Shown: in pieces, positions 1-64,000 of the stretch
Position numbering within the stretch: the first letter of the stretch is position 1
How the letters are laid out: the number at the start of each line of letters is the position of its first letter
DNA from: Fimbriimonadaceae bacterium
Lineage (GTDB): Bacteria; Armatimonadota; Fimbriimonadia; Fimbriimonadales; Fimbriimonadaceae
Length of the DNA stretch: 64,000 nucleotides
Direction: 5' to 3'
Assembly (NCBI GenBank): GCA_022843485.1
Contig: JALHNM010000002.1
Location: forward strand, 282,238 to 346,237
The notes under the pieces: model-generated
Seen by the model: only the letters and a program-made list of their open reading frames with translations
What the model was told of the DNA's origin: nothing
Database searches by the model: none
Made by a program: the position numbers and the translations under genes

Positions 1-253
1 GCGGATAGTTGCGGGGATCGAACCCGATCAGCCCCTCGGTGAGGAGGGCGGCGGCGCGGAGGTCGGCGATCTGGGCGGGGGTGAGCTCTTCCCCGCTCGC
101 ATGGGCGACGAGCGGCCCACGGGTGAGTCGCTCGATCTCGGCCAGGGTCGCCACGTACTCCTCCGCGTTGCGCAGCACGGGCACGCCCCCTGTCCGGGGC
201 CCACAGCCCGCGACCAGGGCCAGGACTGCGATGAAAGCCCACCTAGCCCACAA
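1..253 (-). CDS. Putative lipoprotein, 3' part outside window
   Basis: The minus strand reads from a TTG codon at 253-251 and stays open to the window edge. The first residues form a short lipoprotein signal peptide (MWARWAF, then a hydrophobic stretch) ending in the lipobox LVAGC, so the mature protein would be anchored by a lipidated Cys16. The visible 84 residues continue with a charged, alpha-helical looking stretch (EEYVATLAEIERL, then AQIADLRAAALLTEG) that resembles helical-repeat lipoproteins, but no family can be named. The start lies inside the last codons of leuS (8 nt before its stop region), so it is probably co-transcribed with leuS. The TTG start and function are inferred; the lipobox is seen directly. 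Confidence 0.55.
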   Translation of the reverse strand, partial: MWARWAFIAVLALVAGCGPRTGGVPVLRNAEEYVATLAEIERLTRGPLVAHASGEELTPAQIADLRAAALLTEGLIGFDPRNYP

Positions 254-2909
254 CGACGTTCACCAGCTTCCCGGGGACGACGATCACCTTCCGGACCTGT
301 TTGCCATCGATGAAGGCCTGGACTTTGGCCGAGGCGAGGGCGGCGGCCTCGAGGTCAGCCTGGCTCGCATCGGCAGCCACCTCGACCGTATCGCGGAGCT
401 TGCCGTTCACCTGCACCGCCACGGTGACGGTCTCGTCCCGGGCGATCTCTGCGTCGTAGGCCGGCCAATCGGCGTGGTACGTGAACCCCTCGTGGCCCAA
501 GCCCTCCCACATCTCGTCCGCGCTATGGGGGGCCCCCGGGCTTAGGACGAGCACGAGCGACTCCAGGGCCTCACTCCAGGCCAGCCGCTCCCTGGCGTCC
601 GGTTCCGACCCCTTCCGGAGGTCGTTGTAAGCGTTGAGCGTCTCCATCATCGCCGAGACGTAGGTGTTGAAGGCGAACCGCTCGATGTCCTCGGTGGCCT
701 TCTTGACCAGCTTGTGGGTGACCCGTCGCAGAGCACGGGCCCGTTCCGACAGCTCCTCCCCGCCGATCCGCGACCGCCAGGCGGGATCGTAGACGCCGTG
801 GAGGTCGCTGACGAGCCGGAACACCCGGGAGAGGAACCGGGAGGTCCCGTTCATGCCCTCGTTCGACCACTGCACGTCCGCCTCGAACGGTGCGACGAAC
901 AGCTCGTACAGCCGAAGCGAGTCGGCCCCGAACTGGGCGACGGCCTCGTCCGGAGTCACGACGTTGCCCTTGGACTTGCTCATCCGCACCCACCGCCAGG
1001 TCACCTCCCCTTCCGGGAGCGCCGCCGCCTCGGCGAAGCTCACGAGCACCCCGTCCTCACCGACCCCGAGCGTCTCCCCTTCGCGGGCTTGGCGGTACGG
1101 GGTGTGCCCGAGGACTTGGCCCTGGTTCATGAGTCGCTGGAACGGCTCCTCGACCGGCACAAGCCCGGCGTCGTAGAGCACCTTCGTCCAGAACCGGGCG
1201 TAAAGCAGGTGCATGACGGCGTGCTCCGCCCCGCCCACGTAGGCATCGACCGGCATCCAGTACGCCACCCGCCCGGGGTCCCACGCCTGGTCGGGGTTGT
1301 GGGGGTCACAGAAGCGCAGGAAGTACCACGAGGAGCAGGCAAAGCCGCCCATCGTATCCGTCTCCCGCCGGCCGAGCGTCCCCTCGGGGGTAGTGCAGTT
1401 GACGAACTCGGGGATGCCCGCAAGGGGCGAACTGCCGTCGTCCCCCGGCTCGTAGCTCTCGACCTTCGGGAGCTCGACGGGGAGCTGGTCGACCGGGATG
1501 AGCATCTCGTCGCCCTCGGCCGAGTAGCAGACCGGGATCGGACAGCCCCAATAGCGCTGGCGACTGATCAGCCAGTCACGGAGCTTGTAGTTGACCTTGC
1601 GCTCGCCGAGTTCGTTCTGCTCGAACCACTCCCCGAGCGCCCGCTGGGCCTCGGCCACAGGCATCCCGCTGTAAGCCCCCGAGTTGACGAGCACCCCGTC
1701 TTTCGCCTCGAACGCCCGGTCGGCGTCCGGGCCAGTCGGCGTTTCGGCCCCGGCGGGCGCGATGACCGTCCGCACCTCGACCCCGTGCGCCTTGGCGAAG
1801 TCGAAGTCGCGTTGGTCGTGCCCGGGCACGGCCATGATCGCGCCTGTCCCGTAGCCCATCAGGACGTAGTCCGCCACGTAGATGGGGATCCGCTCGTCGG
1901 TGAGCGGGTTGACCGCGTGGGCCCCGAGGAACACTCCGGTCTTCTCTCTGCCCTCGGCCTGTCGGTCCGTGTCGGAAAGGCGTTTCGCCGACGCCACATA
2001 CGCCTCGACCGCCTCCCGCCGCTCCTGGCCCGCCCGCCCGAGCACCCTCTTAACCACGGGGTGCTCGGGGGCAACGACGCAGAAGGTCACGCCGAACACC
2101 GTGTCGACCCGCGTCGTGAAGACCCGGACCTCGAGCGGCGACTCTCGAACCGAGAGGCCCTCGTCCCCGTCGTCGCCGACCTCGGCCCCGGGTTCGACCT
2201 CGACCGCCATCGTGAACTCGACCCCCTCGCTGCGGCCGATCCAGTTCCGCTGCATCTGCTTGATGCCCTCGGGCCAGTCGACCGTGTCGAGGCCGTCGAT
2301 GAGGCGCTGGGCGTACTCGGTGATCCGGAAGAACCACTGCGGGATAGCCCGCTTCTCGACCGGCGTCCCGCACCGCTCGCAAAGCCCCCCGACGACCTCT
2401 TCGTTGGCAAGGGCGGTCTTGTCCTTCGGGCACCAGTTGACTTCGGCGAGCTTGCGGTAAGCCAGACCCCGCTGGTGGAGGAGGGTGAACATCCACTGCG
2501 TCCACCGGTAGTAGTCGGGGTCGCTCGACTTGAAGCTCCGCTCCCAGTCGTACGAGACGCCGATGAGCTTCATCTGCCGCTCGTAGGTGCCGGCGTACTC
2601 GTCGATCATCGGCGCGGGGTGGGTCTTGCGCTTGATCGCCTCGTTCTCGGCGGGCAGGCCGAAGGCGTCGAACCCCATCGGGTGCAGCACGTTGTAGCCC
2701 TGCATGAACTTCATGCGGCAGAGCACGTCGGTGGGGACGTAGTTCCGGCAGTGCCCCACGCTCAGTCCCGCCCCGCTGGGGTAGGGGAAGAAGTCGAGGC
2801 CGTAGAACTTGGGTCGACCTGGCTCCTCCCGGGTGCGGAAGGCCTTGGCCGCCTCCCACCGCTCGCGCCACTTGGCTTCGAACTCCCCGGGGCTGTAGTG
2901 GTCGCGCAT
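243..2909 (-). CDS. leuS: Leucyl-tRNA synthetase
   Basis: Class I aminoacyl-tRNA synthetase that charges tRNA-Leu in the cytoplasm. The 888-residue product has the HIGH-type signature as SVGHCRNY near residue 50, a zinc-ribbon-like CERCGTP motif, an editing (CP1) domain with the TRVDTVFG segment, the KMSKS loop as MSKSKGN, and a C-terminal anticodon-binding domain ending in VQVNGKLRD. Length matches the family. The reading frame is open 43 codons further upstream, but the ATG at 2909 is chosen because MRDHYSPGEFEAKW is the usual LeuRS start; the upstream residues are low-complexity. A TAGATT hexamer lies about 45 nt upstream. The downstream lipoprotein start overlaps its 3' end. Divergent from rqcH with a 140-bp spacer. 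Confidence 0.97.
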   Translation of the reverse strand: MRDHYSPGEFEAKWRERWEAAKAFRTREEPGRPKFYGLDFFPYPSGAGLSVGHCRNYVPTDVLCRMKFMQGYNVLHPMGFDAFGLPAENEAIKRKTHPAPMIDEYAGTYERQMKLIGVSYDWERSFKSSDPDYYRWTQWMFTLLHQRGLAYRKLAEVNWCPKDKTALANEEVVGGLCERCGTPVEKRAIPQWFFRITEYAQRLIDGLDTVDWPEGIKQMQRNWIGRSEGVEFTMAVEVEPGAEVGDDGDEGLSVRESPLEVRVFTTRVDTVFGVTFCVVAPEHPVVKRVLGRAGQERREAVEAYVASAKRLSDTDRQAEGREKTGVFLGAHAVNPLTDERIPIYVADYVLMGYGTGAIMAVPGHDQRDFDFAKAHGVEVRTVIAPAGAETPTGPDADRAFEAKDGVLVNSGAYSGMPVAEAQRALGEWFEQNELGERKVNYKLRDWLISRQRYWGCPIPVCYSAEGDEMLIPVDQLPVELPKVESYEPGDDGSSPLAGIPEFVNCTTPEGTLGRRETDTMGGFACSSWYFLRFCDPHNPDQAWDPGRVAYWMPVDAYVGGAEHAVMHLLYARFWTKVLYDAGLVPVEEPFQRLMNQGQVLGHTPYRQAREGETLGVGEDGVLVSFAEAAALPEGEVTWRWVRMSKSKGNVVTPDEAVAQFGADSLRLYELFVAPFEADVQWSNEGMNGTSRFLSRVFRLVSDLHGVYDPAWRSRIGGEELSERARALRRVTHKLVKKATEDIERFAFNTYVSAMMETLNAYNDLRKGSEPDARERLAWSEALESLVLVLSPGAPHSADEMWEGLGHEGFTYHADWPAYDAEIARDETVTVAVQVNGKLRDTVEVAADASQADLEAAALASAKVQAFIDGKQVRKVIVVPGKLVNVVVG

Positions 2910-3033
2910 CGTCCGTCCAACGCCCCGCCTCTGGGCCGGGCGACACCCCGAATCTACCGTAGCCAGAGCCCACCCGACTGAGCCACCGCCCCCCAGCCCA
3001 CCCCGGCGACAAAGTCCACCCTCCGCCCGGGGC

Positions 3034-3039
3034 CACAAT
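3034..3039 (+). promoter_or_regulatory. -10-like element before rqcH
   Basis: CACAAT ends 10 nt before the rqcH ATG and no Shine-Dalgarno is present between them. The same hexamer at the same spacing precedes the gene at 8488. It is one member of the recurrent TANNNT/CANNNT motif described in the findings. Confidence 0.4.
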
Positions 3040-3049
3040 CGGGGGACGC

Positions 3050-4636
3050 ATGAAGACCCCGTTCGACGCCCTCTGCCTCGCGGCGGTCGTGGCCGAGCTC
3101 CAGCCGTGGCTCGGGGCGAAGCTGCAGCGCGTGGTCCAGCCGGGGCCGCTCACGATCGTGCTCGGCTTCTACGGGCGGGGTGAGGCGTGGTTGCTCCTCT
3201 CGGCCGACCCCCGCTATGCCCGGGCCCACCTCGTGGCCCGTCGGCCCGGGTCGCTCAAGCCCTTGCCGCCGTTCTGCACCGAGCTGCGCCAGCGCCTAGA
3301 CGACGCCCTGCTCGTGTTCGCCCGGCAACGGGGGCTGGACCGGGTGCTCGAACTCGGGCTCTCCGGCCCGGAGGGCGACTGGACCCTCGTCGCCGAGCTC
3401 ATGGGCAAGCACGCGAACCTCATGCTCGTCCGAGCGGACCGGGTCGTCGTGACTGCCGCCAAGTGGGTGGGCCCGGGCAAGAGCCAGCGCCCCGTCCTGC
3501 CGATGCGCCCCTACGAACCGCCCCCCTTCGCCCCTCGCCCGTCGATCCTCGAGGCGGGGCCAGGCGACGACCTCGCCTCGTTCGAAGGGGCCTCCCCGTT
3601 CCTGCTTAGGCTCATCGCGGCGGGGACGACGCTCGACCGGGTTCAGCGAGCCTTCCGGGACCACGACTTCGAGCCGGTCTACGCAGAGGGGTCGGGGGCC
3701 TACCCCCTTCCGCTGACCGGGCTCGTCCGCAACGACCTCCCCCGCTCGTCGGTGAGCCAGGGGCTAGAGCAGCACTTCGAGGGGCTGATCGAGGCCGAAG
3801 CCCTCCTCTCGGCCCGGGGGTCGCTCCGCACCCAGCTCGAACGTGTCCGGCTCGCCCGGGAAGTCGCCCTGCGCGACGTGGACGAGGCCCTCGCCGCTGC
3901 CCGCGACGCCAACGCCATCCAGCGCCGCGGGGAGCTCATCCTCGCGTACCAGGGCCAGATCCGTCCCGGCGACGCCGTGCTCGAGGCGTGGGACTACGAC
4001 GGCGAGCCCATCGCCATCCCGTTGCGGCCAGAATTGACCCCCGTCGAGAACGCCCAACGGGTCTTCGAAAAGGCCAAGCGGGCCAAGAACCGGGCCGAGG
4101 CGGTCGCCGACCAGCGCGGGCGGTTGGGCGAGGACCTCGCTAAGGTCTCCGAAGCTCTGGAGAGGCTCGAGAAGGCGTGCACCGTCGCCGAGGTCGAGGC
4201 CCTGCGGCAGGAGGCCGACGGGCGGAAGTGGCTCCACCGGTCCGGCGCCCCGCTCCGCAAGGAAGAGCGCCCCTACGAAGGCCACGCCATCCGGGAGCTC
4301 GTGAGCCCAGGCGGGTGGGCCGTCCTCTACGGCGAGAACGCCACCGCGAACGACTTCCTCACGACCAAGGTGGCCCGTCCCAGCGACCTGTGGTTCCACG
4401 TCCGGGGGGCGCCGTCCACCCACGTGGTCCTCCGGACCCACAACCAGCCCCAAAAGGTGCAACGGCCGGACATCGAGTTCGCGGCCCGCCTCGCCGTGCG
4501 CCACTCGGCCGCCAAGCACTCGAGCTATGTCTCGGTCGACTACACCCAGCGGCGGTACGTGCGCAAGCCGCGAGGTTCGGCCCCGGGGACGGCCGTCTAC
4601 GACCATGAGACGACGCTCCACGTGGAGGGGGTCTGA
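3050..4636 (+). CDS. rqcH: RqcH/NFACT-family ribosome quality control protein
   Basis: 528-residue NFACT-N, coiled-coil, NFACT-R protein. The N-terminal domain has the family hallmarks (start MKTPFDALCLAAVV, then ELMGKHANLMLV near residue 120), the middle third is a charged helical region, and the C-terminal NFACT-R domain has SDLWFHVRGAPSTHVVLR followed by AARLAVRHSAAKHSS. In bacteria RqcH binds obstructed 50S subunits and directs C-terminal alanine tailing of stalled nascent chains; older annotations call this family fibronectin-binding protein. The function here is by homology of motifs. It is preceded by a CACAAT -10-like element and followed after 2 nt by a PAP2 phosphatase gene, so both are probably one transcript. 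Confidence 0.9.
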   Translation: MKTPFDALCLAAVVAELQPWLGAKLQRVVQPGPLTIVLGFYGRGEAWLLLSADPRYARAHLVARRPGSLKPLPPFCTELRQRLDDALLVFARQRGLDRVLELGLSGPEGDWTLVAELMGKHANLMLVRADRVVVTAAKWVGPGKSQRPVLPMRPYEPPPFAPRPSILEAGPGDDLASFEGASPFLLRLIAAGTTLDRVQRAFRDHDFEPVYAEGSGAYPLPLTGLVRNDLPRSSVSQGLEQHFEGLIEAEALLSARGSLRTQLERVRLAREVALRDVDEALAAARDANAIQRRGELILAYQGQIRPGDAVLEAWDYDGEPIAIPLRPELTPVENAQRVFEKAKRAKNRAEAVADQRGRLGEDLAKVSEALERLEKACTVAEVEALRQEADGRKWLHRSGAPLRKEERPYEGHAIRELVSPGGWAVLYGENATANDFLTTKVARPSDLWFHVRGAPSTHVVLRTHNQPQKVQRPDIEFAARLAVRHSAAKHSSYVSVDYTQRRYVRKPRGSAPGTAVYDHETTLHVEGV

Positions 4637-4638
4637 CG

Positions 4639-5322
4639 GTGCCCCTACCGCCGCTCTGGGAGCTCGACCAAGCGCTCTTTCGGGCAGTCCACGAGGGGGC
4701 CCGCCGCGAGTGGCTAGACCCAGCCCTCCAGGTCGTCAACGACATGGGCCTCGGCTACCTCCAGATCGCGGCGCTCGTCGCAGCGGCGTGGCTGGGCCGG
4801 GGGCCACGGTGGGCGGTGGCGGGTCTCCTCGTCGCGGTGGCGGCGGCGGGGGTGGTCTACGAGGCGCGATTGGCGCCGGTCGTGGCCCTTGCTGGCCTGG
4901 CGGGGGTGCTGCTCTTCTCGGGGCGGCCAGCGGCGCTTTGCGGTCTCGCCGCGTTGGTGGCGTCGGGACTGGTGCGCTTGCTGGTCGTACCCGTGGCCGG
5001 GCGGCAGCGGCCGAGCAACTTCGACTTCGCCCAGCCGATGGAGGCGATCTTCGGGCGGTCGAGCTTCCCGAGCGGGCACGCGACGACCAGCTTTGCCCTT
5101 GCCGTTGCGGTCTGGTGGTGCCTGCGGGGGACGGACCGGGCCTGGGTGGGGCCTGCCGCCTTGGCCATCGCGTGCCTCGTCGGCTTCGGGCGGGTCTATG
5201 CGGGGGTCCACTACCCGTTGGACGTCCTCGCCGCGGCCGGGTTGGGCGCGGCGGCTGGGAGCGCGGCCTACCTGGTCTGGCAGGCTCGGGGGTGGCTGGA
5301 ACCCGCTGCGCCCGAGGCCTAG
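4639..5322 (+). CDS. PAP2-family membrane phosphatase
   Basis: 227-residue integral membrane protein with about six hydrophobic segments. All three phosphatase motifs of the PAP2 superfamily are visible: AGRQRPSN (motif 1), FPSGHATTS (motif 2, with the catalytic His) and GRVYAGVHYPLDV (motif 3, His and Asp). Such enzymes dephosphorylate lipid phosphates such as phosphatidic acid or undecaprenyl diphosphate at the membrane; which substrate applies here cannot be told. It starts with GTG two nucleotides after the rqcH stop. Its TAG stop shares the four bases CTAG with the stop codon of the convergent accA gene. Confidence 0.88.
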   Translation: MPLPPLWELDQALFRAVHEGARREWLDPALQVVNDMGLGYLQIAALVAAAWLGRGPRWAVAGLLVAVAAAGVVYEARLAPVVALAGLAGVLLFSGRPAALCGLAALVASGLVRLLVVPVAGRQRPSNFDFAQPMEAIFGRSSFPSGHATTSFALAVAVWWCLRGTDRAWVGPAALAIACLVGFGRVYAGVHYPLDVLAAAGLGAAAGSAAYLVWQARGWLEPAAPEA

Positions 5323-6293
5323 ACCGTCTCGTACACGCCCATCCGCCGGAACCGGTCGTACCGGTGGCGCTTGACCTCGTTCGGGCCCATCCGGTCGAGG
5401 GCGGCCAGGCTCTCGAGCACCGCCCGCTTGACCGTGTCGGCGGCCTCGACCGGGTCCCGGTGCGCCCCTCCGAACGGCTCGGGCAGCACGCGGTCCACAA
5501 GGCCGAGCTCCCCGGCGCTCCGGGCGGTGAGGCGGAGGGCGGCCGCGGCCTGGGGCCCCTTCGCCGGGTCGCGCCACAGGATCGCCGCACACCCTTCGGG
5601 CGGGATCACGGAGTAGATCGCGTGCTCTTGCATGAGGACCTCGTTCGCCGCCGCAATGCCGATGGCCCCGCCGCTCCCGCCTTCGCCGATCACCACCGAC
5701 ACGACCGGCACCGTGAGCGAGAACATGACCCGCATCGAGTCCGCGATCGCCTCGCTGATGCCCCGGCTCTCGCTCTCGACCCCAGGGTCCGCGGCCGGGG
5801 TGTCGACGAAGGTGACGACCGGCATCCGGAACCGCTCGGCCATCTCGAAGAGCCGGATCGCCTTCCGGTACCCCTCCGGCTTACACATGGCGAAGTTGCG
5901 GAAGGTCCGCTCCTGCAGGTTCCGGCCCTTCTGGTGGCCGAGTACCATGACCGGCCTCTCGTCGAGCCGCGCCGGGCCGCCGACGACCGCCTTGTCGTCC
6001 CCCACCCGCCTGTCCCCCGCCAGTTCGGTGAACTCGGTGAACATGGCGTCCACGTAGTCCAGCGTGTACGGCCGGGGCTCCGCCCGGGCCATGAGCACCT
6101 CCTCCCACGGGCCCATGCGGGTGATCATCACGTTGAGCACCGCGTCGCGCCTGCGTTCGAAGTCGTGCACCTTCGCCTCGAGCCGTTCGTGCTCGACTGG
6201 GTCGGTCTCTTTCGCCGCGGCCGCCCGTAGCTTCTCGATGAGCTCCTCGAGTTCGAGGAGCGGCTTCATCCATTCTTTCCAGGTCTTCGCCAT
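5319..6293 (-). CDS. accA: Acetyl-CoA carboxylase carboxyltransferase subunit alpha
   Basis: 324-residue AccA. Visible signatures are the N-terminal helix MAKTWKEWMKPLLELEE, the crotonase-like core with GHQKGRNLQER, the oxyanion-type segments EGGSGGAIGIAA and YSVIPPEGCAAILWRD, and the C-terminal helix ending YDRFRRMGVYETV. With AccD it transfers the carboxyl group from carboxybiotin to acetyl-CoA, giving malonyl-CoA for fatty acid synthesis. It follows accD after 6 nt with an ATG start, forming an accDA operon. The biotin carrier and carboxylase genes (accB, accC) are not in the window. The stop overlaps that of the convergent PAP2 gene in CTAG. Confidence 0.97.
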   Translation of the reverse strand: MAKTWKEWMKPLLELEELIEKLRAAAAKETDPVEHERLEAKVHDFERRRDAVLNVMITRMGPWEEVLMARAEPRPYTLDYVDAMFTEFTELAGDRRVGDDKAVVGGPARLDERPVMVLGHQKGRNLQERTFRNFAMCKPEGYRKAIRLFEMAERFRMPVVTFVDTPAADPGVESESRGISEAIADSMRVMFSLTVPVVSVVIGEGGSGGAIGIAAANEVLMQEHAIYSVIPPEGCAAILWRDPAKGPQAAAALRLTARSAGELGLVDRVLPEPFGGAHRDPVEAADTVKRAVLESLAALDRMGPNEVKRHRYDRFRRMGVYETV

Positions 6294-6299
6294 CTTGCC

Positions 6300-7124
6300 T
6301 TACCCGACCAGGGCCTCCTTGGGGGCGAGGTGGGCGCCGAGGGCACCGACGAGCCGTCCCAAGTGGTCGCGCAGCTCTCGCCGGTGGACGATGGCGTCCA
6401 CCATCCCTGCCCGCAGGCAGAACTCCGCGGTCTGGAAGTCGTCCGGGGCCTTCACGACTTGCGCCTGCTTACTCACCCGGGCCCCGGCGAACCCGACGAG
6501 GGCCCGAGGCTCGGCGAGGATGACGTCCGCCACGCTCGCGTAGCTCGCCAGGACCCCCGCCATCGTCGGGTCGGTGAAGACCGCGATGAACGGCACGCCC
6601 TCGCTCCGGCAGCGCTCGACGGCGGCGGTCGTCTTGGCCATCTGCATGAGGCTCAGCAGCCCTTCCTGCATCCTGGCCCCGCCGCTCGCGCAGAAGGCCA
6701 CGACCGGCATGAGCTCGTCGCAGCCGCGCTCCAGCGCCCGGGTCACCTTCTCGCCCGCGACCGAGCCCATCGAGCCGCCCATGAAGTGGAAGTCGGCGAC
6801 GGCCACGCTTACCCGCCGCCCTTCGATCCGGGCCCGGCCGCCCACCACGCTGTCCGCCATCCCCGTCTTCGCCATCGCCGCGACGTGCTTCTCCCGGTAC
6901 TCGGGGAACTCGAGCGGGTCTACCGAGCGAAGGCCGGTGTCGGTCTCCTCGAACGTGCCAGGGTCGAACGTCGCCTCGACCCGTTCCTGCCAGGTCAGCC
7001 GGTGGTGGTGCCCGCAATGGCCGCACACCTTGAGGTCCCGCAGGAACTCGGCGAGGAACAGGGTCTTACGGCAGTTGGCGCACTGGACGAACCGCCCGGG
7101 GGTCGGGCTCTGGCCCATCGACAT
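6300..7124 (-). CDS. accD: Acetyl-CoA carboxylase carboxyltransferase subunit beta
   Basis: 274-residue AccD. An N-terminal four-Cys zinc ribbon (CANC, about 17 residues, CGHCG) precedes the crotonase-fold domain with [17 protein letters not shown], then [21 protein letters not shown] and the [16 protein letters not shown] segment. It pairs with AccA in the carboxyltransferase. Two ATGs lie close together (7124 and 7118); 7124 is preferred because TAACCT, a -10-like hexamer, sits 7 nt upstream, as in many other genes here. It is transcribed divergently from yjbQ, whose own -10-like element is within 45 bp. Confidence 0.95.
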
Positions 7125-7179
7125 GACGGGCAGGTTACCCCCACCGCCCCGCCCCGAAGGCCCGGGTAACGTCCGGCCG

Positions 7180-7587
7180 ATGACCCACACCGACTACCTC
7201 TGGTTCGAGACCGAGCACCGGGAACAGTTCGTGCGCATTACGGACGAGGTCGAGCGGATCGTGGCCACAAGCGGCGTGCGGGAGGGCATGGTCCTCGTGA
7301 GCGCGATGCACATCACGGCCGCCGTGTACGTCAACGACTGGGAGGACGGGCTGATCGCGGACATCCAGGAGTGGCTCGACGGGCTGGCCCCGAAGAAGGA
7401 CTACCGCCACCACCGCACCGGCGAGGACAACGGGGAGGCCCACCTCAAGAACCTCGTGCTGCACCACCAGGTCGTGATCCCGATCACGGCCGGCCGCCTC
7501 GACCTGGGGCCCTGGCAGCAGGTCTTCTACGCCGAGTTCGACGGCCGCCGCCGCAAGCGGGTCGTGGTCAAGGTCATGGGCGAGTGA
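7180..7587 (+). CDS. yjbQ: YjbQ-family protein (UPF0047)
   Basis: 135-residue small beta-rich protein of the YjbQ family. Characteristic residues include the [13 protein letters not shown] start, [19 protein letters not shown], the histidine-rich [17 protein letters not shown], and the C-terminal [21 protein letters not shown]. Conserved His and Asp/Glu residues suggest a metal site; some members have weak thiamine phosphate synthase activity, but the physiological role is unsettled. The ATG at 7180 is chosen because TAACGT lies 7 nt upstream and the protein then has the family length; the open frame extends far upstream but only through accD antisense sequence. Confidence 0.88.
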
Positions 7588-7608
7588 CCCCCCCTTCGCC
7601 CGGGGGTT

Positions 7609-7702
7609 CTGTGCTTCGAACGTGCTGCACACGTGCTTCATACGTGCTTCAAACCCGGGTTTGAAGCACAGTTGAAGCACGTTTGAGGCGGGTTTGAAGC
7701 GA
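7609..7702. repeat. Array of inverted GTGCTTCAAAC words
   Basis: After yjbQ there are four copies of a GTGCTTC/GTGCTGC word on the top strand followed by four inverted copies (TTGAAGCAC, TTGAAGCAC, GTTTGAGGC, GTTTGAAGC). The centre, 7644-7669, is a perfect 26-bp palindrome whose left half is GTGCTTCAAACCC. The whole block can fold into one long imperfect hairpin or several alternative ones. It may act as the terminator of yjbQ or as a selfish palindromic element; no T-run follows it. No coding potential is evident. Confidence 0.7.
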
Positions 7703-7757
7703 GGGTGTCCCGTGTACGGCCCCCCGTCAGGTCGGCGGCGGCGCATACTCCTGGCCT

Positions 7758-8384
7758 GTGGACGCCCTGCCCCGAGCCCTCCTCCTCGACCTAGACGGGA
7801 CGTTGCTCGACTCCGAGCCCTCGTACAAGCGGACGGAGGCGGCGGTGCTGCTCGAACTCGGGGTCGACGCGAGCGAGGCCGAGCTCGACGGCTACACGGG
7901 GACGCCGCTCGCCGCGTGGCTCCGACGGGTCGAGGAGCGCCATGGGGTCACCGTCCCGCCCGAGGCCTTCCTCGCCCGCCACCGACCGGTCATGGAGGCC
8001 GAGGTCGCCGAACGGATCGCGCTCTTCCCGGACACCGTCGCCCTCTTGGACCGCTTCCCCGGGCCTGTCGCCCTCGTGACGTCGTCGATGCGCTGGTACG
8101 TCGAGGCCGTCTTCGCCCGCCACCCGGCGTTGGCGGCCCGGTTCGGGGCGGTGGTGACTGCGGACGACGTCCACCGTGGCAAGCCCGACCCCGAGCCGTT
8201 CCTCCTGGGCGCCCGGCTCCTGGGGGTCGCCCCGAGCGAGTGCCTCGCGGTCGAGGACTCGGCGAACGGCGTCACCGCCGCCGTCGCCGCAGGCTGCCAC
8301 ACCGTCGCGATCGACCGCGACGGCCGCCACGACCTCTCGCACGCTCACCAGGTTTTCGACACTCTCGACCGGGTCTTGGGGTGA
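7758..8384 (+). CDS. HAD-superfamily phosphatase, beta-phosphoglucomutase-like
   Basis: 208-residue HAD hydrolase. Motif I is LLLDLDGTLLDSEP (nucleophile Asp and acid/base Asp), motif II is ALVTSS, motif III is the Lys in HRGKPDPEPFLLGA, and motif IV is CLAVEDSANGVTAA. A helical cap lies between motifs I and II. This layout fits the beta-phosphoglucomutase/phosphatase subgroup (HAD subfamily IA), acting on small phosphorylated metabolites; the substrate is unknown. The start is GTG, 8 nt after a CATACT -10-like element. It is flanked on both sides by short inverted-word repeats. Confidence 0.87.
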   Translation: MDALPRALLLDLDGTLLDSEPSYKRTEAAVLLELGVDASEAELDGYTGTPLAAWLRRVEERHGVTVPPEAFLARHRPVMEAEVAERIALFPDTVALLDRFPGPVALVTSSMRWYVEAVFARHPALAARFGAVVTADDVHRGKPDPEPFLLGARLLGVAPSECLAVEDSANGVTAAVAAGCHTVAIDRDGRHDLSHAHQVFDTLDRVLG

Positions 8385-8387
8385 CCG

Positions 8388-8455
8388 GGTGGACGGAGTG
8401 CACGGTGTGGACAGTCCACCAGGTCCATCCGGTCCACCTAGTCCACCCACCCCGC
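8388..8455. repeat. Array of GTCCACC/GGTGGAC words
   Basis: Between the HAD gene and the next gene, seven-base words GTGGAC and GTCCAC or GTCCATC are repeated six times. Two (GGTGTGGAC and GTCCACC) form a tight inverted repeat, and three more GTCCAYC copies follow at 10-bp spacing. A hairpin terminator function for the HAD gene is possible. It has the same style as the 7609 array but a different word. Confidence 0.5.
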
Positions 8456-8487
8456 CCCTAGCCCAAAGTGCCACAATAGCCCCGGCC

Positions 8488-10191
8488 ATGGACGCCCCAC
8501 GCCTCGCCCGGAACGCCAGCATCGTCTTCGTGGCGGTGGCCTTGGCGGTCTGGGCCGTGCTCCAGTTCACCCCCGTCGGCGCGGTCGTAGCGGGGCGGGC
8601 CGACCAAGGCGGGATCACGCTCCCCAGTTTCCCCAGCGCGACCCCTGCGCCGGAGCCGCCGAAGTTCAAGGAGATCACCCCCCTCGCCGTGCCGCAACGG
8701 GTGATCGTGCTCATGTACCACGACGTCGTCGCCGCCCGGGGCCCGGGCACGGTCTGGTACGACGAGACCTCCGCGGGCCTGCGCGAGACGCTCCAGTTCA
8801 TCAAGGACAACGGCGGCACCGTCATCAGCCTCGACCAACTGCACCGGCACCTCACCGAGGCCGCCCCCATCCCCGACCGCTCGGTCGTCATCACGTTCGA
8901 CGACAACTACCAGGGCGTGGGCGACTACGCCGCCCCCGTGCTCGACGAGTTCCAGGCCCCCTTCACCGTCTTCGTCCACACCGATTTCGTCGGGGTGAAG
9001 GACAAGGGCCGCCCCAAGATGACCTGGGACCAGCTCAAGACCCTTCGCGACGAGTACCGGGCGACCATCGGCTCGCACACGGCCAGCCACCCGGAGGACA
9101 TCACGCAGCTCACCCCGGAGCAGCAACGCGAAGAGCTCGTGACCTCGATGAAGGCGATCGAGCAGGGCATGGGCGAGCGTCCGACCTCGATCGCTTGGGC
9201 GAACGGCAAGTTCGACGAGGTGACCCTTGGCTACGCGGAGGCGGTCGGCTACCAGATCGGCCTGGCGATGGACTCGGGCATGGCGGAGGCGTCGCGGTCG
9301 ATCCTGGCCGTGCGACGCTACCCGTTCAACAAGTTCAAGCAGGGCTGGGAGGCCCGCGAGGCGATGCTCGCCCGGGCCGTCCCGCTCACCCAGACGGAGT
9401 GGAAAGAGGGCCCCGTCCGGGTCGAGCGGTGGGAGCGGGGTCGGGCCCGGTACGTGGCCGCCATCGGGGGCCGGGCCGTGACCGGCATGGCAGACGGCCG
9501 GAGCCAGGTCTCGGACTTCGTGACCGAACTCGGCGGGGTGGCCGGGATCAACGGGGCGTTCTTCGCCCTCGCCGCCATCGCCAGCGACGATAACCAGATG
9601 ATCGGGCCCGTCCTCTGCGAGAACCGGGAAGGGCTCATCGCGGGCTACACGCAGAGCGACCCGGACAAGCTCCGTGACCGACCCTTGGTGGTCTGGGGGC
9701 CGCAGCGGGTGGCCTTCGTGCCCTACCAGCCAGAGTCGATGAACACCGAGCGGGTGCTGCGGGACTTCATGCCGGACCTCACGGACGTGTTCCTGGGCGG
9801 GGCCTGGCTCGTTCGGGACGGCGTCCCGATGACCCGCGAGCAGGTTCTGGAGCTCGGGCCGAAGGACGCGATGGACTACCGGCGGCGGGTCCTCTTCGGC
9901 GTGACGCGGGACGGGGAGCCTATCTGCTTGGCCGCGCTCGGGTCAGTGAGTTCGGCCGACCTGGCGGCCGTGGCCGCGGACAACGGCGTCCAGAACGCCG
10001 TGCTCCTCGACTCCGGGTTCTCCACGTCGCTGGTGGTGGACGGGGCGGTGCTCGCGAGCGGGCACGCAACCCGCGACCGCCAGAGCCGGCCTGTGCCCCA
10101 CGCGATCGTCCTTCGGGGCACCCTCACCGACCCCAGCCAGGCCGTCCCGACCGAGGACGCCCTCCCCGAGCCCCCTCGCCGTCGCCGCTAG
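8488..10191 (+). CDS. Membrane-anchored polysaccharide deacetylase fused to phosphodiester glycosidase
   Basis: 567-residue two-domain extracytoplasmic protein. A transmembrane or uncleaved signal segment covers roughly residues 10-30. Residues about 70-310 are a NodB-type deacetylase with intact catalytic motifs: VITFDDNYQG (catalytic and metal Asp) and SHTASHPEDI (metal His pair). Residues about 325-560 match the phosphodiester glycosidase (NAGPA/DUF2233-like) fold, with GGVAGINGAFFAL and NAVLLDSGFSTSLVVDG near the end. Deacetylation of N-acetylhexosamine polymers plus phosphodiester glycosidase chemistry suggests cell-wall or exopolysaccharide remodelling; this is inference. ATG at 8488 follows CACAAT by 10 nt. 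It is convergent with an M16 gene, sharing CTAG. A degenerate paralogue of the deacetylase domain lies at 57627. Confidence 0.85.
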   Translation: MDAPRLARNASIVFVAVALAVWAVLQFTPVGAVVAGRADQGGITLPSFPSATPAPEPPKFKEITPLAVPQRVIVLMYHDVVAARGPGTVWYDETSAGLRETLQFIKDNGGTVISLDQLHRHLTEAAPIPDRSVVITFDDNYQGVGDYAAPVLDEFQAPFTVFVHTDFVGVKDKGRPKMTWDQLKTLRDEYRATIGSHTASHPEDITQLTPEQQREELVTSMKAIEQGMGERPTSIAWANGKFDEVTLGYAEAVGYQIGLAMDSGMAEASRSILAVRRYPFNKFKQGWEAREAMLARAVPLTQTEWKEGPVRVERWERGRARYVAAIGGRAVTGMADGRSQVSDFVTELGGVAGINGAFFALAAIASDDNQMIGPVLCENREGLIAGYTQSDPDKLRDRPLVVWGPQRVAFVPYQPESMNTERVLRDFMPDLTDVFLGGAWLVRDGVPMTREQVLELGPKDAMDYRRRVLFGVTRDGEPICLAALGSVSSADLAAVAADNGVQNAVLLDSGFSTSLVVDGAVLASGHATRDRQSRPVPHAIVLRGTLTDPSQAVPTEDALPEPPRRRR

Positions 10192-11390
10192 CGCGCCCGC
10201 GGGGGTCGGACGATGGGCACGGCCGTCCGCAGACTCTCTCGTGCGGCCGCCTTCATCTGGTCGAGGGTGACGCTGGCCATCGCCTCGACGAGCCCGGCCG
10301 GGTCGCTGCCAGGCTGAGAGAGAGCGAACAGCCCGGCGATTGCGGTTCGATCGATCGGCCCTCCCCTCGCGAACCGGGTCGAGTCGAGGGCGAGGGGGCT
10401 GAGGTCGTAGCCTCGGCCCAGGGTCGCCACCGCCACCGCTTTGGCCCGCCCCAGTTCGGGCTCGCCCCAGGTCTCGACGTCCGCGAGCAAGGCCCTCCGC
10501 AGCGTGTCGGGGACAGCCAGAAGGCTGTCGGGGGCCGCCCGGGCCACGAGCAGCCGGAGTCGGAACCCACCCCCGACGCCCGAATTCGCCGGCCATAGGA
10601 CCGCCTCCTGGCGGTAGGAGAGGCGCAACTGCTCCCGGGCCACCCGGTGCAGCGCCCCTTGCTTCCCTGCCCCCAAGGCGCAGGCGGCGAGCCATTGGGC
10701 GGGCCCGACAACCGGCCCCGCCCCGCTGAGCTCGACGACCCCTACCCCCGACCCCCAGTCTTCCTCCGCCTCGCGGCGAGGGCGGGGTTTACGCGGCAGG
10801 ACCCGGGGCACGGCCCGGAGCGACTCCTTGAACGCCGCCACCCCCTCGCCCGGCGCGATCGCCCCGCCGATGGCCACGACGACGGCCTCAGGTCGGAATG
10901 AGCGACCGTACGCTGCCCGTACCTCCGCCGCGGTGACCGACGCGACTCCGGGCCGGGGGCCCGAGAGCACCCACGCCCATGGGTCGGACGGGGGCCGAGC
11001 GAGCCGGCCCTTTGCCTCTCGGACGGCCTCGTCGCTGAGCCGGGCATCCTGGAGGAGCGACACGACGAGCGTCCGGGCGACGTCAAGCCCCCCGGCTGGC
11101 TGCACGACTTGGAGGCGCACGAACCCCTCGCCCGGGGCGATCTCGACCGGGTAGCCCGCCTGCTCGCCGAAGGCCCGGAGCCGGGCCTCGGTGAAGTCCG
11201 AAGTCCCGTCCTTCAGAGCCTCGACGAGTACCGCCCAAGTCGCCCGGTCGGTCACCGTCTCCCGGTCGGCAGCGGGCACGAACGCCTGGACCACGACCAT
11301 CTTCGCCCCGGGTTCTGGGGCCTCCACGACTCGGGGGGAGATGTCGGTGAGCGGGAGCCCGGCCGCCAGGAGGAGGGCGAGGACTGTCAC
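10188..11390 (-). CDS. M16-family peptidase-like protein, non-catalytic subunit
   Basis: 400-residue protein with a signal-peptide-like start (VTVLALLLAAGLPLTD) and the two-lobed M16/insulinase-like layout: ARTLVVSLLQDARLSDEAV, then VTAAEVRAAYGRSFRPEAVVVAIGG, and a C-terminal lobe with LGRAKAVAVATL. The HxxEH zinc motif is absent, so this is probably the inactive partner of the adjacent M16 peptidase, as in many bacterial two-gene M16 systems. GTG at 11390 is chosen because it overlaps the upstream stop in GTGA and is preceded by GGAGGGG; an in-frame ATG-less extension upstream is possible. Convergent stop overlap CTAG with the deacetylase gene. Confidence 0.75.
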   Translation of the reverse strand: MTVLALLLAAGLPLTDISPRVVEAPEPGAKMVVVQAFVPAADRETVTDRATWAVLVEALKDGTSDFTEARLRAFGEQAGYPVEIAPGEGFVRLQVVQPAGGLDVARTLVVSLLQDARLSDEAVREAKGRLARPPSDPWAWVLSGPRPGVASVTAAEVRAAYGRSFRPEAVVVAIGGAIAPGEGVAAFKESLRAVPRVLPRKPRPRREAEEDWGSGVGVVELSGAGPVVGPAQWLAACALGAGKQGALHRVAREQLRLSYRQEAVLWPANSGVGGGFRLRLLVARAAPDSLLAVPDTLRRALLADVETWGEPELGRAKAVAVATLGRGYDLSPLALDSTRFARGGPIDRTAIAGLFALSQPGSDPAGLVEAMASVTLDQMKAAARESLRTAVPIVRPPRAR

Positions 11391-12472
11391 GACCCCTCCG
11401 TCCACGCCCGGCGTGCCTCGTCGAGGAACGATTGGCTGAGCCGAAGGGGGGCGCTCGGGAGGTCGTCGAGGTCAAGCGTCCGGTCGGCGAGGGCCCAGAC
11501 GGCCCGCCACCGAGCCCTTGTCCGGAAGTCGGCGGCTTGCCCTCGGAGCCAGGAGGCCAGGGCGGCTTGTCCGGCGGTCATGTCCGGGGTGGGCCGAGCC
11601 CCGACGAGCGAAACGGTGACCGTTGCCGACAGGGGCGAGGGTGTGAAGGTGACCGTCGACCGGGGCCGCGCCGCCGCGAGACCGAACGCCCCCGCCAGGT
11701 TCGCGAGGCTGCGCGAGTCGGTTAGGGGCCCGATCGGGCGCGCCAGCACCGGCCCGCCTGCCCCATCTCGCCGCACGACCCGAGGGGGCGCGGGGGGCCG
11801 CTCGGGCAGACCGCCCGATCCTGATGGAAGCGCGTCCAGCCACTCTCGCACCTCCGCCGCGGCCTTGGCGGGGTCGATGTCACCGACGACGGCGAGTGAG
11901 GCGTTCCCCCCAACGAAGGTCTGGCGAGCGAGAAGGGCCACGGCCGCCGGTTCGAGCGAGCGGAGGGCAGAGACGGTGCCGAACGGGTCCAGGCCTTGGT
12001 CGCCGAAGAGCTCCGACCACGCCTTCGCGGCCTCCCGGACTTCGGGCAGGACGAGTGCGGACTCTTCGAAGATCGTCCCCGCCTCGGCGACGATCTCCTC
12101 CCGAGTCGGCTCGATGGGCCGGATCAGGGCCTTGAGCGAGGCGAGGACGCGTCGCAGCTCCCCCGCCGGGCCGCGGACCTCGAAGAAGGTCGCGTCGCGT
12201 GTGGTCTCGGCGAGCAGCACCATCCCCCGGGACTCCAAGGCCTGGTCGACTTCTGGGACGCGGGCGGCAAGGTGCTCCAGAAGGTGCCTCGCCCCGTGAG
12301 TCTCCGGGGTGTCAGCGACCGCCCCGGCCCCGAAGGCCAAGCACACCGCGACTTCGCCCGAACCCGCCAAACGCTCGACGAACCCCCGGCCGCCGTTCTC
12401 AGCGGTCACCCGAACCCGCGGCACCGGCCCCTGCTGCCCGATCACGACCCCGAGGGCGAACGCCGACCACAC
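11387..12472 (-). CDS. M16-family zinc metallopeptidase
   Basis: 361-residue peptidase of the insulinase/processing-peptidase family. The zinc site is ARHLLEHLAAR (HxxEH), and a downstream acidic helix EEIVAEAGTIFEE supplies the distal Glu. The beta-strand segment ASLAVVGDIDPAKAAAEVREW is also typical. GTG at 12472 is preferred over GTG at 12523 because TACGCT lies 6 nt upstream of it, matching the -10-like motif used elsewhere; the longer form would add 17 residues that do not look like a signal peptide. It is directly followed by the non-catalytic M16 partner through a GTGA overlap. The substrate is unknown. Confidence 0.8.
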   Translation of the reverse strand: MWSAFALGVVIGQQGPVPRVRVTAENGGRGFVERLAGSGEVAVCLAFGAGAVADTPETHGARHLLEHLAARVPEVDQALESRGMVLLAETTRDATFFEVRGPAGELRRVLASLKALIRPIEPTREEIVAEAGTIFEESALVLPEVREAAKAWSELFGDQGLDPFGTVSALRSLEPAAVALLARQTFVGGNASLAVVGDIDPAKAAAEVREWLDALPSGSGGLPERPPAPPRVVRRDGAGGPVLARPIGPLTDSRSLANLAGAFGLAAARPRSTVTFTPSPLSATVTVSLVGARPTPDMTAGQAALASWLRGQAADFRTRARWRAVWALADRTLDLDDLPSAPLRLSQSFLDEARRAWTEGS

Positions 12473-12541
12473 CGGATCAGCGTACCGTCCAGCCAAGGGC
12501 CCTTCGGGGGCCCGGAGCGACACCTAGAACCGGGCCGCCCC

Positions 12542-12643
12542 GCAGACTCGTCGCTCGAGGGCTATCACTCGGTCACGGACATCGTCCACTCGGGTGGGCT
12601 GAACGGCAAGGTCCTCCCGGTCCGCGTCCTCGTGTCCAACTGA
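12542..12643 (+). pseudogene. Possible 3' remnant of an unidentified gene
   Basis: Between two real genes, the plus strand encodes a protein-like tail, ADSSLEGYHSVTDIVHSG followed by GLNGKVLPVRVLVSN and a TGA stop at 12641. Codons carry G or C at nearly every third position as in genes here, yet no start codon exists near it, and upstream the frame runs into sequence antisense to the M16 gene. This looks like the C-terminal end of a gene whose 5' part was deleted. The family is not recognised. It could also be a chance open stretch. Confidence 0.3.
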
Positions 12644-12656
12644 CGCACCAGACGGC

Positions 12657-12662
12657 TACACT
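12657..12662 (+). promoter_or_regulatory. -10-like element before the P-loop kinase
   Basis: TACACT ends 8 nt before the ATG at 12671, with no Shine-Dalgarno in between. It is one member of the recurrent leaderless-type motif. Confidence 0.45.
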
Positions 12663-12670
12663 GGCCAGCG

Positions 12671-13231
12671 ATGGCCCGGTGTGAATTGAGCGACCCGCTG
12701 AGCCGGACCGCTCGGCGGGTCGCCGTGTTCGGAGTCACGGGCTCGGGCAAGTCGGTGCTGGCCCGGGCGACCGCCGAGCGGATCGGGGCCGTGTACGTCT
12801 CGGTCGACGACCTGGCGTTCGAGCCGTGCTGGCAGGAAGTGGCGGCCGACGAGCAAAGACGCCGGGCCGCGGCGGTCACCGCAGGCGAGGCCTGGGTCAT
12901 CGACAGCGTCTACGGGGCGTGGCAGGCCGAGGTCTTCGACCGCATCGAGCTCATCGTCGGGCTCGACTATCCGCGGTGGGTCTCGCTGTCGCGACTGGTC
13001 CGCCGGACGGCCAGAAGGGTGCTGACCGGCGAACCCTGCTGCAACGGGAACCGCGAGACGCTGCGCCGGACCTTCTCAAAGAAGTCGATCCTGGTCTGGC
13101 ACGCCGTCTCGTTCGCTCGCAAGCGGGACCAGATCAGGGCCTGGGCGGCAGACCCGGAGGTGCCGCCCGTGCTCGTGCTGCGCTCTCCCCGGGCCGCTGA
13201 GGCCTGGTTCGAGGCGCTCGGTGGCCTCTAG
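12671..13231 (+). CDS. P-loop NTPase, adenylate-kinase-like
   Basis: 186-residue small kinase-like protein. The Walker A loop is VFGVTGSGKSVLA at about residues 18-30, followed by VYVSVDDLAFEP (equivalent of the DxD/substrate region), WVIDSVYGAW, and a lid-like basic helix SRLVRRTARRVL near residue 115. It resembles the topology-modulation/FlaR-like P-loop proteins that are annotated as adenylate kinases. Substrate unknown. The ATG is placed 8 nt after TACACT. Its TAG stop overlaps the stop of the convergent helicase gene in CTAG. Confidence 0.75.
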   Translation: MARCELSDPLSRTARRVAVFGVTGSGKSVLARATAERIGAVYVSVDDLAFEPCWQEVAADEQRRRAAAVTAGEAWVIDSVYGAWQAEVFDRIELIVGLDYPRWVSLSRLVRRTARRVLTGEPCCNGNRETLRRTFSKKSILVWHAVSFARKRDQIRAWAADPEVPPVLVLRSPRAAEAWFEALGGL

Positions 13232-14592
13232 CGGGCTTTCGGGCGCCCGGTGGGACGGCCCTTGTTGGGTCGGCCGGACCACCCTCGGTGCCCGGGTCGG
13301 GCGGCGGGTGGCGGGGCGGCCGCGGCCGGGGTCGGGCGGCGCTTGGGCTTGCGGGGCTTGAGGTCGCCCCCGTGGCCTTCCGGCTTGGGGGCATGGGGCC
13401 TGTCCACCGGAACCGGGTTCGTGACCTTGGCGGCGGGCGGGTGCTGGCGGAGGGGACGGTCGTGGCCGGGGTCGGGGGGCGGCGACACGCTACTGAGCCG
13501 GCTCACCGGGATCTCTTCGCCCAGGAGCCGCTCGATGTCGCGGACGTCCTTGCGCTGGGCGGGGAGTGCGAAGGTCAGGGCCCGGCCTGCGGCGCCCGCT
13601 CGGCCCGTGCGACCGATCCGGTGGATGTAGTCCTCCGGCTTCTCGGGCACGTCGTAGTTCAGTACGAGTTCGACGTCCTTGACGTCGATCCCGCGGGCCG
13701 CGACGTCGGTCGCCACCAGCACCCTGACCTCGCCGCTCTTGAAGGCGGCAAGGGCCTCGCGGCGCTGGTTCTGGGTGCGGTCGGCGTGGATCTCGCCCGC
13801 GGCGTACCCGGCAGCGAGAAGATGCTTCGCCATCTTCCGGGCCCCGTGGCGGGTGCGCACGAAGACCAGGATCGGACCCTTGAACCGGTCGAGCGTCTGG
13901 GCGAGGGCGACCGTCTTCGCCTCCCACTCCACGTAGACCACCTCTTGCTGGACCTGCTTGGGGGTGGCACCGGGACGAGCGACCTCGACCTTTGCCGGGT
14001 CTCGTTGGAACTCGGTGGCGAGGGCCTCGATATCGGGCGGGAGGGTCGCGCTGAAGAGGAGCGTCTGGCGCTCCTTCGGAACCGTCCCCAGGATGCGTCG
14101 GATCGGGGGGGCAAAGCCCATATCGAGCATCCGGTCCGCCTCGTCGAGCACGACCAAGCTTACGCGGCCAAGGTGGGCCGTGCGTTGGTTCATGTGGTCG
14201 ATGAGCCGGCCCGGCGTGGCGACGATGACCTGCGGGCCCTTGCGCAGCTGGTGGGCCTGCACCGAGACCGACCGGCCGCCTACGACGAGGGCGGTGCGCA
14301 CCCGGAGCCGTTGGAGCGTCTCGGCTATCTGCTCGGCGAGCTCGCGGGTCGGGGCGAGCACGAGGGCGCACTGGCCCTCCCTAAGGCGGCTGGCGATGGG
14401 CAGGCCGAACGCTAGGGTCTTGCCCGTCCCGGTCTCGGCGAGTCCAATGAGGTCACGGCCGGTAAGGGCGATCGGGATCGCGGCGGCTTGGATGGGCGTG
14501 GGGGTGACGATGCCGGCCTCGCGGAGGAGGCCGACGAGGCCCGGCCCGACGCCGAGTTCTGAAAAGCCCTGAGGGCTCGATGGGTTGTGCAT
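13228..14592 (-). CDS. DEAD-box RNA helicase, RhlE-like
   Basis: 454-residue helicase with all core motifs: Q motif region TPTPIQAAAIPIALTG, motif I AETGTGKT, Ia APTRELAEQ, Ib ATPGRLIDH, II VLDEADRMLD, III LLFSATLP, V ATDVAARGIDV and VI HRIGRTGRAG. The last 90 residues are a basic, Pro/Gly/Arg-rich tail typical of RhlE-type helicases, likely an RNA-binding extension. It unwinds RNA duplexes in ribosome assembly or cold adaptation by family analogy. ATG at 14592 gives the standard MHNPSSPQGFSELG start; an open frame continues upstream through repeats, which are not protein-like. A candidate TATCGT -10 at 14764-14759 would give a leader near 160 nt. Confidence 0.93.
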   Translation of the reverse strand: MHNPSSPQGFSELGVGPGLVGLLREAGIVTPTPIQAAAIPIALTGRDLIGLAETGTGKTLAFGLPIASRLREGQCALVLAPTRELAEQIAETLQRLRVRTALVVGGRSVSVQAHQLRKGPQVIVATPGRLIDHMNQRTAHLGRVSLVVLDEADRMLDMGFAPPIRRILGTVPKERQTLLFSATLPPDIEALATEFQRDPAKVEVARPGATPKQVQQEVVYVEWEAKTVALAQTLDRFKGPILVFVRTRHGARKMAKHLLAAGYAAGEIHADRTQNQRREALAAFKSGEVRVLVATDVAARGIDVKDVELVLNYDVPEKPEDYIHRIGRTGRAGAAGRALTFALPAQRKDVRDIERLLGEEIPVSRLSSVSPPPDPGHDRPLRQHPPAAKVTNPVPVDRPHAPKPEGHGGDLKPRKPKRRPTPAAAAPPPAARPGHRGWSGRPNKGRPTGRPKAR

Positions 14593-14805
14593 GAAAACAG
14601 TGCCGCACCGTGGCGGCAGGGATCGTTGGATCGCCGGACAGGGTGCAATGGGCTCGACCGTGGCAATCGTCCAGGAGCCCAGGGCGCAGGTGCTCAGCCC
14701 TTTTCGCGCTGTCCCTGCCTTTTCCGGTCTCGGGCGCTGGGCCTTGACCGTGTTGGGCACGATACCCTGTTCCTGGGGGTTGGTCTGGGGTCGGTGAGGG
14801 CTTTT
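14593..14805. other. Non-coding leader region upstream of the helicase gene
   Basis: No gene was recognised. On the minus strand TATCGT (14764-14759) is a candidate -10 for the helicase, leaving a long untranslated leader. Long leaders are common for cold-responsive DEAD-box helicases, but no specific RNA motif was identified here. Confidence 0.3.
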
Positions 14806-14919
14806 AGCGAGCAAGCTCGCTAATCCATAGCGACTGCAAGCAGTCGCACTCCCGCGACTGCAAGCAGTCGCACTCCCGCGACTGCAAGCAGTCGCACTCC
14901 CGCGACTGCAAGCAGTCGC
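14806..14919. repeat. Tandem array of 18-bp perfect palindromes, 24-bp period
   Basis: Four identical copies of the palindrome GCGACTGCAAGCAGTCGC begin at 14830, 14854, 14878 and 14902, separated by ACTCCC. Each folds as an 8-bp stem with an AA loop. A related hairpin, AGCGAGC-AA-GCTCGCT at 14806-14821, precedes them with the same loop and a similar stem. The array lies just beyond the mrp stop, so it could terminate mrp transcription, but the number and identity of copies suggest a replicating palindromic element. The spacers are too short for a CRISPR array. Confidence 0.9.
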
Positions 14920-14926
14920 AGGCCGT

Positions 14927-16012
14927 TCAGGCGGGGGTGAACTCGGCGGTCGTGGTCGCGGCGCGGGACATCGAGAGGACGCTGGCCTGGGCGGCGAGCT
15001 GGCCGGCGACTTCGACAAACGCCCGGGCCTGCGGTCGCTCGGGGTGCGCGATCAGGGCCGGGATCCCACGGTCGCTCGCCTCGCCCACCGCCTCGTCGAG
15101 CGGGATCGAACCCAGGTACGGCGCCCCTAACTGGGTCGCGAGCTCGGCCCCCGTCGTCCCCGCGAAGACCCGTGTCTCATAACCGCAGTTCGGACAGGAA
15201 AACCGGGCCATGTTCTCGACCACCCCCAACACCGAGGTGTTCAGTCGCCGGAACAGGGCCGCCGCCTTCCCCGCGATGTCGGCGGCGACGTTGTGGGGGG
15301 TCGTCACGATGACCACCCCGGTCAGCGGCACCAACTGCGCGAGTGACATCGGGGCGTCGCCTGTGCCCGGAGGGAGGTCGACCAGGAGGTAGTCGAGGTC
15401 CCCCCAGATCACGTCTGCGAGGAGCTGCTTCACCGTCCCCGCGACCATCGGCCCCCGCCAGAGCACGGCCTGCCCAGGCTCCAGCAGGAACCCGAGCGAC
15501 ATCATCGCCACCCCGAACCGCTCGATCGGCACGATCTTGCTGTCCCGCGTCAGGGGCCGCTCCTCAGGCACTCCCATCATGAGCGGGATGCTTGGGCCGT
15601 AGACGTCGGCGTCCATGAGCCCGACCCGCGCCCCCTTTTGGGCGAGCGCGACCGCCAGGTTCACCGTCACGGTGCTCTTCCCTACCCCGCCCTTCCCGCT
15701 CGCGATGGCGATGCACTGTTTGACGCCCGGGATGAGGTCCTCCGCCTGGGTCTGGCGGGTGCGGACCTGGGCGGTCATGGTGACTTCGACGCCGGTGACC
15801 CCCGGAAGGGCGGCGACCGCCGCCTCGCACTCGGCCTGGAGTTGTTCCTTGACCGGGCATGCCGGGGTGGTGAGCTCGACCGTGAAGGCGACCTCTCCCC
15901 CCGGCCCGACCTCGACGGCCTTCACGAACCCAAGGCTCACGATGTCGCGCCGGAGGTCGGGGTCCTGCACCGCCCGCAACGCGTCGAGCACGGCCTGTTC
16001 GGTCACTGCCAC
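14927..16012 (-). CDS. mrp: Mrp/NBP35-family iron-sulfur carrier ATPase
   Basis: 361-residue ApbC/Mrp protein. Residues 1-90 form a MIP18/DUF59 domain (VLDALRAVQDPDLRRDIVSLG, TTPACPVKEQL). The deviant Walker A is IASGKGGVGKSTVTVNLA near residue 108, followed by DADVYGPSIP, the DLPPGTGDAPMS switch and ENMARFSCPNCG, whose CPNC cysteines bind a bridging Fe-S cluster in the family. It loads Fe-S clusters onto client proteins in the cytoplasm. The GTG start at 16012 lies 6 nt after TAGCCT. It stands alone between the palindrome array and the PDZ protease gene. Confidence 0.92.
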   Translation of the reverse strand: MAVTEQAVLDALRAVQDPDLRRDIVSLGFVKAVEVGPGGEVAFTVELTTPACPVKEQLQAECEAAVAALPGVTGVEVTMTAQVRTRQTQAEDLIPGVKQCIAIASGKGGVGKSTVTVNLAVALAQKGARVGLMDADVYGPSIPLMMGVPEERPLTRDSKIVPIERFGVAMMSLGFLLEPGQAVLWRGPMVAGTVKQLLADVIWGDLDYLLVDLPPGTGDAPMSLAQLVPLTGVVIVTTPHNVAADIAGKAAALFRRLNTSVLGVVENMARFSCPNCGYETRVFAGTTGAELATQLGAPYLGSIPLDEAVGEASDRGIPALIAHPERPQARAFVEVAGQLAAQASVLSMSRAATTTAEFTPA

Positions 16013-16053
16013 GCGGTCAGGCTACCCCGCCGGTCCGCGTGGCCGACCGCGGG

Positions 16054-17226
16054 TCAGTCCTTCTTCTCGTTCACCAAGACCGCGCGGTCGAGCTCGTGGC
16101 GAGTGAGCTGCCCGTTGCGGCTCGTGGCGACCTTGACCTTGGTGCCCGGTTCGCCCCGAAGGAGCCCTTCGACCTCACGGAAGCTTAGGGTGGTGAGCTC
16201 CCGGCCGTCGACGCCGAGCAGGTCGTCCCCTCGCTTCACCCCAGCCTTGTCAGCCGGGCTGCCAGGGGTGACGTTGTAGATCCGCATCCTCTTGACCCTC
16301 GGGTCGTAGAAGGCCCAAAGCCCGGGGTCTCCGACCGGGGCGTCCGTCACCCGCCCGGTCCAGTTCTGGAGCCAGACCCGACGGCGGCGCATGTCCACGG
16401 TGACATTGAAGTGCTTGAGGAACCCGAACCCGACCGTACCGTCCTTCTCGGCGCTGCTCGAGGGGAGGTCAATGATGCTCCACACGCTCTCGGTGACGGG
16501 CACTCCGTAGATCTTGAGGTCGCGCAGCCGGACGTAGAACGAGTCGACCGGACCGCTCGCGACCATCGCCGTCTTCGTGAAGGTTGGCTTCGTCCCCGAC
16601 GGCCATAGGGCGAGGCGTTCGAGCACCTCCTTGTGGGTCGTAGCGTAGAAGGCGTTCCCCGTGTCCAGGGCCAGGGTCATTCGCCCGCCAGGGGCTTGAA
16701 CCGACATCTCGATCGAGTCGCGACCGATGGGCAGCATCCGGGCGAGGAACGTCCGGGTGTTGTCCGGGGTGAACTTGCTCACGTCGTGGGTCGGCGGGTG
16801 GAAGACGAACCGTCGCCGCTCGAAGTCGATCGTGAAGACCTGATCCGAGAAGGGGGCGAGGCCGAGGACCCCGTCGACGTGGGTACCGTAGGCGTACGTA
16901 TAGTGGTCGGCGGGCTTCTGGACGATGTCCCGGTCGCCGGTGCCCATGACCCGGTCGCCGAGCTTCAGCGAGTTCAGCTTCACCGTGTCCGCGGAGAACT
17001 GGCCTACAAAGTCACGCAACTCGACCGAGCCGGACGGGGGCCCGACCGAGATCCCGTCGCTTAAGATGACGGCCCCGGAGTACCCGGTGTCGTACATGAG
17101 CGAGACCTTCTTCCCGTTCGCGAGGGCGTCGACGATGATCGCGTCGTCGCCGATACGGAACGGGACTTCCACGGCCACAGGGGCCTGAGTCGCGGCGACA
17201 AGTCCGAGGGCGAGGAGCATAGCCAT
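16054..17226 (-). CDS. Secreted retropepsin-like aspartyl protease with PDZ domain
   Basis: 390-residue exported protein. A short signal peptide (MAMLLALGLVAATQAPVA) is followed by two aspartyl-protease-like halves: LMYDTGYSGAVI near residue 43 and TLALDTGNAFY near residue 200. A PDZ domain covers roughly residues 305-375 (YNVTPGSPADKAGVKRGDDLLGVDG). The combination of pepsin-like repeats and PDZ is known from bacterial clan AA proteins. It is probably a periplasmic or surface protease. It lies 48 nt downstream of the small membrane protein gene on the same strand. Whether both DTG sites are catalytic is uncertain, since the second has DTGN rather than DTGS/A. Confidence 0.8.
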   Translation of the reverse strand: MAMLLALGLVAATQAPVAVEVPFRIGDDAIIVDALANGKKVSLMYDTGYSGAVILSDGISVGPPSGSVELRDFVGQFSADTVKLNSLKLGDRVMGTGDRDIVQKPADHYTYAYGTHVDGVLGLAPFSDQVFTIDFERRRFVFHPPTHDVSKFTPDNTRTFLARMLPIGRDSIEMSVQAPGGRMTLALDTGNAFYATTHKEVLERLALWPSGTKPTFTKTAMVASGPVDSFYVRLRDLKIYGVPVTESVWSIIDLPSSSAEKDGTVGFGFLKHFNVTVDMRRRRVWLQNWTGRVTDAPVGDPGLWAFYDPRVKRMRIYNVTPGSPADKAGVKRGDDLLGVDGRELTTLSFREVEGLLRGEPGTKVKVATSRNGQLTRHELDRAVLVNEKKD

Positions 17227-17274
17227 AGTGCTTGTAAGGGATCTACGCCGGGAACGGCCAGACCGATCCGGGGC

Positions 17275-17571
17275 TCAGCCCTGAAGGCGCGACGTCACGT
17301 CGGTCTCGGAGGGCACGGGCGGCGGGGTGGTGGCCCGAGCGACGAGACCCCGGACGTCCTCGGCGGCGATGATCTGCTGGTGGAGTTCGTGGCGCAGCGT
17401 CTGAACCTCGCGGGACAGGGCGGCGACCTGGTCGCGCAGCCCGTCGTCTTGGGGCCGGCGGTGGATCAGCTCCGCCATCTTCCGCTGGTGGTTGAGGAGC
17501 ATCGCCGTAAGCGGGACGAGCACCAAGAGCCCGAACCCGATCAGGGGACCGATCACTTCGACCGGGTCCAT
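17275..17571 (-). CDS. Small membrane protein with coiled coil, PspB-like layout
   Basis: 98-residue protein with one N-terminal transmembrane helix (PLIGFGLLVLVPLTAMLL), a short basic stretch, and a heptad-rich helix (DQVAALSREVQTLRHELHQQ). This order resembles phage-shock PspB proteins, but the similarity is architectural only and no psp gene is nearby. ATG start, 3 nt after the upstream VirK-like stop, so translation is probably coupled. Confidence 0.6.
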   Translation of the reverse strand: MDPVEVIGPLIGFGLLVLVPLTAMLLNHQRKMAELIHRRPQDDGLRDQVAALSREVQTLRHELHQQIIAAEDVRGLVARATTPPPVPSETDVTSRLQG

Positions 17572-17574
17572 CGC

Positions 17575-18048
17575 CTAGGAGCCCTTCCGGCCGGGTTCGA
17601 CGGCGAAGAACGTGACCGCCGTGCTCGCCGCTGTCCCGGCGGGGAGGTCATAGAGCAAGAGGGTCGGTTCCGACCCGGTCACCAGGTGACGGACACGCAG
17701 GGCGAAGACCCCGTTCTCGTCGAGCCTCGCCTCCACCAGGTGGCGGACGTTCCCTCGGCCGCGCAGGTGTTGGTCGAAGTCGGACACGAGCATCACGTAG
17801 GCCTGGACGTTCTGAAGGACACCCTTCTCCACCTGCTGCCAGGTCGTGAACTCGAAGCCCGTCTTCATCTTGGGGGACTCAGCCGTGACCCCGTCCACTC
17901 GGAGCCTCAGCTTAGAGAGATCGACCACCGCCCGCACCTTGCCCCCGGCCTCGAGGTGGGCGACCAGGTCGGCGTACGTCTCAAGGCGGTCGCCCGCGAA
18001 GGCGCTCCCGGCCACCGCGAAGAGGATCAGCGCACAGACCGTCCGCAT
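17575..18048 (-). CDS. VirK-family secreted protein
   Basis: 157-residue protein with a cleavable signal peptide (MRTVCALILFAVAGSAFAG). The mature part, with ETYADLVAHLEAGGKVRAVVDLSKL followed by a beta-rich region ending LLLYDLPAGTAASTAVTFFAV, matches the VirK family pattern (small periplasmic proteins of unknown biochemical role, first noted near plant-pathogen virulence genes). The start is supported by TATCTT 8 nt upstream. It leads a two-gene unit with the small coiled-coil membrane protein. Confidence 0.65.
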   Translation of the reverse strand: MRTVCALILFAVAGSAFAGDRLETYADLVAHLEAGGKVRAVVDLSKLRLRVDGVTAESPKMKTGFEFTTWQQVEKGVLQNVQAYVMLVSDFDQHLRGRGNVRHLVEARLDENGVFALRVRHLVTGSEPTLLLYDLPAGTAASTAVTFFAVEPGRKGS

Positions 18049-18158
18049 ACGGAGTAAAGATACCGCCTTGGGCTGCGATCCGATTCGATCCGGCCCGAGA
18101 ATCTCACGGAAGACGGAACGGGGCCCACCTTGGGACGTCGGATAGACTCGTGACCACC

Positions 18159-19091
18159 ATGACGACCGTAGCCATCCTAGCCGCCCTGACGTTCTCTCCC
18201 GCCCCGTGGCAGGTCGCCGTCTCGGGGGACTCCGTGCTCGTCGTGAACCCGGACGGGGAGTTCATGGTGACCCGTTTGAGCGAAGCCCGGAAAGCCCCCG
18301 TGCCGTTCAAGGCGGTCGAATCGCCCGACCGGCTCGGGCTCGTCGCCCCGATCCGGGCCGAGCAGTTCGCCGCCTTTACGAACGAGGCCCAGCCCAAGTT
18401 CCGGTTCGTCTTCTCGGACGGGGGCGTCGGCGAGACGGTGAACCCCCCCGCCGACTTCGAACCGAAGCGACTCGTGGGCTTCCAAGACGGCCGGGTCTAC
18501 GCCGCAGGCACCCAAGGGGGCAAACCCGCCAGCCACTTCTTCAAGGACACGACCTGGACGGACCTCGCCGGGCGAGGGGCCCTCGACCGCGGGGTGGACA
18601 CCGGCCGGGTGAACGTCCAGTTCAACGTGTCGAAAGAGGACTTCGCGGCCGGTCGAGGCTTCGCGGTGACGGTCACAGACCAGTCCGAGCTGGAGCTTTA
18701 CGTCGGTAACGATCGGATGGCACGGGCGTTCATCCTCCTGCCGAACCTCACGCCCAAGGGGGCTCGGCCAGAGGTCGGATTGGTCCGGAGTTCGTCCCTC
18801 AACTCCGTCGCGATGGTCTGGCGGATGGAAGACCCGGCCGCCCCGCTCAAGCTTGTGCTGTACGGGGTGCGCGCGACGGTGACCGGCTGGGCCGACCTCG
18901 ACCCGAAGATCGTGCAGGCGACGACCCCCGTCGGCGCCGTGAAGGACCGGGTCGCCGTGGCCAACATCCGGGAGGCGGTGGTGCTCGCTGAGGACGGGAC
19001 CCTCCACTATCTCTCGCTACGTCCCCAGGCCGAGTTCACGAGGATGGCCCCCCTCGGGAGCCCCACTGAGGGCGCGAAGACTGGAGGCTAG
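18159..19091 (+). CDS. Hypothetical secreted protein
   Basis: 310-residue protein of unknown family. It starts with a short hydrophobic segment (TTVAILAALTFSPAPW) that may be a signal peptide, and continues as a mixed beta-rich protein with repeated phrases suggestive of a beta-propeller or lipocalin-like shape (SGDSVLVVNPDGEFMV, GFQDGRVYAAGTQGG, LAEDGTLHYLSLRP). ATG at 18159 is chosen over GTG at 18150 because TAGACT ends at 18148, too close for the GTG to lie in the transcript. Its TAG overlaps the stop of the convergent GGDEF gene in CTAG. Confidence 0.6.
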   Translation: MTTVAILAALTFSPAPWQVAVSGDSVLVVNPDGEFMVTRLSEARKAPVPFKAVESPDRLGLVAPIRAEQFAAFTNEAQPKFRFVFSDGGVGETVNPPADFEPKRLVGFQDGRVYAAGTQGGKPASHFFKDTTWTDLAGRGALDRGVDTGRVNVQFNVSKEDFAAGRGFAVTVTDQSELELYVGNDRMARAFILLPNLTPKGARPEVGLVRSSSLNSVAMVWRMEDPAAPLKLVLYGVRATVTGWADLDPKIVQATTPVGAVKDRVAVANIREAVVLAEDGTLHYLSLRPQAEFTRMAPLGSPTEGAKTGG

Positions 19092-19933
19092 ACCGACGCG
19101 GGCGTCCGCCGACCCTCTGTCCGAAGCAGGCGGCGGCGGTGGTAGAGGTTGTTGTCCGCTCGGGCCATGAGGCTCGAGAGGGAGTCTTGGGAGTCCCGAA
19201 GGAGGGCGGTCCCCGTCGAGACGGTGAGACGCACTCCGAGGCCGCGGGCCCCCTTGGCCAGTGCCGACTCGACCCGGCCCGACCAGAACCGGGCGTCCCC
19301 CAACTCCGCCCCGCAAAGAAGGACGGCGAACTCGTCGCCCCCATGGCGCCAGACGAGGTCCCGAGGGCCGCACGCTGACCTGAGAGCTCGAGCCACCGAC
19401 CGGAGCGCCAAGTCGCCCGTTTCGTGCCCCAGCTCGTCGTTGATCCCCTTGAACCCGTCGCAGTCCACCATCACGAGGACTGCCCGCTCGCCGTTGCGCC
19501 GGCAGGTCTCGATGGCGAGGGCCGCCCGCTCCTCGCCGCCGCGGCGGTTGTAGACGCCGGTCAAGTGGTCGCTCACCGCGCGGTGGCGCGCCTTCCGCAG
19601 GGAGCGACCGAGGCTGTCTAGGAGAAAACCGACGAGCCCAAGGCTCACAAGGTGCCCACCCAAAGCGTCGAGGCCCGCGCCAGAACCGACGGTCAGGATG
19701 ACAGCGACGACAGGAACGCTGAGGAACCCGGCCGTCCGGGCTCCGACCCTGAAGGCGAGGGCGATCGGGATCAAGGCCAAGAAGTCGAGTCCTGGCGGCA
19801 GAGACCAGTTCCTATCTGCCCACCTCAGGGCGACACAGCACGCGGCCGAGGCCAGGACGAGGAGCACCGTCCGGAAGGCGTGCGGGATCAGGTCGAGGGT
19901 GGTGGAGAGGCGGGTCAGGGGAGAGCGGGTCAC
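19088..19933 (-). CDS. Membrane-bound diguanylate cyclase (GGDEF)
   Basis: 281-residue protein. The first 110 residues have about four hydrophobic segments; residues 118-270 form a GGDEF domain with DHLTGVYNRRGGEE, DCDGFKGINDELGHETGD and the active-site loop RHGGDEFAVLL, which is intact. It should make c-di-GMP from GTP at the membrane. No RxxD inhibitory site is obvious just before GGDEF. Unlike many genes here it has a classical Shine-Dalgarno (AAGGAGAG, 5 nt before GTG). Divergent from the EF-G paralogue; convergent overlap with the 18159 gene. Confidence 0.9.
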   Translation of the reverse strand: MTRSPLTRLSTTLDLIPHAFRTVLLVLASAACCVALRWADRNWSLPPGLDFLALIPIALAFRVGARTAGFLSVPVVAVILTVGSGAGLDALGGHLVSLGLVGFLLDSLGRSLRKARHRAVSDHLTGVYNRRGGEERAALAIETCRRNGERAVLVMVDCDGFKGINDELGHETGDLALRSVARALRSACGPRDLVWRHGGDEFAVLLCGAELGDARFWSGRVESALAKGARGLGVRLTVSTGTALLRDSQDSLSSLMARADNNLYHRRRLLRTEGRRTPASV

Positions 19934-20006
19934 AGGGTCTCTCCTTGGATCATCGGCACGTTCGACCCTAGTAGAGAGGCGAGGGTGACCTTTGGCGAGT
20001 CCGTGC

Positions 20007-20012
20007 TATGCT
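20007..20012 (+). promoter_or_regulatory. Candidate -10 for EF-G-like gene
   Basis: TATGCT is close to the sigma-70 -10 consensus and lies 40-60 nt upstream of the two plausible starts of the EF-G paralogue. No good -35 is seen at 17 bp. Confidence 0.35.
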
Positions 20013-20072
20013 CGGTTCAACGGGCCCAGAGGCTCGAGACTCCCCCGGCCGATGCCGGGAAGGCAGGCGCAG

Positions 20073-22145
20073 TTGAAGCAGTACAGTCCAGACACGATCC
20101 GAAACGTCGCCATCGTCGGTCACGGCGGCTCCGGGAAGACGATGCTCGTCGAGCACATGATGTACACCGCGGGGGCGGCCGAGCGAGTGGGGACCGTCGA
20201 GGCGGGCAACACGCACAGCGACTTCGACCCCTTGGAAATCCGGCGCAAGATCAGTGTGAGCGCTAGCGTCCTGCCCCTCGAGTGGCACGACCACAAGATC
20301 AACCTCATCGACGTGCCGGGCTACCCCGACTTCATCGGCGACCTCCACGCCGTCGCCCGGGTCGTGGACGCGATGGTCATCGTCTGCGAGGCCAAGCGAG
20401 ACCTCGACGTCGGCTTCGACCTCGCTTGGGAGGTGGCCGAGGAGCACGGCCTTGCCCGCTGCATCTTCATCAACAAGCTGGAACGGGACAACGCTGACTA
20501 CGAGGGGCTCATGGAGACCCTCCACGGTCGCTACGGGAACCGGATCGTCGACGCCCAGATCCCGATCGGCCACCAGGCGGCGTTCTCGGGCGTGCTCGAC
20601 CTGCTGAATATGAAGGTCTACAAGGGCAAGGACCGCGGCGTCGAGATCGAAGAGGTCCCGACCGGTTACGCCGACCAGGCGACCGCCTTGCGGGAAAAGC
20701 TGATGGACGCGGCCGCCGAAGGGGACGACGCCCTCATGGAGAAGTACCTGGGCGGCGAGAGCCTCACGGAGGAAGAAGTCGAGCACGGCCTCATGTTCGG
20801 GGCGAAGGCAGGTCGCGTCGTGCCGGTCCTCCTCGGGTCGGCGTCGAGCGGGATCGGCGTCGCCACCCTCCTCGACCGGATCGTAGGCGAGATGCCCTCG
20901 CCGGTCTACCACCCGTTCACCACCGTGGACGGCACGAAGTTGGAGGAGGACCCGAACGGGCCGCTCGTGGGCTTCGTGTTCAAGACCACGGCCGACCCCT
21001 ACGTCGGGAAGATCAACTACGTCCGGATCTTCAGCGGCACGCTCAAGCTCGACGACCATGTCTTGAACGTCAACCGCGGGAAGGACGAACGGGTCCACAA
21101 CCTGTTCGTGCCCCACGGCAAGGCCCAACAGCCCGCGACGGTGGTCACGGCGGGCGACATCTGCGCGATCGCCAAGCTCCAGGACACCCACACCGGCGAC
21201 ACGCTCACTACGGCCAAGGACAAGGTCGAGCTGCCCCCGGTGACCTTCCCGAACCCGATCTACCAGGTCGCGATCAAGGCGGTGACCAAGGCCGACGAAG
21301 ACAAGATGGGCCAGGCCCTGGCCCGGCTGCTCGAGGAGGACCCGACGCTGCGGTACACCCGCGACACGGTCATGCACCAAGAGCTGCTCGCCGGGATGGG
21401 AGACATCCATATCGACACGTCGCTCGAGAAGCTCCGCACCCGGTTCGGCGTCAACCTCGAGGCGGTGGAGGCGAAGGTGCCGTACCAAGAGACGGTCCGG
21501 TCGTCCGGCCAGGCCCAGGGCAAGTTCAAACGGCAGACGGGCGGCAAGGGGCAGTACGGCGATTGCTGGCTCCGGCTCGAGCCGCAGCCCCGGGGGAGCG
21601 GCTTCACGTTCGGGAACGAGGTCGTGGGGGGCGCGATCCCGAAGAACTTCATCCCTGCCATCGAGAAGGGTGTGCGGGAGACAATGCTCAGCGGGTTCCT
21701 CGCGGGCTACCCGGTGGTCGACCTCAAGTGCGTGGTCTACGACGGCTCGTACCACGACGTCGACTCGAGCGAGATGGCCTTCAAGACCGCGGCGCGGATC
21801 GGCTTCCGAGCGGCGGCCGAGAAGGCCCAGCCGACGATCCTCGAACCGATCCTCAAGCTAGAGGTCGAGGTTCCGGACGAGGCGGTCGGCGACGTGGTCG
21901 GGGACCTGAACACCCGGCGCGGCCAGATGCAGGGCATGGAGCCGAGCGCCCCCGGCAAGACCCGGGTCGCTGCCCTCGTGCCGATGGCGACGATGACCCG
22001 GTACGCGCTCGACCTGCGCTCGATCACCAAGGGCCGGGGGCGCTTCAATGCGGACCTCTCGCACTACGACGAGCTGCCCCACAACGAACAGGCGGCGCTG
22101 GTCAAGGAGTACGAGAAGCACAAGAAGGAGGACGAAGACCACTGA
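20073..22145 (+). CDS. EF-G-like translational GTPase (FusA2-type)
   Basis: 690-residue elongation-factor-G paralogue. G1 is VGHGGSGKTMLVEH, G3 is DVPGYPDFIGD (canonical EF-G has DTPGHVDF), and G4 is NKLERDNADY instead of NKxD. Domains II to V follow, including QTGGKGQYGDCWL in domain IV and the LNTRRGQMQGME segment near the end. These deviations mark the EF-G2/FusA2-type group rather than the main translocase; its role may be in recycling or stress, not determined here. TTG at 20073 gives the usual LKQYSPDTIRNVA start and has AAGG upstream; ATG at 20052 is the alternative. Confidence 0.85.
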   Translation: MKQYSPDTIRNVAIVGHGGSGKTMLVEHMMYTAGAAERVGTVEAGNTHSDFDPLEIRRKISVSASVLPLEWHDHKINLIDVPGYPDFIGDLHAVARVVDAMVIVCEAKRDLDVGFDLAWEVAEEHGLARCIFINKLERDNADYEGLMETLHGRYGNRIVDAQIPIGHQAAFSGVLDLLNMKVYKGKDRGVEIEEVPTGYADQATALREKLMDAAAEGDDALMEKYLGGESLTEEEVEHGLMFGAKAGRVVPVLLGSASSGIGVATLLDRIVGEMPSPVYHPFTTVDGTKLEEDPNGPLVGFVFKTTADPYVGKINYVRIFSGTLKLDDHVLNVNRGKDERVHNLFVPHGKAQQPATVVTAGDICAIAKLQDTHTGDTLTTAKDKVELPPVTFPNPIYQVAIKAVTKADEDKMGQALARLLEEDPTLRYTRDTVMHQELLAGMGDIHIDTSLEKLRTRFGVNLEAVEAKVPYQETVRSSGQAQGKFKRQTGGKGQYGDCWLRLEPQPRGSGFTFGNEVVGGAIPKNFIPAIEKGVRETMLSGFLAGYPVVDLKCVVYDGSYHDVDSSEMAFKTAARIGFRAAAEKAQPTILEPILKLEVEVPDEAVGDVVGDLNTRRGQMQGMEPSAPGKTRVAALVPMATMTRYALDLRSITKGRGRFNADLSHYDELPHNEQAALVKEYEKHKKEDEDH

Positions 22146-22184
22146 TCCCGGCCCGTCCCACCCGGTACGCCTTGTGGCTTGGGG

Positions 22185-22190
22185 TATCTT
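22185..22190 (+). promoter_or_regulatory. Candidate -10 for hppA
   Basis: TATCTT lies 63 nt before the hppA ATG, preceded by GGGG. The resulting leader would contain the hairpin at 22201-22239. Confidence 0.35.
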
Positions 22191-22200
22191 AACCGTTCAA

Positions 22201-22239
22201 TCAGCCGCCGGCCGGTCCACAAGGGCCTCTGGCGGCTGA
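22201..22239 (+). promoter_or_regulatory. Leader hairpin before hppA
   Basis: TCAGCCGCC (22201-22209) is the exact inverse complement of GGCGGCTGA (22231-22239), with a 21-nt loop. No U-run follows, so it is not a simple terminator; it may stabilise or regulate the hppA mRNA. The TAGGAG at 22247-22252 directly abuts the ATG. Confidence 0.4.
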
Positions 22240-22252
22240 GCCACGTTAGGAG

Positions 22253-25200
22253 ATGCTTTCGCACAGGACGGCACAAATGCGTTCCCTATCCCTATTCGCC
22301 CAGCGGATGTTCGGCCTGATCGGCCTGTCGTTCGCCCTCATGGCCCCCGCGCTCGCAGCCGGCGGTGAAGACGTCCGGCTGAACTTTAGCCAACAGGACC
22401 AGATCTTCCTCGTCGTGTCCGCGGTGATCGGCGTGATCGCCATCGTCTTCGGCATGATCTTCCGGGGCAACGTGCTCAGCTACTCGCCCGGCAACGAGAA
22501 GATGCAGGAAGTCGGTAAGGCGATCCACGACGGCGCCCGCGCCTACCTCGCCCAACAGATCCGGCTGATGTCGGTGTTCATCGTGATCCTCGCGGTCGGA
22601 CTGTTCTTCCTCTACCAGAACCAGTTCGGAGCACAGATCGCGGCCAGCGTCGCTGTCTGTTTCGTGGTCGGTGTCTTCGCCTCGTACATCGCCGGCTACA
22701 TCGGCATGGACATGGCGGTCCGGGCGAACATGCGCTCGGCCGCGGCCGCCCTCACGAGCTATAAGAGCGCGCTCGAAGTCGCGTTCCGGGCCGGTGCGGT
22801 CGCAGGGCTGTTCACGGTCGGCATGGGCCTCCTCGGCGCTACGGTCATTTTCTGGTTGGGCGGCGCGAACGCCATGAAGCTGCTCATCGGCTTCGGCTTC
22901 GGCGGCTCGCTCGCCGCGCTCTTCATGCGCGTCGGCGGCGGGATCTACACGAAGGCGGCGGACGTCGGTGCTGACCTCGTCGGTAAGGTCGAGGCGGGCA
23001 TCCCCGAAGACGACCCCCGAAACCCGGCGGTCATCGCCGACAACGTGGGCGACAACGTCGGAGACTGCGCCGGTATGGCGGCCGACGTGTTCGAGTCGTA
23101 CGAGGTCACCCTCGTCTCGGCCATCGTGCTCGGCGCGGCCACCGCGGCCCTCTTCGACACGCAGACCTGGATGCGGCTCGTCATCTTCGCCCTCATGGCC
23201 CGTGCGGTCGGGATCGTGGCGTCGATCGTGGGCGTGTACATGGTCAAGGGCAGCGACGACATCAACGTCGACCCGCTCAAGCCGATCCGCCGGGGCTTCA
23301 ACGGCTCCGCCTTCATCGCCGCCGCCCTTACGGCCGGCCTCGCCTTCTTCATGATGGGCGGCGTGCCCACCTTCGCGGGCGAGATCAAGACGAACCAGCT
23401 CTCTTCTCGAGAAGAGAGCGAGTTCCGCGAGACCAAGCAGGTGCTCGACGCCCAGAAGCGGATCGCCACGGCCCAGAAGAAGCCGGCCTGGCAGGTCTCG
23501 CAGGCCGACCTCGAGAACGACCCGACCCTCGTCGCCGCCTTCCCCGTGAAGACGGACCTCCAGAGGGTCGTCGGCGTCGTCCTCGGTCAGCAGGCCAGCG
23601 GGATCGAGGCCCCCAAGCCGCTCGAAGGCTACTCGCTCATCGACTTCAACGATACGGGCAACAAGCTGCTCAGCTACGCGACCACCGAGATCCCGATGCC
23701 GACCAGCCCGACGGCGCCCCCGCCGCAGCAGGTCACCAAGACGTTCGGGGAGCGGTTCAAGACCGACCAGTTCCGCGTCTTCAAGATCGCGATCGAGACC
23801 ACGATCCCCGCCCCGCCCGGCAGCGACCAGCAGCCGACGAAGCAGACTCAGACGATCCACTACGGCCCGATCCTGAAGGCCGACTTCGAGAGGATCGTTC
23901 AGCAGGCCAAGGAGCGCAGCCCCGACATGAAGATCGACGTGGCGGGCGAGTACCAGGTACGGTTCTTCGCCAACCGCGAGGGCCGCGTCCTCGCCGGGGT
24001 CGACGATCCGAAGGGCGACCTCCCGATCCACACCGTCACCGGCCCGCCCCTTTCCTACTACAAGGAGTCGGTCGACGTGGTCAAGAAGGCTGAGGAGGCT
24101 CGGGCCGCGAACCAGCAGACGCCCCAGCCGTCCCCGCCGATCCAACCGATCCAGCTCGCGAGCGTGGCCCAGAACCCGGTGCCGTGGTGGACGTTCTTCG
24201 TCTGCATCTTCTTCGGGATCGTGATGGCCTGGATCTTCGAGAAGCTCACGGACTACTACGTCTCGCTCCACGGGAAGCCCGTCCAGGAGGTCGCCACGGT
24301 GGCCACGGCCGGCCCGGCCCCGATGATTATCCAAGGCTTCGCCCTGGGTAAGGAGTCCTCGGTGATGAGCCTCTTCGCGATCGTCGCGTGTCTCATCGCA
24401 CCGCTCCTCATCTTCCCGCCCGCAGAGTTCGGCGGCTACCTGCTGTCGTTCTACGGCATCGCCCTCGTCGGCCTCGGGCTGCTCACCACGACCGGGTTCA
24501 TCCTCGCGATGGACACGTTCGGGCCGATCAGCGACAACGCCCAAGGCGTCTTCGAGATGTCGGGCGCGGGCCACGACAACCCCGAGGCGAGCAAGGGCAT
24601 TCAGCGCCTGGACGCCGCCGGGAACACGACGAAGGCCCTCACCAAGGGCTTCGCGATCGCGACCGCCGTGGTCGCCGCCGTCGCCCTGTTCCACGCCTTC
24701 GTCGAGTCGGCCAAGCTGACCGGCGTTGGCATGCGCCTCGAGGTCCCCGAGATCTTCCTCGGACTGATGATCGGCGGTGCGGCCCCGTACCTCTTCTCGG
24801 CGTTCTCGATCAACGCCGTCGGGCGGGCCGCCTTCCAGCTCATCAACGAGGTGCGCGAGCAGTTCCGCAAGGACCCCGGGATCATGGCCGGGACGTCGAA
24901 GCCCGACTACGGCCGGTGCGTGGCCATCGTGACCGCCGCCGCCCAGAAGGAGCTTCTTGGGCCCGGCATCCTCGCGATCGCCCTCCCGGTGGCCGTCGCC
25001 TTCGGGTTCTCGATCGGGAAGAGCCCGGTCGATATCGGCGGCAACCTCTACAACCTGACCGGCGCCCAGGCGCTCGGCGGGTTCCTCGCCGGGACGATCG
25101 TCAGCGGCCAGCTCATGGCCGTGCTCCTCGCCAACTCGGGCGGCATCTGGGACAACGCCAAGAAGCTCATCGAGGACGGCATGCACGGCGGTAAGGGCAC

Positions 25201-25531
25201 CGAGGCGCACAAGGCGGCCGTCGTCTGCGACACCGTCGGCGACCCGTTCAAGGACACGGCCGGCCCGGCGCTCAACCCGCTGATTAAGGTCATGAACCTG
25301 ATCGCGCTGCTGCTCGCCCCGGTCATCATCCTCCCGCTCGACAACCAGGTGCTCACGATCGTGACGGTGTCCGCCGTCGCCGCCCTCGTGTTCGCGTTCT
25401 GGATGTCCAAGCGCGGCTCGATCGGCAGCGAGATGGCGGCGATGAGCGGCCAAACCGCGGCTCCCGCGATGGCCGGCGGCCACGAGACCCCGGCCCCCAC
25501 GCCGAGCGGCGACGAGGACAAGACGAGCTAA
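22253..25531 (+). CDS. hppA: Membrane H+-translocating pyrophosphatase with large insertion
   Basis: 1,092-residue M-PPase, about 400 longer than usual. Catalytic segments are intact: [18 protein letters not shown], then [21 protein letters not shown] near residues 235-280, and [16 protein letters not shown] with [13 protein letters not shown] near the C terminus. [13 protein letters not shown] near residue 790 carries Lys and Thr at the two positions that mark K+-independent H+-PPases (Ala and Gly in K+-dependent ones). The extra length is mostly residues about 375-643, a hydrophilic stretch between two membrane helices, placed outside the cytoplasm by the usual topology. It couples PPi hydrolysis to proton export. 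A strong hairpin terminator follows. Confidence 0.93.
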   Translation: [1092 protein letters not shown]

Positions 25532-25554
25532 GGCCCGTCCCTCGACGGACGCAA

Positions 25555-25589
25555 GAGGCCCGCCGCCCCGCTCAGGGACGGCGGGCCTC
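25555..25589. terminator. Hairpin between hppA and trpS
   Basis: GAGGCCCGCCG (25555-25565) and CGGCGGGCCTC (25579-25589) form a perfect 11-bp stem with a 13-nt loop. It sits between convergent genes and is followed on the top strand by CGTCTTACC; it could serve both. Confidence 0.7.
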
Positions 25590-25610
25590 CGTCTTACCGG
25601 CCCCGGAGAC

Positions 25611-26621
25611 TCAGACCAGCCGCATCGCCGACCGGACGTCGCGCATCGTTTGGGCGGCGAAGTCCCTGGCCTCCTCGGCCCCGCGGCGGAGGATGTCGTC
25701 GATGGCGCCGTCGTCGAGGAGTGCCCGGCGTTCGCGCATCGGACGGAGGAACTCGTTCAGCGCCTCGGTCAACTCCTTCTTGTTCTGCATGCACCCGCGG
25801 ACGCCCTGGCGGTCTTCGTCCCATTGCGCCTCCCAATCGGGCGAATAGAGCTTGAGGTACTGGCACACCGCGCACCCCTCCGGCACCCCGGGGTCGGTCT
25901 TCCGGAGCTTGGTCGGGGTCGTGAACGCCCCTTTGATCCGCTCGGCCGTCTCGTCCGGGGTGTCGCTCAGGTAGATGCAGTTGTCGTACGACTTGCTCAT
26001 CTTCCTCAACGTGCCCGACTCGTCCGCGTCGAGCCCCGGGAGCTTCGACCGCAGCTCGTCCTCGTTGATGATGTCCACGAACTCCGGGAACACCTCGCAT
26101 TCGAACGCCGCGTTGAAGGAGCGCCCGATCTCCCGGCTCAGCTCGAGGTGGGGGGCCTGGTCCTTCCCCACCGGCACCCCGAACGGCCTGTACAGCAGGA
26201 TGTCCGCCGCCTGGAGCACCGGGTACCCAAGCAACCCATAGGAGACCTGCCGGCCCTCGCCGAGGTCGTCCTTCTTCTCCTTGAAGGTCGGCACCCGCTC
26301 GAGCTTGCCGAGCCCGGTCACCATCGAGAAGACGAGGTGGAGCTCGGCGTGCTCGGGCACCATCGACTGGACGAACACCGACGAACGCTCCGGGTCGATC
26401 CCGGCGGCCACGAAGTCCTTAGCCACCTCCCGCGAGTTACGGGCCAGGTCCGGCGGCAGGTCGCCCATCGTCGTGAGGGCGTGGTAGTCGGCGACCATGC
26501 AGTAGAGCTTGTGGTCCTCTTGGAGCCGCACCCACGTCCGCAACGCTCCCTCGTAGTTGCCCAGGTGGAGGCGCGGGTTGGTCGCCCGCATGCCGCTCAA
26601 GATCCGTTTCCTATCGCTCAT
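25611..26621 (-). CDS. trpS: Tryptophanyl-tRNA synthetase
   Basis: 336-residue class I synthetase. The N-terminal signature is SGMRATNPRLHLGNYEGAL (HIGH equivalent HLGN), Rossmann core segments include MVADYHAL and GYPVLQAADILLYRP, and the KMSKS loop is RKMSKSYDNCIYLSD near residue 205. It charges tRNA-Trp. The start is supported by CACACT 10 nt upstream. It is followed by the M50 protease gene divergent only in spacing (21 bp upstream on the same strand). Length and motifs fit the long-loop type with a C-terminal helical region. Confidence 0.96.
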   Translation of the reverse strand: MSDRKRILSGMRATNPRLHLGNYEGALRTWVRLQEDHKLYCMVADYHALTTMGDLPPDLARNSREVAKDFVAAGIDPERSSVFVQSMVPEHAELHLVFSMVTGLGKLERVPTFKEKKDDLGEGRQVSYGLLGYPVLQAADILLYRPFGVPVGKDQAPHLELSREIGRSFNAAFECEVFPEFVDIINEDELRSKLPGLDADESGTLRKMSKSYDNCIYLSDTPDETAERIKGAFTTPTKLRKTDPGVPEGCAVCQYLKLYSPDWEAQWDEDRQGVRGCMQNKKELTEALNEFLRPMRERRALLDDGAIDDILRRGAEEARDFAAQTMRDVRSAMRLV

Positions 26622-26642
26622 GCCGACGGAGAGTGTGACCGA

Positions 26643-27308
26643 TCACCGCAGTCTCTGGCCGGTCAAGAGTTCGAACGTGAACAGGACCGGGGGCTCGACG
26701 AGGAGACCGAGCAGGCCCACTCCCGTGATCTGACCGAGAAGGACCAGGCCCAGGAAGACGAACGATCCGACCGTGAGGTTCCAGCGGGTCCAGTTCAGAC
26801 GCGCCGGCTCCTTCAAGAAGGTGCCCAGCAGCCACATCCCATCGAGCGGCCCGATCGGGAGGAGGTTGAAGAAGCACAGGGCAAGGTTGATCGAGACCCC
26901 AAGGAACAAGAGGTCGTGCAGAAACTCTCCGCGCTCGCCGAGCGGCACCCCGGCGATCGCTAACCCACGGACGACGATCGCGAAGACGGCGGCCTGGATG
27001 AGGTTCGACACCGGCCCGCCCAGGACGGCGACGAAGTGGTCCCACTTCGGGTTCTTCATCTTGCGCGGGTCCATAGGCACCGGCTTACCCCAGCCGATGC
27101 CGATCCCCACGAGCGACGTCACCACGATCATGATCGTGCCCAGGAGCTCGAAGTGCTTCGTCAAGTTGAGCGTGACGCGGCCGTAGAAACCCGGGGTCGG
27201 GTCGCCCGCCATGTCGGCTAGCTTGGCGTGGGCGTACTCGTGGAGGCCGATGGCTAGGAAGATGACCACCGCGAGCGCCAGTATCGTTTCGGGCGGGGGC
27301 AACTGCAC
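26643..27308 (-). CDS. Site-2 protease family (M50) membrane metalloprotease
   Basis: 221-residue polytopic membrane protein. The zinc motif is LHEYAHAKLAD within the first transmembrane helix, and the second conserved segment is FFNLLPIGPLDGMWLL, corresponding to the NPxPPLDG-type motif of this family. Short single-domain members like this one lack a PDZ domain and are common; substrates are mostly unknown. It starts one base after the lysA stop, so it belongs to the lysA unit and reads on towards trpS. Confidence 0.88.
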   Translation of the reverse strand: MQLPPPETILALAVVIFLAIGLHEYAHAKLADMAGDPTPGFYGRVTLNLTKHFELLGTIMIVVTSLVGIGIGWGKPVPMDPRKMKNPKWDHFVAVLGGPVSNLIQAAVFAIVVRGLAIAGVPLGERGEFLHDLLFLGVSINLALCFFNLLPIGPLDGMWLLGTFLKEPARLNWTRWNLTVGSFVFLGLVLLGQITGVGLLGLLVEPPVLFTFELLTGQRLR

Positions 27309-27309
27309 G

Positions 27310-28572
27310 TCAGTCCCCTCCCAACAGCCGCTCGCGGGCGAACATCGCGTCCCATCTGTCGCGCTCCTGGACGAGACAGGCCCGCCCGTCTTCGCGGAGC
27401 ATCACCGTCGCGGGCCGAGGGTAGCGGTTGTACTGACTCGCCATCGAACTGTTATAGGCCCCCGTGACCAGCACCTGCACGAAGTCCCCCGCCTTTAGGC
27501 TCTCGGGGGCGGGGACGTCCTCGAAGAGGGTGTCCGTCTCGCAGTGCTTGCCGCTCACGGTGACGGGGCGCGTCGGCTCCGGTGGGCCGTTGGAATTGAA
27601 CCGGACGTCGTACCTCGACCCATAGAGCGCGGGCCGGGGGTTGTCGCTGAGGCCGCCGTCGACCGAGACGAACGTGCGGCCCGACCCCGCCGTCTTGACC
27701 GTCTGGACCCGGTACACCGTGACCCCCGACTCCGCCACCATCGACCGCCCCGGTTCTTGGTCGAGCCTGGGCGTCAGGCGGCCGCCGAGCGCGGACTGCA
27801 CGGCCCCCGCCAGGCGCGCGGCGTACTCCTCCACGGCCAAAGGCTCGTGGTCGGGCAGATAGCGCACTCCGAGGCCGCCGCCGAGGTTGAGCACTCGGGC
27901 CTCGAAGCCGATCTCGCCCAGGGCGCGGAGGGCGAACTCGGCGATCGCGACCGCCCCCTCGACCTGCGCCCCCGGCTCCAGGAGCTGCGAGCCGACGTGA
28001 CAGTGGAACCCTTCGACCGCGAGGCCCGCGGCGAGGGCAGCGCTCAGGGCCCCCATCGCCTCGCCCAGCGGGAACCCGAACTTCGTGTCCGCCTGGCCGG
28101 TCGAGATCTTGGCGTGGGTCTTGGGCGTGACCGCCGGTGCGAGCCGCAACAGCACGGGGCACCGTGCGCCGAGTTCGCCGAGCAGGCCGAGCTCCTCGGT
28201 GTTGTCGGCGATCACCTTCCCTATCCCGGCCGCGAGGGCGAACTCGAGTTCGGCGCGGGTCTTGGCGTTGCCGTGGAGACGGCACCGTTCCGCGGGCACC
28301 CCGGCGGCCAGGGCCGCTCGCAGCTCACCCTCGCTCGCCACGTCGATGGCGCAGCCTTCCTGGTGCGCGACCTGCAGGACGGCCAGGGTCGAGTTCGCTT
28401 TGCTCGCGAAGCTGACCTCGCCCCAGGGCCACGCCGCCACCTGCCTCCGGACGCGGGCGCGGAGGTGCGCCTCGTCGAGGACGTAGAGGGGGGTCCCGAA
28501 CTCCGTCGCGAGGGCGGCGATCCGCTCGGGGGCAAGGCACAGCCTGGTGTCGGCCGTCGGTGTCAACTGCAT
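27310..28572 (-). CDS. lysA: Diaminopimelate decarboxylase
   Basis: 420-residue fold-type III PLP decarboxylase that makes L-lysine from meso-diaminopimelate. The PLP lysine is in SFASKANSTLAVL, followed by DVASEGELRAAL, the HVGSQL motif, NLGGGLGVRY, the phosphate-binding DQEPGRSMVAESG, and the C-terminal catalytic region SGKHCETDTLFED with Cys and the final VTGAYNSSMASQYN. The ATG at 28572 has CATACT 10 nt upstream and gives the standard length. The M50 protease gene follows immediately. Confidence 0.94.
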   Translation of the reverse strand: MQLTPTADTRLCLAPERIAALATEFGTPLYVLDEAHLRARVRRQVAAWPWGEVSFASKANSTLAVLQVAHQEGCAIDVASEGELRAALAAGVPAERCRLHGNAKTRAELEFALAAGIGKVIADNTEELGLLGELGARCPVLLRLAPAVTPKTHAKISTGQADTKFGFPLGEAMGALSAALAAGLAVEGFHCHVGSQLLEPGAQVEGAVAIAEFALRALGEIGFEARVLNLGGGLGVRYLPDHEPLAVEEYAARLAGAVQSALGGRLTPRLDQEPGRSMVAESGVTVYRVQTVKTAGSGRTFVSVDGGLSDNPRPALYGSRYDVRFNSNGPPEPTRPVTVSGKHCETDTLFEDVPAPESLKAGDFVQVLVTGAYNSSMASQYNRYPRPATVMLREDGRACLVQERDRWDAMFARERLLGGD

Positions 28573-28688
28573 GACCGGACGCAGTATGCCCCCCCGGAGG
28601 CCTCCGGGCCGGGCCACCCGGTCTGCGCGCGGAACGATCGGCGAGCGCCTCGGCCAGCCACGGTGCCACGAAGGGTCGGGCGATGGCG

Positions 28689-28694
28689 TAAGGT
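28689..28694 (+). promoter_or_regulatory. -10-like element before the 28701 gene
   Basis: TAAGGT ends 6 nt before the ATG, in the pattern repeated across the window. Confidence 0.35.
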
Positions 28695-28700
28695 CAGGAT

Positions 28701-29921
28701 ATGGGTAGCTCCATCGCCTGCCTGGCCCTTGTCCTCGGTCTCGCGCCCCAAGACGCGCAAGCGAGGGCCCAGAAGATGGCGGATCAAATCACCCGCTTCA
28801 ACCAGGAGCTCTCGCTCAAGCGGTTCCAGGAAGCGGCCCAAATCATCGGACGGCCCATCGCGGCCGAGTTCTCGATCCGACTCGCTGGAGTACCAGAGGA
28901 GGATTGGACGCGGATCAAGGCGATGAGCCCCGGGAAGTTGGCTTCCCGGTTCGCGCTGCTCACCGGGACGAGGCGACAGCAGGTCGAGGGGGTACAGATC
29001 TTCATCCCCGTGCGCGACGAGGACGACTTCGAGTCCCCCGAGGATCACTGGCGAGGGTTCGTGGACTCGGCGACCCCCGAAGAACGCGCCAAGATGCTCA
29101 CCCGCACCGGGCTCGCTGTGACCGAGATGTCACCCGGCACGCTCCGCGCCCTCGTCGGCCCTGGCCCGAGCAGTTCCCTGCTCCGAGCCATGCTCAGCCA
29201 ACCGGAGAAGTCAACGGCCGGCTTGATGGTCGCCCCGATCATTGAGTATTCGATCGACGGCGCCATTCGCCTCGCGCACTTCCCCGGCCGCGACGCGAGC
29301 ACGCTCAACCGCTCCACAGAGCTCGTCCGGACGGCCGACTGGACGACCCATATCCCCGAGGCCGAGTTGGAGCCCGCGGCCCCGGGGCTCGTCTCGTTCG
29401 GCGAGGGGATGCGGCTCCCGCTGTACTCCTTGGCCACCCGGGGGCGGCGGGCATTGGGAGTGTCCCTCAACTACGACGAGCGGCTGTCCATGTCGGACGT
29501 GTTCGTGTCAGGGTCCATGTCCCGCGAGGGGTTCCTCGCCGTGTTCAAGAAGGTCGCGACCGCCACGCCTCCGACCTCCGCCGAAGTGACAGCGCGGCGC
29601 ACGTCCGAGCAGTCTCTAGCCAAGGAACTCTTCAGCGAAGACCCTAACGCCGCCGAATGGATCGGTCCACTCCCGACCGGCACGTCGAAGGAGGACTTCT
29701 TCTCCAACCGTCGCCTCTCGATGGAACAGTTCTTGACCCTCGAACCCGGGCTCCGCGAGTGGGCCTCGAAGCAAGGGATCCCTATGGACGCGATGGTCAC
29801 ACTTGGGGTTCTGCCGTGCCTGCGCCTAGAGGCTCCCGGCTCATCGCCCGGGCCGGGCAACATGCCGGGGCGGATCCCTGTCCACTTCAGTCACATCACG
29901 TACGTGAAGCTCGTGCCGTAG
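28701..29921 (+). CDS. Hypothetical secreted protein
   Basis: 406 residues, no family recognised. A short hydrophobic start (SSIACLALVLGLAPQDA) suggests export. The next 100 residues are helical and charged (ADQITRFNQELSLKRFQEAAQIIG). Later parts mention no clear catalytic motif; GLMVAPIIEYSIDG and LREWASKQGIPMDAMVTLG are ordinary globular sequence. It lies between lysA (divergent) and the his operon (same strand, 75 bp downstream), but its own and the hisG -10-like elements argue for separate transcription. Codon use matches the neighbours. Confidence 0.6.
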   Translation: MGSSIACLALVLGLAPQDAQARAQKMADQITRFNQELSLKRFQEAAQIIGRPIAAEFSIRLAGVPEEDWTRIKAMSPGKLASRFALLTGTRRQQVEGVQIFIPVRDEDDFESPEDHWRGFVDSATPEERAKMLTRTGLAVTEMSPGTLRALVGPGPSSSLLRAMLSQPEKSTAGLMVAPIIEYSIDGAIRLAHFPGRDASTLNRSTELVRTADWTTHIPEAELEPAAPGLVSFGEGMRLPLYSLATRGRRALGVSLNYDERLSMSDVFVSGSMSREGFLAVFKKVATATPPTSAEVTARRTSEQSLAKELFSEDPNAAEWIGPLPTGTSKEDFFSNRRLSMEQFLTLEPGLREWASKQGIPMDAMVTLGVLPCLRLEAPGSSPGPGNMPGRIPVHFSHITYVKLVP

Positions 29922-29983
29922 CGAAGCGTGTCCGGCGAGGGTCCCCGGAGGCCGGGGGCCCACTCGAGGCCGCCCCCGACTCG

Positions 29984-29989
29984 TAGACT
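29984..29989 (+). promoter_or_regulatory. -10-like element of the his operon
   Basis: TAGACT ends 7 nt before the hisG ATG. Transcription starting about 7 nt downstream of a -10 would begin at or next to the A of ATG, implying a leaderless hisG message. No attenuator or T-box is visible upstream. Confidence 0.5.
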
Positions 29990-29996
29990 CCTCGTG

Positions 29997-30848
29997 ATGG
30001 TACGGATCGGTCTCCCGAAGGGGCGGATTTGGGCCGGCGTCTCGCAGCTCCTGCGCGACGCCGGGATCGGATTGGACGTCGGTGCTCGCGAGTACCGGCC
30101 GGCCTTCGCGCTCGACGGGTTCGAGGCGAAGATCCAGAAGCCGCAGAACATCATCGAGATGCTCCACTCGGGCACGCGCGACGCAGGGTTCGCCGGGGCG
30201 GACTGGGTCATGGAGCTCGGGGCGGACCTGGTCGAACTGCTCGACACCGGCCTCGACGGAGTGCGCCTCGTCGCCGCCGCTCCGGAAGCGCTTGTGACCG
30301 AAGGCCGGCTCCCGTCTCGCCCCTTGGTCGTCGCGAGCGAGTACGAACGGCTCAGCTCCGATTGGATCGCCCGGCGCGGACAGGGCGACCGGTTCGTGCG
30401 GTCCTACGGCGCCACCGAGGTGTTCCCGCCCGAAGACGCGGACGTGGTCGTCGATATCACGGCCAGCGGTGCGACCCTCGCAGCGAACGGGCTCGCCATA
30501 GTCGAGACCCTCGCGACGAGTTCGACTCGGCTCTACGCAAGCCGGGCGGCCGCCGATGACCCCAGCAAACGCGAGCTGCTCGACCACCTCGCTGTACTCC
30601 TCCGCTCTGTGCTGGACGCCCGCCGTAGGGTGATGCTCGAGTTGAACGTGGGGCGCGAGTGCCTCGCCGCGGTGATCGCCGAACTCCCCGCGATGCGCCA
30701 CCCCACCGTCGCCGAGCTCCATGGGGGCCATGGGTACGCGGTCAAGGCGGCCGTCCCCAAGCCGGAACTCGCCGCGCTCATCGGTCGGCTCAAGGCGGCG
30801 GGCGGGTCGGACATCGTCGTCACCGAAATGCGGCAGGTGGTGCCCTGA
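29997..30848 (+). CDS. hisG: ATP phosphoribosyltransferase, long form
   Basis: 283 residues, the long HisG type with a C-terminal regulatory ACT-like domain, so no HisZ partner is needed. Signatures are RIGLPKGRIW, the RPAFALDGFEAKIQKPQNI region, the PRPP loop VVDITASGATLAANGLAIVE, and the C-terminal EMRQVVP. It condenses ATP and PRPP in the first step of histidine synthesis and is normally feedback-inhibited by histidine. ATG at 29997 is preceded by TAGACT; GTG at 29994 is an alternative. First gene of a six-cistron operon; its TGA overlaps a CTG start of hisB. Confidence 0.95.
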   Translation: MVRIGLPKGRIWAGVSQLLRDAGIGLDVGAREYRPAFALDGFEAKIQKPQNIIEMLHSGTRDAGFAGADWVMELGADLVELLDTGLDGVRLVAAAPEALVTEGRLPSRPLVVASEYERLSSDWIARRGQGDRFVRSYGATEVFPPEDADVVVDITASGATLAANGLAIVETLATSSTRLYASRAAADDPSKRELLDHLAVLLRSVLDARRRVMLELNVGRECLAAVIAELPAMRHPTVAELHGGHGYAVKAAVPKPELAALIGRLKAAGGSDIVVTEMRQVVP

Positions 30849-31435
30849 GCGCCCCGCGCCGGGCGGAAGTCCACCGCCGAACGGGCGAGACCGACGTCCG
30901 AGTCACGCTCGTCCTCGACGGGAGCGGCGAGGTCGAGGCGACGACCGGGCTCGGGTTCTTCGACCACATGCTCCACGCGCTCCTCAAGCACGCCCGATTT
31001 GATGCCCAGGTGGTCGCCACGGGGGATCTGCACGTCGACGAGCACCACACCGTCGAGGACACCGCCCTCACCCTCGGAGCGGCCCTCGACCAAGCGCTCG
31101 GGGAGAGGCGAGGCATCACGCGGTTCGGCCACGCCTATGCGCCCCTCGACGAGGCCCTCGCGCGGGCGGTGGTCGACCTCAGCGGACGGCCGTTCGCCCA
31201 TATCGACCTAGGCCTGCGCCACGAACGCCAAGGCGAAGTCCTGAGCGAGAACCTCGCGCACTTCTTCCAGTCGCTCGCCGTGGCGGGGCGGATGGCGCTC
31301 CACCTCGACGTCCTCCGGGGCGAGAACGACCACCACCGCGTGGAGGCGGCCTACAAGGCGACAGCGCTGGCCCTTCGCGAAGCCGTCAGGCCGACGGGAA
31401 CGGACGATGTCCCCAGCACGAAGGGGGCGCTTTGA
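30845..31435 (+). CDS. hisB: Imidazoleglycerol-phosphate dehydratase, CTG start
   Basis: 196-residue HisB dehydratase domain (no phosphatase domain). Two metal-binding repeats are visible: GFFDHMLHALLKHARFD with DEHHTVEDTALTLG, and ENLAHFFQSLAVAG with ENDHHRVEAAYKATA. It removes water from imidazoleglycerol phosphate. The protein must begin at LSAPRRAEVHRRTGET; the only codon available is CTG at 30845, which overlaps the hisG stop as CTGA. The nearest in-frame ATG/GTG/TTG lies about 60 codons upstream, inside hisG. Confidence 0.93.
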   Translation: MSAPRRAEVHRRTGETDVRVTLVLDGSGEVEATTGLGFFDHMLHALLKHARFDAQVVATGDLHVDEHHTVEDTALTLGAALDQALGERRGITRFGHAYAPLDEALARAVVDLSGRPFAHIDLGLRHERQGEVLSENLAHFFQSLAVAGRMALHLDVLRGENDHHRVEAAYKATALALREAVRPTGTDDVPSTKGAL

Positions 31436-32037
31436 GCACGGTCGCGATCCTGACGACGGGCGTGGCGAACGTCGCGTCCGTGGCGGCCGCGTTCCACCGG
31501 CTCGGGACAGAACCGGTCACCGCCGAGACACCGGAGGCGGTCGAACGGGCGGATCGGCTCGTTGTCCCTGGGGTCGGGGCGTTCGGAGCGGCGATGGACC
31601 GCCTCCACGGCCTCGGCCTCGTCGCTCCCCTTCGAAAGCGGATCGAAGCCGGCCGCCCGACCCTTGCGATCTGCCTCGGGATGCAGATCCTGTTCGAGTC
31701 GAGCGAGGAGTCCCCCGGTTGCGAGGGCCTCGGGGTCGCGTCGGGGGTCGTCGGCGCGTTCCCGGGCGGGGTGCGGTCGCCCCATTTCGGCTGGAACCGA
31801 GTGCACCCTCGCCCCGGCCCGGGCACCATCGAACCGGGCCACTACTACTTCGCGAACAGCTTCCGGGTCGCCCATCACCCGGCGGGATGGGACGCGGCAT
31901 GGTGCGAGCACGGCGGGGCGTTCCTCGCGGCCGTCACACGGGGCGGAGTCTTGGCTTGCCAGTTCCACCCGGAGCTCTCCGGCACCCTGGGCCAGTCGCT
32001 CATCGGCGAATGGCTGGCGAGGTCCGACCAGTGGTGA
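31432..32037 (+). CDS. hisH: Imidazole glycerol phosphate synthase, glutaminase subunit
   Basis: 201-residue class I glutamine amidotransferase. The oxyanion segment is VVPGVGAFGAAMD, the nucleophile elbow AICLGMQILFESSEE (Cys), and the His-Glu pair is CQFHPELSG. It supplies ammonia to HisF. The TTG start overlaps the hisB stop as TTGA, and its TGA overlaps the GTG of hisF as GTGA. Confidence 0.95.
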   Translation: MSTVAILTTGVANVASVAAAFHRLGTEPVTAETPEAVERADRLVVPGVGAFGAAMDRLHGLGLVAPLRKRIEAGRPTLAICLGMQILFESSEESPGCEGLGVASGVVGAFPGGVRSPHFGWNRVHPRPGPGTIEPGHYYFANSFRVAHHPAGWDAAWCEHGGAFLAAVTRGGVLACQFHPELSGTLGQSLIGEWLARSDQW

Positions 32038-32783
32038 CCAAGCGCGTCATCCCCTGCCTCGACGTCGCCGAAGGGCGTGTGGTGAAGGGAGTCCGCTTTA
32101 CGTCCCTGCGCGACTGTGGCGACCCGGCTGCGTTGGCCGAGGAATACATGAACTCGGGCGCGGACGAGCTTGTCATGCTGGACGTCTCGGCCACGGATGA
32201 GGGCCGGGCGACGGCGCTGGAAACCGTGGCCGCGATCCGTGAGCGCCTCGCGATCCCGCTCACCGTCGGCGGCGGGGTCCGCAGCGTCTCGGACGCGGAG
32301 AGGCTGCTCGAAGCGGGTGCCGACAAGGTCAGCGTGAACTCGGCGGCCGTCGCAGACCCCGCGATCCTGACCGAGATCGCCGACCGCCTCGGACGCCAGT
32401 GCGCCGTCGTCGCGATCGACGCCAGAAAGTGCCACGACGGATGGACCGTGCTCGTCCGGTCCGGCAAGGACGACGCGCGCCGGGACGCGGTGGCCTTCGC
32501 CGTCCAAGCCGTCGAGGCAGGGGCGGGAGAGGTGCTGCTCACGAGTTGGGACCGCGACGGCACAGGAGAGGGCTACGACCTGGACCTGCTCCGAGCTGTG
32601 AGTCGTGCCGTCCACGTGCCCGTCATCGCCTCCGGCGGGGCCAAGGACGCCCGCCACATGGCCGAGGCGTTCCTCGCTGGGGCCGACGCCGTGCTGGCCG
32701 CGTCGATCTTTCACGACCGGGAGGCCCGGGTCTGGGACATCAAGGACGAACTCGCCGGGTTCGGGGTGACGGTGAGACTCTGA
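32034..32783 (+). CDS. hisF: Imidazole glycerol phosphate synthase, cyclase subunit
   Basis: 249-residue TIM barrel. The first catalytic Asp is in KRVIPCLDVAEGRVVKG, the second in VVAIDARKCHDGWTV; phosphate sites are TVGGGVRS and VIASGGAKDARH. With HisH it makes imidazoleglycerol phosphate and AICAR. GTG at 32034 overlaps the hisH stop (GTGA); a second GTG is one codon earlier. Its own stop overlaps the CTG start of the following fusion gene. Confidence 0.96.
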   Translation: MTKRVIPCLDVAEGRVVKGVRFTSLRDCGDPAALAEEYMNSGADELVMLDVSATDEGRATALETVAAIRERLAIPLTVGGGVRSVSDAERLLEAGADKVSVNSAAVADPAILTEIADRLGRQCAVVAIDARKCHDGWTVLVRSGKDDARRDAVAFAVQAVEAGAGEVLLTSWDRDGTGEGYDLDLLRAVSRAVHVPVIASGGAKDARHMAEAFLAGADAVLAASIFHDREARVWDIKDELAGFGVTVRL

Positions 32784-34048
32784 TCGTCCCCAGTATCGAC
32801 CTTCAGGCTGGCCAGGCCGTCCAGCTCGTCGGTGGGGCCGAGAAGGCGATCGACGGCGGTGACCCCTTCGCCTGGGCCGAGCGCTTCTCCGTCGCCGGCG
32901 AGATCGCGGTGATCGACCTCGACGCGGCCATGGGCCAAGGCGACAATAAGACTTTGGTCGAAGGGCTCGTCTCGCGGTTCGACTGCCGGGTCGGGGGAGG
33001 CGTTCGCGATCTCGACACCGCGCGAAAGTGGCTCGACCTCGGCGCGACCCAGGTCATCCTTGGCACCGCCGCCCAGCCCGAACTCCTCCGCCACCTTCCC
33101 CGAAACCGGGTGCAGGCCGCTCTGGACACCCGCCACGGCGAGGTCATGGCGGAGGGCTGGACGACCGGGACCGGCCGCGGCCTCTTCGAACGGGTCGCCG
33201 AGCTGAAGCCGTTCGTCGGCGGCTTTCTCGTCACCGTCATCGAGCGAGAAGGGCGGATGGAGGGCATCGACCTCGACTTCGTGCGTCGCGTCGTCGAGGC
33301 GGCCGACCCGGTGCGCGTCACGGTCGCGGGCGGGGTGACGTCGGCGTCGGAGGTCGCGGAGATCGATCGGCTGGGGGCCGACTGCCAGGTGGGGATGGCC
33401 CTCTACACCGGGAGGCTCAACCTCGGGGACGCGATCGCCGCGCCGCTCGTATCGGACCGGCCGGACGGGCTCTGGCCCACCGTGGTCTGCGACGAGCGGG
33501 GCGTGGCCCTCGGGCTCGTCTATTCGAGCGCCGAGAGTCTGCGGGCCGCGGTGGCGACGCGTAGAGGCGTCTATCACTCGCGCAAGCGGGGGCTGTGGGT
33601 CAAAGGCGAGTCGAGCGGGGCAAGCCAGCGGCTCCTGCGGATCGGCCTGGATTGCGACCGCGACGCCCTCCGGTTCACCGTCCGGCAAGAGGGAGCTGGG
33701 TTCTGCCACCTTGGCACCGCATCGTGCTGGGGCGCGGCGAGCGGCCTCGACGCCCTCGAACGGACCGTCCGCTCCCGTCTTGCGAGCCCGGAGGAGGCCT
33801 CCTACGTGAGCCGACTCCTCGGAGACCCGGCCCTGCTCCGCGCGAAACTGGCCGAGGAAGCGGGCGAACTCTCTGAGGCTCGCGAGCCCGGCCACGTAGC
33901 CGCGGAGGCGGCGGACTTGGCTTTCTTCGCGACCGTAGCGTTGGCCCGTGCCGGGAGTCGTTGGTCTGATGCCGAGGCTGTGCTCGACCGCCGTGCTCGG
34001 AAGCTGACGAGACGCCCCGGGGACGCGAAGCCGGAGGCAGGGACATGA
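32780..34048 (+). CDS. hisA: HisA-HisI-HisE trifunctional fusion, CTG start
   Basis: 422 residues joining three consecutive pathway enzymes. Residues 1-230 are HisA isomerase: VPSIDLQAG (catalytic Asp), RVGGGVRDLDTA, ALDTRHGEVMAEGW and TVAGGVTSASEV. Residues about 232-325 are HisI cyclohydrolase: GVYHSRKRGLWVKGESSG, LDCDRDAL and the zinc-site GFCHLGTASCWG. Residues about 335-415 are HisE pyrophosphohydrolase: AKLAEEAGELSEA and HVAAEAADLAFFATVAL. HisI-HisE fusion is common; HisA in front of it is unusual to my knowledge. The start must precede LIVPSIDL and only CTG at 32780 fits, overlapping hisF as CTGA; the nearest ATG/GTG/TTG is over 100 codons upstream. Confidence 0.92.
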   Translation: MIVPSIDLQAGQAVQLVGGAEKAIDGGDPFAWAERFSVAGEIAVIDLDAAMGQGDNKTLVEGLVSRFDCRVGGGVRDLDTARKWLDLGATQVILGTAAQPELLRHLPRNRVQAALDTRHGEVMAEGWTTGTGRGLFERVAELKPFVGGFLVTVIEREGRMEGIDLDFVRRVVEAADPVRVTVAGGVTSASEVAEIDRLGADCQVGMALYTGRLNLGDAIAAPLVSDRPDGLWPTVVCDERGVALGLVYSSAESLRAAVATRRGVYHSRKRGLWVKGESSGASQRLLRIGLDCDRDALRFTVRQEGAGFCHLGTASCWGAASGLDALERTVRSRLASPEEASYVSRLLGDPALLRAKLAEEAGELSEAREPGHVAAEAADLAFFATVALARAGSRWSDAEAVLDRRARKLTRRPGDAKPEAGT

Positions 34049-35283
34049 GGCTGCGCCGCATCGAACCCTCCCAGGTCGCGTCCCAGAACCGCCCGGCCGT
34101 ACCAAGCGAGGTCCTCTCGGCCTCAGCACAGATCGTCGAGGACGTTCGTGATCGGGGCGAGGCCGCGCTCAGGGAACACGCGGAGCGGCTTGGCGACCTC
34201 GAGCCAGGGGCCCCCCTAACCCTCTCGCCCACCGAGGTGGCCGAACGGGCGACGATCCTCCCACCCTCCGACCGCGAGGTCATCGACCGGGTCGCAGCCC
34301 GCGTCCGGGAGTTCGCCTCCGCCCAACGACGGTCCCTGGCCGACCTCGACGTGGCCGTCTTGGGGGGAAGGGCGGGCCATCGGGTCGCCCCGGTCGAGTC
34401 GGCCGGGTGCTATGCCCCCGGCGGGCGTTACCCGCTCCCGAGCAGCGCCCTCATGACCGCCGTAACGGCCCGAGCCGCGGGCGTCGAGACGGTGTGGCTC
34501 GCGTCCCCCCGCCCAACGGCCGCCACCCTCGCCGCCGCCCATGCCGCCGCGGTCGACGGGGTCCTGTGTGTCGGGGGTGCTCAGGCGATCGCCGCGCTCG
34601 CCTACGGGGCGGGGCCCGTTCCCGCCTGCGCGGCCGTGGTCGGGCCAGGAAACGTATGGGTCACCGCCGCCAAGCGCCTCGTGAACGGGGACGTGGCCAT
34701 CGACATGCTCGCGGGCCCGAGCGAACTGGTCGTCATCGCCGACGAGACCGCCAACCCCGGGACAGTGGCGGCCGACCTCCTTGCCCAAGCCGAGCACGAC
34801 ACCGAGGCTCGGCCCATCCTGCTCACCACGCACGCCCCTCTTCAGGACGAGGTCGAGCGAGAGCTGGACTTCCAACTCGCGAGCCTCCCGACCCGGGCGA
34901 CGGCCGAGGCCGCCCTCGCCAACGGCTTCAGCGTGCTCTGCGTCGACCTCGACCAGGCCGCAGCGCTCAGCGACCTCATAGCCCCCGAGCACCTTCAGCT
35001 CTCTACCCGAGACCCTCGCCGCTTGCGTGTCCGCCAATACGGGGGGCTCTTCGTCGGCGAGACGAGCGCGGAGGTGATGGGCGACTACGGCGCGGGGCCG
35101 AACCACACGCTCCCAACTGGCGGCACCGCCCGGACGACCGCGGGCCTCTCGGTGCTCACGTTCCTCCGGGCGCAGACTTGGCTCGAACTGAGCGACCCTT
35201 CGGCCCTGATCGCCGACACCGCCGCCCTTGCCCGAATGGAAGGCCTTGAGGCCCACGCCCGAGCCGCAGAACGACGGCGCTAA
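34045..35283 (+). CDS. hisD: Histidinol dehydrogenase
   Basis: 412-residue HisD, which oxidises histidinol to histidine with two NAD+. Hallmarks are VAPVESAGCYAPGGRYPLPSS, VCVGGAQAIAALAYGAG, MLAGPSELVVIADE, the zinc/catalytic LLAQAEHDTEA, and DYGAGPNHTLPTGGTAR. ATG start overlaps the preceding stop as ATGA. Last gene of the operon; its TAA shares CTAA with the stop of the convergent ABC-F gene. hisC and a histidinol phosphatase gene are not in the window. Confidence 0.96.
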   Translation: MRLRRIEPSQVASQNRPAVPSEVLSASAQIVEDVRDRGEAALREHAERLGDLEPGAPLTLSPTEVAERATILPPSDREVIDRVAARVREFASAQRRSLADLDVAVLGGRAGHRVAPVESAGCYAPGGRYPLPSSALMTAVTARAAGVETVWLASPRPTAATLAAAHAAAVDGVLCVGGAQAIAALAYGAGPVPACAAVVGPGNVWVTAAKRLVNGDVAIDMLAGPSELVVIADETANPGTVAADLLAQAEHDTEARPILLTTHAPLQDEVERELDFQLASLPTRATAEAALANGFSVLCVDLDQAAALSDLIAPEHLQLSTRDPRRLRVRQYGGLFVGETSAEVMGDYGAGPNHTLPTGGTARTTAGLSVLTFLRAQTWLELSDPSALIADTAALARMEGLEAHARAAERRR

Positions 35284-37226
35284 GCCTTCGGCCGGAACGT
35301 CACCCCGACACCCTGCTGCTCCCGGAGCCCTTCGAGCCGCAACGTCTGCTCCTCCCACGCCGAGAGGGCGGCGGCGACGGCCTCGGTCTGAGATTGGTGC
35401 CGCCGGGTGAGGTCGAACACGTCCGCGGTCGGTGGCAGGTCGGCCAGGGCCGCTTCGATCGCCTTCAACTCCGCTTCCTCCTCCGCCACCTGATCCTCGA
35501 GATCGGCCACCAGCCTCTCTAGCCGACCGATCTCCTTGCTCAACTCGCGCGGGCTGAGGCGGCCCTCCTCTGGTTCGGTTGCGGCCGGATCCCCTCGCTT
35601 CGGGCTCGCGGGCTTGGGTTCGGGGGACGAGGATCGCGGGCCCGTCGTGCGCCCTCGGTACTCGGCGAACCCGCCCGGGTACTCCACCGGGCCCGACCGC
35701 CGGACGTCCAGTACGCGTTCCGTCACCTGGCTCAGCAGCCACCGGTCGTGACTGATGAGGACCAGCGTTCCGATGTACTCGCGCAAGACCTCGGCCAAGG
35801 CCTCCCGGCTCGCCATGTCGAGGTGGTTCGTCGGCTCGTCGAGCACGAGCAGGTTGGGCCCGAGCTGCGTCAACCGCGCCAGCACCAGCTTGTTCTTCTC
35901 GCCCCCGCTCAAGGTCCGGATCGGCCGGAGCACGTCGTCACCGCTGAACAGGAACCGGCCCAGGAGCTTGCGCGCCGGCTCGGTGTCCAAGCCGCACTCG
36001 TACACCATGAATTCAAGCGGGGTGCTGTCCGGATCGAGGTCCGAGACGTCCTGATGGAAGTAGCCACAGACGACTCCGGCGCCCAACCGGCAGTCGCCCT
36101 CCAGCGGGTCATGGAGGCCGAGCACGGTCTTGATGAGGGTCGACTTCCCCGCCCCGTTCTCGCCGATCACGCCCCAGCGCTCTCCGTAGCGCACCGTCCA
36201 GTCCAGACCTCCGTAGAGCCTCACGCCCGGAAAGCCCACCGCGAGCCCTTTGGTCTCGAGCGCGACGTCCCCGGAGCGCTTGGCCTTGACGAAGCCCGCC
36301 GCCATCCCCTTCTCGCTCTGCGGCGCGTCCACCTTCGACTCGATGAGCCGGTTCATCATCTTTAGCCGACCCCGGGCCTGGGCGGTCCGCTGACTGTTCA
36401 TGAACCGCCGCACGAACTCGTCGAGCTTGGCGATCTCTTGCGACTGTTTCGCCGCGAGCTCGGCTTGTCGGGCGTCCTCTTCGGCCCGGAGTCGAAGGTA
36501 CTGAGCGAAGTCGCCCGGGTAGTGTTGGACTGTCCCCTGGCGTAGCTCGAGAACCGACTCCGCCGTGCTCTCGAGGAACGACCGGTCGTGGCTCACCAGG
36601 AGCACCGCCCCGTGGTACCGGCGCACCCAGGCTTCGAGCCACTCAGTCGCCTGGATGTCGAGGTGGTTGGTCGGCTCGTCCAGGATGAGCAGGTCGGGCT
36701 CTTCCAGGAGGAGCCGGGCGATCGCCAGGCGCGTCTTCTCGCCGCCGCTCAGGCTCGAGGTGGGGCGGCCGAAGTCCTCCTCCTCGAAGCCCATGCGTTG
36801 GAGCACGACCCGGACGTCGGTCTCAGCGCTGTAGCCCTCGGTCTCTAGAAAATGCTCTTGTAGGAGGGCGTACTCCTCGAGGTCCTCGCTGGTCGCCCCG
36901 GCCTCCATCGAGCGCTCGAGGTCGGCGAGGCGTTGTTTGAGGGCGAGCTGGTCGGCCCGGGCCGCTTCGGCCTCTTCGATGACCGTCCGGCCCGCTTCGA
37001 CGGCCTGTTCTTGACGCAAGTAGCCGACCTTGGCGCCCCTCGCCAGCGTGACGCTCCCGCCGTCCGGTTCGTACTGGCCGGTCAGGATTCGAAGGAGCGT
37101 GGTCTTCCCCGTCCCGTTACGGCCGACAAGGGCGACCTTGGCCCGGCGATCCATCCGGAAGGTCACCCCGTCCAACACGATCTCGGCCGCGAAGAGCTTT
37201 CGGACCCCGTTGACAGAGAGCAGCAC
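35280..37226 (-). CDS. ABC-F family ATPase
   Basis: 648-residue soluble protein with two ABC domains and no membrane segments. Walker A motifs are VGRNGTGKTTLL and IGENGAGKSTLI, signatures are SSLSGGEKTRLAIA and TLSGGEKNKLVLA, and Walker B motifs are LLILDEPTNHLD and LLVLDEPTNHLD. The inter-domain linker (AKLDEFVRRFMNSQRTAQARGRLK region) is the ribosome-facing arm, and the C terminus is a coiled coil (residues about 560-625). ABC-F proteins act on stalled ribosomes or antibiotic protection; this looks closest to the Uup/YdiF-like type. GTG start 7 nt after TACACT. Confidence 0.92.
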   Translation of the reverse strand: MLLSVNGVRKLFAAEIVLDGVTFRMDRRAKVALVGRNGTGKTTLLRILTGQYEPDGGSVTLARGAKVGYLRQEQAVEAGRTVIEEAEAARADQLALKQRLADLERSMEAGATSEDLEEYALLQEHFLETEGYSAETDVRVVLQRMGFEEEDFGRPTSSLSGGEKTRLAIARLLLEEPDLLILDEPTNHLDIQATEWLEAWVRRYHGAVLLVSHDRSFLESTAESVLELRQGTVQHYPGDFAQYLRLRAEEDARQAELAAKQSQEIAKLDEFVRRFMNSQRTAQARGRLKMMNRLIESKVDAPQSEKGMAAGFVKAKRSGDVALETKGLAVGFPGVRLYGGLDWTVRYGERWGVIGENGAGKSTLIKTVLGLHDPLEGDCRLGAGVVCGYFHQDVSDLDPDSTPLEFMVYECGLDTEPARKLLGRFLFSGDDVLRPIRTLSGGEKNKLVLARLTQLGPNLLVLDEPTNHLDMASREALAEVLREYIGTLVLISHDRWLLSQVTERVLDVRRSGPVEYPGGFAEYRGRTTGPRSSSPEPKPASPKRGDPAATEPEEGRLSPRELSKEIGRLERLVADLEDQVAEEEAELKAIEAALADLPPTADVFDLTRRHQSQTEAVAAALSAWEEQTLRLEGLREQQGVGVTFRPKA

Positions 37227-37233
37227 GGCCCTC

Positions 37234-37239
37234 AGTGTA
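37234..37239 (-). promoter_or_regulatory. -10-like element before the ABC-F gene
   Basis: On the minus strand TACACT ends 7 nt before the GTG start, with no Shine-Dalgarno. Confidence 0.45.
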
Positions 37240-37345
37240 GTGGCTCGGGCCAGGGCGGCCCCGGTCTAACGACGGGATTCCCCCGGGACATCGCCGTCTG
37301 GCATGGGCCGTGCGGCACCCCTAGTCGGATTCTCCTGGTTCTGAC

Positions 37346-37507
37346 ATGACTCTCTCCACGAGCGCTCCCGTGAAGTTCCGCCCCGACCAGGGCCTGCTTC
37401 GGGCGTGGAGGCAGCGGCGGGTCCAGCCCCTGTCTCGGACGGCACCGGTGGCAGATTCGCACCGGCGCCCACCCGGCGAGCCCCACCGGCTCGACATCAA
37501 GGCTTAA
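37346..37507 (+). CDS. Possible small basic protein (53 aa)
   Basis: In the 350-bp space between divergently oriented neighbours there is an ATG-to-TAA frame of 53 codons encoding a basic, Arg-rich peptide (starts MTLSTSAPVKFRPDQG, ends PHRLDIKA). Third positions are mostly G or C. It ends 30 nt before a perfect hairpin. A small gene with its own terminator is plausible, but the region could instead be a non-coding RNA; no known RNA motif was recognised. Confidence 0.35.
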   Translation: MTLSTSAPVKFRPDQGLLRAWRQRRVQPLSRTAPVADSHRRPPGEPHRLDIKA

Positions 37508-37537
37508 CCCACCAAAACACTCACTCTCACCTTTCGG

Positions 37538-37560
37538 GGCCGTCCCTCTCCGGGACGGCC
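37538..37560. terminator. Hairpin terminator
   Basis: GGCCGTCCC (37538-37546) pairs perfectly with GGGACGGCC (37552-37560) across a 5-nt loop, followed by TCACTTCTTG. It could end the small plus-strand gene and, in the other direction, the cyclophilin gene. Confidence 0.65.
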
Positions 37561-37577
37561 TCACTTCTTGTCCGAAG

Positions 37578-38123
37578 TCAGCGTTGGACGCGGCGGGCGG
37601 AGAGGATGCGGTCCCCCCGCTCGAGCCGGTCCACGACGTCCCGGCCGGCGGTGACCTCGGCGAAGACGACGTACATCCCGTTGAGCCGGGCGTTATCGGC
37701 CAGGTTGATGAACCACTGGCTGTCGCCGGTATCGCTCATTGGAGCCTCCAGTGCCATCCCGACCGTGTACTTGCGGTGGGTGAGGTCGTTGATCTCGAAC
37801 CGAACCGTGCGGCCCGACCCGCCGTCGCCGAGCGTCTTCGTCCCTCCGCGCTCGCCCGGGTTCTTCCGCGCCCAGCCTGGGGTGACTCGCCGAGAAGCCG
37901 GGTCGCCGGCCTGGACGACGAAGCCCGGCACCTTCCGGTGGATCAACAGGCCGTCGTAGAACCCTGAATCGACTAAGCGGAGCACGTGCCCCACGAGAAG
38001 CGGCGCCTGGTCCGGCCGCATCTCCATCGTGAAGGCCCCCCTGCCTTCGACGCGGAGGACGACTGCGGGCCGGGTCTCCGGTGACGACCCGGCAGCGAGG
38101 GCGAGAACGAGGGCGTTGACCAC
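37578..38123 (-). CDS. Peptidyl-prolyl isomerase, cyclophilin type
   Basis: 181-residue cyclophilin. Active-site segments are FYDGLLIHRKVPGFVVQAGDP, then MALEAPMSDTGDSQWFIN and NGMYVVFAEVTAGRDVVDRL. A short hydrophobic start (NALVLALAAGS) may direct export. It catalyses proline cis-trans isomerisation. The GTG start lies 6 nt after TAGACT. It is 9 nt downstream of the CrtI-type gene but its own -10-like element suggests an independent transcript. Confidence 0.88.
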   Translation of the reverse strand: MVNALVLALAAGSSPETRPAVVLRVEGRGAFTMEMRPDQAPLLVGHVLRLVDSGFYDGLLIHRKVPGFVVQAGDPASRRVTPGWARKNPGERGGTKTLGDGGSGRTVRFEINDLTHRKYTVGMALEAPMSDTGDSQWFINLADNARLNGMYVVFAEVTAGRDVVDRLERGDRILSARRVQR

Positions 38124-38129
38124 GGCGCC

Positions 38130-38135
38130 AGTCTA
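38130..38135 (-). promoter_or_regulatory. -10-like element before the cyclophilin gene
   Basis: On the minus strand TAGACT ends 6 nt before the GTG start; it overlaps the stop region of the upstream gene (its TAG is within this hexamer). Confidence 0.45.
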
Positions 38136-39578
38136 GCCCCGTCCCGGGCCCATGCGCATCGCCGCGAACCGGCCACTGAGTGTGACCATCGGCAGACCCG
38201 CGCCCGGCTGCACCGACCCGCCGACGTAGAAGAGGTTCCCGACTTCTTCGTCCCGGACTCGAAGTGGCAAGAGCCCCCAGAGACGCTCCTCCTCGTCTGG
38301 CCCGTAGAGCGAGCCGAGGTGGTTACCGTCGCGCTCGGCGAACGTCCCCGGGTCCTGGCGCCGTTCGAAGAGGATGTCCGCCTCGTCGAACTCAAGCCCG
38401 GCCCGACAGAGCGCAGACAGGGTCGCTCGCCGAAGCCGGTCGCCCTCAGCGTCCCAGTCGAGCCCGGGCTCCATCCCCGGGACGGTCAGCACCGCGAACA
38501 GGTTGGTCTCGCCAGGCGGGGCCATGCCACGGTCGGAAGTGTCGTTCAGGTAGACCACCGGCCGAGCGGGGGGGCGTCGCTCGTCGTACAGCTCCCGGAA
38601 CCCCTCCTCGAAATCGGCCGGGACGAGGAGCGTGTGGTGGCTGAGGCCGGGCACGCGCCGCCGGAGCCCCCAATGGAGGGTCCAATAGCTCGAGCTGGAA
38701 CGGATCGGTAGGGGCCGACCAAGCCAGGCACCCACGCTCACCCGGTCACGGTTACAGGCGACCGCATCGGCCTCGACCGGTCCCCCTTCGGTCTCCACCG
38801 CCGTCACCCTGCCCCGGGCGCGCCGCAGGCCGGTCACCTTCGCGCCGAACCGGAACTCGACCCCAAGCTCGCACGCGAGTCGGTGGAGGGCCCGTGGGAT
38901 CGCCCCGATGCCACCGACCGGCCACCACACGCCCCGATCGAGCATGAAGTAGGGGATGAGGAGCGCCCCGGCCGCCTTGGAGCGGTACGTCTGGCCGCTG
39001 TACGAGGGGAAGCCGTAGAAGAAGGCGCGGAGGAGGGGGGACCGGACGAACCCGTCGACGAGCTCCTTGTACGTTTTGCGGACGTCGAACTGGGTCGCGA
39101 CGCGGAGGAACCGCGGGTCGGCGAGCTGCCACGGTCGATCGATGGGGCCCGAGAACACGGTCCGCTCGAGGCCAGGCGCGACCCGGTCGAGGCGGGCGAG
39201 AAGGTCTCGCACGCCGTCCCGGTCCTGAGGGGCGACCTCCGCAAGCCGGGCAAGGCAAGCCTCACGTCCAGCTGGGAGATCGATCGGGGCGTCCTCGCCT
39301 TCCAAGTAGACCCGGGTGAACGGGTCGAGCGGCTCGAACTGGAGGTAGTCCTCGCGCCGGCGCCCCGCATCGCGGAAGACCTGGTCGTAGACCTCGGTCA
39401 GGATCACGATCGAGGGGCCGGGGTCGAGGGTGTGACCGCCTACGCTCAGCTGGGCCGCCTTGCCGCCCGGGAGGTCGCGCTGTTCGAGGACCAGTACGTC
39501 CCAGCCGTTCAGCCGGGCGTGGACGGCGACGGAGAGCCCACCGACCCCTGCGCCCACGACGACGAGCTGGCGAGCCAC
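38133..39578 (-). CDS. CrtI/phytoene desaturase-family FAD oxidoreductase
   Basis: 481-residue flavoprotein. The dinucleotide fold is VVVGAGVGGLSVAVHARLNG, followed by LEQRDLPGGKA, LDPGPSIVIL, a substrate domain, and the C-terminal FAD motif YVGGSVQPGAGLPMVTLSG. It belongs with carotenoid desaturases, isomerases and their relatives; the exact reaction is unknown because no crtB or other carotenoid gene is nearby. GTG start 6 nt after the stop of a 55-residue membrane protein gene, so the two form a pair. Confidence 0.87.
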   Translation of the reverse strand: MARQLVVVGAGVGGLSVAVHARLNGWDVLVLEQRDLPGGKAAQLSVGGHTLDPGPSIVILTEVYDQVFRDAGRRREDYLQFEPLDPFTRVYLEGEDAPIDLPAGREACLARLAEVAPQDRDGVRDLLARLDRVAPGLERTVFSGPIDRPWQLADPRFLRVATQFDVRKTYKELVDGFVRSPLLRAFFYGFPSYSGQTYRSKAAGALLIPYFMLDRGVWWPVGGIGAIPRALHRLACELGVEFRFGAKVTGLRRARGRVTAVETEGGPVEADAVACNRDRVSVGAWLGRPLPIRSSSSYWTLHWGLRRRVPGLSHHTLLVPADFEEGFRELYDERRPPARPVVYLNDTSDRGMAPPGETNLFAVLTVPGMEPGLDWDAEGDRLRRATLSALCRAGLEFDEADILFERRQDPGTFAERDGNHLGSLYGPDEEERLWGLLPLRVRDEEVGNLFYVGGSVQPGAGLPMVTLSGRFAAMRMGPGRG

Positions 39579-39584
39579 GGGGGG

Positions 39585-39752
39585 TCAGGCCGTGCGGGCG
39601 TCCCGCTCGAGCGTCTCCAGCCGGTCCGCGATTTTGTCCGCCAGGCTCTCGACGGACTCGTCCTTGTGCCGGGCGTCCAGCCGCTGGGCGAGCATCACTA
39701 GGAGCGCACCGGCGGCCGCCCCAACGATCAGGATTCCGAGGGTTCGACCCAC
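39585..39752 (-). CDS. Small single-pass membrane protein (55 aa)
   Basis: The GTG-started frame encodes GRTLGILIVGAAAGALLVML, one transmembrane helix, followed by an amphipathic charged helix (DESVESLADKIADRLETLER). TAAAAT sits 6 nt upstream, as for other leaderless-type starts here, and the CrtI-type gene follows after 6 nt. It may help localise the oxidoreductase to the membrane; that is inference. Confidence 0.65.
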   Translation of the reverse strand: MGRTLGILIVGAAAGALLVMLAQRLDARHKDESVESLADKIADRLETLERDARTA

Positions 39753-39758
39753 GGCCCC

Positions 39759-39764
39759 ATTTTA
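39759..39764 (-). promoter_or_regulatory. -10-like element before the small membrane protein
   Basis: TAAAAT on the minus strand, 6 nt before the GTG, immediately downstream of the hairpin that ends the large surface-protein gene. Confidence 0.45.
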
Positions 39765-39784
39765 ACCCGTGGACTGAAACGACG

Positions 39785-39818
39785 GTGGGTGCCGGGGAAG
39801 GACTCCCCCGGCACCCAC
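39785..39818 (-). terminator. Terminator of the large surface-protein gene
   Basis: GTGGGTGCCGGGG (39785-39797) and CCCCGGCACCCAC (39806-39818) form a perfect 13-bp stem with an 8-nt loop, 20 nt after the stop codon in the minus direction. Confidence 0.75.
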
Positions 39819-39838
39819 GCTATCGGCCCTTCGCCGAG

Positions 39839-42800
39839 TTACTTATCGACGAAGAGTGTGCCTGTCGCGGTACCCGTCCCTACTCGCGCCGTGAACGTGA
39901 CGGCGAAGGTCCGGGCGACGCGGGACGTGTTCACCTGGAAGGTGCCCGTCTTCGACCCGGCCGGGATCGTGATGGTCGATCCGCCAGCGAGTCGGGCGAT
40001 CCGAGTGTTCCCGCTCGTGACTGTCACGACCGTCCCACCGGGAGGCGCGTTCTGTTCGAGCGTGATCGTGCCCGTCGCCGTCCGGCTGCCGCGAACCCGT
40101 TTCGGGTTGAACGAGATGGCGAAGACCGACGGTCGCCGGACCGTCACGTTCGACGTCACGTTCGAAGAGCCGAGTTCGGCCCGAACCTGGACCACCGTCT
40201 CGTCCGCGACCGTGTTCCCCGTCGCCTGGAAGGTGAACGAGGTGACTCCGCCCGGTACGTTGAGCGTGTTCGGTAGGGTCAGCGCGGACCCAGGCGTCGC
40301 CGTCAAGGAGACGACCGTGCCCGGGGCGACCGGCGAGGCGAAGGTGAGCCGCCCGGTCGTGCTTTGCCCGATGGCGATGTTGTTCGGCGAGAAGCTCAGA
40401 CCGATGACGCCCGGGGGTTGGATCGTCATCTCGGCCTGGGCCCTGACGTTCGACCCCGCGTCGGCGACGATCGTCACCACGCGCGTGGACGGGACGCTCG
40501 CCGTGTCGATCAGGAAGGTCCGTACGGTCTGGCCACCGGTGAACGTGATCTGAGAGGGAATGCTCACCGAGGTGGTGTCGTTACTCGTCAGTGCGAACGT
40601 GATGCCAGTATTCGGGGCGGCTTGACTCAAGGTCAACGTCCCCGTCGCGTCGGTGATGCCGCCGACGACCGTATTCGGTGTGATCGTGAGCGTCGCACCG
40701 ATCGCGCGCACGGTGATCCCGATCGTCCGGGTCGTGTACCCCGTCCTGCTGGCTGTCAACGTCGTCGTGGCGTCGGCCGAGACCGTCGCGCACTGGAAGC
40801 TGAAGTCGGGGCTCGAGATAGCGCCCGCGGGGACGGTCACCCGCTGGACGCTGAGCGTCCCCGCCGCCGGGTTCGAGTTCGCCAGTTCGACCTGGAACCC
40901 GTTCGGGCCCGCGGGCCGGCTCAGCCGGACGTTACACGTCAACCGCGTCCCGCTCACAACGTCCACGCCCGGCTGAACGATGATCGACGTGATGTCGATG
41001 TCGTTAAGCGTAAGGCTCCCATCGACGGTGGTCGAGCCATCGTTGGCGCGAAGGACGACAGTACTCGGCGTGGACACAGTCGGCGTACCGACCGTGAAGC
41101 TCACCGAGCGGGCCTGGGCCGGCAGCGTGATCACGACAGGGAGAGCCTGGCCGTTCACGGTCACCCCTGTCACGCCAGAGACCTGGCTGATGGTCACTGA
41201 CCGCGCCGTTCCCGTCAAGCCGTCCAACTGGACCGTCCCAGTGGTCGCATCCCCTCCGTTGACCGACGTGGGGTTGAACGAGAAGCTCGTAAGCGCAGCT
41301 CGCCGCAGCGTGAGGGTCTGAGACCGCTGGACACCCAGGAAGACCGCGGTGACGGTCGTCGGGGTGGACGCATCCACGCCGATGGTATTGACAACGGCTG
41401 TCGCGACGTTCGAACCCGCGGGGATGAACACCTCAGCCGGGCTCGGCAATTGGACGAGATCCGGCCGATCGGTCGAGAGCTGGACTCGGATTCCGTCCGC
41501 CGGGGCGTTCTGGACGAGCTGGGCCCGTGCCGTCACCGAAGTCCCTCCGACGACTGTGTTCGGCGAGACCGCCAACTGGCTTAGCCACGGCGCGACGGTA
41601 AGAGTCGTCTCCTTGAAGTCATTCTCGAGCGTGGCTCGGACGGCACACGTTTGCAGGGTCGTGACCGGGAGACTGAAGATCGGGACTGACGCGGTGGTCG
41701 CTCCCTGGAGCACCGTTACGACGGTGGAGAGTTGGCTGCCCGTCGGCGAGAAGGACGCCGCCAAGGAGTTGCCTAGCGTCATCGTAACCGGCACGCCCCC
41801 GGCCGGAGCCGGATTGCGAAGCGTCACGGTCGCCACCGAGGTCGCCCCCAGCCCGCCCGCCACGGTCGTCGGGGCCACCGAGATACTGCTGACGATCGGA
41901 AGTTGGACGCGGAGCTTGACGATCCAGCCGTTAGAACCACCGAACTGGGGGTTCGCACCGGGCGCCTGTCCGGTCGGCATGGTCGACTTGAAGGCGTTCG
42001 TCGTGATGTGCGGGGCGATCCCCAGTGGGCCCTTCGGGGGGCCGCCGTCGAACCCGAACGTGGCCTGGCTCGACCCAGCGAACCACACCGCACCGACCGA
42101 GTCCGCCATGGCGTCCCGAACCTGATCGTCCGAGAGCGCTCCGATGTAGCTGGAGTAGATCACGCTCGAACCAGACGGGGCCACGTAGGTCATGAAGCCG
42201 TCGTTCGTCGAAGAGAGGTCCCCGGGGTTCGTCCCCACGTTGCTCCCGTCAACGCGCTCGGTCCCGCCTTCGTAGGCTCCGTCGAGGGCGTCCGGCGTCG
42301 TGAAGATCGAACCCGGCGTGGACGGTTCAGGCGGGCCGCCGAAGACCGGGTTCGGCGTGAAACTGACGAAGCCACCGACCACCGCATTGCCGCGAGGATC
42401 CACCGTGACGACCGTCGGCTCGACGACCCCAGTCGTCAAGAGGCCAGTCGAGTAAACCAGCGTAGAGGCATCGCTCGAGAGCTTCGAAAGGAAGACCTTC
42501 CGAGCCGCACCGAAGGCTTCGTCGAAGGCGCCGCGCGAACGCTGGAAGTTGAACGAGTTCGTCCAACCGCTGACGTAGACGTTCCCGGCCGAGTCGAGCG
42601 CGACAGACCGTGCGTAGTCGGACTGGGCCCCACCGAGGAGAGCGCTGAAAGCGGTCGTGCCGTCCGCCCGGATTCGAACCACGAACGACGTATCGTTCTG
42701 GATCAGACGACCGCCGCTGAACCGACCCGGGTCTTCAGGGAAGACGCCTGCTGTGGTGCCGAACGCAGGGGTAGAGGTCAGCGCGGTGTCCTGGGTGCCG

Positions 42801-44332
42801 GTGAACGTGAAGCTGCCCACGACGACCACATCGCCTGACGCGCTGATCGCGACCGGGTTGAACCGCGCCGGGATCTGCGTGCCGTACGGTGCCACCGGCG
42901 GCGAACCGATCTCGACGTCCTGCGTTCCCGCGATCATCCGGCGGACTAGGTACTCGCCCGCCGAGTCCAAGTAGCAGACGTAGGCGGCCCGGTTCGTCGT
43001 GCCGATCGCGAACGAGAGGAAGTTCGTGAACCCGGCCGGCAGTAGCCGGTCGATCGTGGAGTTACCGTAAAGGGCGACACTGCCGGACGCGCTCACCTCG
43101 AGGCCACCGAAACGAACGTTCGTACCGTCCACGTTCCCCAGTTCGTTGCGCCAGCGCACGAAGTTGGTGGTGATCGAGTTGCCGATCACGTTGAACCGGG
43201 AGACCCAGACCCGCGTGCCCGAGCCTTTCGCGCCACCGGTGATCCCGGCAAAGTCGTTCGAGCTTGAAGTACCCGCAAGCCACAAAGACCCGGTCGACTC
43301 CTGGACGCCGATGGCGAAGCCCCGGTCGCCTGCGCCCCCGCCCATGACCGCGGAGTACGAAACCGAGTAAGCGTCCCCGTCCATCCGGACTAGGAACGCG
43401 TCCTGGCTTGCGGGAGTGAACCGACCGTACGGGCCTTCGTTGATCGGGAAGAACGGCGAACTCGTGCCACCCGTCAGGTACACGTTGCCCACCGAGTCCG
43501 CGTAGACGCCGCTGACGAACTCGTCCGCGTTCGTGTCGCTCCCGACGTAGCTGCCGTAGACGAGCGGGTCGATGACGAGGGGCTTCGAGCGGTCGTACTG
43601 GCCGACCTGGAAGCTCACCGTGCCGTCCGCCGACACTTGGAACTGCGACGAGACCTCGCGCTTGTTCCCGTTGACGACCTGGTAGGTGAAGAGGTCCGAG
43701 ACCTTCACGTCGCCGATCGAGGTGCCGACGTAGAGGTGCCGGTCAGAGCCGATCCGGACACCTTCCGCCCCGTCGAACCGGAACTGGACGAGCCGAGGGT
43801 CGGCGCCCGGGTTGACGACCACGTCGAACCGCAGCTTGCCCCCGTCGAAATAGTGGCGCACGTCGACCCCACGGTAGACGTTGCGCATCGTGGCCTCACC
43901 GTAGGCCTGCGTGCCCCGGGCATGGCCCCGGCTCGTGAAGTAGTCGCGGACGTCGTTCTGCCGCTTGGCCGTGCGCACCTGCGGCGTCTGGTTCCCGCCG
44001 ACGAACCGCATCCGGACGACGTGACCCTCGCGGAACGGCCCGTTCGTGTCGATCGGCTCCCCATTGCCGTCGAGGAGGGTCCCTTCGACCTTTCTGTTCA
44101 CCAAACGGTACGCGTCGAGCGTCACCCCTTGGTTCGTGACCCAGTAGTCGAGGCCCTGGGTCTGGGAAAGGAACCGGGCACGACCGTCCCATTGGCCCTT
44201 GTTCTCACGGAACGCCCAGGACGAGGCCGCGATCGGGCGGCCCGAACCGCCTCCTTGGGCTTGGGCGACCACACCCGCCACAAGGGCGAGCAGCACGGCA
44301 GCGGTTCGAACCACGTTATGAATCCGATTCAT
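39839..44332 (-). CDS. Large SBBP-repeat and Ig-like surface protein
   Basis: 1,497-residue exported protein. A signal peptide (RTAAVLLALVAGVVAQAQG) precedes an N-terminal domain typical of SBBP-repeat proteins (FRENKGQWDGRARFL, LDYWVTNQGVTLDAYRL). Residues about 270-800 carry SBBP beta-propeller repeats such as SAGNVYVSGWTNSFNFQ and SVGNVYLTGGTSSPFF. The C-terminal 650 residues are seven or so Ig-like repeats of about 85-90 residues, each starting near a VVGG or VNGG turn (SPNTVVGGTSVTA, NPTSVNGGDATTG). No PEP-CTERM or type IX signal is seen. ATG at 44332 is preceded by GGAGTGGAGAT. Likely surface or matrix protein. Confidence 0.82.
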   Translation of the reverse strand: MNRIHNVVRTAAVLLALVAGVVAQAQGGGSGRPIAASSWAFRENKGQWDGRARFLSQTQGLDYWVTNQGVTLDAYRLVNRKVEGTLLDGNGEPIDTNGPFREGHVVRMRFVGGNQTPQVRTAKRQNDVRDYFTSRGHARGTQAYGEATMRNVYRGVDVRHYFDGGKLRFDVVVNPGADPRLVQFRFDGAEGVRIGSDRHLYVGTSIGDVKVSDLFTYQVVNGNKREVSSQFQVSADGTVSFQVGQYDRSKPLVIDPLVYGSYVGSDTNADEFVSGVYADSVGNVYLTGGTSSPFFPINEGPYGRFTPASQDAFLVRMDGDAYSVSYSAVMGGGAGDRGFAIGVQESTGSLWLAGTSSSNDFAGITGGAKGSGTRVWVSRFNVIGNSITTNFVRWRNELGNVDGTNVRFGGLEVSASGSVALYGNSTIDRLLPAGFTNFLSFAIGTTNRAAYVCYLDSAGEYLVRRMIAGTQDVEIGSPPVAPYGTQIPARFNPVAISASGDVVVVGSFTFTGTQDTALTSTPAFGTTAGVFPEDPGRFSGGRLIQNDTSFVVRIRADGTTAFSALLGGAQSDYARSVALDSAGNVYVSGWTNSFNFQRSRGAFDEAFGAARKVFLSKLSSDASTLVYSTGLLTTGVVEPTVVTVDPRGNAVVGGFVSFTPNPVFGGPPEPSTPGSIFTTPDALDGAYEGGTERVDGSNVGTNPGDLSSTNDGFMTYVAPSGSSVIYSSYIGALSDDQVRDAMADSVGAVWFAGSSQATFGFDGGPPKGPLGIAPHITTNAFKSTMPTGQAPGANPQFGGSNGWIVKLRVQLPIVSSISVAPTTVAGGLGATSVATVTLRNPAPAGGVPVTMTLGNSLAASFSPTGSQLSTVVTVLQGATTASVPIFSLPVTTLQTCAVRATLENDFKETTLTVAPWLSQLAVSPNTVVGGTSVTARAQLVQNAPADGIRVQLSTDRPDLVQLPSPAEVFIPAGSNVATAVVNTIGVDASTPTTVTAVFLGVQRSQTLTLRRAALTSFSFNPTSVNGGDATTGTVQLDGLTGTARSVTISQVSGVTGVTVNGQALPVVITLPAQARSVSFTVGTPTVSTPSTVVLRANDGSTTVDGSLTLNDIDITSIIVQPGVDVVSGTRLTCNVRLSRPAGPNGFQVELANSNPAAGTLSVQRVTVPAGAISSPDFSFQCATVSADATTTLTASRTGYTTRTIGITVRAIGATLTITPNTVVGGITDATGTLTLSQAAPNTGITFALTSNDTTSVSIPSQITFTGGQTVRTFLIDTASVPSTRVVTIVADAGSNVRAQAEMTIQPPGVIGLSFSPNNIAIGQSTTGRLTFASPVAPGTVVSLTATPGSALTLPNTLNVPGGVTSFTFQATGNTVADETVVQVRAELGSSNVTSNVTVRRPSVFAISFNPKRVRGSRTATGTITLEQNAPPGGTVVTVTSGNTRIARLAGGSTITIPAGSKTGTFQVNTSRVARTFAVTFTARVGTGTATGTLFVDK

Positions 44333-44347
44333 CCAGTATCTCCACTC

Positions 44348-44418
44348 CGCCGCAGCAGCCTGCGGCGAGCGCACGTTAGGAGCCGGACCGGCATCGCCGG
44401 CGGCGCCCGGCCATTCTA
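44348..44418 (-). promoter_or_regulatory. Promoter and leader of the surface-protein gene
   Basis: On the minus strand TAGAAT (44418-44413) is a good -10, leaving about 75 nt of leader. The leader has a perfect hairpin, CGCCGCAG and CTGCGGCG with a CAGC loop (44348-44367), just upstream of a GGAG-type ribosome binding site. A regulatory role is possible. The remainder of the 44333-44484 spacer holds nothing recognised. Confidence 0.4.
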
Positions 44419-44484
44419 GCTCAGAAGTACGACGAAATGACAGGGGGGGAATGTTCACTTAGACCCCCCAAGCCTCGGAAAACT

Positions 44485-45954
44485 TCAGAGACCGTCCGTC
44501 CGAAGGGCCCCCAGCACCGTCGAACGCCCGTAAAGGTCCTCGGCCAGGGCGAGCGCGTCCGCCAACGCCAGGTCCGGCACCTGGGACGAAGCCTCGCCCA
44601 TCGTCCCGCCCGCGAACGCCAGACCGACCCCCGCGAGGCCCCAAAACTTCTGGGCGGGAGAACGCTCCACCGTCACCGCCTGGAGCTTCGCCACCGGTAA
44701 GACAGCCAGCCTCCGCCCCAGCCACCCCGAGCGCACCGCCACCCACTCGCCTGCGTCCGCGAAGCGGAACGTCCGGAACCGCAGCCAGCCCGACGTCCCC
44801 GCCACCAGCAGGATCGCCGGAGTCAACGCCCAGCCCACCGGCCCGAGGAACGAGAAACCGACCGCCCCAATCGAGACCGCGACGAGGAGCGACGCGTGCA
44901 CGCTCCGTGCGACTGTGGACCAGGGCAACCGACGCCATTCAAGCTGGGACTCGGAATACCCAGGGACAGCGAGTCCGACCGTCCCCTCAAGCGCTGGGCC
45001 CCAGACGGCCGGGGCGAGCGTCGTCGCCCCCGTCGCACCCGCCTCCTCGTCGCCCATCCGGCCCCCCGCCGTGTGCAACCCCACCCCCCAGAGGCCGAGA
45101 AGGCGCTGGCCCACCGATTGCCGGGCCTCGACCACCTGGACCCGCCCCAACTCCACCGCCCGCTCCTGGTGGTTCACCAACCCGTACGCCATGAGGAGCC
45201 GCGTTCCCTGCTGCCGGACGGTGAAGTCCCAGAACCTCACGAGGGTGGTGACGACCGACGCGCCCCAACCCACGGCGAGCACCGCGACCCCGATGACGGC
45301 GAGCGTCCTCGGGTCCGTGGCGTCGAACCACTCCATCGCTTGGTCCGCGACCTGGTCCTGCGCCCCCAAGAAGAACGCGAAGCCCACCACCGAGCTCACC
45401 AAGGCTAAGACCCGGTTGCCGGTCGCCCCCAGCGCGACCAAGCTGCCGACCGAGGCCCGGTAGGCGCGGTCCGGCTCGCGCTCCCAAACCGGGCGCGCGC
45501 TGGCATACTCGACCGGCCGGCCGGTGAGTTCAGCGGTAAGCGCCACCGCGTCCGCCTCGGCGAGGGCGTCGATGTCCGCCTCCGCCCCCGTGCCGCTCGC
45601 CGTCTCGACCTTCAGCTTGACGAGGCCGAGCGCTCGGTGGAGCAGGTCACGCGAAGCCGAGATGTGCTGGATCCGGTCGAGCGGGATCGTCCGCTCGTTC
45701 TTCGTGAACAGCCCGGAGTGGACGAGCAGCTTGCCCTCGTGGACCGCGAACTTAAAAGTCAGGAAGCGGACCAGCGCCGTCACGACCGCGAACAGGCCGA
45801 AGAGGATCGCGAGCGTGTCGAGACCCTCCGCCCCTCGCCGGGTGACCGTGATGACGACGACGATGACGATGCCCCAGGCCAAGCGGCCGAGCACCCGCAA
45901 GAACTCGAGGGCGACGGTCGCCGGGTGTAGCCGCCGCCAGTTGGGCTCACCCAC
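44485..45954 (-). CDS. YdbT-like protein with bacterial PH domains
   Basis: 489-residue membrane protein with about six transmembrane helices in pairs, each pair followed by a bPH2 domain (HEGKLLVHSGLFTKNERTIPLDRIQHISASRD is the clearest, near residue 75; later ones near 260 and 420: LGRVQVVEARQSVGQRLLG and LPVAKLQAVTVERSPAQKFWG). The family pairs with YdbS; roles in envelope or antibiotic resistance have been proposed but are not firmly established. Its start overlaps the upstream ydbS-like gene by 8 nt, indicating an operon. Confidence 0.83.
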   Translation of the reverse strand: MGEPNWRRLHPATVALEFLRVLGRLAWGIVIVVVITVTRRGAEGLDTLAILFGLFAVVTALVRFLTFKFAVHEGKLLVHSGLFTKNERTIPLDRIQHISASRDLLHRALGLVKLKVETASGTGAEADIDALAEADAVALTAELTGRPVEYASARPVWEREPDRAYRASVGSLVALGATGNRVLALVSSVVGFAFFLGAQDQVADQAMEWFDATDPRTLAVIGVAVLAVGWGASVVTTLVRFWDFTVRQQGTRLLMAYGLVNHQERAVELGRVQVVEARQSVGQRLLGLWGVGLHTAGGRMGDEEAGATGATTLAPAVWGPALEGTVGLAVPGYSESQLEWRRLPWSTVARSVHASLLVAVSIGAVGFSFLGPVGWALTPAILLVAGTSGWLRFRTFRFADAGEWVAVRSGWLGRRLAVLPVAKLQAVTVERSPAQKFWGLAGVGLAFAGGTMGEASSQVPDLALADALALAEDLYGRSTVLGALRTDGL

Positions 45955-46468
45955 CCTGTCCCTCGCCCCTCGGCCGGTCGATCACCGGCGGCGCGTCGAG
46001 GCGCACGAGGGTCTGTCGCAATCGGTCGGCGTCCGCGACGCTCAGCCCCGGAATGCTCGCAACCGGCCCCATCTGCCCCCCGACGAAGACCTGCACCTCG
46101 GCGATCCCGAGCGCCCGCGCCACCGGCCCCGCCGTCACGTCGACGTGCTGGATCCGGGCCCGGTTCACGTAGCGGCGAGTCTGCCAATAGACCCCGTACG
46201 CCACCGACAAGTCCTCCTCTCGCAACCGGTAGCGCCAGGCCGCGAACTTCTTCCCCACCAACCAGAGGTTGAGCGGGAGCAACACCAAGAACATGCCGAG
46301 CGAAAGGCCCCCGATGGGCAACTGCCACCACGGGATCCGCCGGAAGAACACGGCGTCGCCCGCCAAGACGATGAGCGGCAACACGATCGCCGAGACGATC
46401 CCCGCCACGGTCCAGAGCTGCTTGACCCGGGGGTCGAGCGCCGACCACCCTTGTGTGTCTCCGATCAT
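45947..46468 (-). CDS. YdbS-like membrane protein with bacterial PH domain
   Basis: 173-residue protein with two transmembrane helices (IVSAIVLPLIVLAGDAVFF and LSLGMFLVLLPLNLWLV) followed by a bPH2 domain (LREEDLSVAYGVYWQTRRYVNRARIQHVDVTAG). It is the short partner of the YdbT-like protein encoded downstream. ATG is 10 nt after TATCAT. Confidence 0.83.
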   Translation of the reverse strand: MIGDTQGWSALDPRVKQLWTVAGIVSAIVLPLIVLAGDAVFFRRIPWWQLPIGGLSLGMFLVLLPLNLWLVGKKFAAWRYRLREEDLSVAYGVYWQTRRYVNRARIQHVDVTAGPVARALGIAEVQVFVGGQMGPVASIPGLSVADADRLRQTLVRLDAPPVIDRPRGEGQGG

Positions 46469-46509
46469 GCTCGGCCCGATGATAATCCCGGGGCCGACCC
46501 GCGTCTAGG

Positions 46510-47130
46510 CTAGATGGGCGGCAGCGGCTCGGGGCTGGCGAAGTGCGCGTTGTCGTAGAGGGGCACCCCCAGGGCCCGGGCATAGCGCACGCCCTTCGCC
46601 TGAAGCGAGCCCGCCATCGCCCCGATAGGGGCTCCGATCGGTAGCCGGTGGTCCTCCCGCTCGACGACGAGGAGCGGGCGGGCCGCCCCCTTCCAGTGGA
46701 GCACGAGCCGGTACCGAACGACCGGGCCGGGCTGCGCCAAGAGCACGAGGGCGTCGAGCTCATCGAGAGAACCCTGGGAGACTCGACCGACGACCCCCCG
46801 CCCTTCGACGCGCGTGTACCGCCGAGCCCGTAGGTCGCAGACCAACCGCTCCGCGCTCAAGAGCGCCCACAGCCCCGCCCCGGCGACGGCAAGGCCGAGC
46901 CACCACGTGACGCCCGGGTCGGGCCCAAACCCGAGCGGGTTCCCCATGACCCCGTGGACAGTCAGGGCGGGGCCGCCGAACAGGCACGCCGCGACGAGCC
47001 GGTCGTACCAGGCTGGCGGCCCGAACGCCAGGCGTCGATCCTCCCCGACGAACCGCCCACGAAGCGGCGTCTCGAGCCCGGCCTTCGTCCGTCGGCGGAC
47101 CGGCGGCAGGCCTTCTGCGTTGGGGTGCAT
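46510..47130 (-). CDS. Hypothetical membrane protein
   Basis: 206 residues with two predicted transmembrane helices (WYDRLVAACLFGGPALTVHG, then WWLGLAVAGAGLWALL) and a soluble C-terminal half. Family not recognised. It lies 41 bp upstream of the YdbS-like gene on the same strand and may belong to the same functional group, although the downstream gene has its own -10-like element. Start supported by TAGACT 8 nt upstream; it is divergent from the gene at 47187, whose -10-like hexamer is also TAGACT. Confidence 0.6.
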   Translation of the reverse strand: MHPNAEGLPPVRRRTKAGLETPLRGRFVGEDRRLAFGPPAWYDRLVAACLFGGPALTVHGVMGNPLGFGPDPGVTWWLGLAVAGAGLWALLSAERLVCDLRARRYTRVEGRGVVGRVSQGSLDELDALVLLAQPGPVVRYRLVLHWKGAARPLLVVEREDHRLPIGAPIGAMAGSLQAKGVRYARALGVPLYDNAHFASPEPLPPI

Positions 47131-47138
47131 CGGCCGAG

Positions 47139-47144
47139 AGTCTA
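47139..47144 (-). promoter_or_regulatory. -10-like element before the 46510 gene
   Basis: TAGACT on the minus strand, 8 nt before ATG. Its mirror partner for the divergent gene lies only 32 bp away. Confidence 0.45.
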
Positions 47145-47175
47145 TCCCTCGCCGACCCTTCGTAGGGCACGTCCG

Positions 47176-47181
47176 TAGACT
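47176..47181 (+). promoter_or_regulatory. -10-like element before the 47187 gene
   Basis: TAGACT on the plus strand ends 5 nt before the ATG, the shortest spacing in the window, leaving no room for a ribosome binding site. Confidence 0.5.
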
Positions 47182-47186
47182 GGGAC

Positions 47187-47621
47187 ATGCACGACCCCTA
47201 CCGTCCGTACCGGGGCTGGTTCTACGCCGCGGCCGTCTACAACGTGGTCTGGGGCACCGCAGCCGTCCTCGCCCCGGAGGCCTTCTTCCGTTTGGCCGGG
47301 ATGCCGCCGCCGAACTACCCGGCCCTGTTCCAGTGCATCGGGATGATGGTGCTCGTCTACGCCCTCGGCTACTTCTACATCGCCCGCGACCCGGAACGCT
47401 ACGGGGTGTTCGTCTGGATCGGCCTGCTCGGCAAGGTGTTCGGCCCCCTGGGGTTCGTCTTCGCGCTGATCAAAGGCGAGCTCCCCCTCGTCTTCGGGTG
47501 GACGATCGTCTTCAACGACCTCATCTGGTGGCCGGCGTTCATCGCCTTCGCGCTCAAGTTCGCGCCACCGCCCTGGCTAGACCTGGGCTCGCGCCGCCCG
47601 GCCGGCGACCGGAACGCCTAG
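47187..47621 (+). CDS. Four-helix membrane protein of unknown function
   Basis: 144 residues with four predicted transmembrane helices (FYAAAVYNVVWGTAAVL, LFQCIGMMVLVYALGYFYI, VFVWIGLLGKVFGPLGFVF, FNDLIWWPAFIAFALKF). Similar compact four-helix proteins are widespread and unnamed. No motif suggests a reaction. ATG start next to TAGACT. Convergent with the serine protease gene across a bulged hairpin. Confidence 0.7.
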   Translation: MHDPYRPYRGWFYAAAVYNVVWGTAAVLAPEAFFRLAGMPPPNYPALFQCIGMMVLVYALGYFYIARDPERYGVFVWIGLLGKVFGPLGFVFALIKGELPLVFGWTIVFNDLIWWPAFIAFALKFAPPPWLDLGSRRPAGDRNA

Positions 47622-47648
47622 GTGTCACCCATCTGGGGGGCCAAGTGC

Positions 47649-47691
47649 GGCACAAGGGGCCAGCCGGAGAGTAAGAGCCGACCCCTGTGCC
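47649..47691. terminator. Bulged hairpin between convergent genes
   Basis: GGCACAAGGGG (47649-47659) pairs with CCCCTGTGCC (47682-47691) with one bulged A and a 22-nt loop. It lies between two convergent genes and probably ends both; the right end is close to the protease stop. Confidence 0.45.
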
Positions 47692-47697
47692 CCGTCG

Positions 47698-48594
47698 TCA
47701 CTTGCGGCGCCGGCGGGCGGCGAGGGCAGCGAGGCCCGCACCGAGGGCGATCATCGTCCCCGGCTCCGGAACCACGCTGTTGATCCAGTCGCGCTGGCCG
47801 CTGACGGCTGCGAAGCCGCTCAGGTGGCCGTAGACTCCCCAGTTGCCGCCGGTGACGCCCCAAAGCCACGACGTCACCCCCGCAAGGCGCCACTCCCCAG
47901 CTTCTTGGATGAACAACCCGCCGCCGCTGTCGCCGAAGATGACGTTCTGCTCGAGGTCGGTCGACCGGTTGCTCGACCCGAGCGAGCTCAGCGTGTTGGT
48001 GTTCCCGGCCGGGCTGTCGAAGTCCGTCACCAGAACGTTCGTGAAGTTGCTACCCTGGTAGCTCCAGTTGTAGCCGTCCACCACGTTCGTCCCGCCCCGG
48101 CGCAGCACGTCGTACGTGCCAGTCCAGCCCGCCGAACCCGTACCGGTGCCTCCGTAGCCCACGATGGCCGCGTCCTTCCCGACCTCGCTGCCCGCCGCGC
48201 CCTGGTAGAGGCCGATCGGCGCAACGCCGTTCACGCTGGTGCGCAGCCGCATGAGCGTGAAGTCGGTGCCGTTGAAGAGGTTGCCGTTCCAACCCGGGTT
48301 CACGAAGAACTGATCGACCTGGTACTCCTGGCCGCCGACCCGGAAGGTCGGGTTGACCGCGTTGCGCTCCACCACGTGACCGGCGGTGAGCACCCAGTTC
48401 GAGCCGATGAGCGTGCCGCTCGCGCTCCAACCGCCGTTGACCCAGACTTCGCCGACCGCGGCGAACTGGTCGCCGAACGCTCGGTACTGGGCGTCCGTCC
48501 GGTCGTCCCGGCGGGTCATGGCGTGGGAGCTGGCGACGGCGAGCAGCGCCGCGACGACGAGCGAGGTTCGAGTGATCTGACGGATACCGTTCAT
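47698..48594 (-). CDS. Trypsin-like serine protease with PEP-CTERM signal
   Basis: 298-residue S1-fold protease. Signal peptide at 1-25 (SLVVAALLAVASSHAM). The catalytic triad is visible: His in LTAGHVVER, Asp in GTDFTLMRL and Ser in FGDSGGGLFIQ. The C terminus is a PEP-CTERM sorting signal: VVPEPGTMIALGAG, hydrophobic helix, then RRRRK. In the exosortase system the signal is cleaved and the protein exported to the surface or matrix; no exosortase gene is in the window. Unlike many neighbours it has a Shine-Dalgarno (GGAGAAGG) before ATG. Confidence 0.9.
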   Translation of the reverse strand: MNGIRQITRTSLVVAALLAVASSHAMTRRDDRTDAQYRAFGDQFAAVGEVWVNGGWSASGTLIGSNWVLTAGHVVERNAVNPTFRVGGQEYQVDQFFVNPGWNGNLFNGTDFTLMRLRTSVNGVAPIGLYQGAAGSEVGKDAAIVGYGGTGTGSAGWTGTYDVLRRGGTNVVDGYNWSYQGSNFTNVLVTDFDSPAGNTNTLSSLGSSNRSTDLEQNVIFGDSGGGLFIQEAGEWRLAGVTSWLWGVTGGNWGVYGHLSGFAAVSGQRDWINSVVPEPGTMIALGAGLAALAARRRRK

Positions 48595-48747
48595 GTCCTT
48601 CTCCAGGCAACGCGAGACAAATCACATCAGACCTGTCTAGCCACCGCCGATTATGGCGTCAACGATGGACGGACACAACCTCGCCAAGGTTCAAACCGCC
48701 GAAACGGTCTGGGCTAAGGTCCGACTTCCAGGCGTGGCGCGTTCGGC

Positions 48748-48753
48748 TAGACT
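48748..48753 (+). promoter_or_regulatory. -10-like element before the M23 gene
   Basis: TAGACT ends 10 nt before the ATG at 48764 without a Shine-Dalgarno between. Confidence 0.45.
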
Positions 48754-48763
48754 CCCGCTATCG

Positions 48764-50920
48764 ATGAGTTTGACCGCCCTGACCCTCGTCCTTGCCGCCG
48801 CCCTCCAGCCCGAGCGCACCGTCATCACGACCTCGGAGAAGGCCGTGCTTCTTGTCGGGGACAAGGCCCAGGACCTGAGCGCGCCGAAGGGGGCCTTCCC
48901 CGTCGCTTGGTCCTATGACGGTGCCTGGCTCCTCCTCGCCCGACCGGCCGGGTCTGGAGCCTGGTCGAGTTGGGCGGTCGAGCCTCTCGCGGCCGAGTCT
49001 GAGCTAGTGGTGCTCTCGGAGCGGGGTTCGCTCCCCTCGCTGTCGCCCGACGGGCGGAAGGCGCTCGTCGCCGACGCGGCGAAGGGTGTGGTCGTCATCA
49101 CGCTCGACCGCGAGGCTCCAAAGTTGACCGCCCTCTTGCCCGCCGGGGCCGCGCCGGCCTGGTCGCCCGACGGCTCGCGCATCGCCTTCGCCGGGAGTGC
49201 AGGCCAGCGAGGCGCCTTCCTCGTGGCCGACGGTCCGGGAGCCAAGGCCCGGCCGCTCGCCCGAGACGTCCTGGTGACCGCCCTCGCCTGGTCGCCCGAC
49301 GGCCGGACGGTGGCCCTTGTGGCCCGCGGCAAGGCGACCGGCGACAAGCGCAAGGTCGTCCTGGCTTGGCCGGGCCGCAGCGAGACCCGCACCTTCGCCG
49401 AGACCGATTTCGACGGCGTGTCCTGGGCGCCGAACGGCTTGCACCTCCTCGTGCGCCAAGGCGGCGTCTGGGGGCGGATGGACGCAGCGAACGGCGAGTG
49501 GGGCAGCGTCAACCTCAAAGGCCCTGTGATCCCGCAATGGCTCTCCGCCCGGGAACTCCTAGGGGTAGAGGAAGGCCGGGCCGTAACCGTCTCGCTCCGC
49601 GGAGCCGAGCCCACCCTCGCCCCTGCCGCAGAGCAGGCCCACATCCCCGCCGGATCCGGCGAGGTCCGGGCCGCTCTTCGGCTCACCGGGATCGTGGTGG
49701 CCGGGGGGTCGGTCTCGCCCTTCGCCCGGGCCCCGCGACCGAGGGCCGGCTCGATCCGGCTCCAGGGCACGATCGTCAGCCTCGACCTCGTTGACGACCG
49801 GTTCGAACTCGACGTCACCGGGGTGCTTTCCGCGAACGGCCAGGAGTTCAACCCAGTGAAGCCCGTCCGCCAGGCCGTGTCCTGGCGCGACGACACGCGA
49901 CGGCTCACTGCGGCCGGGGGCAGACCGCTCCGGGCGTCCGACTTAACGCTCGACGCCGAGGTCGCCGTCCTCGCCCGGGGCACCGGCACCCGGGCCGACG
50001 CCCCTCTCGAAGCGGACGGGGTCTTCATCGGTGTCCCAGCCGCTCTCGAAACCCGAGTCGAGCCGGCCACCCGAGGCCCTCGCACCCTCGACTACGACGG
50101 CGTCTCCATGGATCCCGTGACCGTCCCCCTCGTGTTCCCCATGGTCGGCCGGACGAGCTGGAGCGACACCTTCCTCGCCCCGCGTGGCGGTGGTACCCGG
50201 CGCCACCACGGGCAAGACCTCATGGCGCCGAAGATGCGACCCATGGTCGCCGCCTTCGACGGCGTCGTCTCGTTCGGGGGCACGCCTAGCTCCTACTCGC
50301 TCTCGATCCGCAGCGACGACGGCTGGATGGCGGTCTACATCCACGTCAACAACGACACCCCGGGCACCGACGACATGGCGGGCGGCGAGCGGTACGCATT
50401 CGCCCCCGGGCTCCGGCCGGGTGATCGGGTGGTCGCGGGCCAGCTCGTCGCCTTCAACGGGGACAGCGGCAACGCCGAGGGCACCGCCCCTCACCTCCAC
50501 TTCGAGCTCCACGACCTGATCGGGGGCGGCAAGCTCAACCCGGCCCGGTCGCTCCGCGCGGCGACCAAGGTCGAAGCCCCCTACTACCCCGCCCCCGCCC
50601 GCGACCTCCGACCTGCATCCAACGAGGTCCGATGGGACGGCGTGGTGACGAGCGTGGACCGCGAGAGGGGCGTCGTAATCATGGACAGCATCGGCGAGGT
50701 CGGCCCCACGGGCGCGGCCAAAGCCACTGTCTCCCCGCGGACGGTCTATGTGAGGCTCGCCGCCGACGCCCGCCTCAGCCTCCGGACCGATATGGAGCGG
50801 TCGGTCACACTCGATCAGCTCCGAGAAGGCCTCTACGTCTCCGCGGTCGGGCGCCGTCCCGAGCCAGGTGCGGCGCTCAACGCGTCACGTATCGCCGTCG
50901 GCATCTCGATGACCGACTGA
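48764..50920 (+). CDS. Secreted propeller protein with M23 peptidase domain
   Basis: 718 residues. Signal peptide (SLTALTLVLAAALQ), then a TolB/WD40-like propeller over roughly residues 20-290 with repeated blades (SLSPDGRKALVAD, AWSPDGSRIAFAG, AWSPDGRTVALVA). A small beta domain follows (LQGTIVSLDLVDDRFELDV), then an M23 peptidase near residues 480-600 with RRHHGQDLMAP (His, Asp), YIHVNND and the HLHFELHD zinc ligand. A second beta domain similar to the middle one ends the protein. M23 enzymes cut peptidoglycan cross-bridges; the propeller may bind wall or protein partners. An open frame 37 codons upstream is not used. Confidence 0.85.
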   Translation: MSLTALTLVLAAALQPERTVITTSEKAVLLVGDKAQDLSAPKGAFPVAWSYDGAWLLLARPAGSGAWSSWAVEPLAAESELVVLSERGSLPSLSPDGRKALVADAAKGVVVITLDREAPKLTALLPAGAAPAWSPDGSRIAFAGSAGQRGAFLVADGPGAKARPLARDVLVTALAWSPDGRTVALVARGKATGDKRKVVLAWPGRSETRTFAETDFDGVSWAPNGLHLLVRQGGVWGRMDAANGEWGSVNLKGPVIPQWLSARELLGVEEGRAVTVSLRGAEPTLAPAAEQAHIPAGSGEVRAALRLTGIVVAGGSVSPFARAPRPRAGSIRLQGTIVSLDLVDDRFELDVTGVLSANGQEFNPVKPVRQAVSWRDDTRRLTAAGGRPLRASDLTLDAEVAVLARGTGTRADAPLEADGVFIGVPAALETRVEPATRGPRTLDYDGVSMDPVTVPLVFPMVGRTSWSDTFLAPRGGGTRRHHGQDLMAPKMRPMVAAFDGVVSFGGTPSSYSLSIRSDDGWMAVYIHVNNDTPGTDDMAGGERYAFAPGLRPGDRVVAGQLVAFNGDSGNAEGTAPHLHFELHDLIGGGKLNPARSLRAATKVEAPYYPAPARDLRPASNEVRWDGVVTSVDRERGVVIMDSIGEVGPTGAAKATVSPRTVYVRLAADARLSLRTDMERSVTLDQLREGLYVSAVGRRPEPGAALNASRIAVGISMTD

Positions 50921-50927
50921 GTGCGCC

Positions 50928-50956
50928 CCGCCGGAACGCGGACGGCGTTCCGGCGG
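50928..50956 (+). terminator. Terminator abutting the next promoter
   Basis: CCGCCGGAACGC (50928-50939) and GCGTTCCGGCGG (50945-50956) form a 12-bp stem with a 5-nt loop, just after the M23 stop. TATGGT, the next gene's -10-like hexamer, begins on the following base. Confidence 0.75.
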
Positions 50957-50962
50957 TATGGT
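50957..50962 (+). promoter_or_regulatory. -10-like element before the VPS10-like gene
   Basis: TATGGT ends 12 nt before ATG at 50975 and starts on the base after the terminator stem. Confidence 0.4.
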
Positions 50963-50974
50963 GGACGAGCACCG

Positions 50975-53542
50975 ATGAAGCTGAGCTTGTCCTTCGCCTT
51001 GGCCGCCTCGTTCGCCGCCGCAATCGCCCAACCGACCCCGACCGACCCCGTCGCCCAGATCCTGGGCGCAGTGCCCGCGCGCGAGCTCGGGCCGACCACG
51101 ATGGGCGGACGGATCATGGACATCGCCGTCTACGACCGCGAGCCCCGCGTGTTCTGCGTGGCCTTCGCGAGCGGCGGGCTCTGGCGCACAGAGAACGGCG
51201 GCACCACGATGACCCCGATTTTCGACCGCATGCCGACCCAGAGCTTCGGTGCGGTCGCCATCGACCCGACCGACCCTAAGGTCATCTGGGCGGGGACGGG
51301 TGAGGAGAGCAGCCGGAACTCGACGAGTTGGGGCGCCGGGCTCTTCAAGTCCGTCGATGCGGGCAAGACCTGGGAGCCGCTGGGGCTCGCCGAGACCCGC
51401 CACACCGCTCGCATCGCCATCCACCCCAAGGACACCAAGACCGTCTTCGTCGCCACCCTCGGCGGGCTTTGGGATCAGACCACCGACCGCGGGCTCTTCA
51501 AGACCAAGGACGGCGGCAAGTCGTGGCGAAAAGTGCTCGACGCCGGGCCCAAGGCGGGCGCGATCGACGTCGTCTTCGACCCCAAGAACCCGAGCGTGCT
51601 GCTCGCCGCCACCTGGGAGCGGTTCCGGCTGCCGTACAACTTCTACTCCCGCGGTCCTGGCTCTGGCCTTTGGCGCAGCACCGACGGCGGCGAGAGTTGG
51701 CGTCGCGTCACCCGGGGCCTCCCGGAAGGCGACCTCGGCCGCATCGGGCTGAGCGTCATGAAGTCGAACCCCAAGGTCTGGGTCGCCACGATCGACGCCG
51801 CTGCCGGCGGGTTCTTCCGAAGCGAAGACGGCGGACAGTCCTGGTCGAAGGTGAACACCCTCAACCCGCGGCCCTTCTACTTCAGCCGGCCCGTCCAAGA
51901 CCCCCTCGACGAGAACCGGGTCTACATCTGCGGCGTCAACGTCCACGTCAGCGACGACAAGGGGCGCACCTTCCGCCAAGCCCCATGGCCGATCCACCCC
52001 GACCACCACGCGATGTGGGTCGACCCCACCGACAGCATGCACTTGATCATCGGCAACGATGGCGGGCTCAGCCAGAGCCGGGATCGGGGCGCCACCTGGG
52101 ACTTCATCGACAACATGGCCGTCGGGCAGTTCTATGCGATCGGCGCCGATATGCGCAAGCCGTACTTCGTGTACGGCGGCCTCCAGGACAACGGCTCCTG
52201 GGGCGGCCCGACCCAGACTCGGCAGGGCCACGTCGCCTACCACCACTGGTACGGCGTCGGCGGCGGCGACGGGTTCTTCGTCCAGGTCGACCAAGAGGAC
52301 TGGCGGTGGCTCTACAGCGAGAGCCAGGGCGGCAACGTCTCCCGCCTGAACCAGGTCACCGGCGAGAGCAAGTTCATCAAGCCCCGGCCGCCGCAAGGCG
52401 AGCGGTACCGCTTCAACTGGAGCAGCCCGATCTTCCTCTCCCCCCACAACTCGGCCACGGTCTACTTCGGCGGGAACCGGCTCTTCAAGTCCGTCAACCG
52501 TGGGGACAACTGGAAGGTCGTGAGCCCGGACCTCACCACAAACGACCCCGAGAAGCAAAAGCCGGTCGTGGGCGACGCCGTCAACTCCGGCGCCGAGACC
52601 CACTGCACGATCATCACGATCGGCGAGTCCCCGCTCAAGCAGGGCGTCCTCTGGGTCGGCACCGACGACGGCCAACTCCAGGTCAGCCAAGACGACGGCG
52701 TCACCTGGGCGAACGTCATCGCGAACGTCCCGGGGGTGCCCAAGAACACGTGGGTGAGCCGGGTCGAGCCGAGCCGCTTCGCCGAGGGCCGGTGCTACGT
52801 GACCTTCGACGGCCACCGGGCCGGCGATAAGTCGCCCTACGTCTTTGTGACCGAAGACTTCGGCGCCACCTGGAAGCCCCTGGTCTCCGGGCTCGTCCAG
52901 GACCAGGTCGCCTACGTCGTCCGTGAAGGGCGCCGGAACGAGGACCTCCTCTTCCTGGGCACCGAGCGCGGGCTCTTCGTCTCGCTGGACCGAGGGGCCT
53001 CCTGGCGGCGGTACGAGACCGAGCCCTGGCCGCTGGCCGTCCGCGTGGACGACCTCCTCATCCACCCCCGCGAGCTCGACCTCGTCGTCGGCACCCACGG
53101 GCGCTCGATCTGGATCCTCCCGGTCGCGGCCCTGGAACAGCTCACCAAGGCCAACCGTGAGAAGGACGTCTTCGTGTGCGAACCGCAGACCGTTTACGGC
53201 CTCGGCCGGGTGAGCGGCGGCGGGGCGTGGGACGGGCACGGCCGGTTCGAGTCGAACAACACCCAGCCGGGCACCCAGATCTTCTACTGGCTCAAACAAG
53301 GCACGACCGAGAAGGTCGTCGTCCAGCTCGTGGACGCGGCCGGCCGCGAGGTAGCCAAGCTGGACGGCAAGGGCGACAAGGGCCTCAACGTCGTGACGTG
53401 GCGCCCAAGCCGCCGGACGGCGGTGCGCACGGGCGACCTGGGCATCGTCCTCAAGGTCGGCGAGACCGAGACGCGGGGCACTGTGCTCCGGGTCGAGAAC
53501 CTGGTCGACGCCCCGGCGAGCCCGGTCGGGCTCGAAGACTAA
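50975..53542 (+). CDS. VPS10/BNR-type beta-propeller protein
   Basis: 855-residue exported protein with a signal peptide (LSLSFALAASFAAAIAQ). It is built from BNR/sortilin-type propeller blades: GGLWRTENGGTTMTPI, LFKSVDAGKTWEPLG, LFKTKDGGKSWRKV, LWRSTDGGESWRRV, FFRSEDGGQSWSKV, LQVSQDDGVTWANV, VFVTEDFGATWKPLV and LFVSLDRGASWRRYE. Proteins of this kind are often annotated as sialidase-like or photosystem II stability-like; none of the sialidase catalytic residues were identified, so enzymatic activity is doubtful. The C-terminal 130 residues are beta-sandwich-like. Function unknown; a surface binding role is inferred. Confidence 0.82.
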   Translation: MKLSLSFALAASFAAAIAQPTPTDPVAQILGAVPARELGPTTMGGRIMDIAVYDREPRVFCVAFASGGLWRTENGGTTMTPIFDRMPTQSFGAVAIDPTDPKVIWAGTGEESSRNSTSWGAGLFKSVDAGKTWEPLGLAETRHTARIAIHPKDTKTVFVATLGGLWDQTTDRGLFKTKDGGKSWRKVLDAGPKAGAIDVVFDPKNPSVLLAATWERFRLPYNFYSRGPGSGLWRSTDGGESWRRVTRGLPEGDLGRIGLSVMKSNPKVWVATIDAAAGGFFRSEDGGQSWSKVNTLNPRPFYFSRPVQDPLDENRVYICGVNVHVSDDKGRTFRQAPWPIHPDHHAMWVDPTDSMHLIIGNDGGLSQSRDRGATWDFIDNMAVGQFYAIGADMRKPYFVYGGLQDNGSWGGPTQTRQGHVAYHHWYGVGGGDGFFVQVDQEDWRWLYSESQGGNVSRLNQVTGESKFIKPRPPQGERYRFNWSSPIFLSPHNSATVYFGGNRLFKSVNRGDNWKVVSPDLTTNDPEKQKPVVGDAVNSGAETHCTIITIGESPLKQGVLWVGTDDGQLQVSQDDGVTWANVIANVPGVPKNTWVSRVEPSRFAEGRCYVTFDGHRAGDKSPYVFVTEDFGATWKPLVSGLVQDQVAYVVREGRRNEDLLFLGTERGLFVSLDRGASWRRYETEPWPLAVRVDDLLIHPRELDLVVGTHGRSIWILPVAALEQLTKANREKDVFVCEPQTVYGLGRVSGGGAWDGHGRFESNNTQPGTQIFYWLKQGTTEKVVVQLVDAAGREVAKLDGKGDKGLNVVTWRPSRRTAVRTGDLGIVLKVGETETRGTVLRVENLVDAPASPVGLED

Positions 53543-53546
53543 CCGC

Positions 53547-54500
53547 CTAGAGCGAGAACCCGACGACCTCGAGGATCCGCTCGAGGTCGTCGTCGGAATA
53601 GAACTCGATCGTGAGGCGCCCCCCGACCTCACGCCGCTCGATCGTCGTCGGGGCGCCGAAGAGCTCGCGGAGCCCGTCTTCGAGGGCGACCAACTCCGGC
53701 TCGACCTTCCGCGGAGGAGATCCCGCCTTCGGGGCGGGCGCCGGGGCGGGGAGCTTGGCCTCGCCGCGGGCCAGCCGCTCAGTCTCCCGCACCGAGAGGC
53801 CCTCCCGGACGACCCGGGCGAACAGCCGCAGCTGGCGCACGGGCCCGTCCGCCATGAGCAGGGCCCGGGCGTGGCCCTCGCTCAGCCCCCCCTCGTCGAT
53901 CGCCGCCTGGACCTCTGGGGGGAGCTTGAGGAGCCGCAGCGTGTTAGCGACGGCCGCCCGGGTCTTCCCCACTTTGATCGCGACCTGCTCCTGACTGGCG
54001 CCGAACTCTTCCATCAACCGCCGGTAGGCAAGGGCGCACTCCATCGGCGAGATGTCCTCGCGCTGGACGTTCTCGATGAGGGCGACTTCGAGCGACTGCC
54101 GAGGGTCTGCCCGGCGCACCACGACCGGCACCCGAGTCAGGCCCGCCTTCTGGGCCGCCCGCAAGCGGCGCTCCCCGGCGATAAGCTCGAACCGCCCCTC
54201 GCCCAGCGGCCGCACGACGAGCGGCTGGATGACCCCGTGCTCACGGATCGAGTCAGCGAGTTCGGAGAGGGCGTCCTCGTCGAACCGGCCCCGCGGCTGC
54301 CGGGGGTTGGCGATGATCGAGGACACGGGGACCTGGTCCACCGCCCCGGTCGGCGTGGCTGGCGCCGGAGGGCCCGATGGAGGGCCCGACGGACCCGGTG
54401 TGACGGCCTCGACGGGGGTCTCGTCCGGTCGCTCGTGGTCGAGCCCCTCGCCCTCTTCCGTCAGGAGTTGCGTGAGCCCCTTCCCCAGTGCGCGCCGCAT
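53547..54500 (-). CDS. parB: Chromosome partitioning protein ParB
   Basis: 317-residue ParB/Spo0J protein. Conserved boxes are IIANPRQPRGRFDE, the CTP-binding patch ELIAGERRLRAAQKAG, ENVQREDISPMECALAYRRL, a helix-turn-helix (SQEQVAIKVGKTRAAVANTLRLL) and a C-terminal dimer domain (LTIEFYSDDDLERILEVV). It binds parS and slides on DNA as a CTP clamp. The start MRRALGKGLTQLL is preferred to an ATG 10 codons upstream. No parA/soj gene lies next to it, which is unusual; the upstream neighbour is divergent. Convergent with the VPS10 gene with a 4-bp gap. Confidence 0.94.
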   Translation of the reverse strand: MRRALGKGLTQLLTEEGEGLDHERPDETPVEAVTPGPSGPPSGPPAPATPTGAVDQVPVSSIIANPRQPRGRFDEDALSELADSIREHGVIQPLVVRPLGEGRFELIAGERRLRAAQKAGLTRVPVVVRRADPRQSLEVALIENVQREDISPMECALAYRRLMEEFGASQEQVAIKVGKTRAAVANTLRLLKLPPEVQAAIDEGGLSEGHARALLMADGPVRQLRLFARVVREGLSVRETERLARGEAKLPAPAPAPKAGSPPRKVEPELVALEDGLRELFGAPTTIERREVGGRLTIEFYSDDDLERILEVVGFSL

Positions 54501-54637
54501 CGTCGTCCAGCCTCTCCGCTTCGCACGCACGATACCCCGTAACGGCCAATACCCCCAGCGAGCCCGGTTCGGTATAAGGGCCGCCGAGCCTCAGTTCCAG
54601 CCTGACCGTGCCGACCATAATGCGTGTGCAGGCGAGC

Positions 54638-55597
54638 ATGGGGAAAGTCGTGGTGGCAGGGGGGAGCGGGTTCATCGGGGCCGCTCTGGTCGAGGTGTTG
54701 CAGGGGTCCGGTCACGAGACCGTCGTGCTCTCCCGGTCCGGTAAGGGCCCGCGGGGCTCTCGCGCGGTGGTGTGGGACGGCAAGTCCGTCGGCCCCTGGG
54801 CGGCCGAACTCGAGGGGGCCATGGGCGTAGTCAACCTCGCCGGGCACCCTGTGATGGACCGCTGGACCCCGGCCGTCATGGAAAAGATCCGATCGTCGAG
54901 GGTGGAGACCACCCGCGCGATCGGCGAGGCGATCGCCTCCTGCCAGACGCCGCCTACCGCTTGGGTCAACGCCAGCGCCGTGGGTTACTACGGCGACACC
55001 GGCGCCGCCGAGGTCAGCGAGGCGAGCCCTGCGGCCATGGGCTTCCTCGGCGACGTCTGTCGTCAGTGGGAAGCGGCCGTCGACTCAGCGGTCGCCCCCA
55101 ACACCCGCAAGGTCAAGGTCAGGATCGGGTTCGTCCTCGGGCGGGGCGGCGGTGCGCTCCCTCTGCTTTCGACGGTGACCAAGGCGTTCCTCGGGGGCCC
55201 GCTCGGCTCCGGTCGGCAGTACGTGCCCTGGATCCACGTCAAGGACCTCGCACGGATCATCGTCTGGGCCCTCACCGAAGACGTGCACGGGGCCATCAAC
55301 GGGACCGCCCCCCGACCGGTGACGAACGCCGACCTCATGGCCGGGCTCCGCGCCGCCTTCGGCCGCCCCCCCGTGCCCGCCGCGCCAGAGCCCTTGGTGC
55401 GCCTCATGCTGCAGGCCCAGGGCCTGCCCGCCGACGTCGTCCTCGGCGGGACCCGGGCCGTCCCCGCCATCCCGCTCGGCCTCGGGTTCCAGTTCGAGTT
55501 CGAAACCCTGGCCCAGGCGCTCGCCGACCTGATCGACGACGCCCCCCGGGCCTGGAGCGAGTCCGTGCCCGATCAGTGGGTAACGGAAAGCCGGTAG
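54638..55597 (+). CDS. TIGR01777-type SDR epimerase (YfcH/SulA-like)
   Basis: 319-residue extended short-chain dehydrogenase. The NAD(P) loop is VVVAGGSGFIGAALVEVL, followed by NLAGHPVMDRWT, an atypical active-site region NASAVGYYGDTG (Tyr-containing YYG motif of this family), and the C-terminal SDR-like domain FGRPPVPAAPEPLVRLML. The family has been called a cell-division inhibitor in cyanobacteria and plants, but the enzymatic function is unknown. ATG at 54638 gives the standard start; ATG at 54620 is an alternative. Divergent from parB. Confidence 0.85.
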   Translation: MGKVVVAGGSGFIGAALVEVLQGSGHETVVLSRSGKGPRGSRAVVWDGKSVGPWAAELEGAMGVVNLAGHPVMDRWTPAVMEKIRSSRVETTRAIGEAIASCQTPPTAWVNASAVGYYGDTGAAEVSEASPAAMGFLGDVCRQWEAAVDSAVAPNTRKVKVRIGFVLGRGGGALPLLSTVTKAFLGGPLGSGRQYVPWIHVKDLARIIVWALTEDVHGAINGTAPRPVTNADLMAGLRAAFGRPPVPAAPEPLVRLMLQAQGLPADVVLGGTRAVPAIPLGLGFQFEFETLAQALADLIDDAPRAWSESVPDQWVTESR

Positions 55598-55730
55598 AGT
55601 TTCTAGGTCTTACGGTCAGTAAACTGTCCAGACTCAGGAGTATAGTTAAGGGAACGCTAAAGTCGGCCCCCAGGCGACCCGCGCTTGAGGCCCTTCGACG
55701 TGCCCCGTCTTTGACCCGAAACCTACACGT

Positions 55731-56039
55731 ATGAGCCAGTGTCCCCGCGATTGTGGTGTCGATCTGATGATGGCCGAGCGCCACGGCGTCGAGATCGACT
55801 ACTGTCCCAAGTGCCGCGGAGTGTGGCTCGACCGGGGCGAGCTCGACAAGATCATCGAGCGCGCCGCTGCCCTCGAGGCCCCGGCCCAGCCGAGCGCCCC
55901 TGTCGCCCCCGCCTACCCGCCGCCCCGGGCCCCCGTCGCCCCCTACGGCCGCAGCCGGGACGATGACGACGACGATGACGATTGGGGCCGGCGTCGCAAG
56001 AAGAAGGGCGGCTTCCTCGGCGAACTGTTCGACTTTTAA
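55731..56039 (+). CDS. Zinc-ribbon (TFIIB-type) small protein
   Basis: 102 residues. An N-terminal four-Cys zinc ribbon (CPRDCGVDLM, then DYCPKCRGVWLDRGELDKII) is typical of small zf-TFIIB domain proteins found across bacteria, function unknown. It is followed by a Pro/Ala-rich linker, an eight-Asp run and a basic-hydrophobic tail ending GGFLGELFDF. The ATG has TACACG immediately upstream. A strong terminator follows. The 133-bp region before it holds no gene; it is AT-richer than average (GTAAACTGTCC, AGTATAGTTAAGG). Confidence 0.85.
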   Translation: MSQCPRDCGVDLMMAERHGVEIDYCPKCRGVWLDRGELDKIIERAAALEAPAQPSAPVAPAYPPPRAPVAPYGRSRDDDDDDDDWGRRRKKKGGFLGELFDF

Positions 56040-56094
56040 CCCACTCAAGGCGGCCACAGAGCCGTGCTACGCAGCAGGACGAAGAGAATAGATG

Positions 56095-56122
56095 GGCCCC
56101 GGCACCGCCGGGGCCGTTTTTT
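56095..56122 (+). terminator. Intrinsic terminator after the zinc-ribbon gene
   Basis: GGCCCCGGC and GCCGGGGCC form a 9-bp stem with an ACC loop followed by GTTTTTT, the only textbook rho-independent terminator in the window. Confidence 0.9.
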
Positions 56123-56162
56123 CGACCTCCTCGCCTGTCCGGGCCCGTACCGCTCCCACAGG

Positions 56163-56168
56163 TACACT
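56163..56168 (+). promoter_or_regulatory. -10-like element before tig
   Basis: TACACT ends 12 nt before the tig ATG, preceded by AGG; no Shine-Dalgarno lies between. Confidence 0.45.
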
Positions 56169-56180
56169 CTTCGGTTCACC

Positions 56181-57563
56181 ATGTCCACCACCGTCACCGA
56201 GATGCAAGTCAAGCAGGAGCAGCTCAACCCTTGCACCGTCCAGTTCGCCGTCGTGTGCTCGTCGAGGCAGGTCCAGGACGGGCTCGACCGGGCGGCCAAG
56301 GACTTCGCTAAGCGCATCAAGGTGCCCGGCTTCCGACCGGGGGCGGCCCCGCGGTCGGTCATCGAGAAGATGGTGGACCCGAACGAGTACCTCAACCGCG
56401 CCGTGGACGAGACCGTCCGCCACGTGTTGACCAAGGTCGTCCAGGACGCCGGGCTCACCGTCCAGCAAGGCCCCTCAGTCCAGGTCACTAAGTTCGACAA
56501 GGACGGACTCTCGCTCGAGTTCGTCGCGAAGGTGCCGCTCCCCCCGGTCGTCAACCTCGGTGACTACTCCTCGATCTCGGTCGACGTCCCCGCCGTCGAA
56601 GTGAGCGAGGACGAGGTCGACCAGCAGATCGAGGATCTGCGCAACCGCAAGGGCAAGACCGAGCAGGTCACCGGCCGCGGCATCCAGGAGGGCGACAACG
56701 CCGTCGTCAACATCCGCACGGGAGACGACGAGAAGGGCCGCACGTTCATGGTGATCGCGGGCCGGACGTTCCCCGACCTCGACCAAGCCCTCATCGGCAT
56801 GGCCGTCGAGCAGTTCAAGCACGTGCGCCTCGCCTTCCCCAGCACCTTCCAGGAGAAGGACTGGGCCGGCACCACGCATGAGACGATCGTGACTGTCCGC
56901 AGCGTGACCACGGTCGCCCCGCCCCAGCTCGACGACGACTTCGCCCAGAGCCTCAAGGCCGAGAACCTCGACGAGCTGCGCACGAAGGTCCGCGAAGGCA
57001 TCCGCAAAGCCAAGGCGCAGATCGGCAAGGAGATGGCCAACGAGCAGATCCTCGACAGCCTGCTCGCGAGCAGCGAGGTCTCGGTGGCGGACAACACCTG
57101 GGAGCAGGTCGGCAGCCGGCGGCTGCAGGAGATCGCGGCCGAGCTCCAGCGCCAGGGCAAGACCGTCGAGGAGCACGCCAAGGAGAACAACCTCACCGTC
57201 GACGACCTCGTCGCGGCGCAGATGATGGAGGCCAAGGTCCACGTCCAGCGGGCCGTCCTCATCGAGACGATCTTCCGGAACGAGGAGATGAAGATCGCCC
57301 AGTCCGACGTCGACCGCCACTTCCTCTCGATCGCCCAGGAGAATCAGGTGCCCGAGGACCAGCTCCAGCGGTTCGCCAAGGAGTTCGGCCCCCAACTGCG
57401 AGAAGAGATCGTCTTCCGGGCCATGTACCACCAGGTCATGGAGTTCCTGAACGGCAAGGTCACCCCGGGCGGCGCCAAGCCCGCCAAGGCCCCGAAGGCG
57501 GAAGCAGCGGTCGAGGCCCCTAAGAAGGCCGCCAAGCCGAAGGCCAAGAAGTCCGACGCCTGA
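56181..57563 (+). CDS. tig: Trigger factor
   Basis: 460-residue ribosome-associated chaperone. The N-terminal ribosome-binding domain includes FAKRIKVPGFRPGAAP (the GFRxGxxP signature near residues 50-55), the middle domain is PPIase-like (EGDNAVVNIRTGDD, then LIGMAVEQFKHVRLAFP), and the C-terminal helical arms follow (LDDDFAQSLKAENLDELR, VDRHFLSIAQENQVPEDQ). The last 30 residues are Lys/Ala-rich. It binds nascent chains at the tunnel exit. The frame is open 39 codons further upstream but that part covers the terminator and promoter. Not followed by clpP as in many bacteria. Confidence 0.93.
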   Translation: MSTTVTEMQVKQEQLNPCTVQFAVVCSSRQVQDGLDRAAKDFAKRIKVPGFRPGAAPRSVIEKMVDPNEYLNRAVDETVRHVLTKVVQDAGLTVQQGPSVQVTKFDKDGLSLEFVAKVPLPPVVNLGDYSSISVDVPAVEVSEDEVDQQIEDLRNRKGKTEQVTGRGIQEGDNAVVNIRTGDDEKGRTFMVIAGRTFPDLDQALIGMAVEQFKHVRLAFPSTFQEKDWAGTTHETIVTVRSVTTVAPPQLDDDFAQSLKAENLDELRTKVREGIRKAKAQIGKEMANEQILDSLLASSEVSVADNTWEQVGSRRLQEIAAELQRQGKTVEEHAKENNLTVDDLVAAQMMEAKVHVQRAVLIETIFRNEEMKIAQSDVDRHFLSIAQENQVPEDQLQRFAKEFGPQLREEIVFRAMYHQVMEFLNGKVTPGGAKPAKAPKAEAAVEAPKKAAKPKAKKSDA

Positions 57564-57626
57564 CGCTCTGGCGGGGCGCCCCGCTCGGTAGGGGGTGGGT
57601 GCCCGGACTGAACGGGCCCGTGGTCG

Positions 57627-58472
57627 TCAGCGGCCGTGGGCCTCGCGCCAGGCCTCTCGCCACTTCGTGTGGACGTAACGGGCGACGCTGAATTCGTTCG
57701 GAGACTCTTCGGCTGGGGTCTGCTCCTCGGTGAACGCCATCAGGTAGCCCGCCTCCCGGGCCAGGCGCTCGCAGCGGGCGTCCCACTTCCCGTTCGGATA
57801 GGCGAGCAGCGTCACCGGCCGCCGGAGCTCGCGCTCGAGCACCGACTTCGACCCCACGAACTCGGCCCGGATCTGCTCGTCGGGGAGCTTCGAGAGGTCC
57901 TTGGGGTGGGACATCGTCTGCGACTCGGCCGTCACGAGGCCCCGAGACTCGAGCTCCCGGACCTGGTCCCACGTCATCTTTGGGCGCCCCCGGCGCGACC
58001 CGACGTGGTCCGTGTGCACGAAGACCGTGACCGGGATGCCCCGGTCGCGGAGGATCGGCCAGGCGAGACGGTAGAACCCGTCATAGTTGTCCGCGAAGCA
58101 GATCGCGACGGTCCGCTCCGGCAGTTCGACCTGGCCGGTGAGCCCCTCGCGCACCGTCCGCAGGTCGAGGAACGTCGCCCCTTGGTCGCGGAGCCAATCG
58201 AGCTGTTGGGTGAGCTCTTCGGGCGTGCAGTCGAACCATACCGACCGGCCGTCCCGCCGTTCGACCATGTCGTGGTACGTCAGGATGATCGTCCGGCTCT
58301 TGAGGCCCCGCACGAGCGGCCGGGCGACCTCGACTTCGGGCTTCGGAGCGGCCGGGGGCTCCTTCCGGGCCTCGACTACGGGCTTCGGGGCACACGCCGA
58401 AATCGCCACCAAGACGAGACCGGCCACCACCGCCGCCAGACCCCCGCCACCCTGCCTTCGTCCTACCATCAC
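57627..58472 (-). CDS. Lipoprotein with degenerate polysaccharide deacetylase domain
   Basis: 281 residues. Signal peptide and lipobox VAISAC place Cys27 as lipid anchor. The rest is a NodB-like fold clearly related to the deacetylase at 8488 (ILTYHDMVERRDGRSVWFD, TVFVHTDHVGSRRGRPKMTWDQ, AYPNGKWDARCERLAREAGY). Catalytic motifs are altered: the TFDDN motif reads CFADN, losing the first (catalytic base) Asp, and SHTxxHP reads SQTMSHP, losing the first metal His. Deacetylase activity is therefore unlikely; a binding or structural role is inferred. It is transcribed towards tig and ends 63 bp from it. Confidence 0.82.
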   Translation of the reverse strand: MMVGRRQGGGGLAAVVAGLVLVAISACAPKPVVEARKEPPAAPKPEVEVARPLVRGLKSRTIILTYHDMVERRDGRSVWFDCTPEELTQQLDWLRDQGATFLDLRTVREGLTGQVELPERTVAICFADNYDGFYRLAWPILRDRGIPVTVFVHTDHVGSRRGRPKMTWDQVRELESRGLVTAESQTMSHPKDLSKLPDEQIRAEFVGSKSVLERELRRPVTLLAYPNGKWDARCERLAREAGYLMAFTEEQTPAEESPNEFSVARYVHTKWREAWREAHGR

Positions 58473-58491
58473 GCCTTCATACCGCCTTCAA

Positions 58492-58564
58492 ACCGCCTAG
58501 AAAAGGCCCAGAAACAGGGTTTCTAGGCGGTATGTGGGCCTTTTCTGGGCCGTTTCTAGGCGGT
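58492..58564. repeat. Inverted-word array (ACCGCCTAGAAA)
   Basis: ACCGCCTAGAAA (58492-58503) is followed by two exact inverse copies, TTTCTAGGCGGT at 58520-58531 and 58553-58564. Between them AAAAGGCCCA and TGGGCCTTTT, and GGCCCAGAAA and TTTCTGGGCC, also pair, so several alternative hairpins exist. The block extends left with CGCCTTCATACCGCCTTCAAACC. It occupies the gap upstream of the lipoprotein gene and downstream of mutM, and has no T-run. Confidence 0.7.
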
Positions 58565-58610
58565 TGGGTACTGCGAGACGACGGGTCCCGGGCTGCGATC
58601 GGACTGGTCG

Positions 58611-59456
58611 TCACGACTGCCAGCCCGGCACCCAGGCGGTCGTCCGGCCGCCCACGGTGTCGCGGCGGATCGCCCGCCCGTCGATCTCCTGCGACCCCCG
58701 GGCACCGCCCCAGCGGTGCGGGAAGAGCCAGCCCTCCGGGAACCGGGCCGAGTCCGCCTCGACCCCCACTGCGACCTCGAGCACAGTGGCCAGCGCCCGG
58801 ACGAGGGCCTCCACCTCGGCCTCGGACAGGCTCCCCGCGGGGCGGGCGGGGGCGAGGCGGGCATGGTAGAGGGCCTCGTCCGCGACCCAGTTCCCGACCC
58901 CCGCGAACAGGCGCTGGTCGAGGAGGAGGGCCTTGATCGGCGCTGTCCGCCGCCCGAGCAGCCGGGCGAGGTCAGCGGGTTGCCAGGGCTCGAGCCAGGC
59001 GTCCGGGCCGAGTGCCGACACCCGGGGTTCCTCCGCCGCCGGACGCCCGAGCCAGACCCGGGCCAGCCTTCGACCGTCGGTCATCGCGACCCGCCGCCCG
59101 TCTTCGGCCTCGAGAAGCAGCTTCAGGAACCGCGGTCGGCCCCCTTCGTCGTCGAGCGGGGCCGATCCGTGGGAGACGAGCCTCTTCTCGACGCTGGCCC
59201 CGACCTCACGGGCCCACCCGCTCATCCCGAGGTGGCCGTACACCCAGGGCGGCTCGTCGAACTCGAGCCAGAACGCCTTCCCCTTCCGCCCGGCGCCCTG
59301 CACCGCCCGGCCCTCTAGCGCGGCGACTATGGCCTCGGGCGGGAGCCCCTCGAAGACGATCGCGTCCGCCACCGCCTCGACCGCCCGCAGCCTCTTCCCC
59401 ACCAGACACCGCTCGAGCACCCGACGCACGGCTTCGACTTCGGGCAGCTCCGGCAT
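58611..59456 (-). CDS. mutM: Fpg/Nei-family DNA glycosylase, zinc-less finger
   Basis: 281 residues. The catalytic N terminus is MPELPEVEAVRRVL (Pro1 nucleophile, Glu2), with the lysine loop GAGRKGKAFWLEF, H2TH region DQRLFAGVGNWVADEALYHARLAPARPAG, and a C-terminal finger-like hairpin GGRTTAWVPGWQS carrying the conserved Arg. The four Cys of the usual zinc finger are absent, as in known zinc-less Fpg relatives. It removes oxidised bases such as 8-oxoguanine or oxidised pyrimidines; which is preferred is unclear. The ATG must be at 59456 because Pro must be residue 2; TATTCT lies 8 nt upstream. Confidence 0.88.
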   Translation of the reverse strand: MPELPEVEAVRRVLERCLVGKRLRAVEAVADAIVFEGLPPEAIVAALEGRAVQGAGRKGKAFWLEFDEPPWVYGHLGMSGWAREVGASVEKRLVSHGSAPLDDEGGRPRFLKLLLEAEDGRRVAMTDGRRLARVWLGRPAAEEPRVSALGPDAWLEPWQPADLARLLGRRTAPIKALLLDQRLFAGVGNWVADEALYHARLAPARPAGSLSEAEVEALVRALATVLEVAVGVEADSARFPEGWLFPHRWGGARGSQEIDGRAIRRDTVGGRTTAWVPGWQS

Positions 59457-59464
59457 GGCCCCCC

Positions 59465-59470
59465 AGAATA
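59465..59470 (-). promoter_or_regulatory. -10-like element before mutM
   Basis: TATTCT on the minus strand ends 8 nt before the ATG, which is fixed by the catalytic N terminus. Confidence 0.5.
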
Positions 59471-59569
59471 CCAACCCCACCCGGAGGGCGACGCTCCCGC
59501 GACGCCCCCGATTCCTGACCCACGTCCCCTTCCCACCCCGAGTCCCTGACGAAACGCCGCTCGCGCCCG

Positions 59570-59575
59570 TAGAAT
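59570..59575 (+). promoter_or_regulatory. -10-like element before the acyl-CoA dehydrogenase gene
   Basis: TAGAAT ends 7 nt before the ATG. No Shine-Dalgarno is present. Confidence 0.5.
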
Positions 59576-59582
59576 AGAGTCA

Positions 59583-60797
59583 ATGGACTTCGCCCCCACC
59601 CCCGAGCACGAGCTGATCCGAGAGAGCGCCCACAAGTTCGGGCAGTCGGTCATCCTGCCTGGGCTCGCCGAACGGGACCGCGCCCACGAGAGCGACCCCT
59701 CGATCCTCAAGAAGATGGGTGAGGCCGGGTTCCTCGGCGTCTGCGTGCCCCAGGAGTACGGCGGCATGGGCGCGGACTACATCGCCCTCGGCATCGTCTG
59801 CGAGGAGCTGGAGCGGGCCGACTCCACCGCCCGGGTCGTCATGAGCGTCCACGTCGGGCTGCACTCGATGACCCTCATGCAATGGGGCACCGAGGATCAG
59901 AGGCGGCGCTGGCTGCCGAAGCTCGCCACCGGGGAGCGGATCGCCGGCTTCGGGCTCACCGAGCCGGGCGCGGGCAGCGACGCCAGCAACCTCAAGACCA
60001 CCGCCCGCCGCGACGGCGACGCCTACGTCCTGAACGGCCAGAAGACCTGGATCAGCCTCGCCGACTACGCCGACCAGTTCCTCGTCGTCGCCCGGCTCGC
60101 CGGGGGGGCCGAGAACGGCAAGCCCAGCTTCGCCGCCTTCATCGTCGACCGCACGCTCCCGGGCTTCACGAGCCGACCGATCAAGGGCAAGCTCGGCGTG
60201 CGGGCGGGCAACACGGGCGAGATTTTCTTCGAGGACTGCCGCGTCCCGGCGGACTGCATGATCGGCGAGGAGGGTGACGGCTTCCGAGTCGCCATGAGCG
60301 CCATCGACCACGGCCGGTACACGGTCGCGGCGGGGGCGGTCGGCCTCATCCAAGCCTGCCTCGACGCCAGCGTCACGTACGCCCACGACCGGACGGCGGG
60401 GGGCGAGCCGATCGGCAAAAAACAGCTCGTCCAGCAGATGATCGCCTCGATGGTGCAGGGCCGGGAGGTCGGGCGGCTGCTCTATCAGAAGGTGGGCTGG
60501 ATGAAGAACGCCGGTCTCCGCCACACCCGCGAGTGCAGCATGGCGAAGTGGACGAACTGCGCCGCTGCCTTCGACGCCGCCAACAAGGCGGTCGAGATCC
60601 ACGGGGCGTACGGCTACAGCGACGAGTTCCCGGTGGAGCGCTACTTCCGCAACAGCCGCGGGGCCATGATCTACGAGGGCACGCACGAGATCCACACGCT
60701 TATGCAGGCCGAGTACGAGTTGGGCTACCGCACCGATAAGCCGCTGCGGCACAACCTCCCGTCCTGGCGCTCGGGCGAGTTGGCCGGGTCGGCCTGA
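59583..60797 (+). CDS. Acyl-CoA dehydrogenase
   Basis: 404-residue flavoenzyme. N-terminal helical domain (ADSTARVVMSVHVGLHS), FAD/substrate loop FGLTEPGAGSDASNLKTTA with LNGQKTWISLADYADQFLV, and the C-terminal helical domain with KAVEIHGAYGYSDEFPVERYFRNSR and the catalytic Glu in MIYEGTHEIHTLM. It oxidises an acyl-CoA to the trans-2-enoyl-CoA and passes electrons to ETF. Short- or branched-chain specificity cannot be assigned. No ETF or enoyl-CoA hydratase gene is adjacent. Convergent with the 60802 gene with a 4-bp gap. Confidence 0.92.
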   Translation: MDFAPTPEHELIRESAHKFGQSVILPGLAERDRAHESDPSILKKMGEAGFLGVCVPQEYGGMGADYIALGIVCEELERADSTARVVMSVHVGLHSMTLMQWGTEDQRRRWLPKLATGERIAGFGLTEPGAGSDASNLKTTARRDGDAYVLNGQKTWISLADYADQFLVVARLAGGAENGKPSFAAFIVDRTLPGFTSRPIKGKLGVRAGNTGEIFFEDCRVPADCMIGEEGDGFRVAMSAIDHGRYTVAAGAVGLIQACLDASVTYAHDRTAGGEPIGKKQLVQQMIASMVQGREVGRLLYQKVGWMKNAGLRHTRECSMAKWTNCAAAFDAANKAVEIHGAYGYSDEFPVERYFRNSRGAMIYEGTHEIHTLMQAEYELGYRTDKPLRHNLPSWRSGELAGSA

Positions 60798-60801
60798 GGG
60801 C

Positions 60802-61092
60802 TCAGACCCCGGCCAGTGCCACCTTCGCCGCGGCTCGCGTGACCTCGCAGAGTTCGGACACGAACTCGGCGAGGTCGCCGTCCTCGTCGAGCGCCACCCG
60901 GAGGAGCGGGTCGATCGGGCCCCCCACCGCCGCCGCCCAGACCCGAAGGTCGTCGTAGCCGAACTCGGCCTTGGTCCACCCGGCCGCAAGGGATGGGGGC
61001 GGCTCCGCTGGGTTTCGGTCGGCTGGGCGTCTCTTCCGACCCTGTGGCCGCGGTGTCCGTCCTTGCGCCCGCCGAGCCTCTGCGTGTCCCAT
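60802..61092 (-). CDS. Hypothetical small protein
   Basis: 96 residues, no family recognised. The first 40 residues are basic and disordered looking (ARRAQGRTPRPQGRKRRPADR); the C-terminal 55 are an acidic, probably helical domain (GYDDLRVWAAAVGG, FVSELCEVTRAAAKVALAGV). ATG at 61092 is preferred because GAGAGGAGAC, a good Shine-Dalgarno, lies directly upstream. It is divergent from the KARI-like gene. Confidence 0.5.
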   Translation of the reverse strand: MGHAEARRAQGRTPRPQGRKRRPADRNPAEPPPSLAAGWTKAEFGYDDLRVWAAAVGGPIDPLLRVALDEDGDLAEFVSELCEVTRAAAKVALAGV

Positions 61093-61102
61093 GTCTCCTC
61101 TC

Positions 61103-61116
61103 GTGACCTCGGTCAC
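61103..61116. promoter_or_regulatory. Palindromic operator-like site
   Basis: GTGACCTCGGTCAC, two 6-bp arms around a TC centre, lies in the divergent region between the 60802 gene and the KARI-like gene, next to the former's ribosome binding site. A regulator binding site is possible but unproven. Confidence 0.3.
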
Positions 61117-61210
61117 ACCCTCCATGAGGCGGACGCCACGCGAACCTCACACCCTGTCCTTGAAACTCGTGGACTTACGGGGTCCGCTGACGAGGGGACA
61201 AGATGGGGGG

Positions 61211-62158
61211 GTGCCAGACCCATCGCTCATCCTCGGCCGCCGGGTCGTCGTCGTCGGCTACGGCAACCAGGGCCGGGCCCATGCCCTGAACCTGCGCGAC
61301 CGCGGCGTGGCCGTCACGGTCGGCGCCCGCGAAGGCCGGGGCGCGGAGCGGGCCCGAGAGGACGGGTTCGACCCCAAGCCGATCCGCCAGGCCGTTGACG
61401 GCGCCCAGGTCGTCGCGCTGCTGCTGCCGGACGAGTCGCTGGGCAAGGTGTTCGCGGCAGAGGTCGCCCCTTCCCTCGCCCCTGGGGCCTCGCTTGTCTT
61501 CGCCCACGGCTTCTCGGTCGTCTACGGGCTCCTGGAGCCGCCGGAGGGCGTGGGCTGCGTGCTCGTGTCCCCGGTCGGGCCGGGGACGGCGCTCCGGGAG
61601 GAGTTCGTGGCGGGGCGGGGGATCCCGGCGATGCTTGCGGCCCAGCCGGAGGGGCTCCTACCGCTGGCCGGCTCCTATGCGTGGGGCCTCGGCTGCGACC
61701 GGGCCCGGCTGGTCGAAACCACCTTCCGGGAGGAGACCGAGTGCGACCTCTTCGGCGAACAGGCCGTCCTCTGCGGGGGGATGCCGGCGTTGGCCGAGGC
61801 TGCCTTCGAGACCCTGGTCGAGGCCGGCTTCAGCCCTGAGGTGGCGTACCTGGAGTGCGTCCACCAGGTGCGGCTCTTGGCCGAACTTGTGGCGAGCGTG
61901 GGGGTGGCCGGGATGCGCAAGCGGATCAGCGACACGGCCGAGTGGGGGTCCTACCAGGTCGGGCCGGAGGTGGTCGGTGAGGCCTCGCGGGAGGCGATGC
62001 GAAGGGCGCTGGAGCGGATCCGGTCTGGGGAGTTCGCCCGGGGATGGGTGGCGGAGGCCGAGGCCGGAAAGCCGAGGCTGCTCGCGTTCCGGGAAGCCGA
62101 CCGCTCCTCTCGCATCGAGGCCACACGGCGGAGACTCTTTCCAACGACCCCCGAGTAG
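61211..62158 (+). CDS. Diverged ketol-acid reductoisomerase-like protein
   Basis: 315 residues with the KARI layout: Rossmann loop VVVVGYGNQGRAHALNL, NADP-loop region VTVGAREGRG, catalytic-His strand FAHGFSVVYG, VSPVGPGTALREEFVAG, and the metal-binding TECDLFGEQAVLCGG. Compared with active KARIs two residues differ: the Lys of the PKxPG loop is Val, and the second Glu of the ECLHE motif is Gln (LECVHQV); the Ser of ISDTAE is kept. It may be a paralogue with altered or lost activity instead of the branched-chain biosynthetic IlvC. No ilvB/ilvH or leu genes are nearby. GTG start after a G-run; no good upstream alternative. Confidence 0.75.
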   Translation: MPDPSLILGRRVVVVGYGNQGRAHALNLRDRGVAVTVGAREGRGAERAREDGFDPKPIRQAVDGAQVVALLLPDESLGKVFAAEVAPSLAPGASLVFAHGFSVVYGLLEPPEGVGCVLVSPVGPGTALREEFVAGRGIPAMLAAQPEGLLPLAGSYAWGLGCDRARLVETTFREETECDLFGEQAVLCGGMPALAEAAFETLVEAGFSPEVAYLECVHQVRLLAELVASVGVAGMRKRISDTAEWGSYQVGPEVVGEASREAMRRALERIRSGEFARGWVAEAEAGKPRLLAFREADRSSRIEATRRRLFPTTPE

Positions 62159-62222
62159 CCCCCCCCTTCCGGAGGGCGGCCCTCCCGGGACGCTCGGTTA
62201 CGCCCTGGGGATCGGCGTCGCA

Positions 62223-62278
62223 GAGCGCCGGGCTCCGCTATCGGAAGTGGGAAGCCCGCCGCGGAGCGCCGGGCTCCG
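62223..62278. repeat. Two copies of a GAGCGCCGGGCTCCG hairpin
   Basis: GAGCGCCGGGCTCCG occurs at 62223-62237 and 62264-62278; each has GAGC/GCTC (extended by GGAGC/GCTCC in the second) arms, and AGCCCG with CGGGCT can form a larger alternative stem. It lies between the convergent KARI-like and rpsT genes, probably acting as bidirectional terminator. Confidence 0.6.
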
Positions 62279-62282
62279 GAGG

Positions 62283-62561
62283 TTAGACGGCCTTGGCGGC
62301 GAGGGCCTTGTGGGCGGCCTTCATCGCACGGCTCTTGCGTCGGGCGGCTTGGTTCGGGTGCAAGATGCCCTTCTGAGCGGCCTTGTCGAAGAACTTCTGT
62401 ACGGCGGACGCCGCGGCCGTCACGGCCGTCTCCTGACCCGACTCACCGGCCTTCCGCGCCTTCTTGACGTACGTCTTGAGAGCGGTCTTCGCGCTCAGGT
62501 TGCGAGCCCGGCGCTTCGTGATGCGGCGGATGTCTTTCTTCGACGACTTAAGGTTCGCCAT
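62283..62561 (-). CDS. rpsT: 30S ribosomal protein S20
   Basis: 92-residue, very basic helical protein. MANLKSSKKDIRRITKRR is the usual S20 start, followed by KTALKTYVKKARKAGE and GILHPNQAARRKSRAMKAAHK, the conserved rRNA-binding helix near the C terminus. It binds 16S rRNA early in 30S assembly. The ATG at 62561 is preceded by GAGGAA, a Shine-Dalgarno, unlike most genes here. A TACTCA -10-like hexamer lies about 25 nt upstream. Confidence 0.95.
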   Translation of the reverse strand: MANLKSSKKDIRRITKRRARNLSAKTALKTYVKKARKAGESGQETAVTAAASAVQKFFDKAAQKGILHPNQAARRKSRAMKAAHKALAAKAV

Positions 62562-62682
62562 TCGTTCCTCGTTGCGGGGAGTGAGTATGGCACATCCCGC
62601 CCCACCTCCGGGACCAGTACATAGGGACCAGCGTGGGGGACCCCCCGCCGAAGGGCGAGGGAGTCCCCGAGGAGTCCTCTCC

Positions 62683-63546
62683 TTATCGCCGGCGCCGTCG
62701 GGCCGCGAGGGCACCGAGGGTCGCCAGCGTCAGGAGCGTCGCGGGCTCGGGCACCACAGCGATGCCCCGGACGAGCTCCGAGGTCCCGCCGATCGGCGCG
62801 ACCGCCGTCGCCTTGCCGGTGGTGAGATCGATGCGGTTCAGCCACGTCCGGAAGTCGCCCTGGCGGGTGAGGGCGGCGAACGCCGTGTCGACCCCGATGA
62901 TGTCGAACCCGACCAGGTTGGCCGCGTCCATGCCGAGTGAGCCGACCGTGTTGAGCACGCCGTTGTTCGGCGGGATCTGGGTCACGAGCGTGTCGGCGTC
63001 CGTGTCGATATTGTAGAGCACCGTCGAGCCGCCGCCCACGAAGTTGTTCGTGTAGGCTGAACCCGACACCCGCGGCGTGCGACCGAAGTTCGGGTCACCG
63101 GCAGCGTAGACGAGCGGGATGTCCACCGCGGCGACGGCGCCAGTGATCGGGTTGAGCCGCAGGTTCTGGCCCGTGTCGCTCACCACCCGGATCCGGTCGA
63201 CGGTGGGGTTAAAGTCGAAGCCGAACTCGACGCCGTTCAGGAGCGTCGAGAACTGCCCACCGACGGCCGTGGCCGCCGCCGTGTTGACGTCGATCTTGTA
63301 GAGCCGGCTCGAGCTGCCCATGGCGTAGAGCTCGCCCGTCGCCGGGCGGAAGTCGATGCCCAGCACGAGCTCGTTGGCTTGAAGGCCCGTGAACTGGGTC
63401 TTCATCGTGAGGTTGGTGGGGTCGCCCGCGTCGAACTTGATGAGGAAGTTCTCGTTGGTGACGCCGTAGACGGTCTGGGCCTGAACGGCCGCGACGAGGC
63501 AGAGGGCCACGAGGCCGAGGGTCGATCGGAATCGGGTGCGAATCAT
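62683..63546 (-). CDS. DUF4394-like secreted protein with PEP-CTERM signal
   Basis: 287 residues. Signal peptide (LGLVALCLVAAVQAQ), then a propeller-like domain with DUF4394 phrases: VLGIDFRPATGELYAMGSS, LYKIDVNTAAATAVG, GFDFNPTVDRIRVVSDTGQN, NLRLNPITGAVAAVD. The C terminus is VVPEPATLLTLATLG followed by a hydrophobic helix and RRRRR, a PEP-CTERM sorting signal. The product should be exported and sorted by an exosortase. Three 11-bp spaced GTTCA repeats lie 70-95 bp upstream, consistent with an OmpR/PhoB-type regulator site. Confidence 0.85.
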   Translation of the reverse strand: MIRTRFRSTLGLVALCLVAAVQAQTVYGVTNENFLIKFDAGDPTNLTMKTQFTGLQANELVLGIDFRPATGELYAMGSSSRLYKIDVNTAAATAVGGQFSTLLNGVEFGFDFNPTVDRIRVVSDTGQNLRLNPITGAVAAVDIPLVYAAGDPNFGRTPRVSGSAYTNNFVGGGSTVLYNIDTDADTLVTQIPPNNGVLNTVGSLGMDAANLVGFDIIGVDTAFAALTRQGDFRTWLNRIDLTTGKATAVAPIGGTSELVRGIAVVPEPATLLTLATLGALAARRRRR

Positions 63547-63608
63547 AGGGTTGAGTCCTCGACGAGGGCAGCCCGGTCGGGCCCCCGCGTCTCGACCATG
63601 ATCGGCCC

Positions 63609-63641
63609 TGAACCTGAACATAACCTGAACGCGGATTGAAC
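63609..63641 (-). promoter_or_regulatory. Direct-repeat operator, PhoB/OmpR-like
   Basis: On the minus strand GTTCA begins at 63641, 63630 and 63619, exactly 11 nt apart, with GTTCAGG kept in two of them, plus a further GTTCA 6 nt on. Eleven-nucleotide direct repeats are the mark of PhoB/PhoP-type response regulators, and CATGGT, a -10-like hexamer, follows 8 nt downstream towards the PEP-CTERM gene. The deoC promoter region starts on the other side. Confidence 0.45.
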
Positions 63642-63665
63642 GGTGGTTAGAATCGCGGGGCGTGT

Positions 63666-63671
63666 CACAAT
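63666..63671 (+). promoter_or_regulatory. -10-like element before deoC
   Basis: CACAAT ends 6 nt before the GTG start; TAGAAT at 63648-63653 is an alternative -10. Confidence 0.4.
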
Positions 63672-63677
63672 CCGGCC

Positions 63678-64000
63678 GTGATCGGCACGGTCAAGTCGAG
63701 GGAGCTCCGGGCAGCCCGGTTGCTCGAGCGAACGGTGGACCAGGTCGGGGTGGAGGAGCGGGCCGCCCGATTCCGGACCCGGAGCGTCAAGACCACCGCC
63801 AAGGCCGAGGGGCTCCGGCTCGCGGTCTCGATGTGCGACCTCACGACGCTGGAGGGTAAGGACACCCCGGGCAAGGTCGCCCAGCTCTGCCAGCGGGCGA
63901 GGTCGCCGATGGGCGGCTATCTGGGGCCGGGAGAAGGCTGGGACGTGCCGCCGGTGGCCGCCGTCTGCGTCTACCCGAACCGGGTCGCCGACGCCAAGCG
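63678..64000 (+). CDS. deoC: Deoxyribose-phosphate aldolase, 5' part
   Basis: The window ends within this gene; 107 residues are visible. The frame begins at GTG with MIGTVKSRELRAARLLERT and contains the family signature CDLTTLEGKDTPGKVAQLC followed by VPPVAAVCVYPNRVADAK. This is the first third of a DeoC TIM barrel that cleaves 2-deoxyribose-5-phosphate into acetaldehyde and glyceraldehyde-3-phosphate. The Lys Schiff-base residue would lie beyond the window edge, so catalytic competence cannot be checked. Confidence 0.85.
   Translation, partial: MIGTVKSRELRAARLLERTVDQVGVEERAARFRTRSVKTTAKAEGLRLAVSMCDLTTLEGKDTPGKVAQLCQRARSPMGGYLGPGEGWDVPPVAAVCVYPNRVADAK

Follow-up and report, generated by a model that had tools for sequence, protein, structure and literature searches.

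The histidine biosynthesis genes of a Fimbriimonadaceae bacterium raise the question whether the first base of a start codon still matters once that codon overlaps the stop codon of the gene before it. The genes lie in a window of 64,000 nucleotides, i.e. the whole stretch of DNA that was analysed (contig JALHNM010000002.1, positions 282,238 to 346,237), which comes from a draft assembly of 2.96 Mb in 20 contigs that is 98.8% complete (G000 below). A first-pass annotation, made from the letters of this window, had described a his operon with five 4-nt NTGA overlaps and had proposed that reinitiation makes the first base unimportant, with only the TGA being constrained. The histidine operon is real: six genes follow each other in one direction in the order hisG–hisB–hisH–hisF–hisA-hisI-hisE fusion–hisD, and the expected Pfam domains in all six proteins bear out the identities originally given to them. 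The gene named hisA does encode a HisA domain, yet its full product is a HisA–HisI–HisE fusion of 422 residues. In window coordinates, the parts of the operon are the following.

29997–30848, + strand: hisG, in its long form, which carries a HisG_C domain; starts with ATG at 29997, with a GTG in frame at 29994; PF01634 and PF08029
30835–30840, + strand: Shine–Dalgarno-like AGGTGG ahead of the hisB CTG, putative, from sequence
30845–31435, + strand: hisB (IGP dehydratase); begins with CTG, overlapping the hisG stop as CTGA; PF00475 at residues 34–177
31432–32037, + strand: hisH, TTG start in a TTGA overlap with the hisB stop; PF00117
32031–32783, + strand: hisF, start at GTG 32031 (7-nt overlap, likelier) or GTG 32034 (4-nt overlap); PF00977
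32771–32776, + strand: Shine–Dalgarno-like GGTGAG within hisF, ahead of the hisA CTG, putative, from sequence
32780–34048, + strand: hisA-hisI-hisE fusion of 422 aa; begins with CTG, overlapping the hisF stop as CTGA; PF00977, PF01502 and PF01503
34045–35283, + strand: hisD, ATG start in an ATGA overlap; PF00815

The NTGA letters are found at all five junctions, and at four of these the stop and start codons cleanly share their bases on the same strand in a 4-nt overlap: CTGA at 30845 (hisG/hisB), TTGA at 31432 (hisB/hisH), CTGA at 32780 (hisF/hisA) and ATGA at 34045 (hisA/hisD). At hisH/hisF the overlap is ambiguous between 4 and 7 nt, with the GTGA at 32034 being part of GTGGTGA; a GTG lies in frame at 32031, one codon before it, and an ATG at 32010, eight codons before it. 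Relatives usually have a 7-nt overlap here, ATGCTGA, which yields the customary HisF N terminus: CTGA stands at this position in 43 loci, and because in 32 of them the preceding codon is a canonical start (ATG in 25, GTG in six, TTG in one), hisF in G000 probably begins at the first GTG as well. If so, four rather than five junctions are clean 4-nt overlaps.

Two of these four overlaps begin with C. The nearest in-frame canonical starts (ATG, GTG or TTG) of hisB are a GTG at −62 and an ATG at +41 codons, and those of hisA a TTG at −78 and a GTG at +43 codons, with none in between. The start-free spans of 60 (hisB) and more than 100 codons (hisA) claimed in the first-pass annotation thus hold upstream of hisB, but neither downstream of hisB nor on either side of hisA. 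Since the NCBIfam models align from residues 3–7 of HisB and from residues 1–4 of HisA, any later start would trim conserved sequence. Relatives with the same gene order add to this picture (G008, G044 and G046 were the first three found; G008, a member of the same family, is 66–75% identical to G000 for five of the proteins and 53% for HisH). In all three, hisF/hisA reads GTGA at the very codon that is CTG in G000, and at hisG/hisB G008 has TTGA, its hisB being two codons shorter and starting with TTG in the same overlap. Comparing the same junctions in relatives, a check proposed at the outset, thus returned canonical starts at both CTG sites in G008, and because of these TTG and GTG codons the CTGs of G000 can be regarded as single-base relatives of normal starts. 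The earlier contention that the N termini of HisB and HisA are forced to CTG is supported, by the lack of alternatives as well as by the homologues, in the sense of a start at or very near this codon. On sequence grounds CTG is a well-supported start for both hisB and hisA, and we infer that initiation takes place on it.

Whether C is simply one of four acceptable letters can be asked across phyla. When named genomes were scanned with the fusion protein as query, 80 loci were kept (L053–L132, including G008 and G046), which by their record titles belong to Myxococcota, Alphaproteobacteria, Planctomycetota, Sumerlaeota and others; together with G000 and G044 this makes 82 loci. The hisF and hisA genes are adjacent in 75 of them (six pairs were too far apart and one locus had no matches), and 72 of these 75 junctions, as well as all eight in further loci of the family, have kept the 4-nt TGA overlap, i.e. 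80 of 83. Its first base is A in 53, G in 25 (78 purines in all), T in one and C in one, the latter being G000 itself; the other 79 overlaps accordingly start with ATG (53), GTG (25) or TTG (1). In 68 overlaps the final amino acid of HisF is encoded by a four-fold degenerate codon, which leaves the first base free as far as HisF is concerned. The codon usage of each locus would predict 30.0 C, 24.6 G, 7.4 T and 6.0 A at these sites; observed were one C, 24 G, one T and 42 A (P(C≤1) = 1.2e-17, with loci treated as independent, although they are not fully so). At the hisF/hisA overlap there is strong selection on the first base for its role in the start codon, with G000 as the exception, which directly contradicts the proposal that only the TGA is constrained. 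Shine–Dalgarno-like words also recur at these 80 junctions (GAGGTG in 24, a weaker one in 50).

The other junctions differ in conservation. At hisB/hisH, 58 of 70 adjacent junctions retain the overlap, with GTGA in 27, ATGA in 17, CTGA in eight, TTGA in six and other sequences in 12, and in all eight CTGA cases the next codon is ATG. Similarly, six of eight CTGA cases at the hisD junction have an ATG within four codons; the hisD CTGA of L116 and L130 has no ATG, GTG or TTG within 15 codons downstream and a GTG five codons upstream. The hisG/hisB overlap is not conserved, being kept in just eight of 23 adjacent junctions.

C is disfavoured elsewhere in G000 as well. A screen of 864 kb gave 140 same-strand gene pairs in which the second gene lies in the frame of a TGA overlap; the TGA is preceded by G in 68, A in 32, C in 31 and T in nine cases. 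Before the stop of all 388 TGA-ended genes, the counts are C 173, G 125, T 47 and A 43. C is thus depleted in the overlap frame (31/140 versus 173/388; Fisher p 2.7e-6), which again is at odds with a constraint on the TGA alone. Another ATG, GTG or TTG is present between −10 and +12 codons in 21 of the 31 C cases. Of the other ten, three were kept (hisB, hisA and murB), two were rejected and five are candidates. The rejected ones are a 226-aa gene at C2:272202, where an ATG 12 codons upstream opens a conserved MADD- N terminus, and a long gene at C1:239022 with an ATG at +16. A CTG at C1:237662 was also rejected, with an ATG at +9, where transporter-like sequence begins; a LAGLIDADG-like gene lies at C1:238660.

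For murB, G001, a genome of the same genus, has ATGA in the column where G000 has its CTGA overlap, and in ten further loci out of 25 a 4-nt overlap with a canonical start falls at columns 0 to +6. An alternative GTG lies at +14, and TIGR00179 aligns only from residue 17 onward; a CTG start of murB appears very likely. A further CTGA overlap, at C1:106084, opens a presumably DUF554-like gene (NCBIfam gave no match). G001 has TTG at the same column, but since the starts of relatives vary and another CTG at +6 and a GTG at +12 are at hand, this CTG start is only probable.

The selB gene, which emerged from a screen for genes lacking a canonical start close to where the coding signal sets in, takes CTG starts out of the overlap context altogether. 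Its CTG directly follows an in-frame TAG, after AAAGGGGG, so that a TGA overlap is no precondition for starting with CTG. Among 22 loci, the start column holds ATG in 14, GTG in two and TTG in one, i.e. 17, and four more have ATG within two codons. The next canonical start of G000 selB lies 37 codons downstream, inside the GTPase domain, and the product matches TIGR00475 well above cut-off. The upstream gene ends with this TAG in the same frame, adjoining the CTG (L176:16985-16990; G000:C1:276985-276990), and a read-through fusion of the two is possible from the reading frame. In G001, mltG (TIGR00247) begins with a CTGA overlap and has no ATG, GTG or TTG upstream to the stop, the next one lying more than 30 codons downstream; the habit of using CTG may therefore belong to the genus. 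At this site (L345–L356, L213:286; G001:C1:140286) the upstream frame is open for 187 codons, and the G000 ortholog has an ATG near by.

How unusual is this number of CTG starts? CUG accounts for 0.024% of bacterial starts and has 0.86% of AUG activity in E. coli, as given in PMC11497404, where the reason for its rarity, with other first-position mismatches being tolerated, is called unclear. Switches to CUG occur at 3.2e-5 per AUG start (2/61,358), 2e-4 per GUG and 4e-4 per UUG (PMC5622118), and selections in mycobacteria, as reported in PMC4633059, did not enrich CTG. Four CTG starts among 779 scored G000 genes compare with 0.19 expected at 0.024% (P(≥4) 4.4e-5). Because the his genes had prompted the search, the probability was also computed for murB and selB alone and is 0.015; the true CTG background may exceed this baseline, however, since the underlying annotation rarely allows CTG. 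A census of orthologs is a fairer test than such an annotation-bound baseline. CTG at the partner's start column was found in 1/222 genes for G000 versus G001 (selB), in 1/222 for G001 versus G000 (a candidate) and in 0/77 and 0/40 for G008, with the hisA match being flagged at a wrong column. With partner starts that are unique, G000 had one CTG in 78 pairs plus three other non-start codons, and G001 one CTG in 99 plus four others, the G001 CTG looking spurious. This census, small and of low power, revealed no excess of CTG starts in G000 over its congener (1/222 versus 1/222). Among the junctions screened in G008 (75 pairs, 415 kb) and G001 (46 pairs, 400 kb), none had a convincing start for which CTG was the only choice; these misses carry little weight because this screen also overlooked the mltG case. 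The screen for genes without a canonical start near the coding onset flagged 53/740 in G000, 17/315 in G008 and 17/323 in G001, many of them clear overshoots.

We consider it likely that the his genes form a compact, translationally coupled operon in which both hisB and hisA have switched their start to CTG, a codon that this lineage seems to tolerate as an occasional start. Following this reading, a compact and horizontally spread operon would have its genes coupled via short stop–start overlaps, and one base each would have changed at the two starts where G008 has TTG and GTG. A ribosome finishing hisG or hisF, or a fresh 30S subunit placed by the Shine–Dalgarno-like stretch, would then initiate on CTG, which would presumably be read by the ordinary initiator tRNA, though less well than GTG, and give fMet as the first residue. 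Selection would normally keep C out, but here CTG would be accepted now and then as a fourth NTG start, at TGA overlaps as well as away from them. The overlaps together with AGGTGG ahead of hisB and GGTGAG ahead of hisA fit ordinary termination–reinitiation or coupled initiation. The positions and conservation of the overlaps, the first-base bias and the homologous start positions can be read directly from the sequences, whereas coupling, efficiency and the fMet start are inferred. A more far-reaching version, proposed tentatively, is that start discrimination is relaxed in the entire genus, which would use CTG regularly, though at low frequency, as a fourth NTG start with or without overlap (murB, hisA, hisB and selB, with mltG in the congener). 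No lead to a cause came from IF3, where a comparison of 13 genomes sets G000 apart from 10 or more of the 12 others at three columns, or from an altered initiator tRNA, with three CAT tRNAs carrying the GGG/CCC stem.

Could the CTGs, alternatively, serve as weak, IF3-repressed starts that lower or regulate the output of HisB and HisA, like the GTC start of sigR in Streptomyces? Rare starts can indeed be regulatory (PMC5472188) and CUG is weak in E. coli (PMC11497404), but hisB, hisA, selB and murB make up no regulatory set, and a CTG that is unique among 80 hisF/hisA overlaps is no conserved control element, which makes this explanation unlikely. Somewhat less likely still is a start at another codon. 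The second codon of hisA is ATC, itself a rare start, murB has its GTG at +14, and the TAG before selB, being in frame with it, might be read through; the ATG, GTG or TTG codons of the orthologs fall on the CTG codon itself, however, and hisB has no near substitute.

That reinitiation renders the first base irrelevant would agree with its variation where TGA is maintained, with G, A, C or T at hisB/hisH and A, G, T or C at hisF/hisA. As a general rule, however, this idea is already contradicted by the near absence of C and the abundance of A (one against 30.0 and 42 against 6.0 expected), where HisF would have borne no cost, by the ATG codons that accompany CTGA at hisB/hisH (8/8) and mostly also at hisD (6/8), and by selB having CTG without an overlap, so that we regard it as quite improbable for G000 too. 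Sequencing or assembly errors masking normal starts seem least probable of all: this is a 20-contig draft and the single available assembly of its species, but the frames are intact on both sides, and several unrelated starts on two contigs would each have had to suffer a separate single-base error at their first position. Tolerance of CTG as an occasional start in a coupled operon remains the reading we prefer.

The operon has two further peculiarities. In the fusion, HisA is joined in one frame in front of HisI–HisE, with HisA, PRA-CH and PRA-PH domains. It is widespread, occurring in the 80 loci in several phyla according to record titles, and there the alignment runs from residue 1 to at least residue 399 of 422, the query having been the fusion itself. 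Within the family, it was found in ten of 85 genomes at E≤1e-60, and the same search did not find it in the congener G001. Being patchy in the family yet present in distant phyla, the operon suggests horizontal spread. G000 also has a second, diverged HisB-like gene with an ATG start (L002:1390-1992; G000:C2:30657-31259), in which FFDHML has changed to FFDELL, HHTVED to HHRVIE and NDHHRVE to SDQHVCE, in regions that we take to be the metal motifs of HisB. Two full-length HisB matches were seen in six of 61 genomes, and in G016, G003, G021 and G025 a diverged single copy is the only one; the diverged HisB is possibly a non-catalytic IGPD paralog kept in the family. Two relatives, L033 (G006) and L037 (G012), differ in their his order, hisIE-hisG-hisD-hisB-hisH-hisF-hisA, and have a diverged second HisB beside it.

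Compared with known systems, the geometry of the his junctions, the Shine–Dalgarno-like stretch in the upstream gene and the arrangement of genes of one pathway in a row resemble the 4-nt NTGA overlaps that represent the commonest spacing (PMC12548453) and have been tied to termination–reinitiation (Huber et al. 2019, PMC6728339; review PMC12548453). In contrast to these, two junctions here have C as the first base with no other start near by, and coupling is putative. Like the bacterial CUG starts described in PMC11497404 and PMC5622118, these CTGs are reached by a single-base change, but unlike a codon reported at 0.024%, several occur in one genome (hisA, hisB, selB and very likely murB). 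With the GTC of sigR and the ATT/ATC of infC (PMC5472188) they share being missed by normal annotation; those starts are described as regulated, however, whereas neither conservation nor a regulatory logic can be seen in the CTGs of G000. The fusion resembles known his fusions in joining HisI and HisE, but HisA ahead of HisIE is not among the five listed in PMC1963479 (hisA/hisF, hisIE, hisHF, hisNB and hisIED). Open-licence full texts searched by us held no report of CTG starts in Fimbriimonadaceae or of a HisA–HisIE fusion.

Overall, hisF/hisA amounts to a natural experiment on the rarity of CUG starts. Its 4-nt overlap has been kept across phyla, and the upstream protein usually places no constraint on the first base, so that the prevalence of A, followed by G, and the near absence of C and T are a direct readout of start-codon selection. 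One lineage breaks this rule, and does so in at least two genes, which makes it possible to test outside E. coli how far CUG initiation can go. Start callers limited to ATG, GTG and TTG misplace or truncate real genes. If start discrimination were indeed relaxed in this genus, it would be so with an ordinary-looking initiator tRNA anticodon and IF3, and standard gene callers would hide its CTG starts from view.
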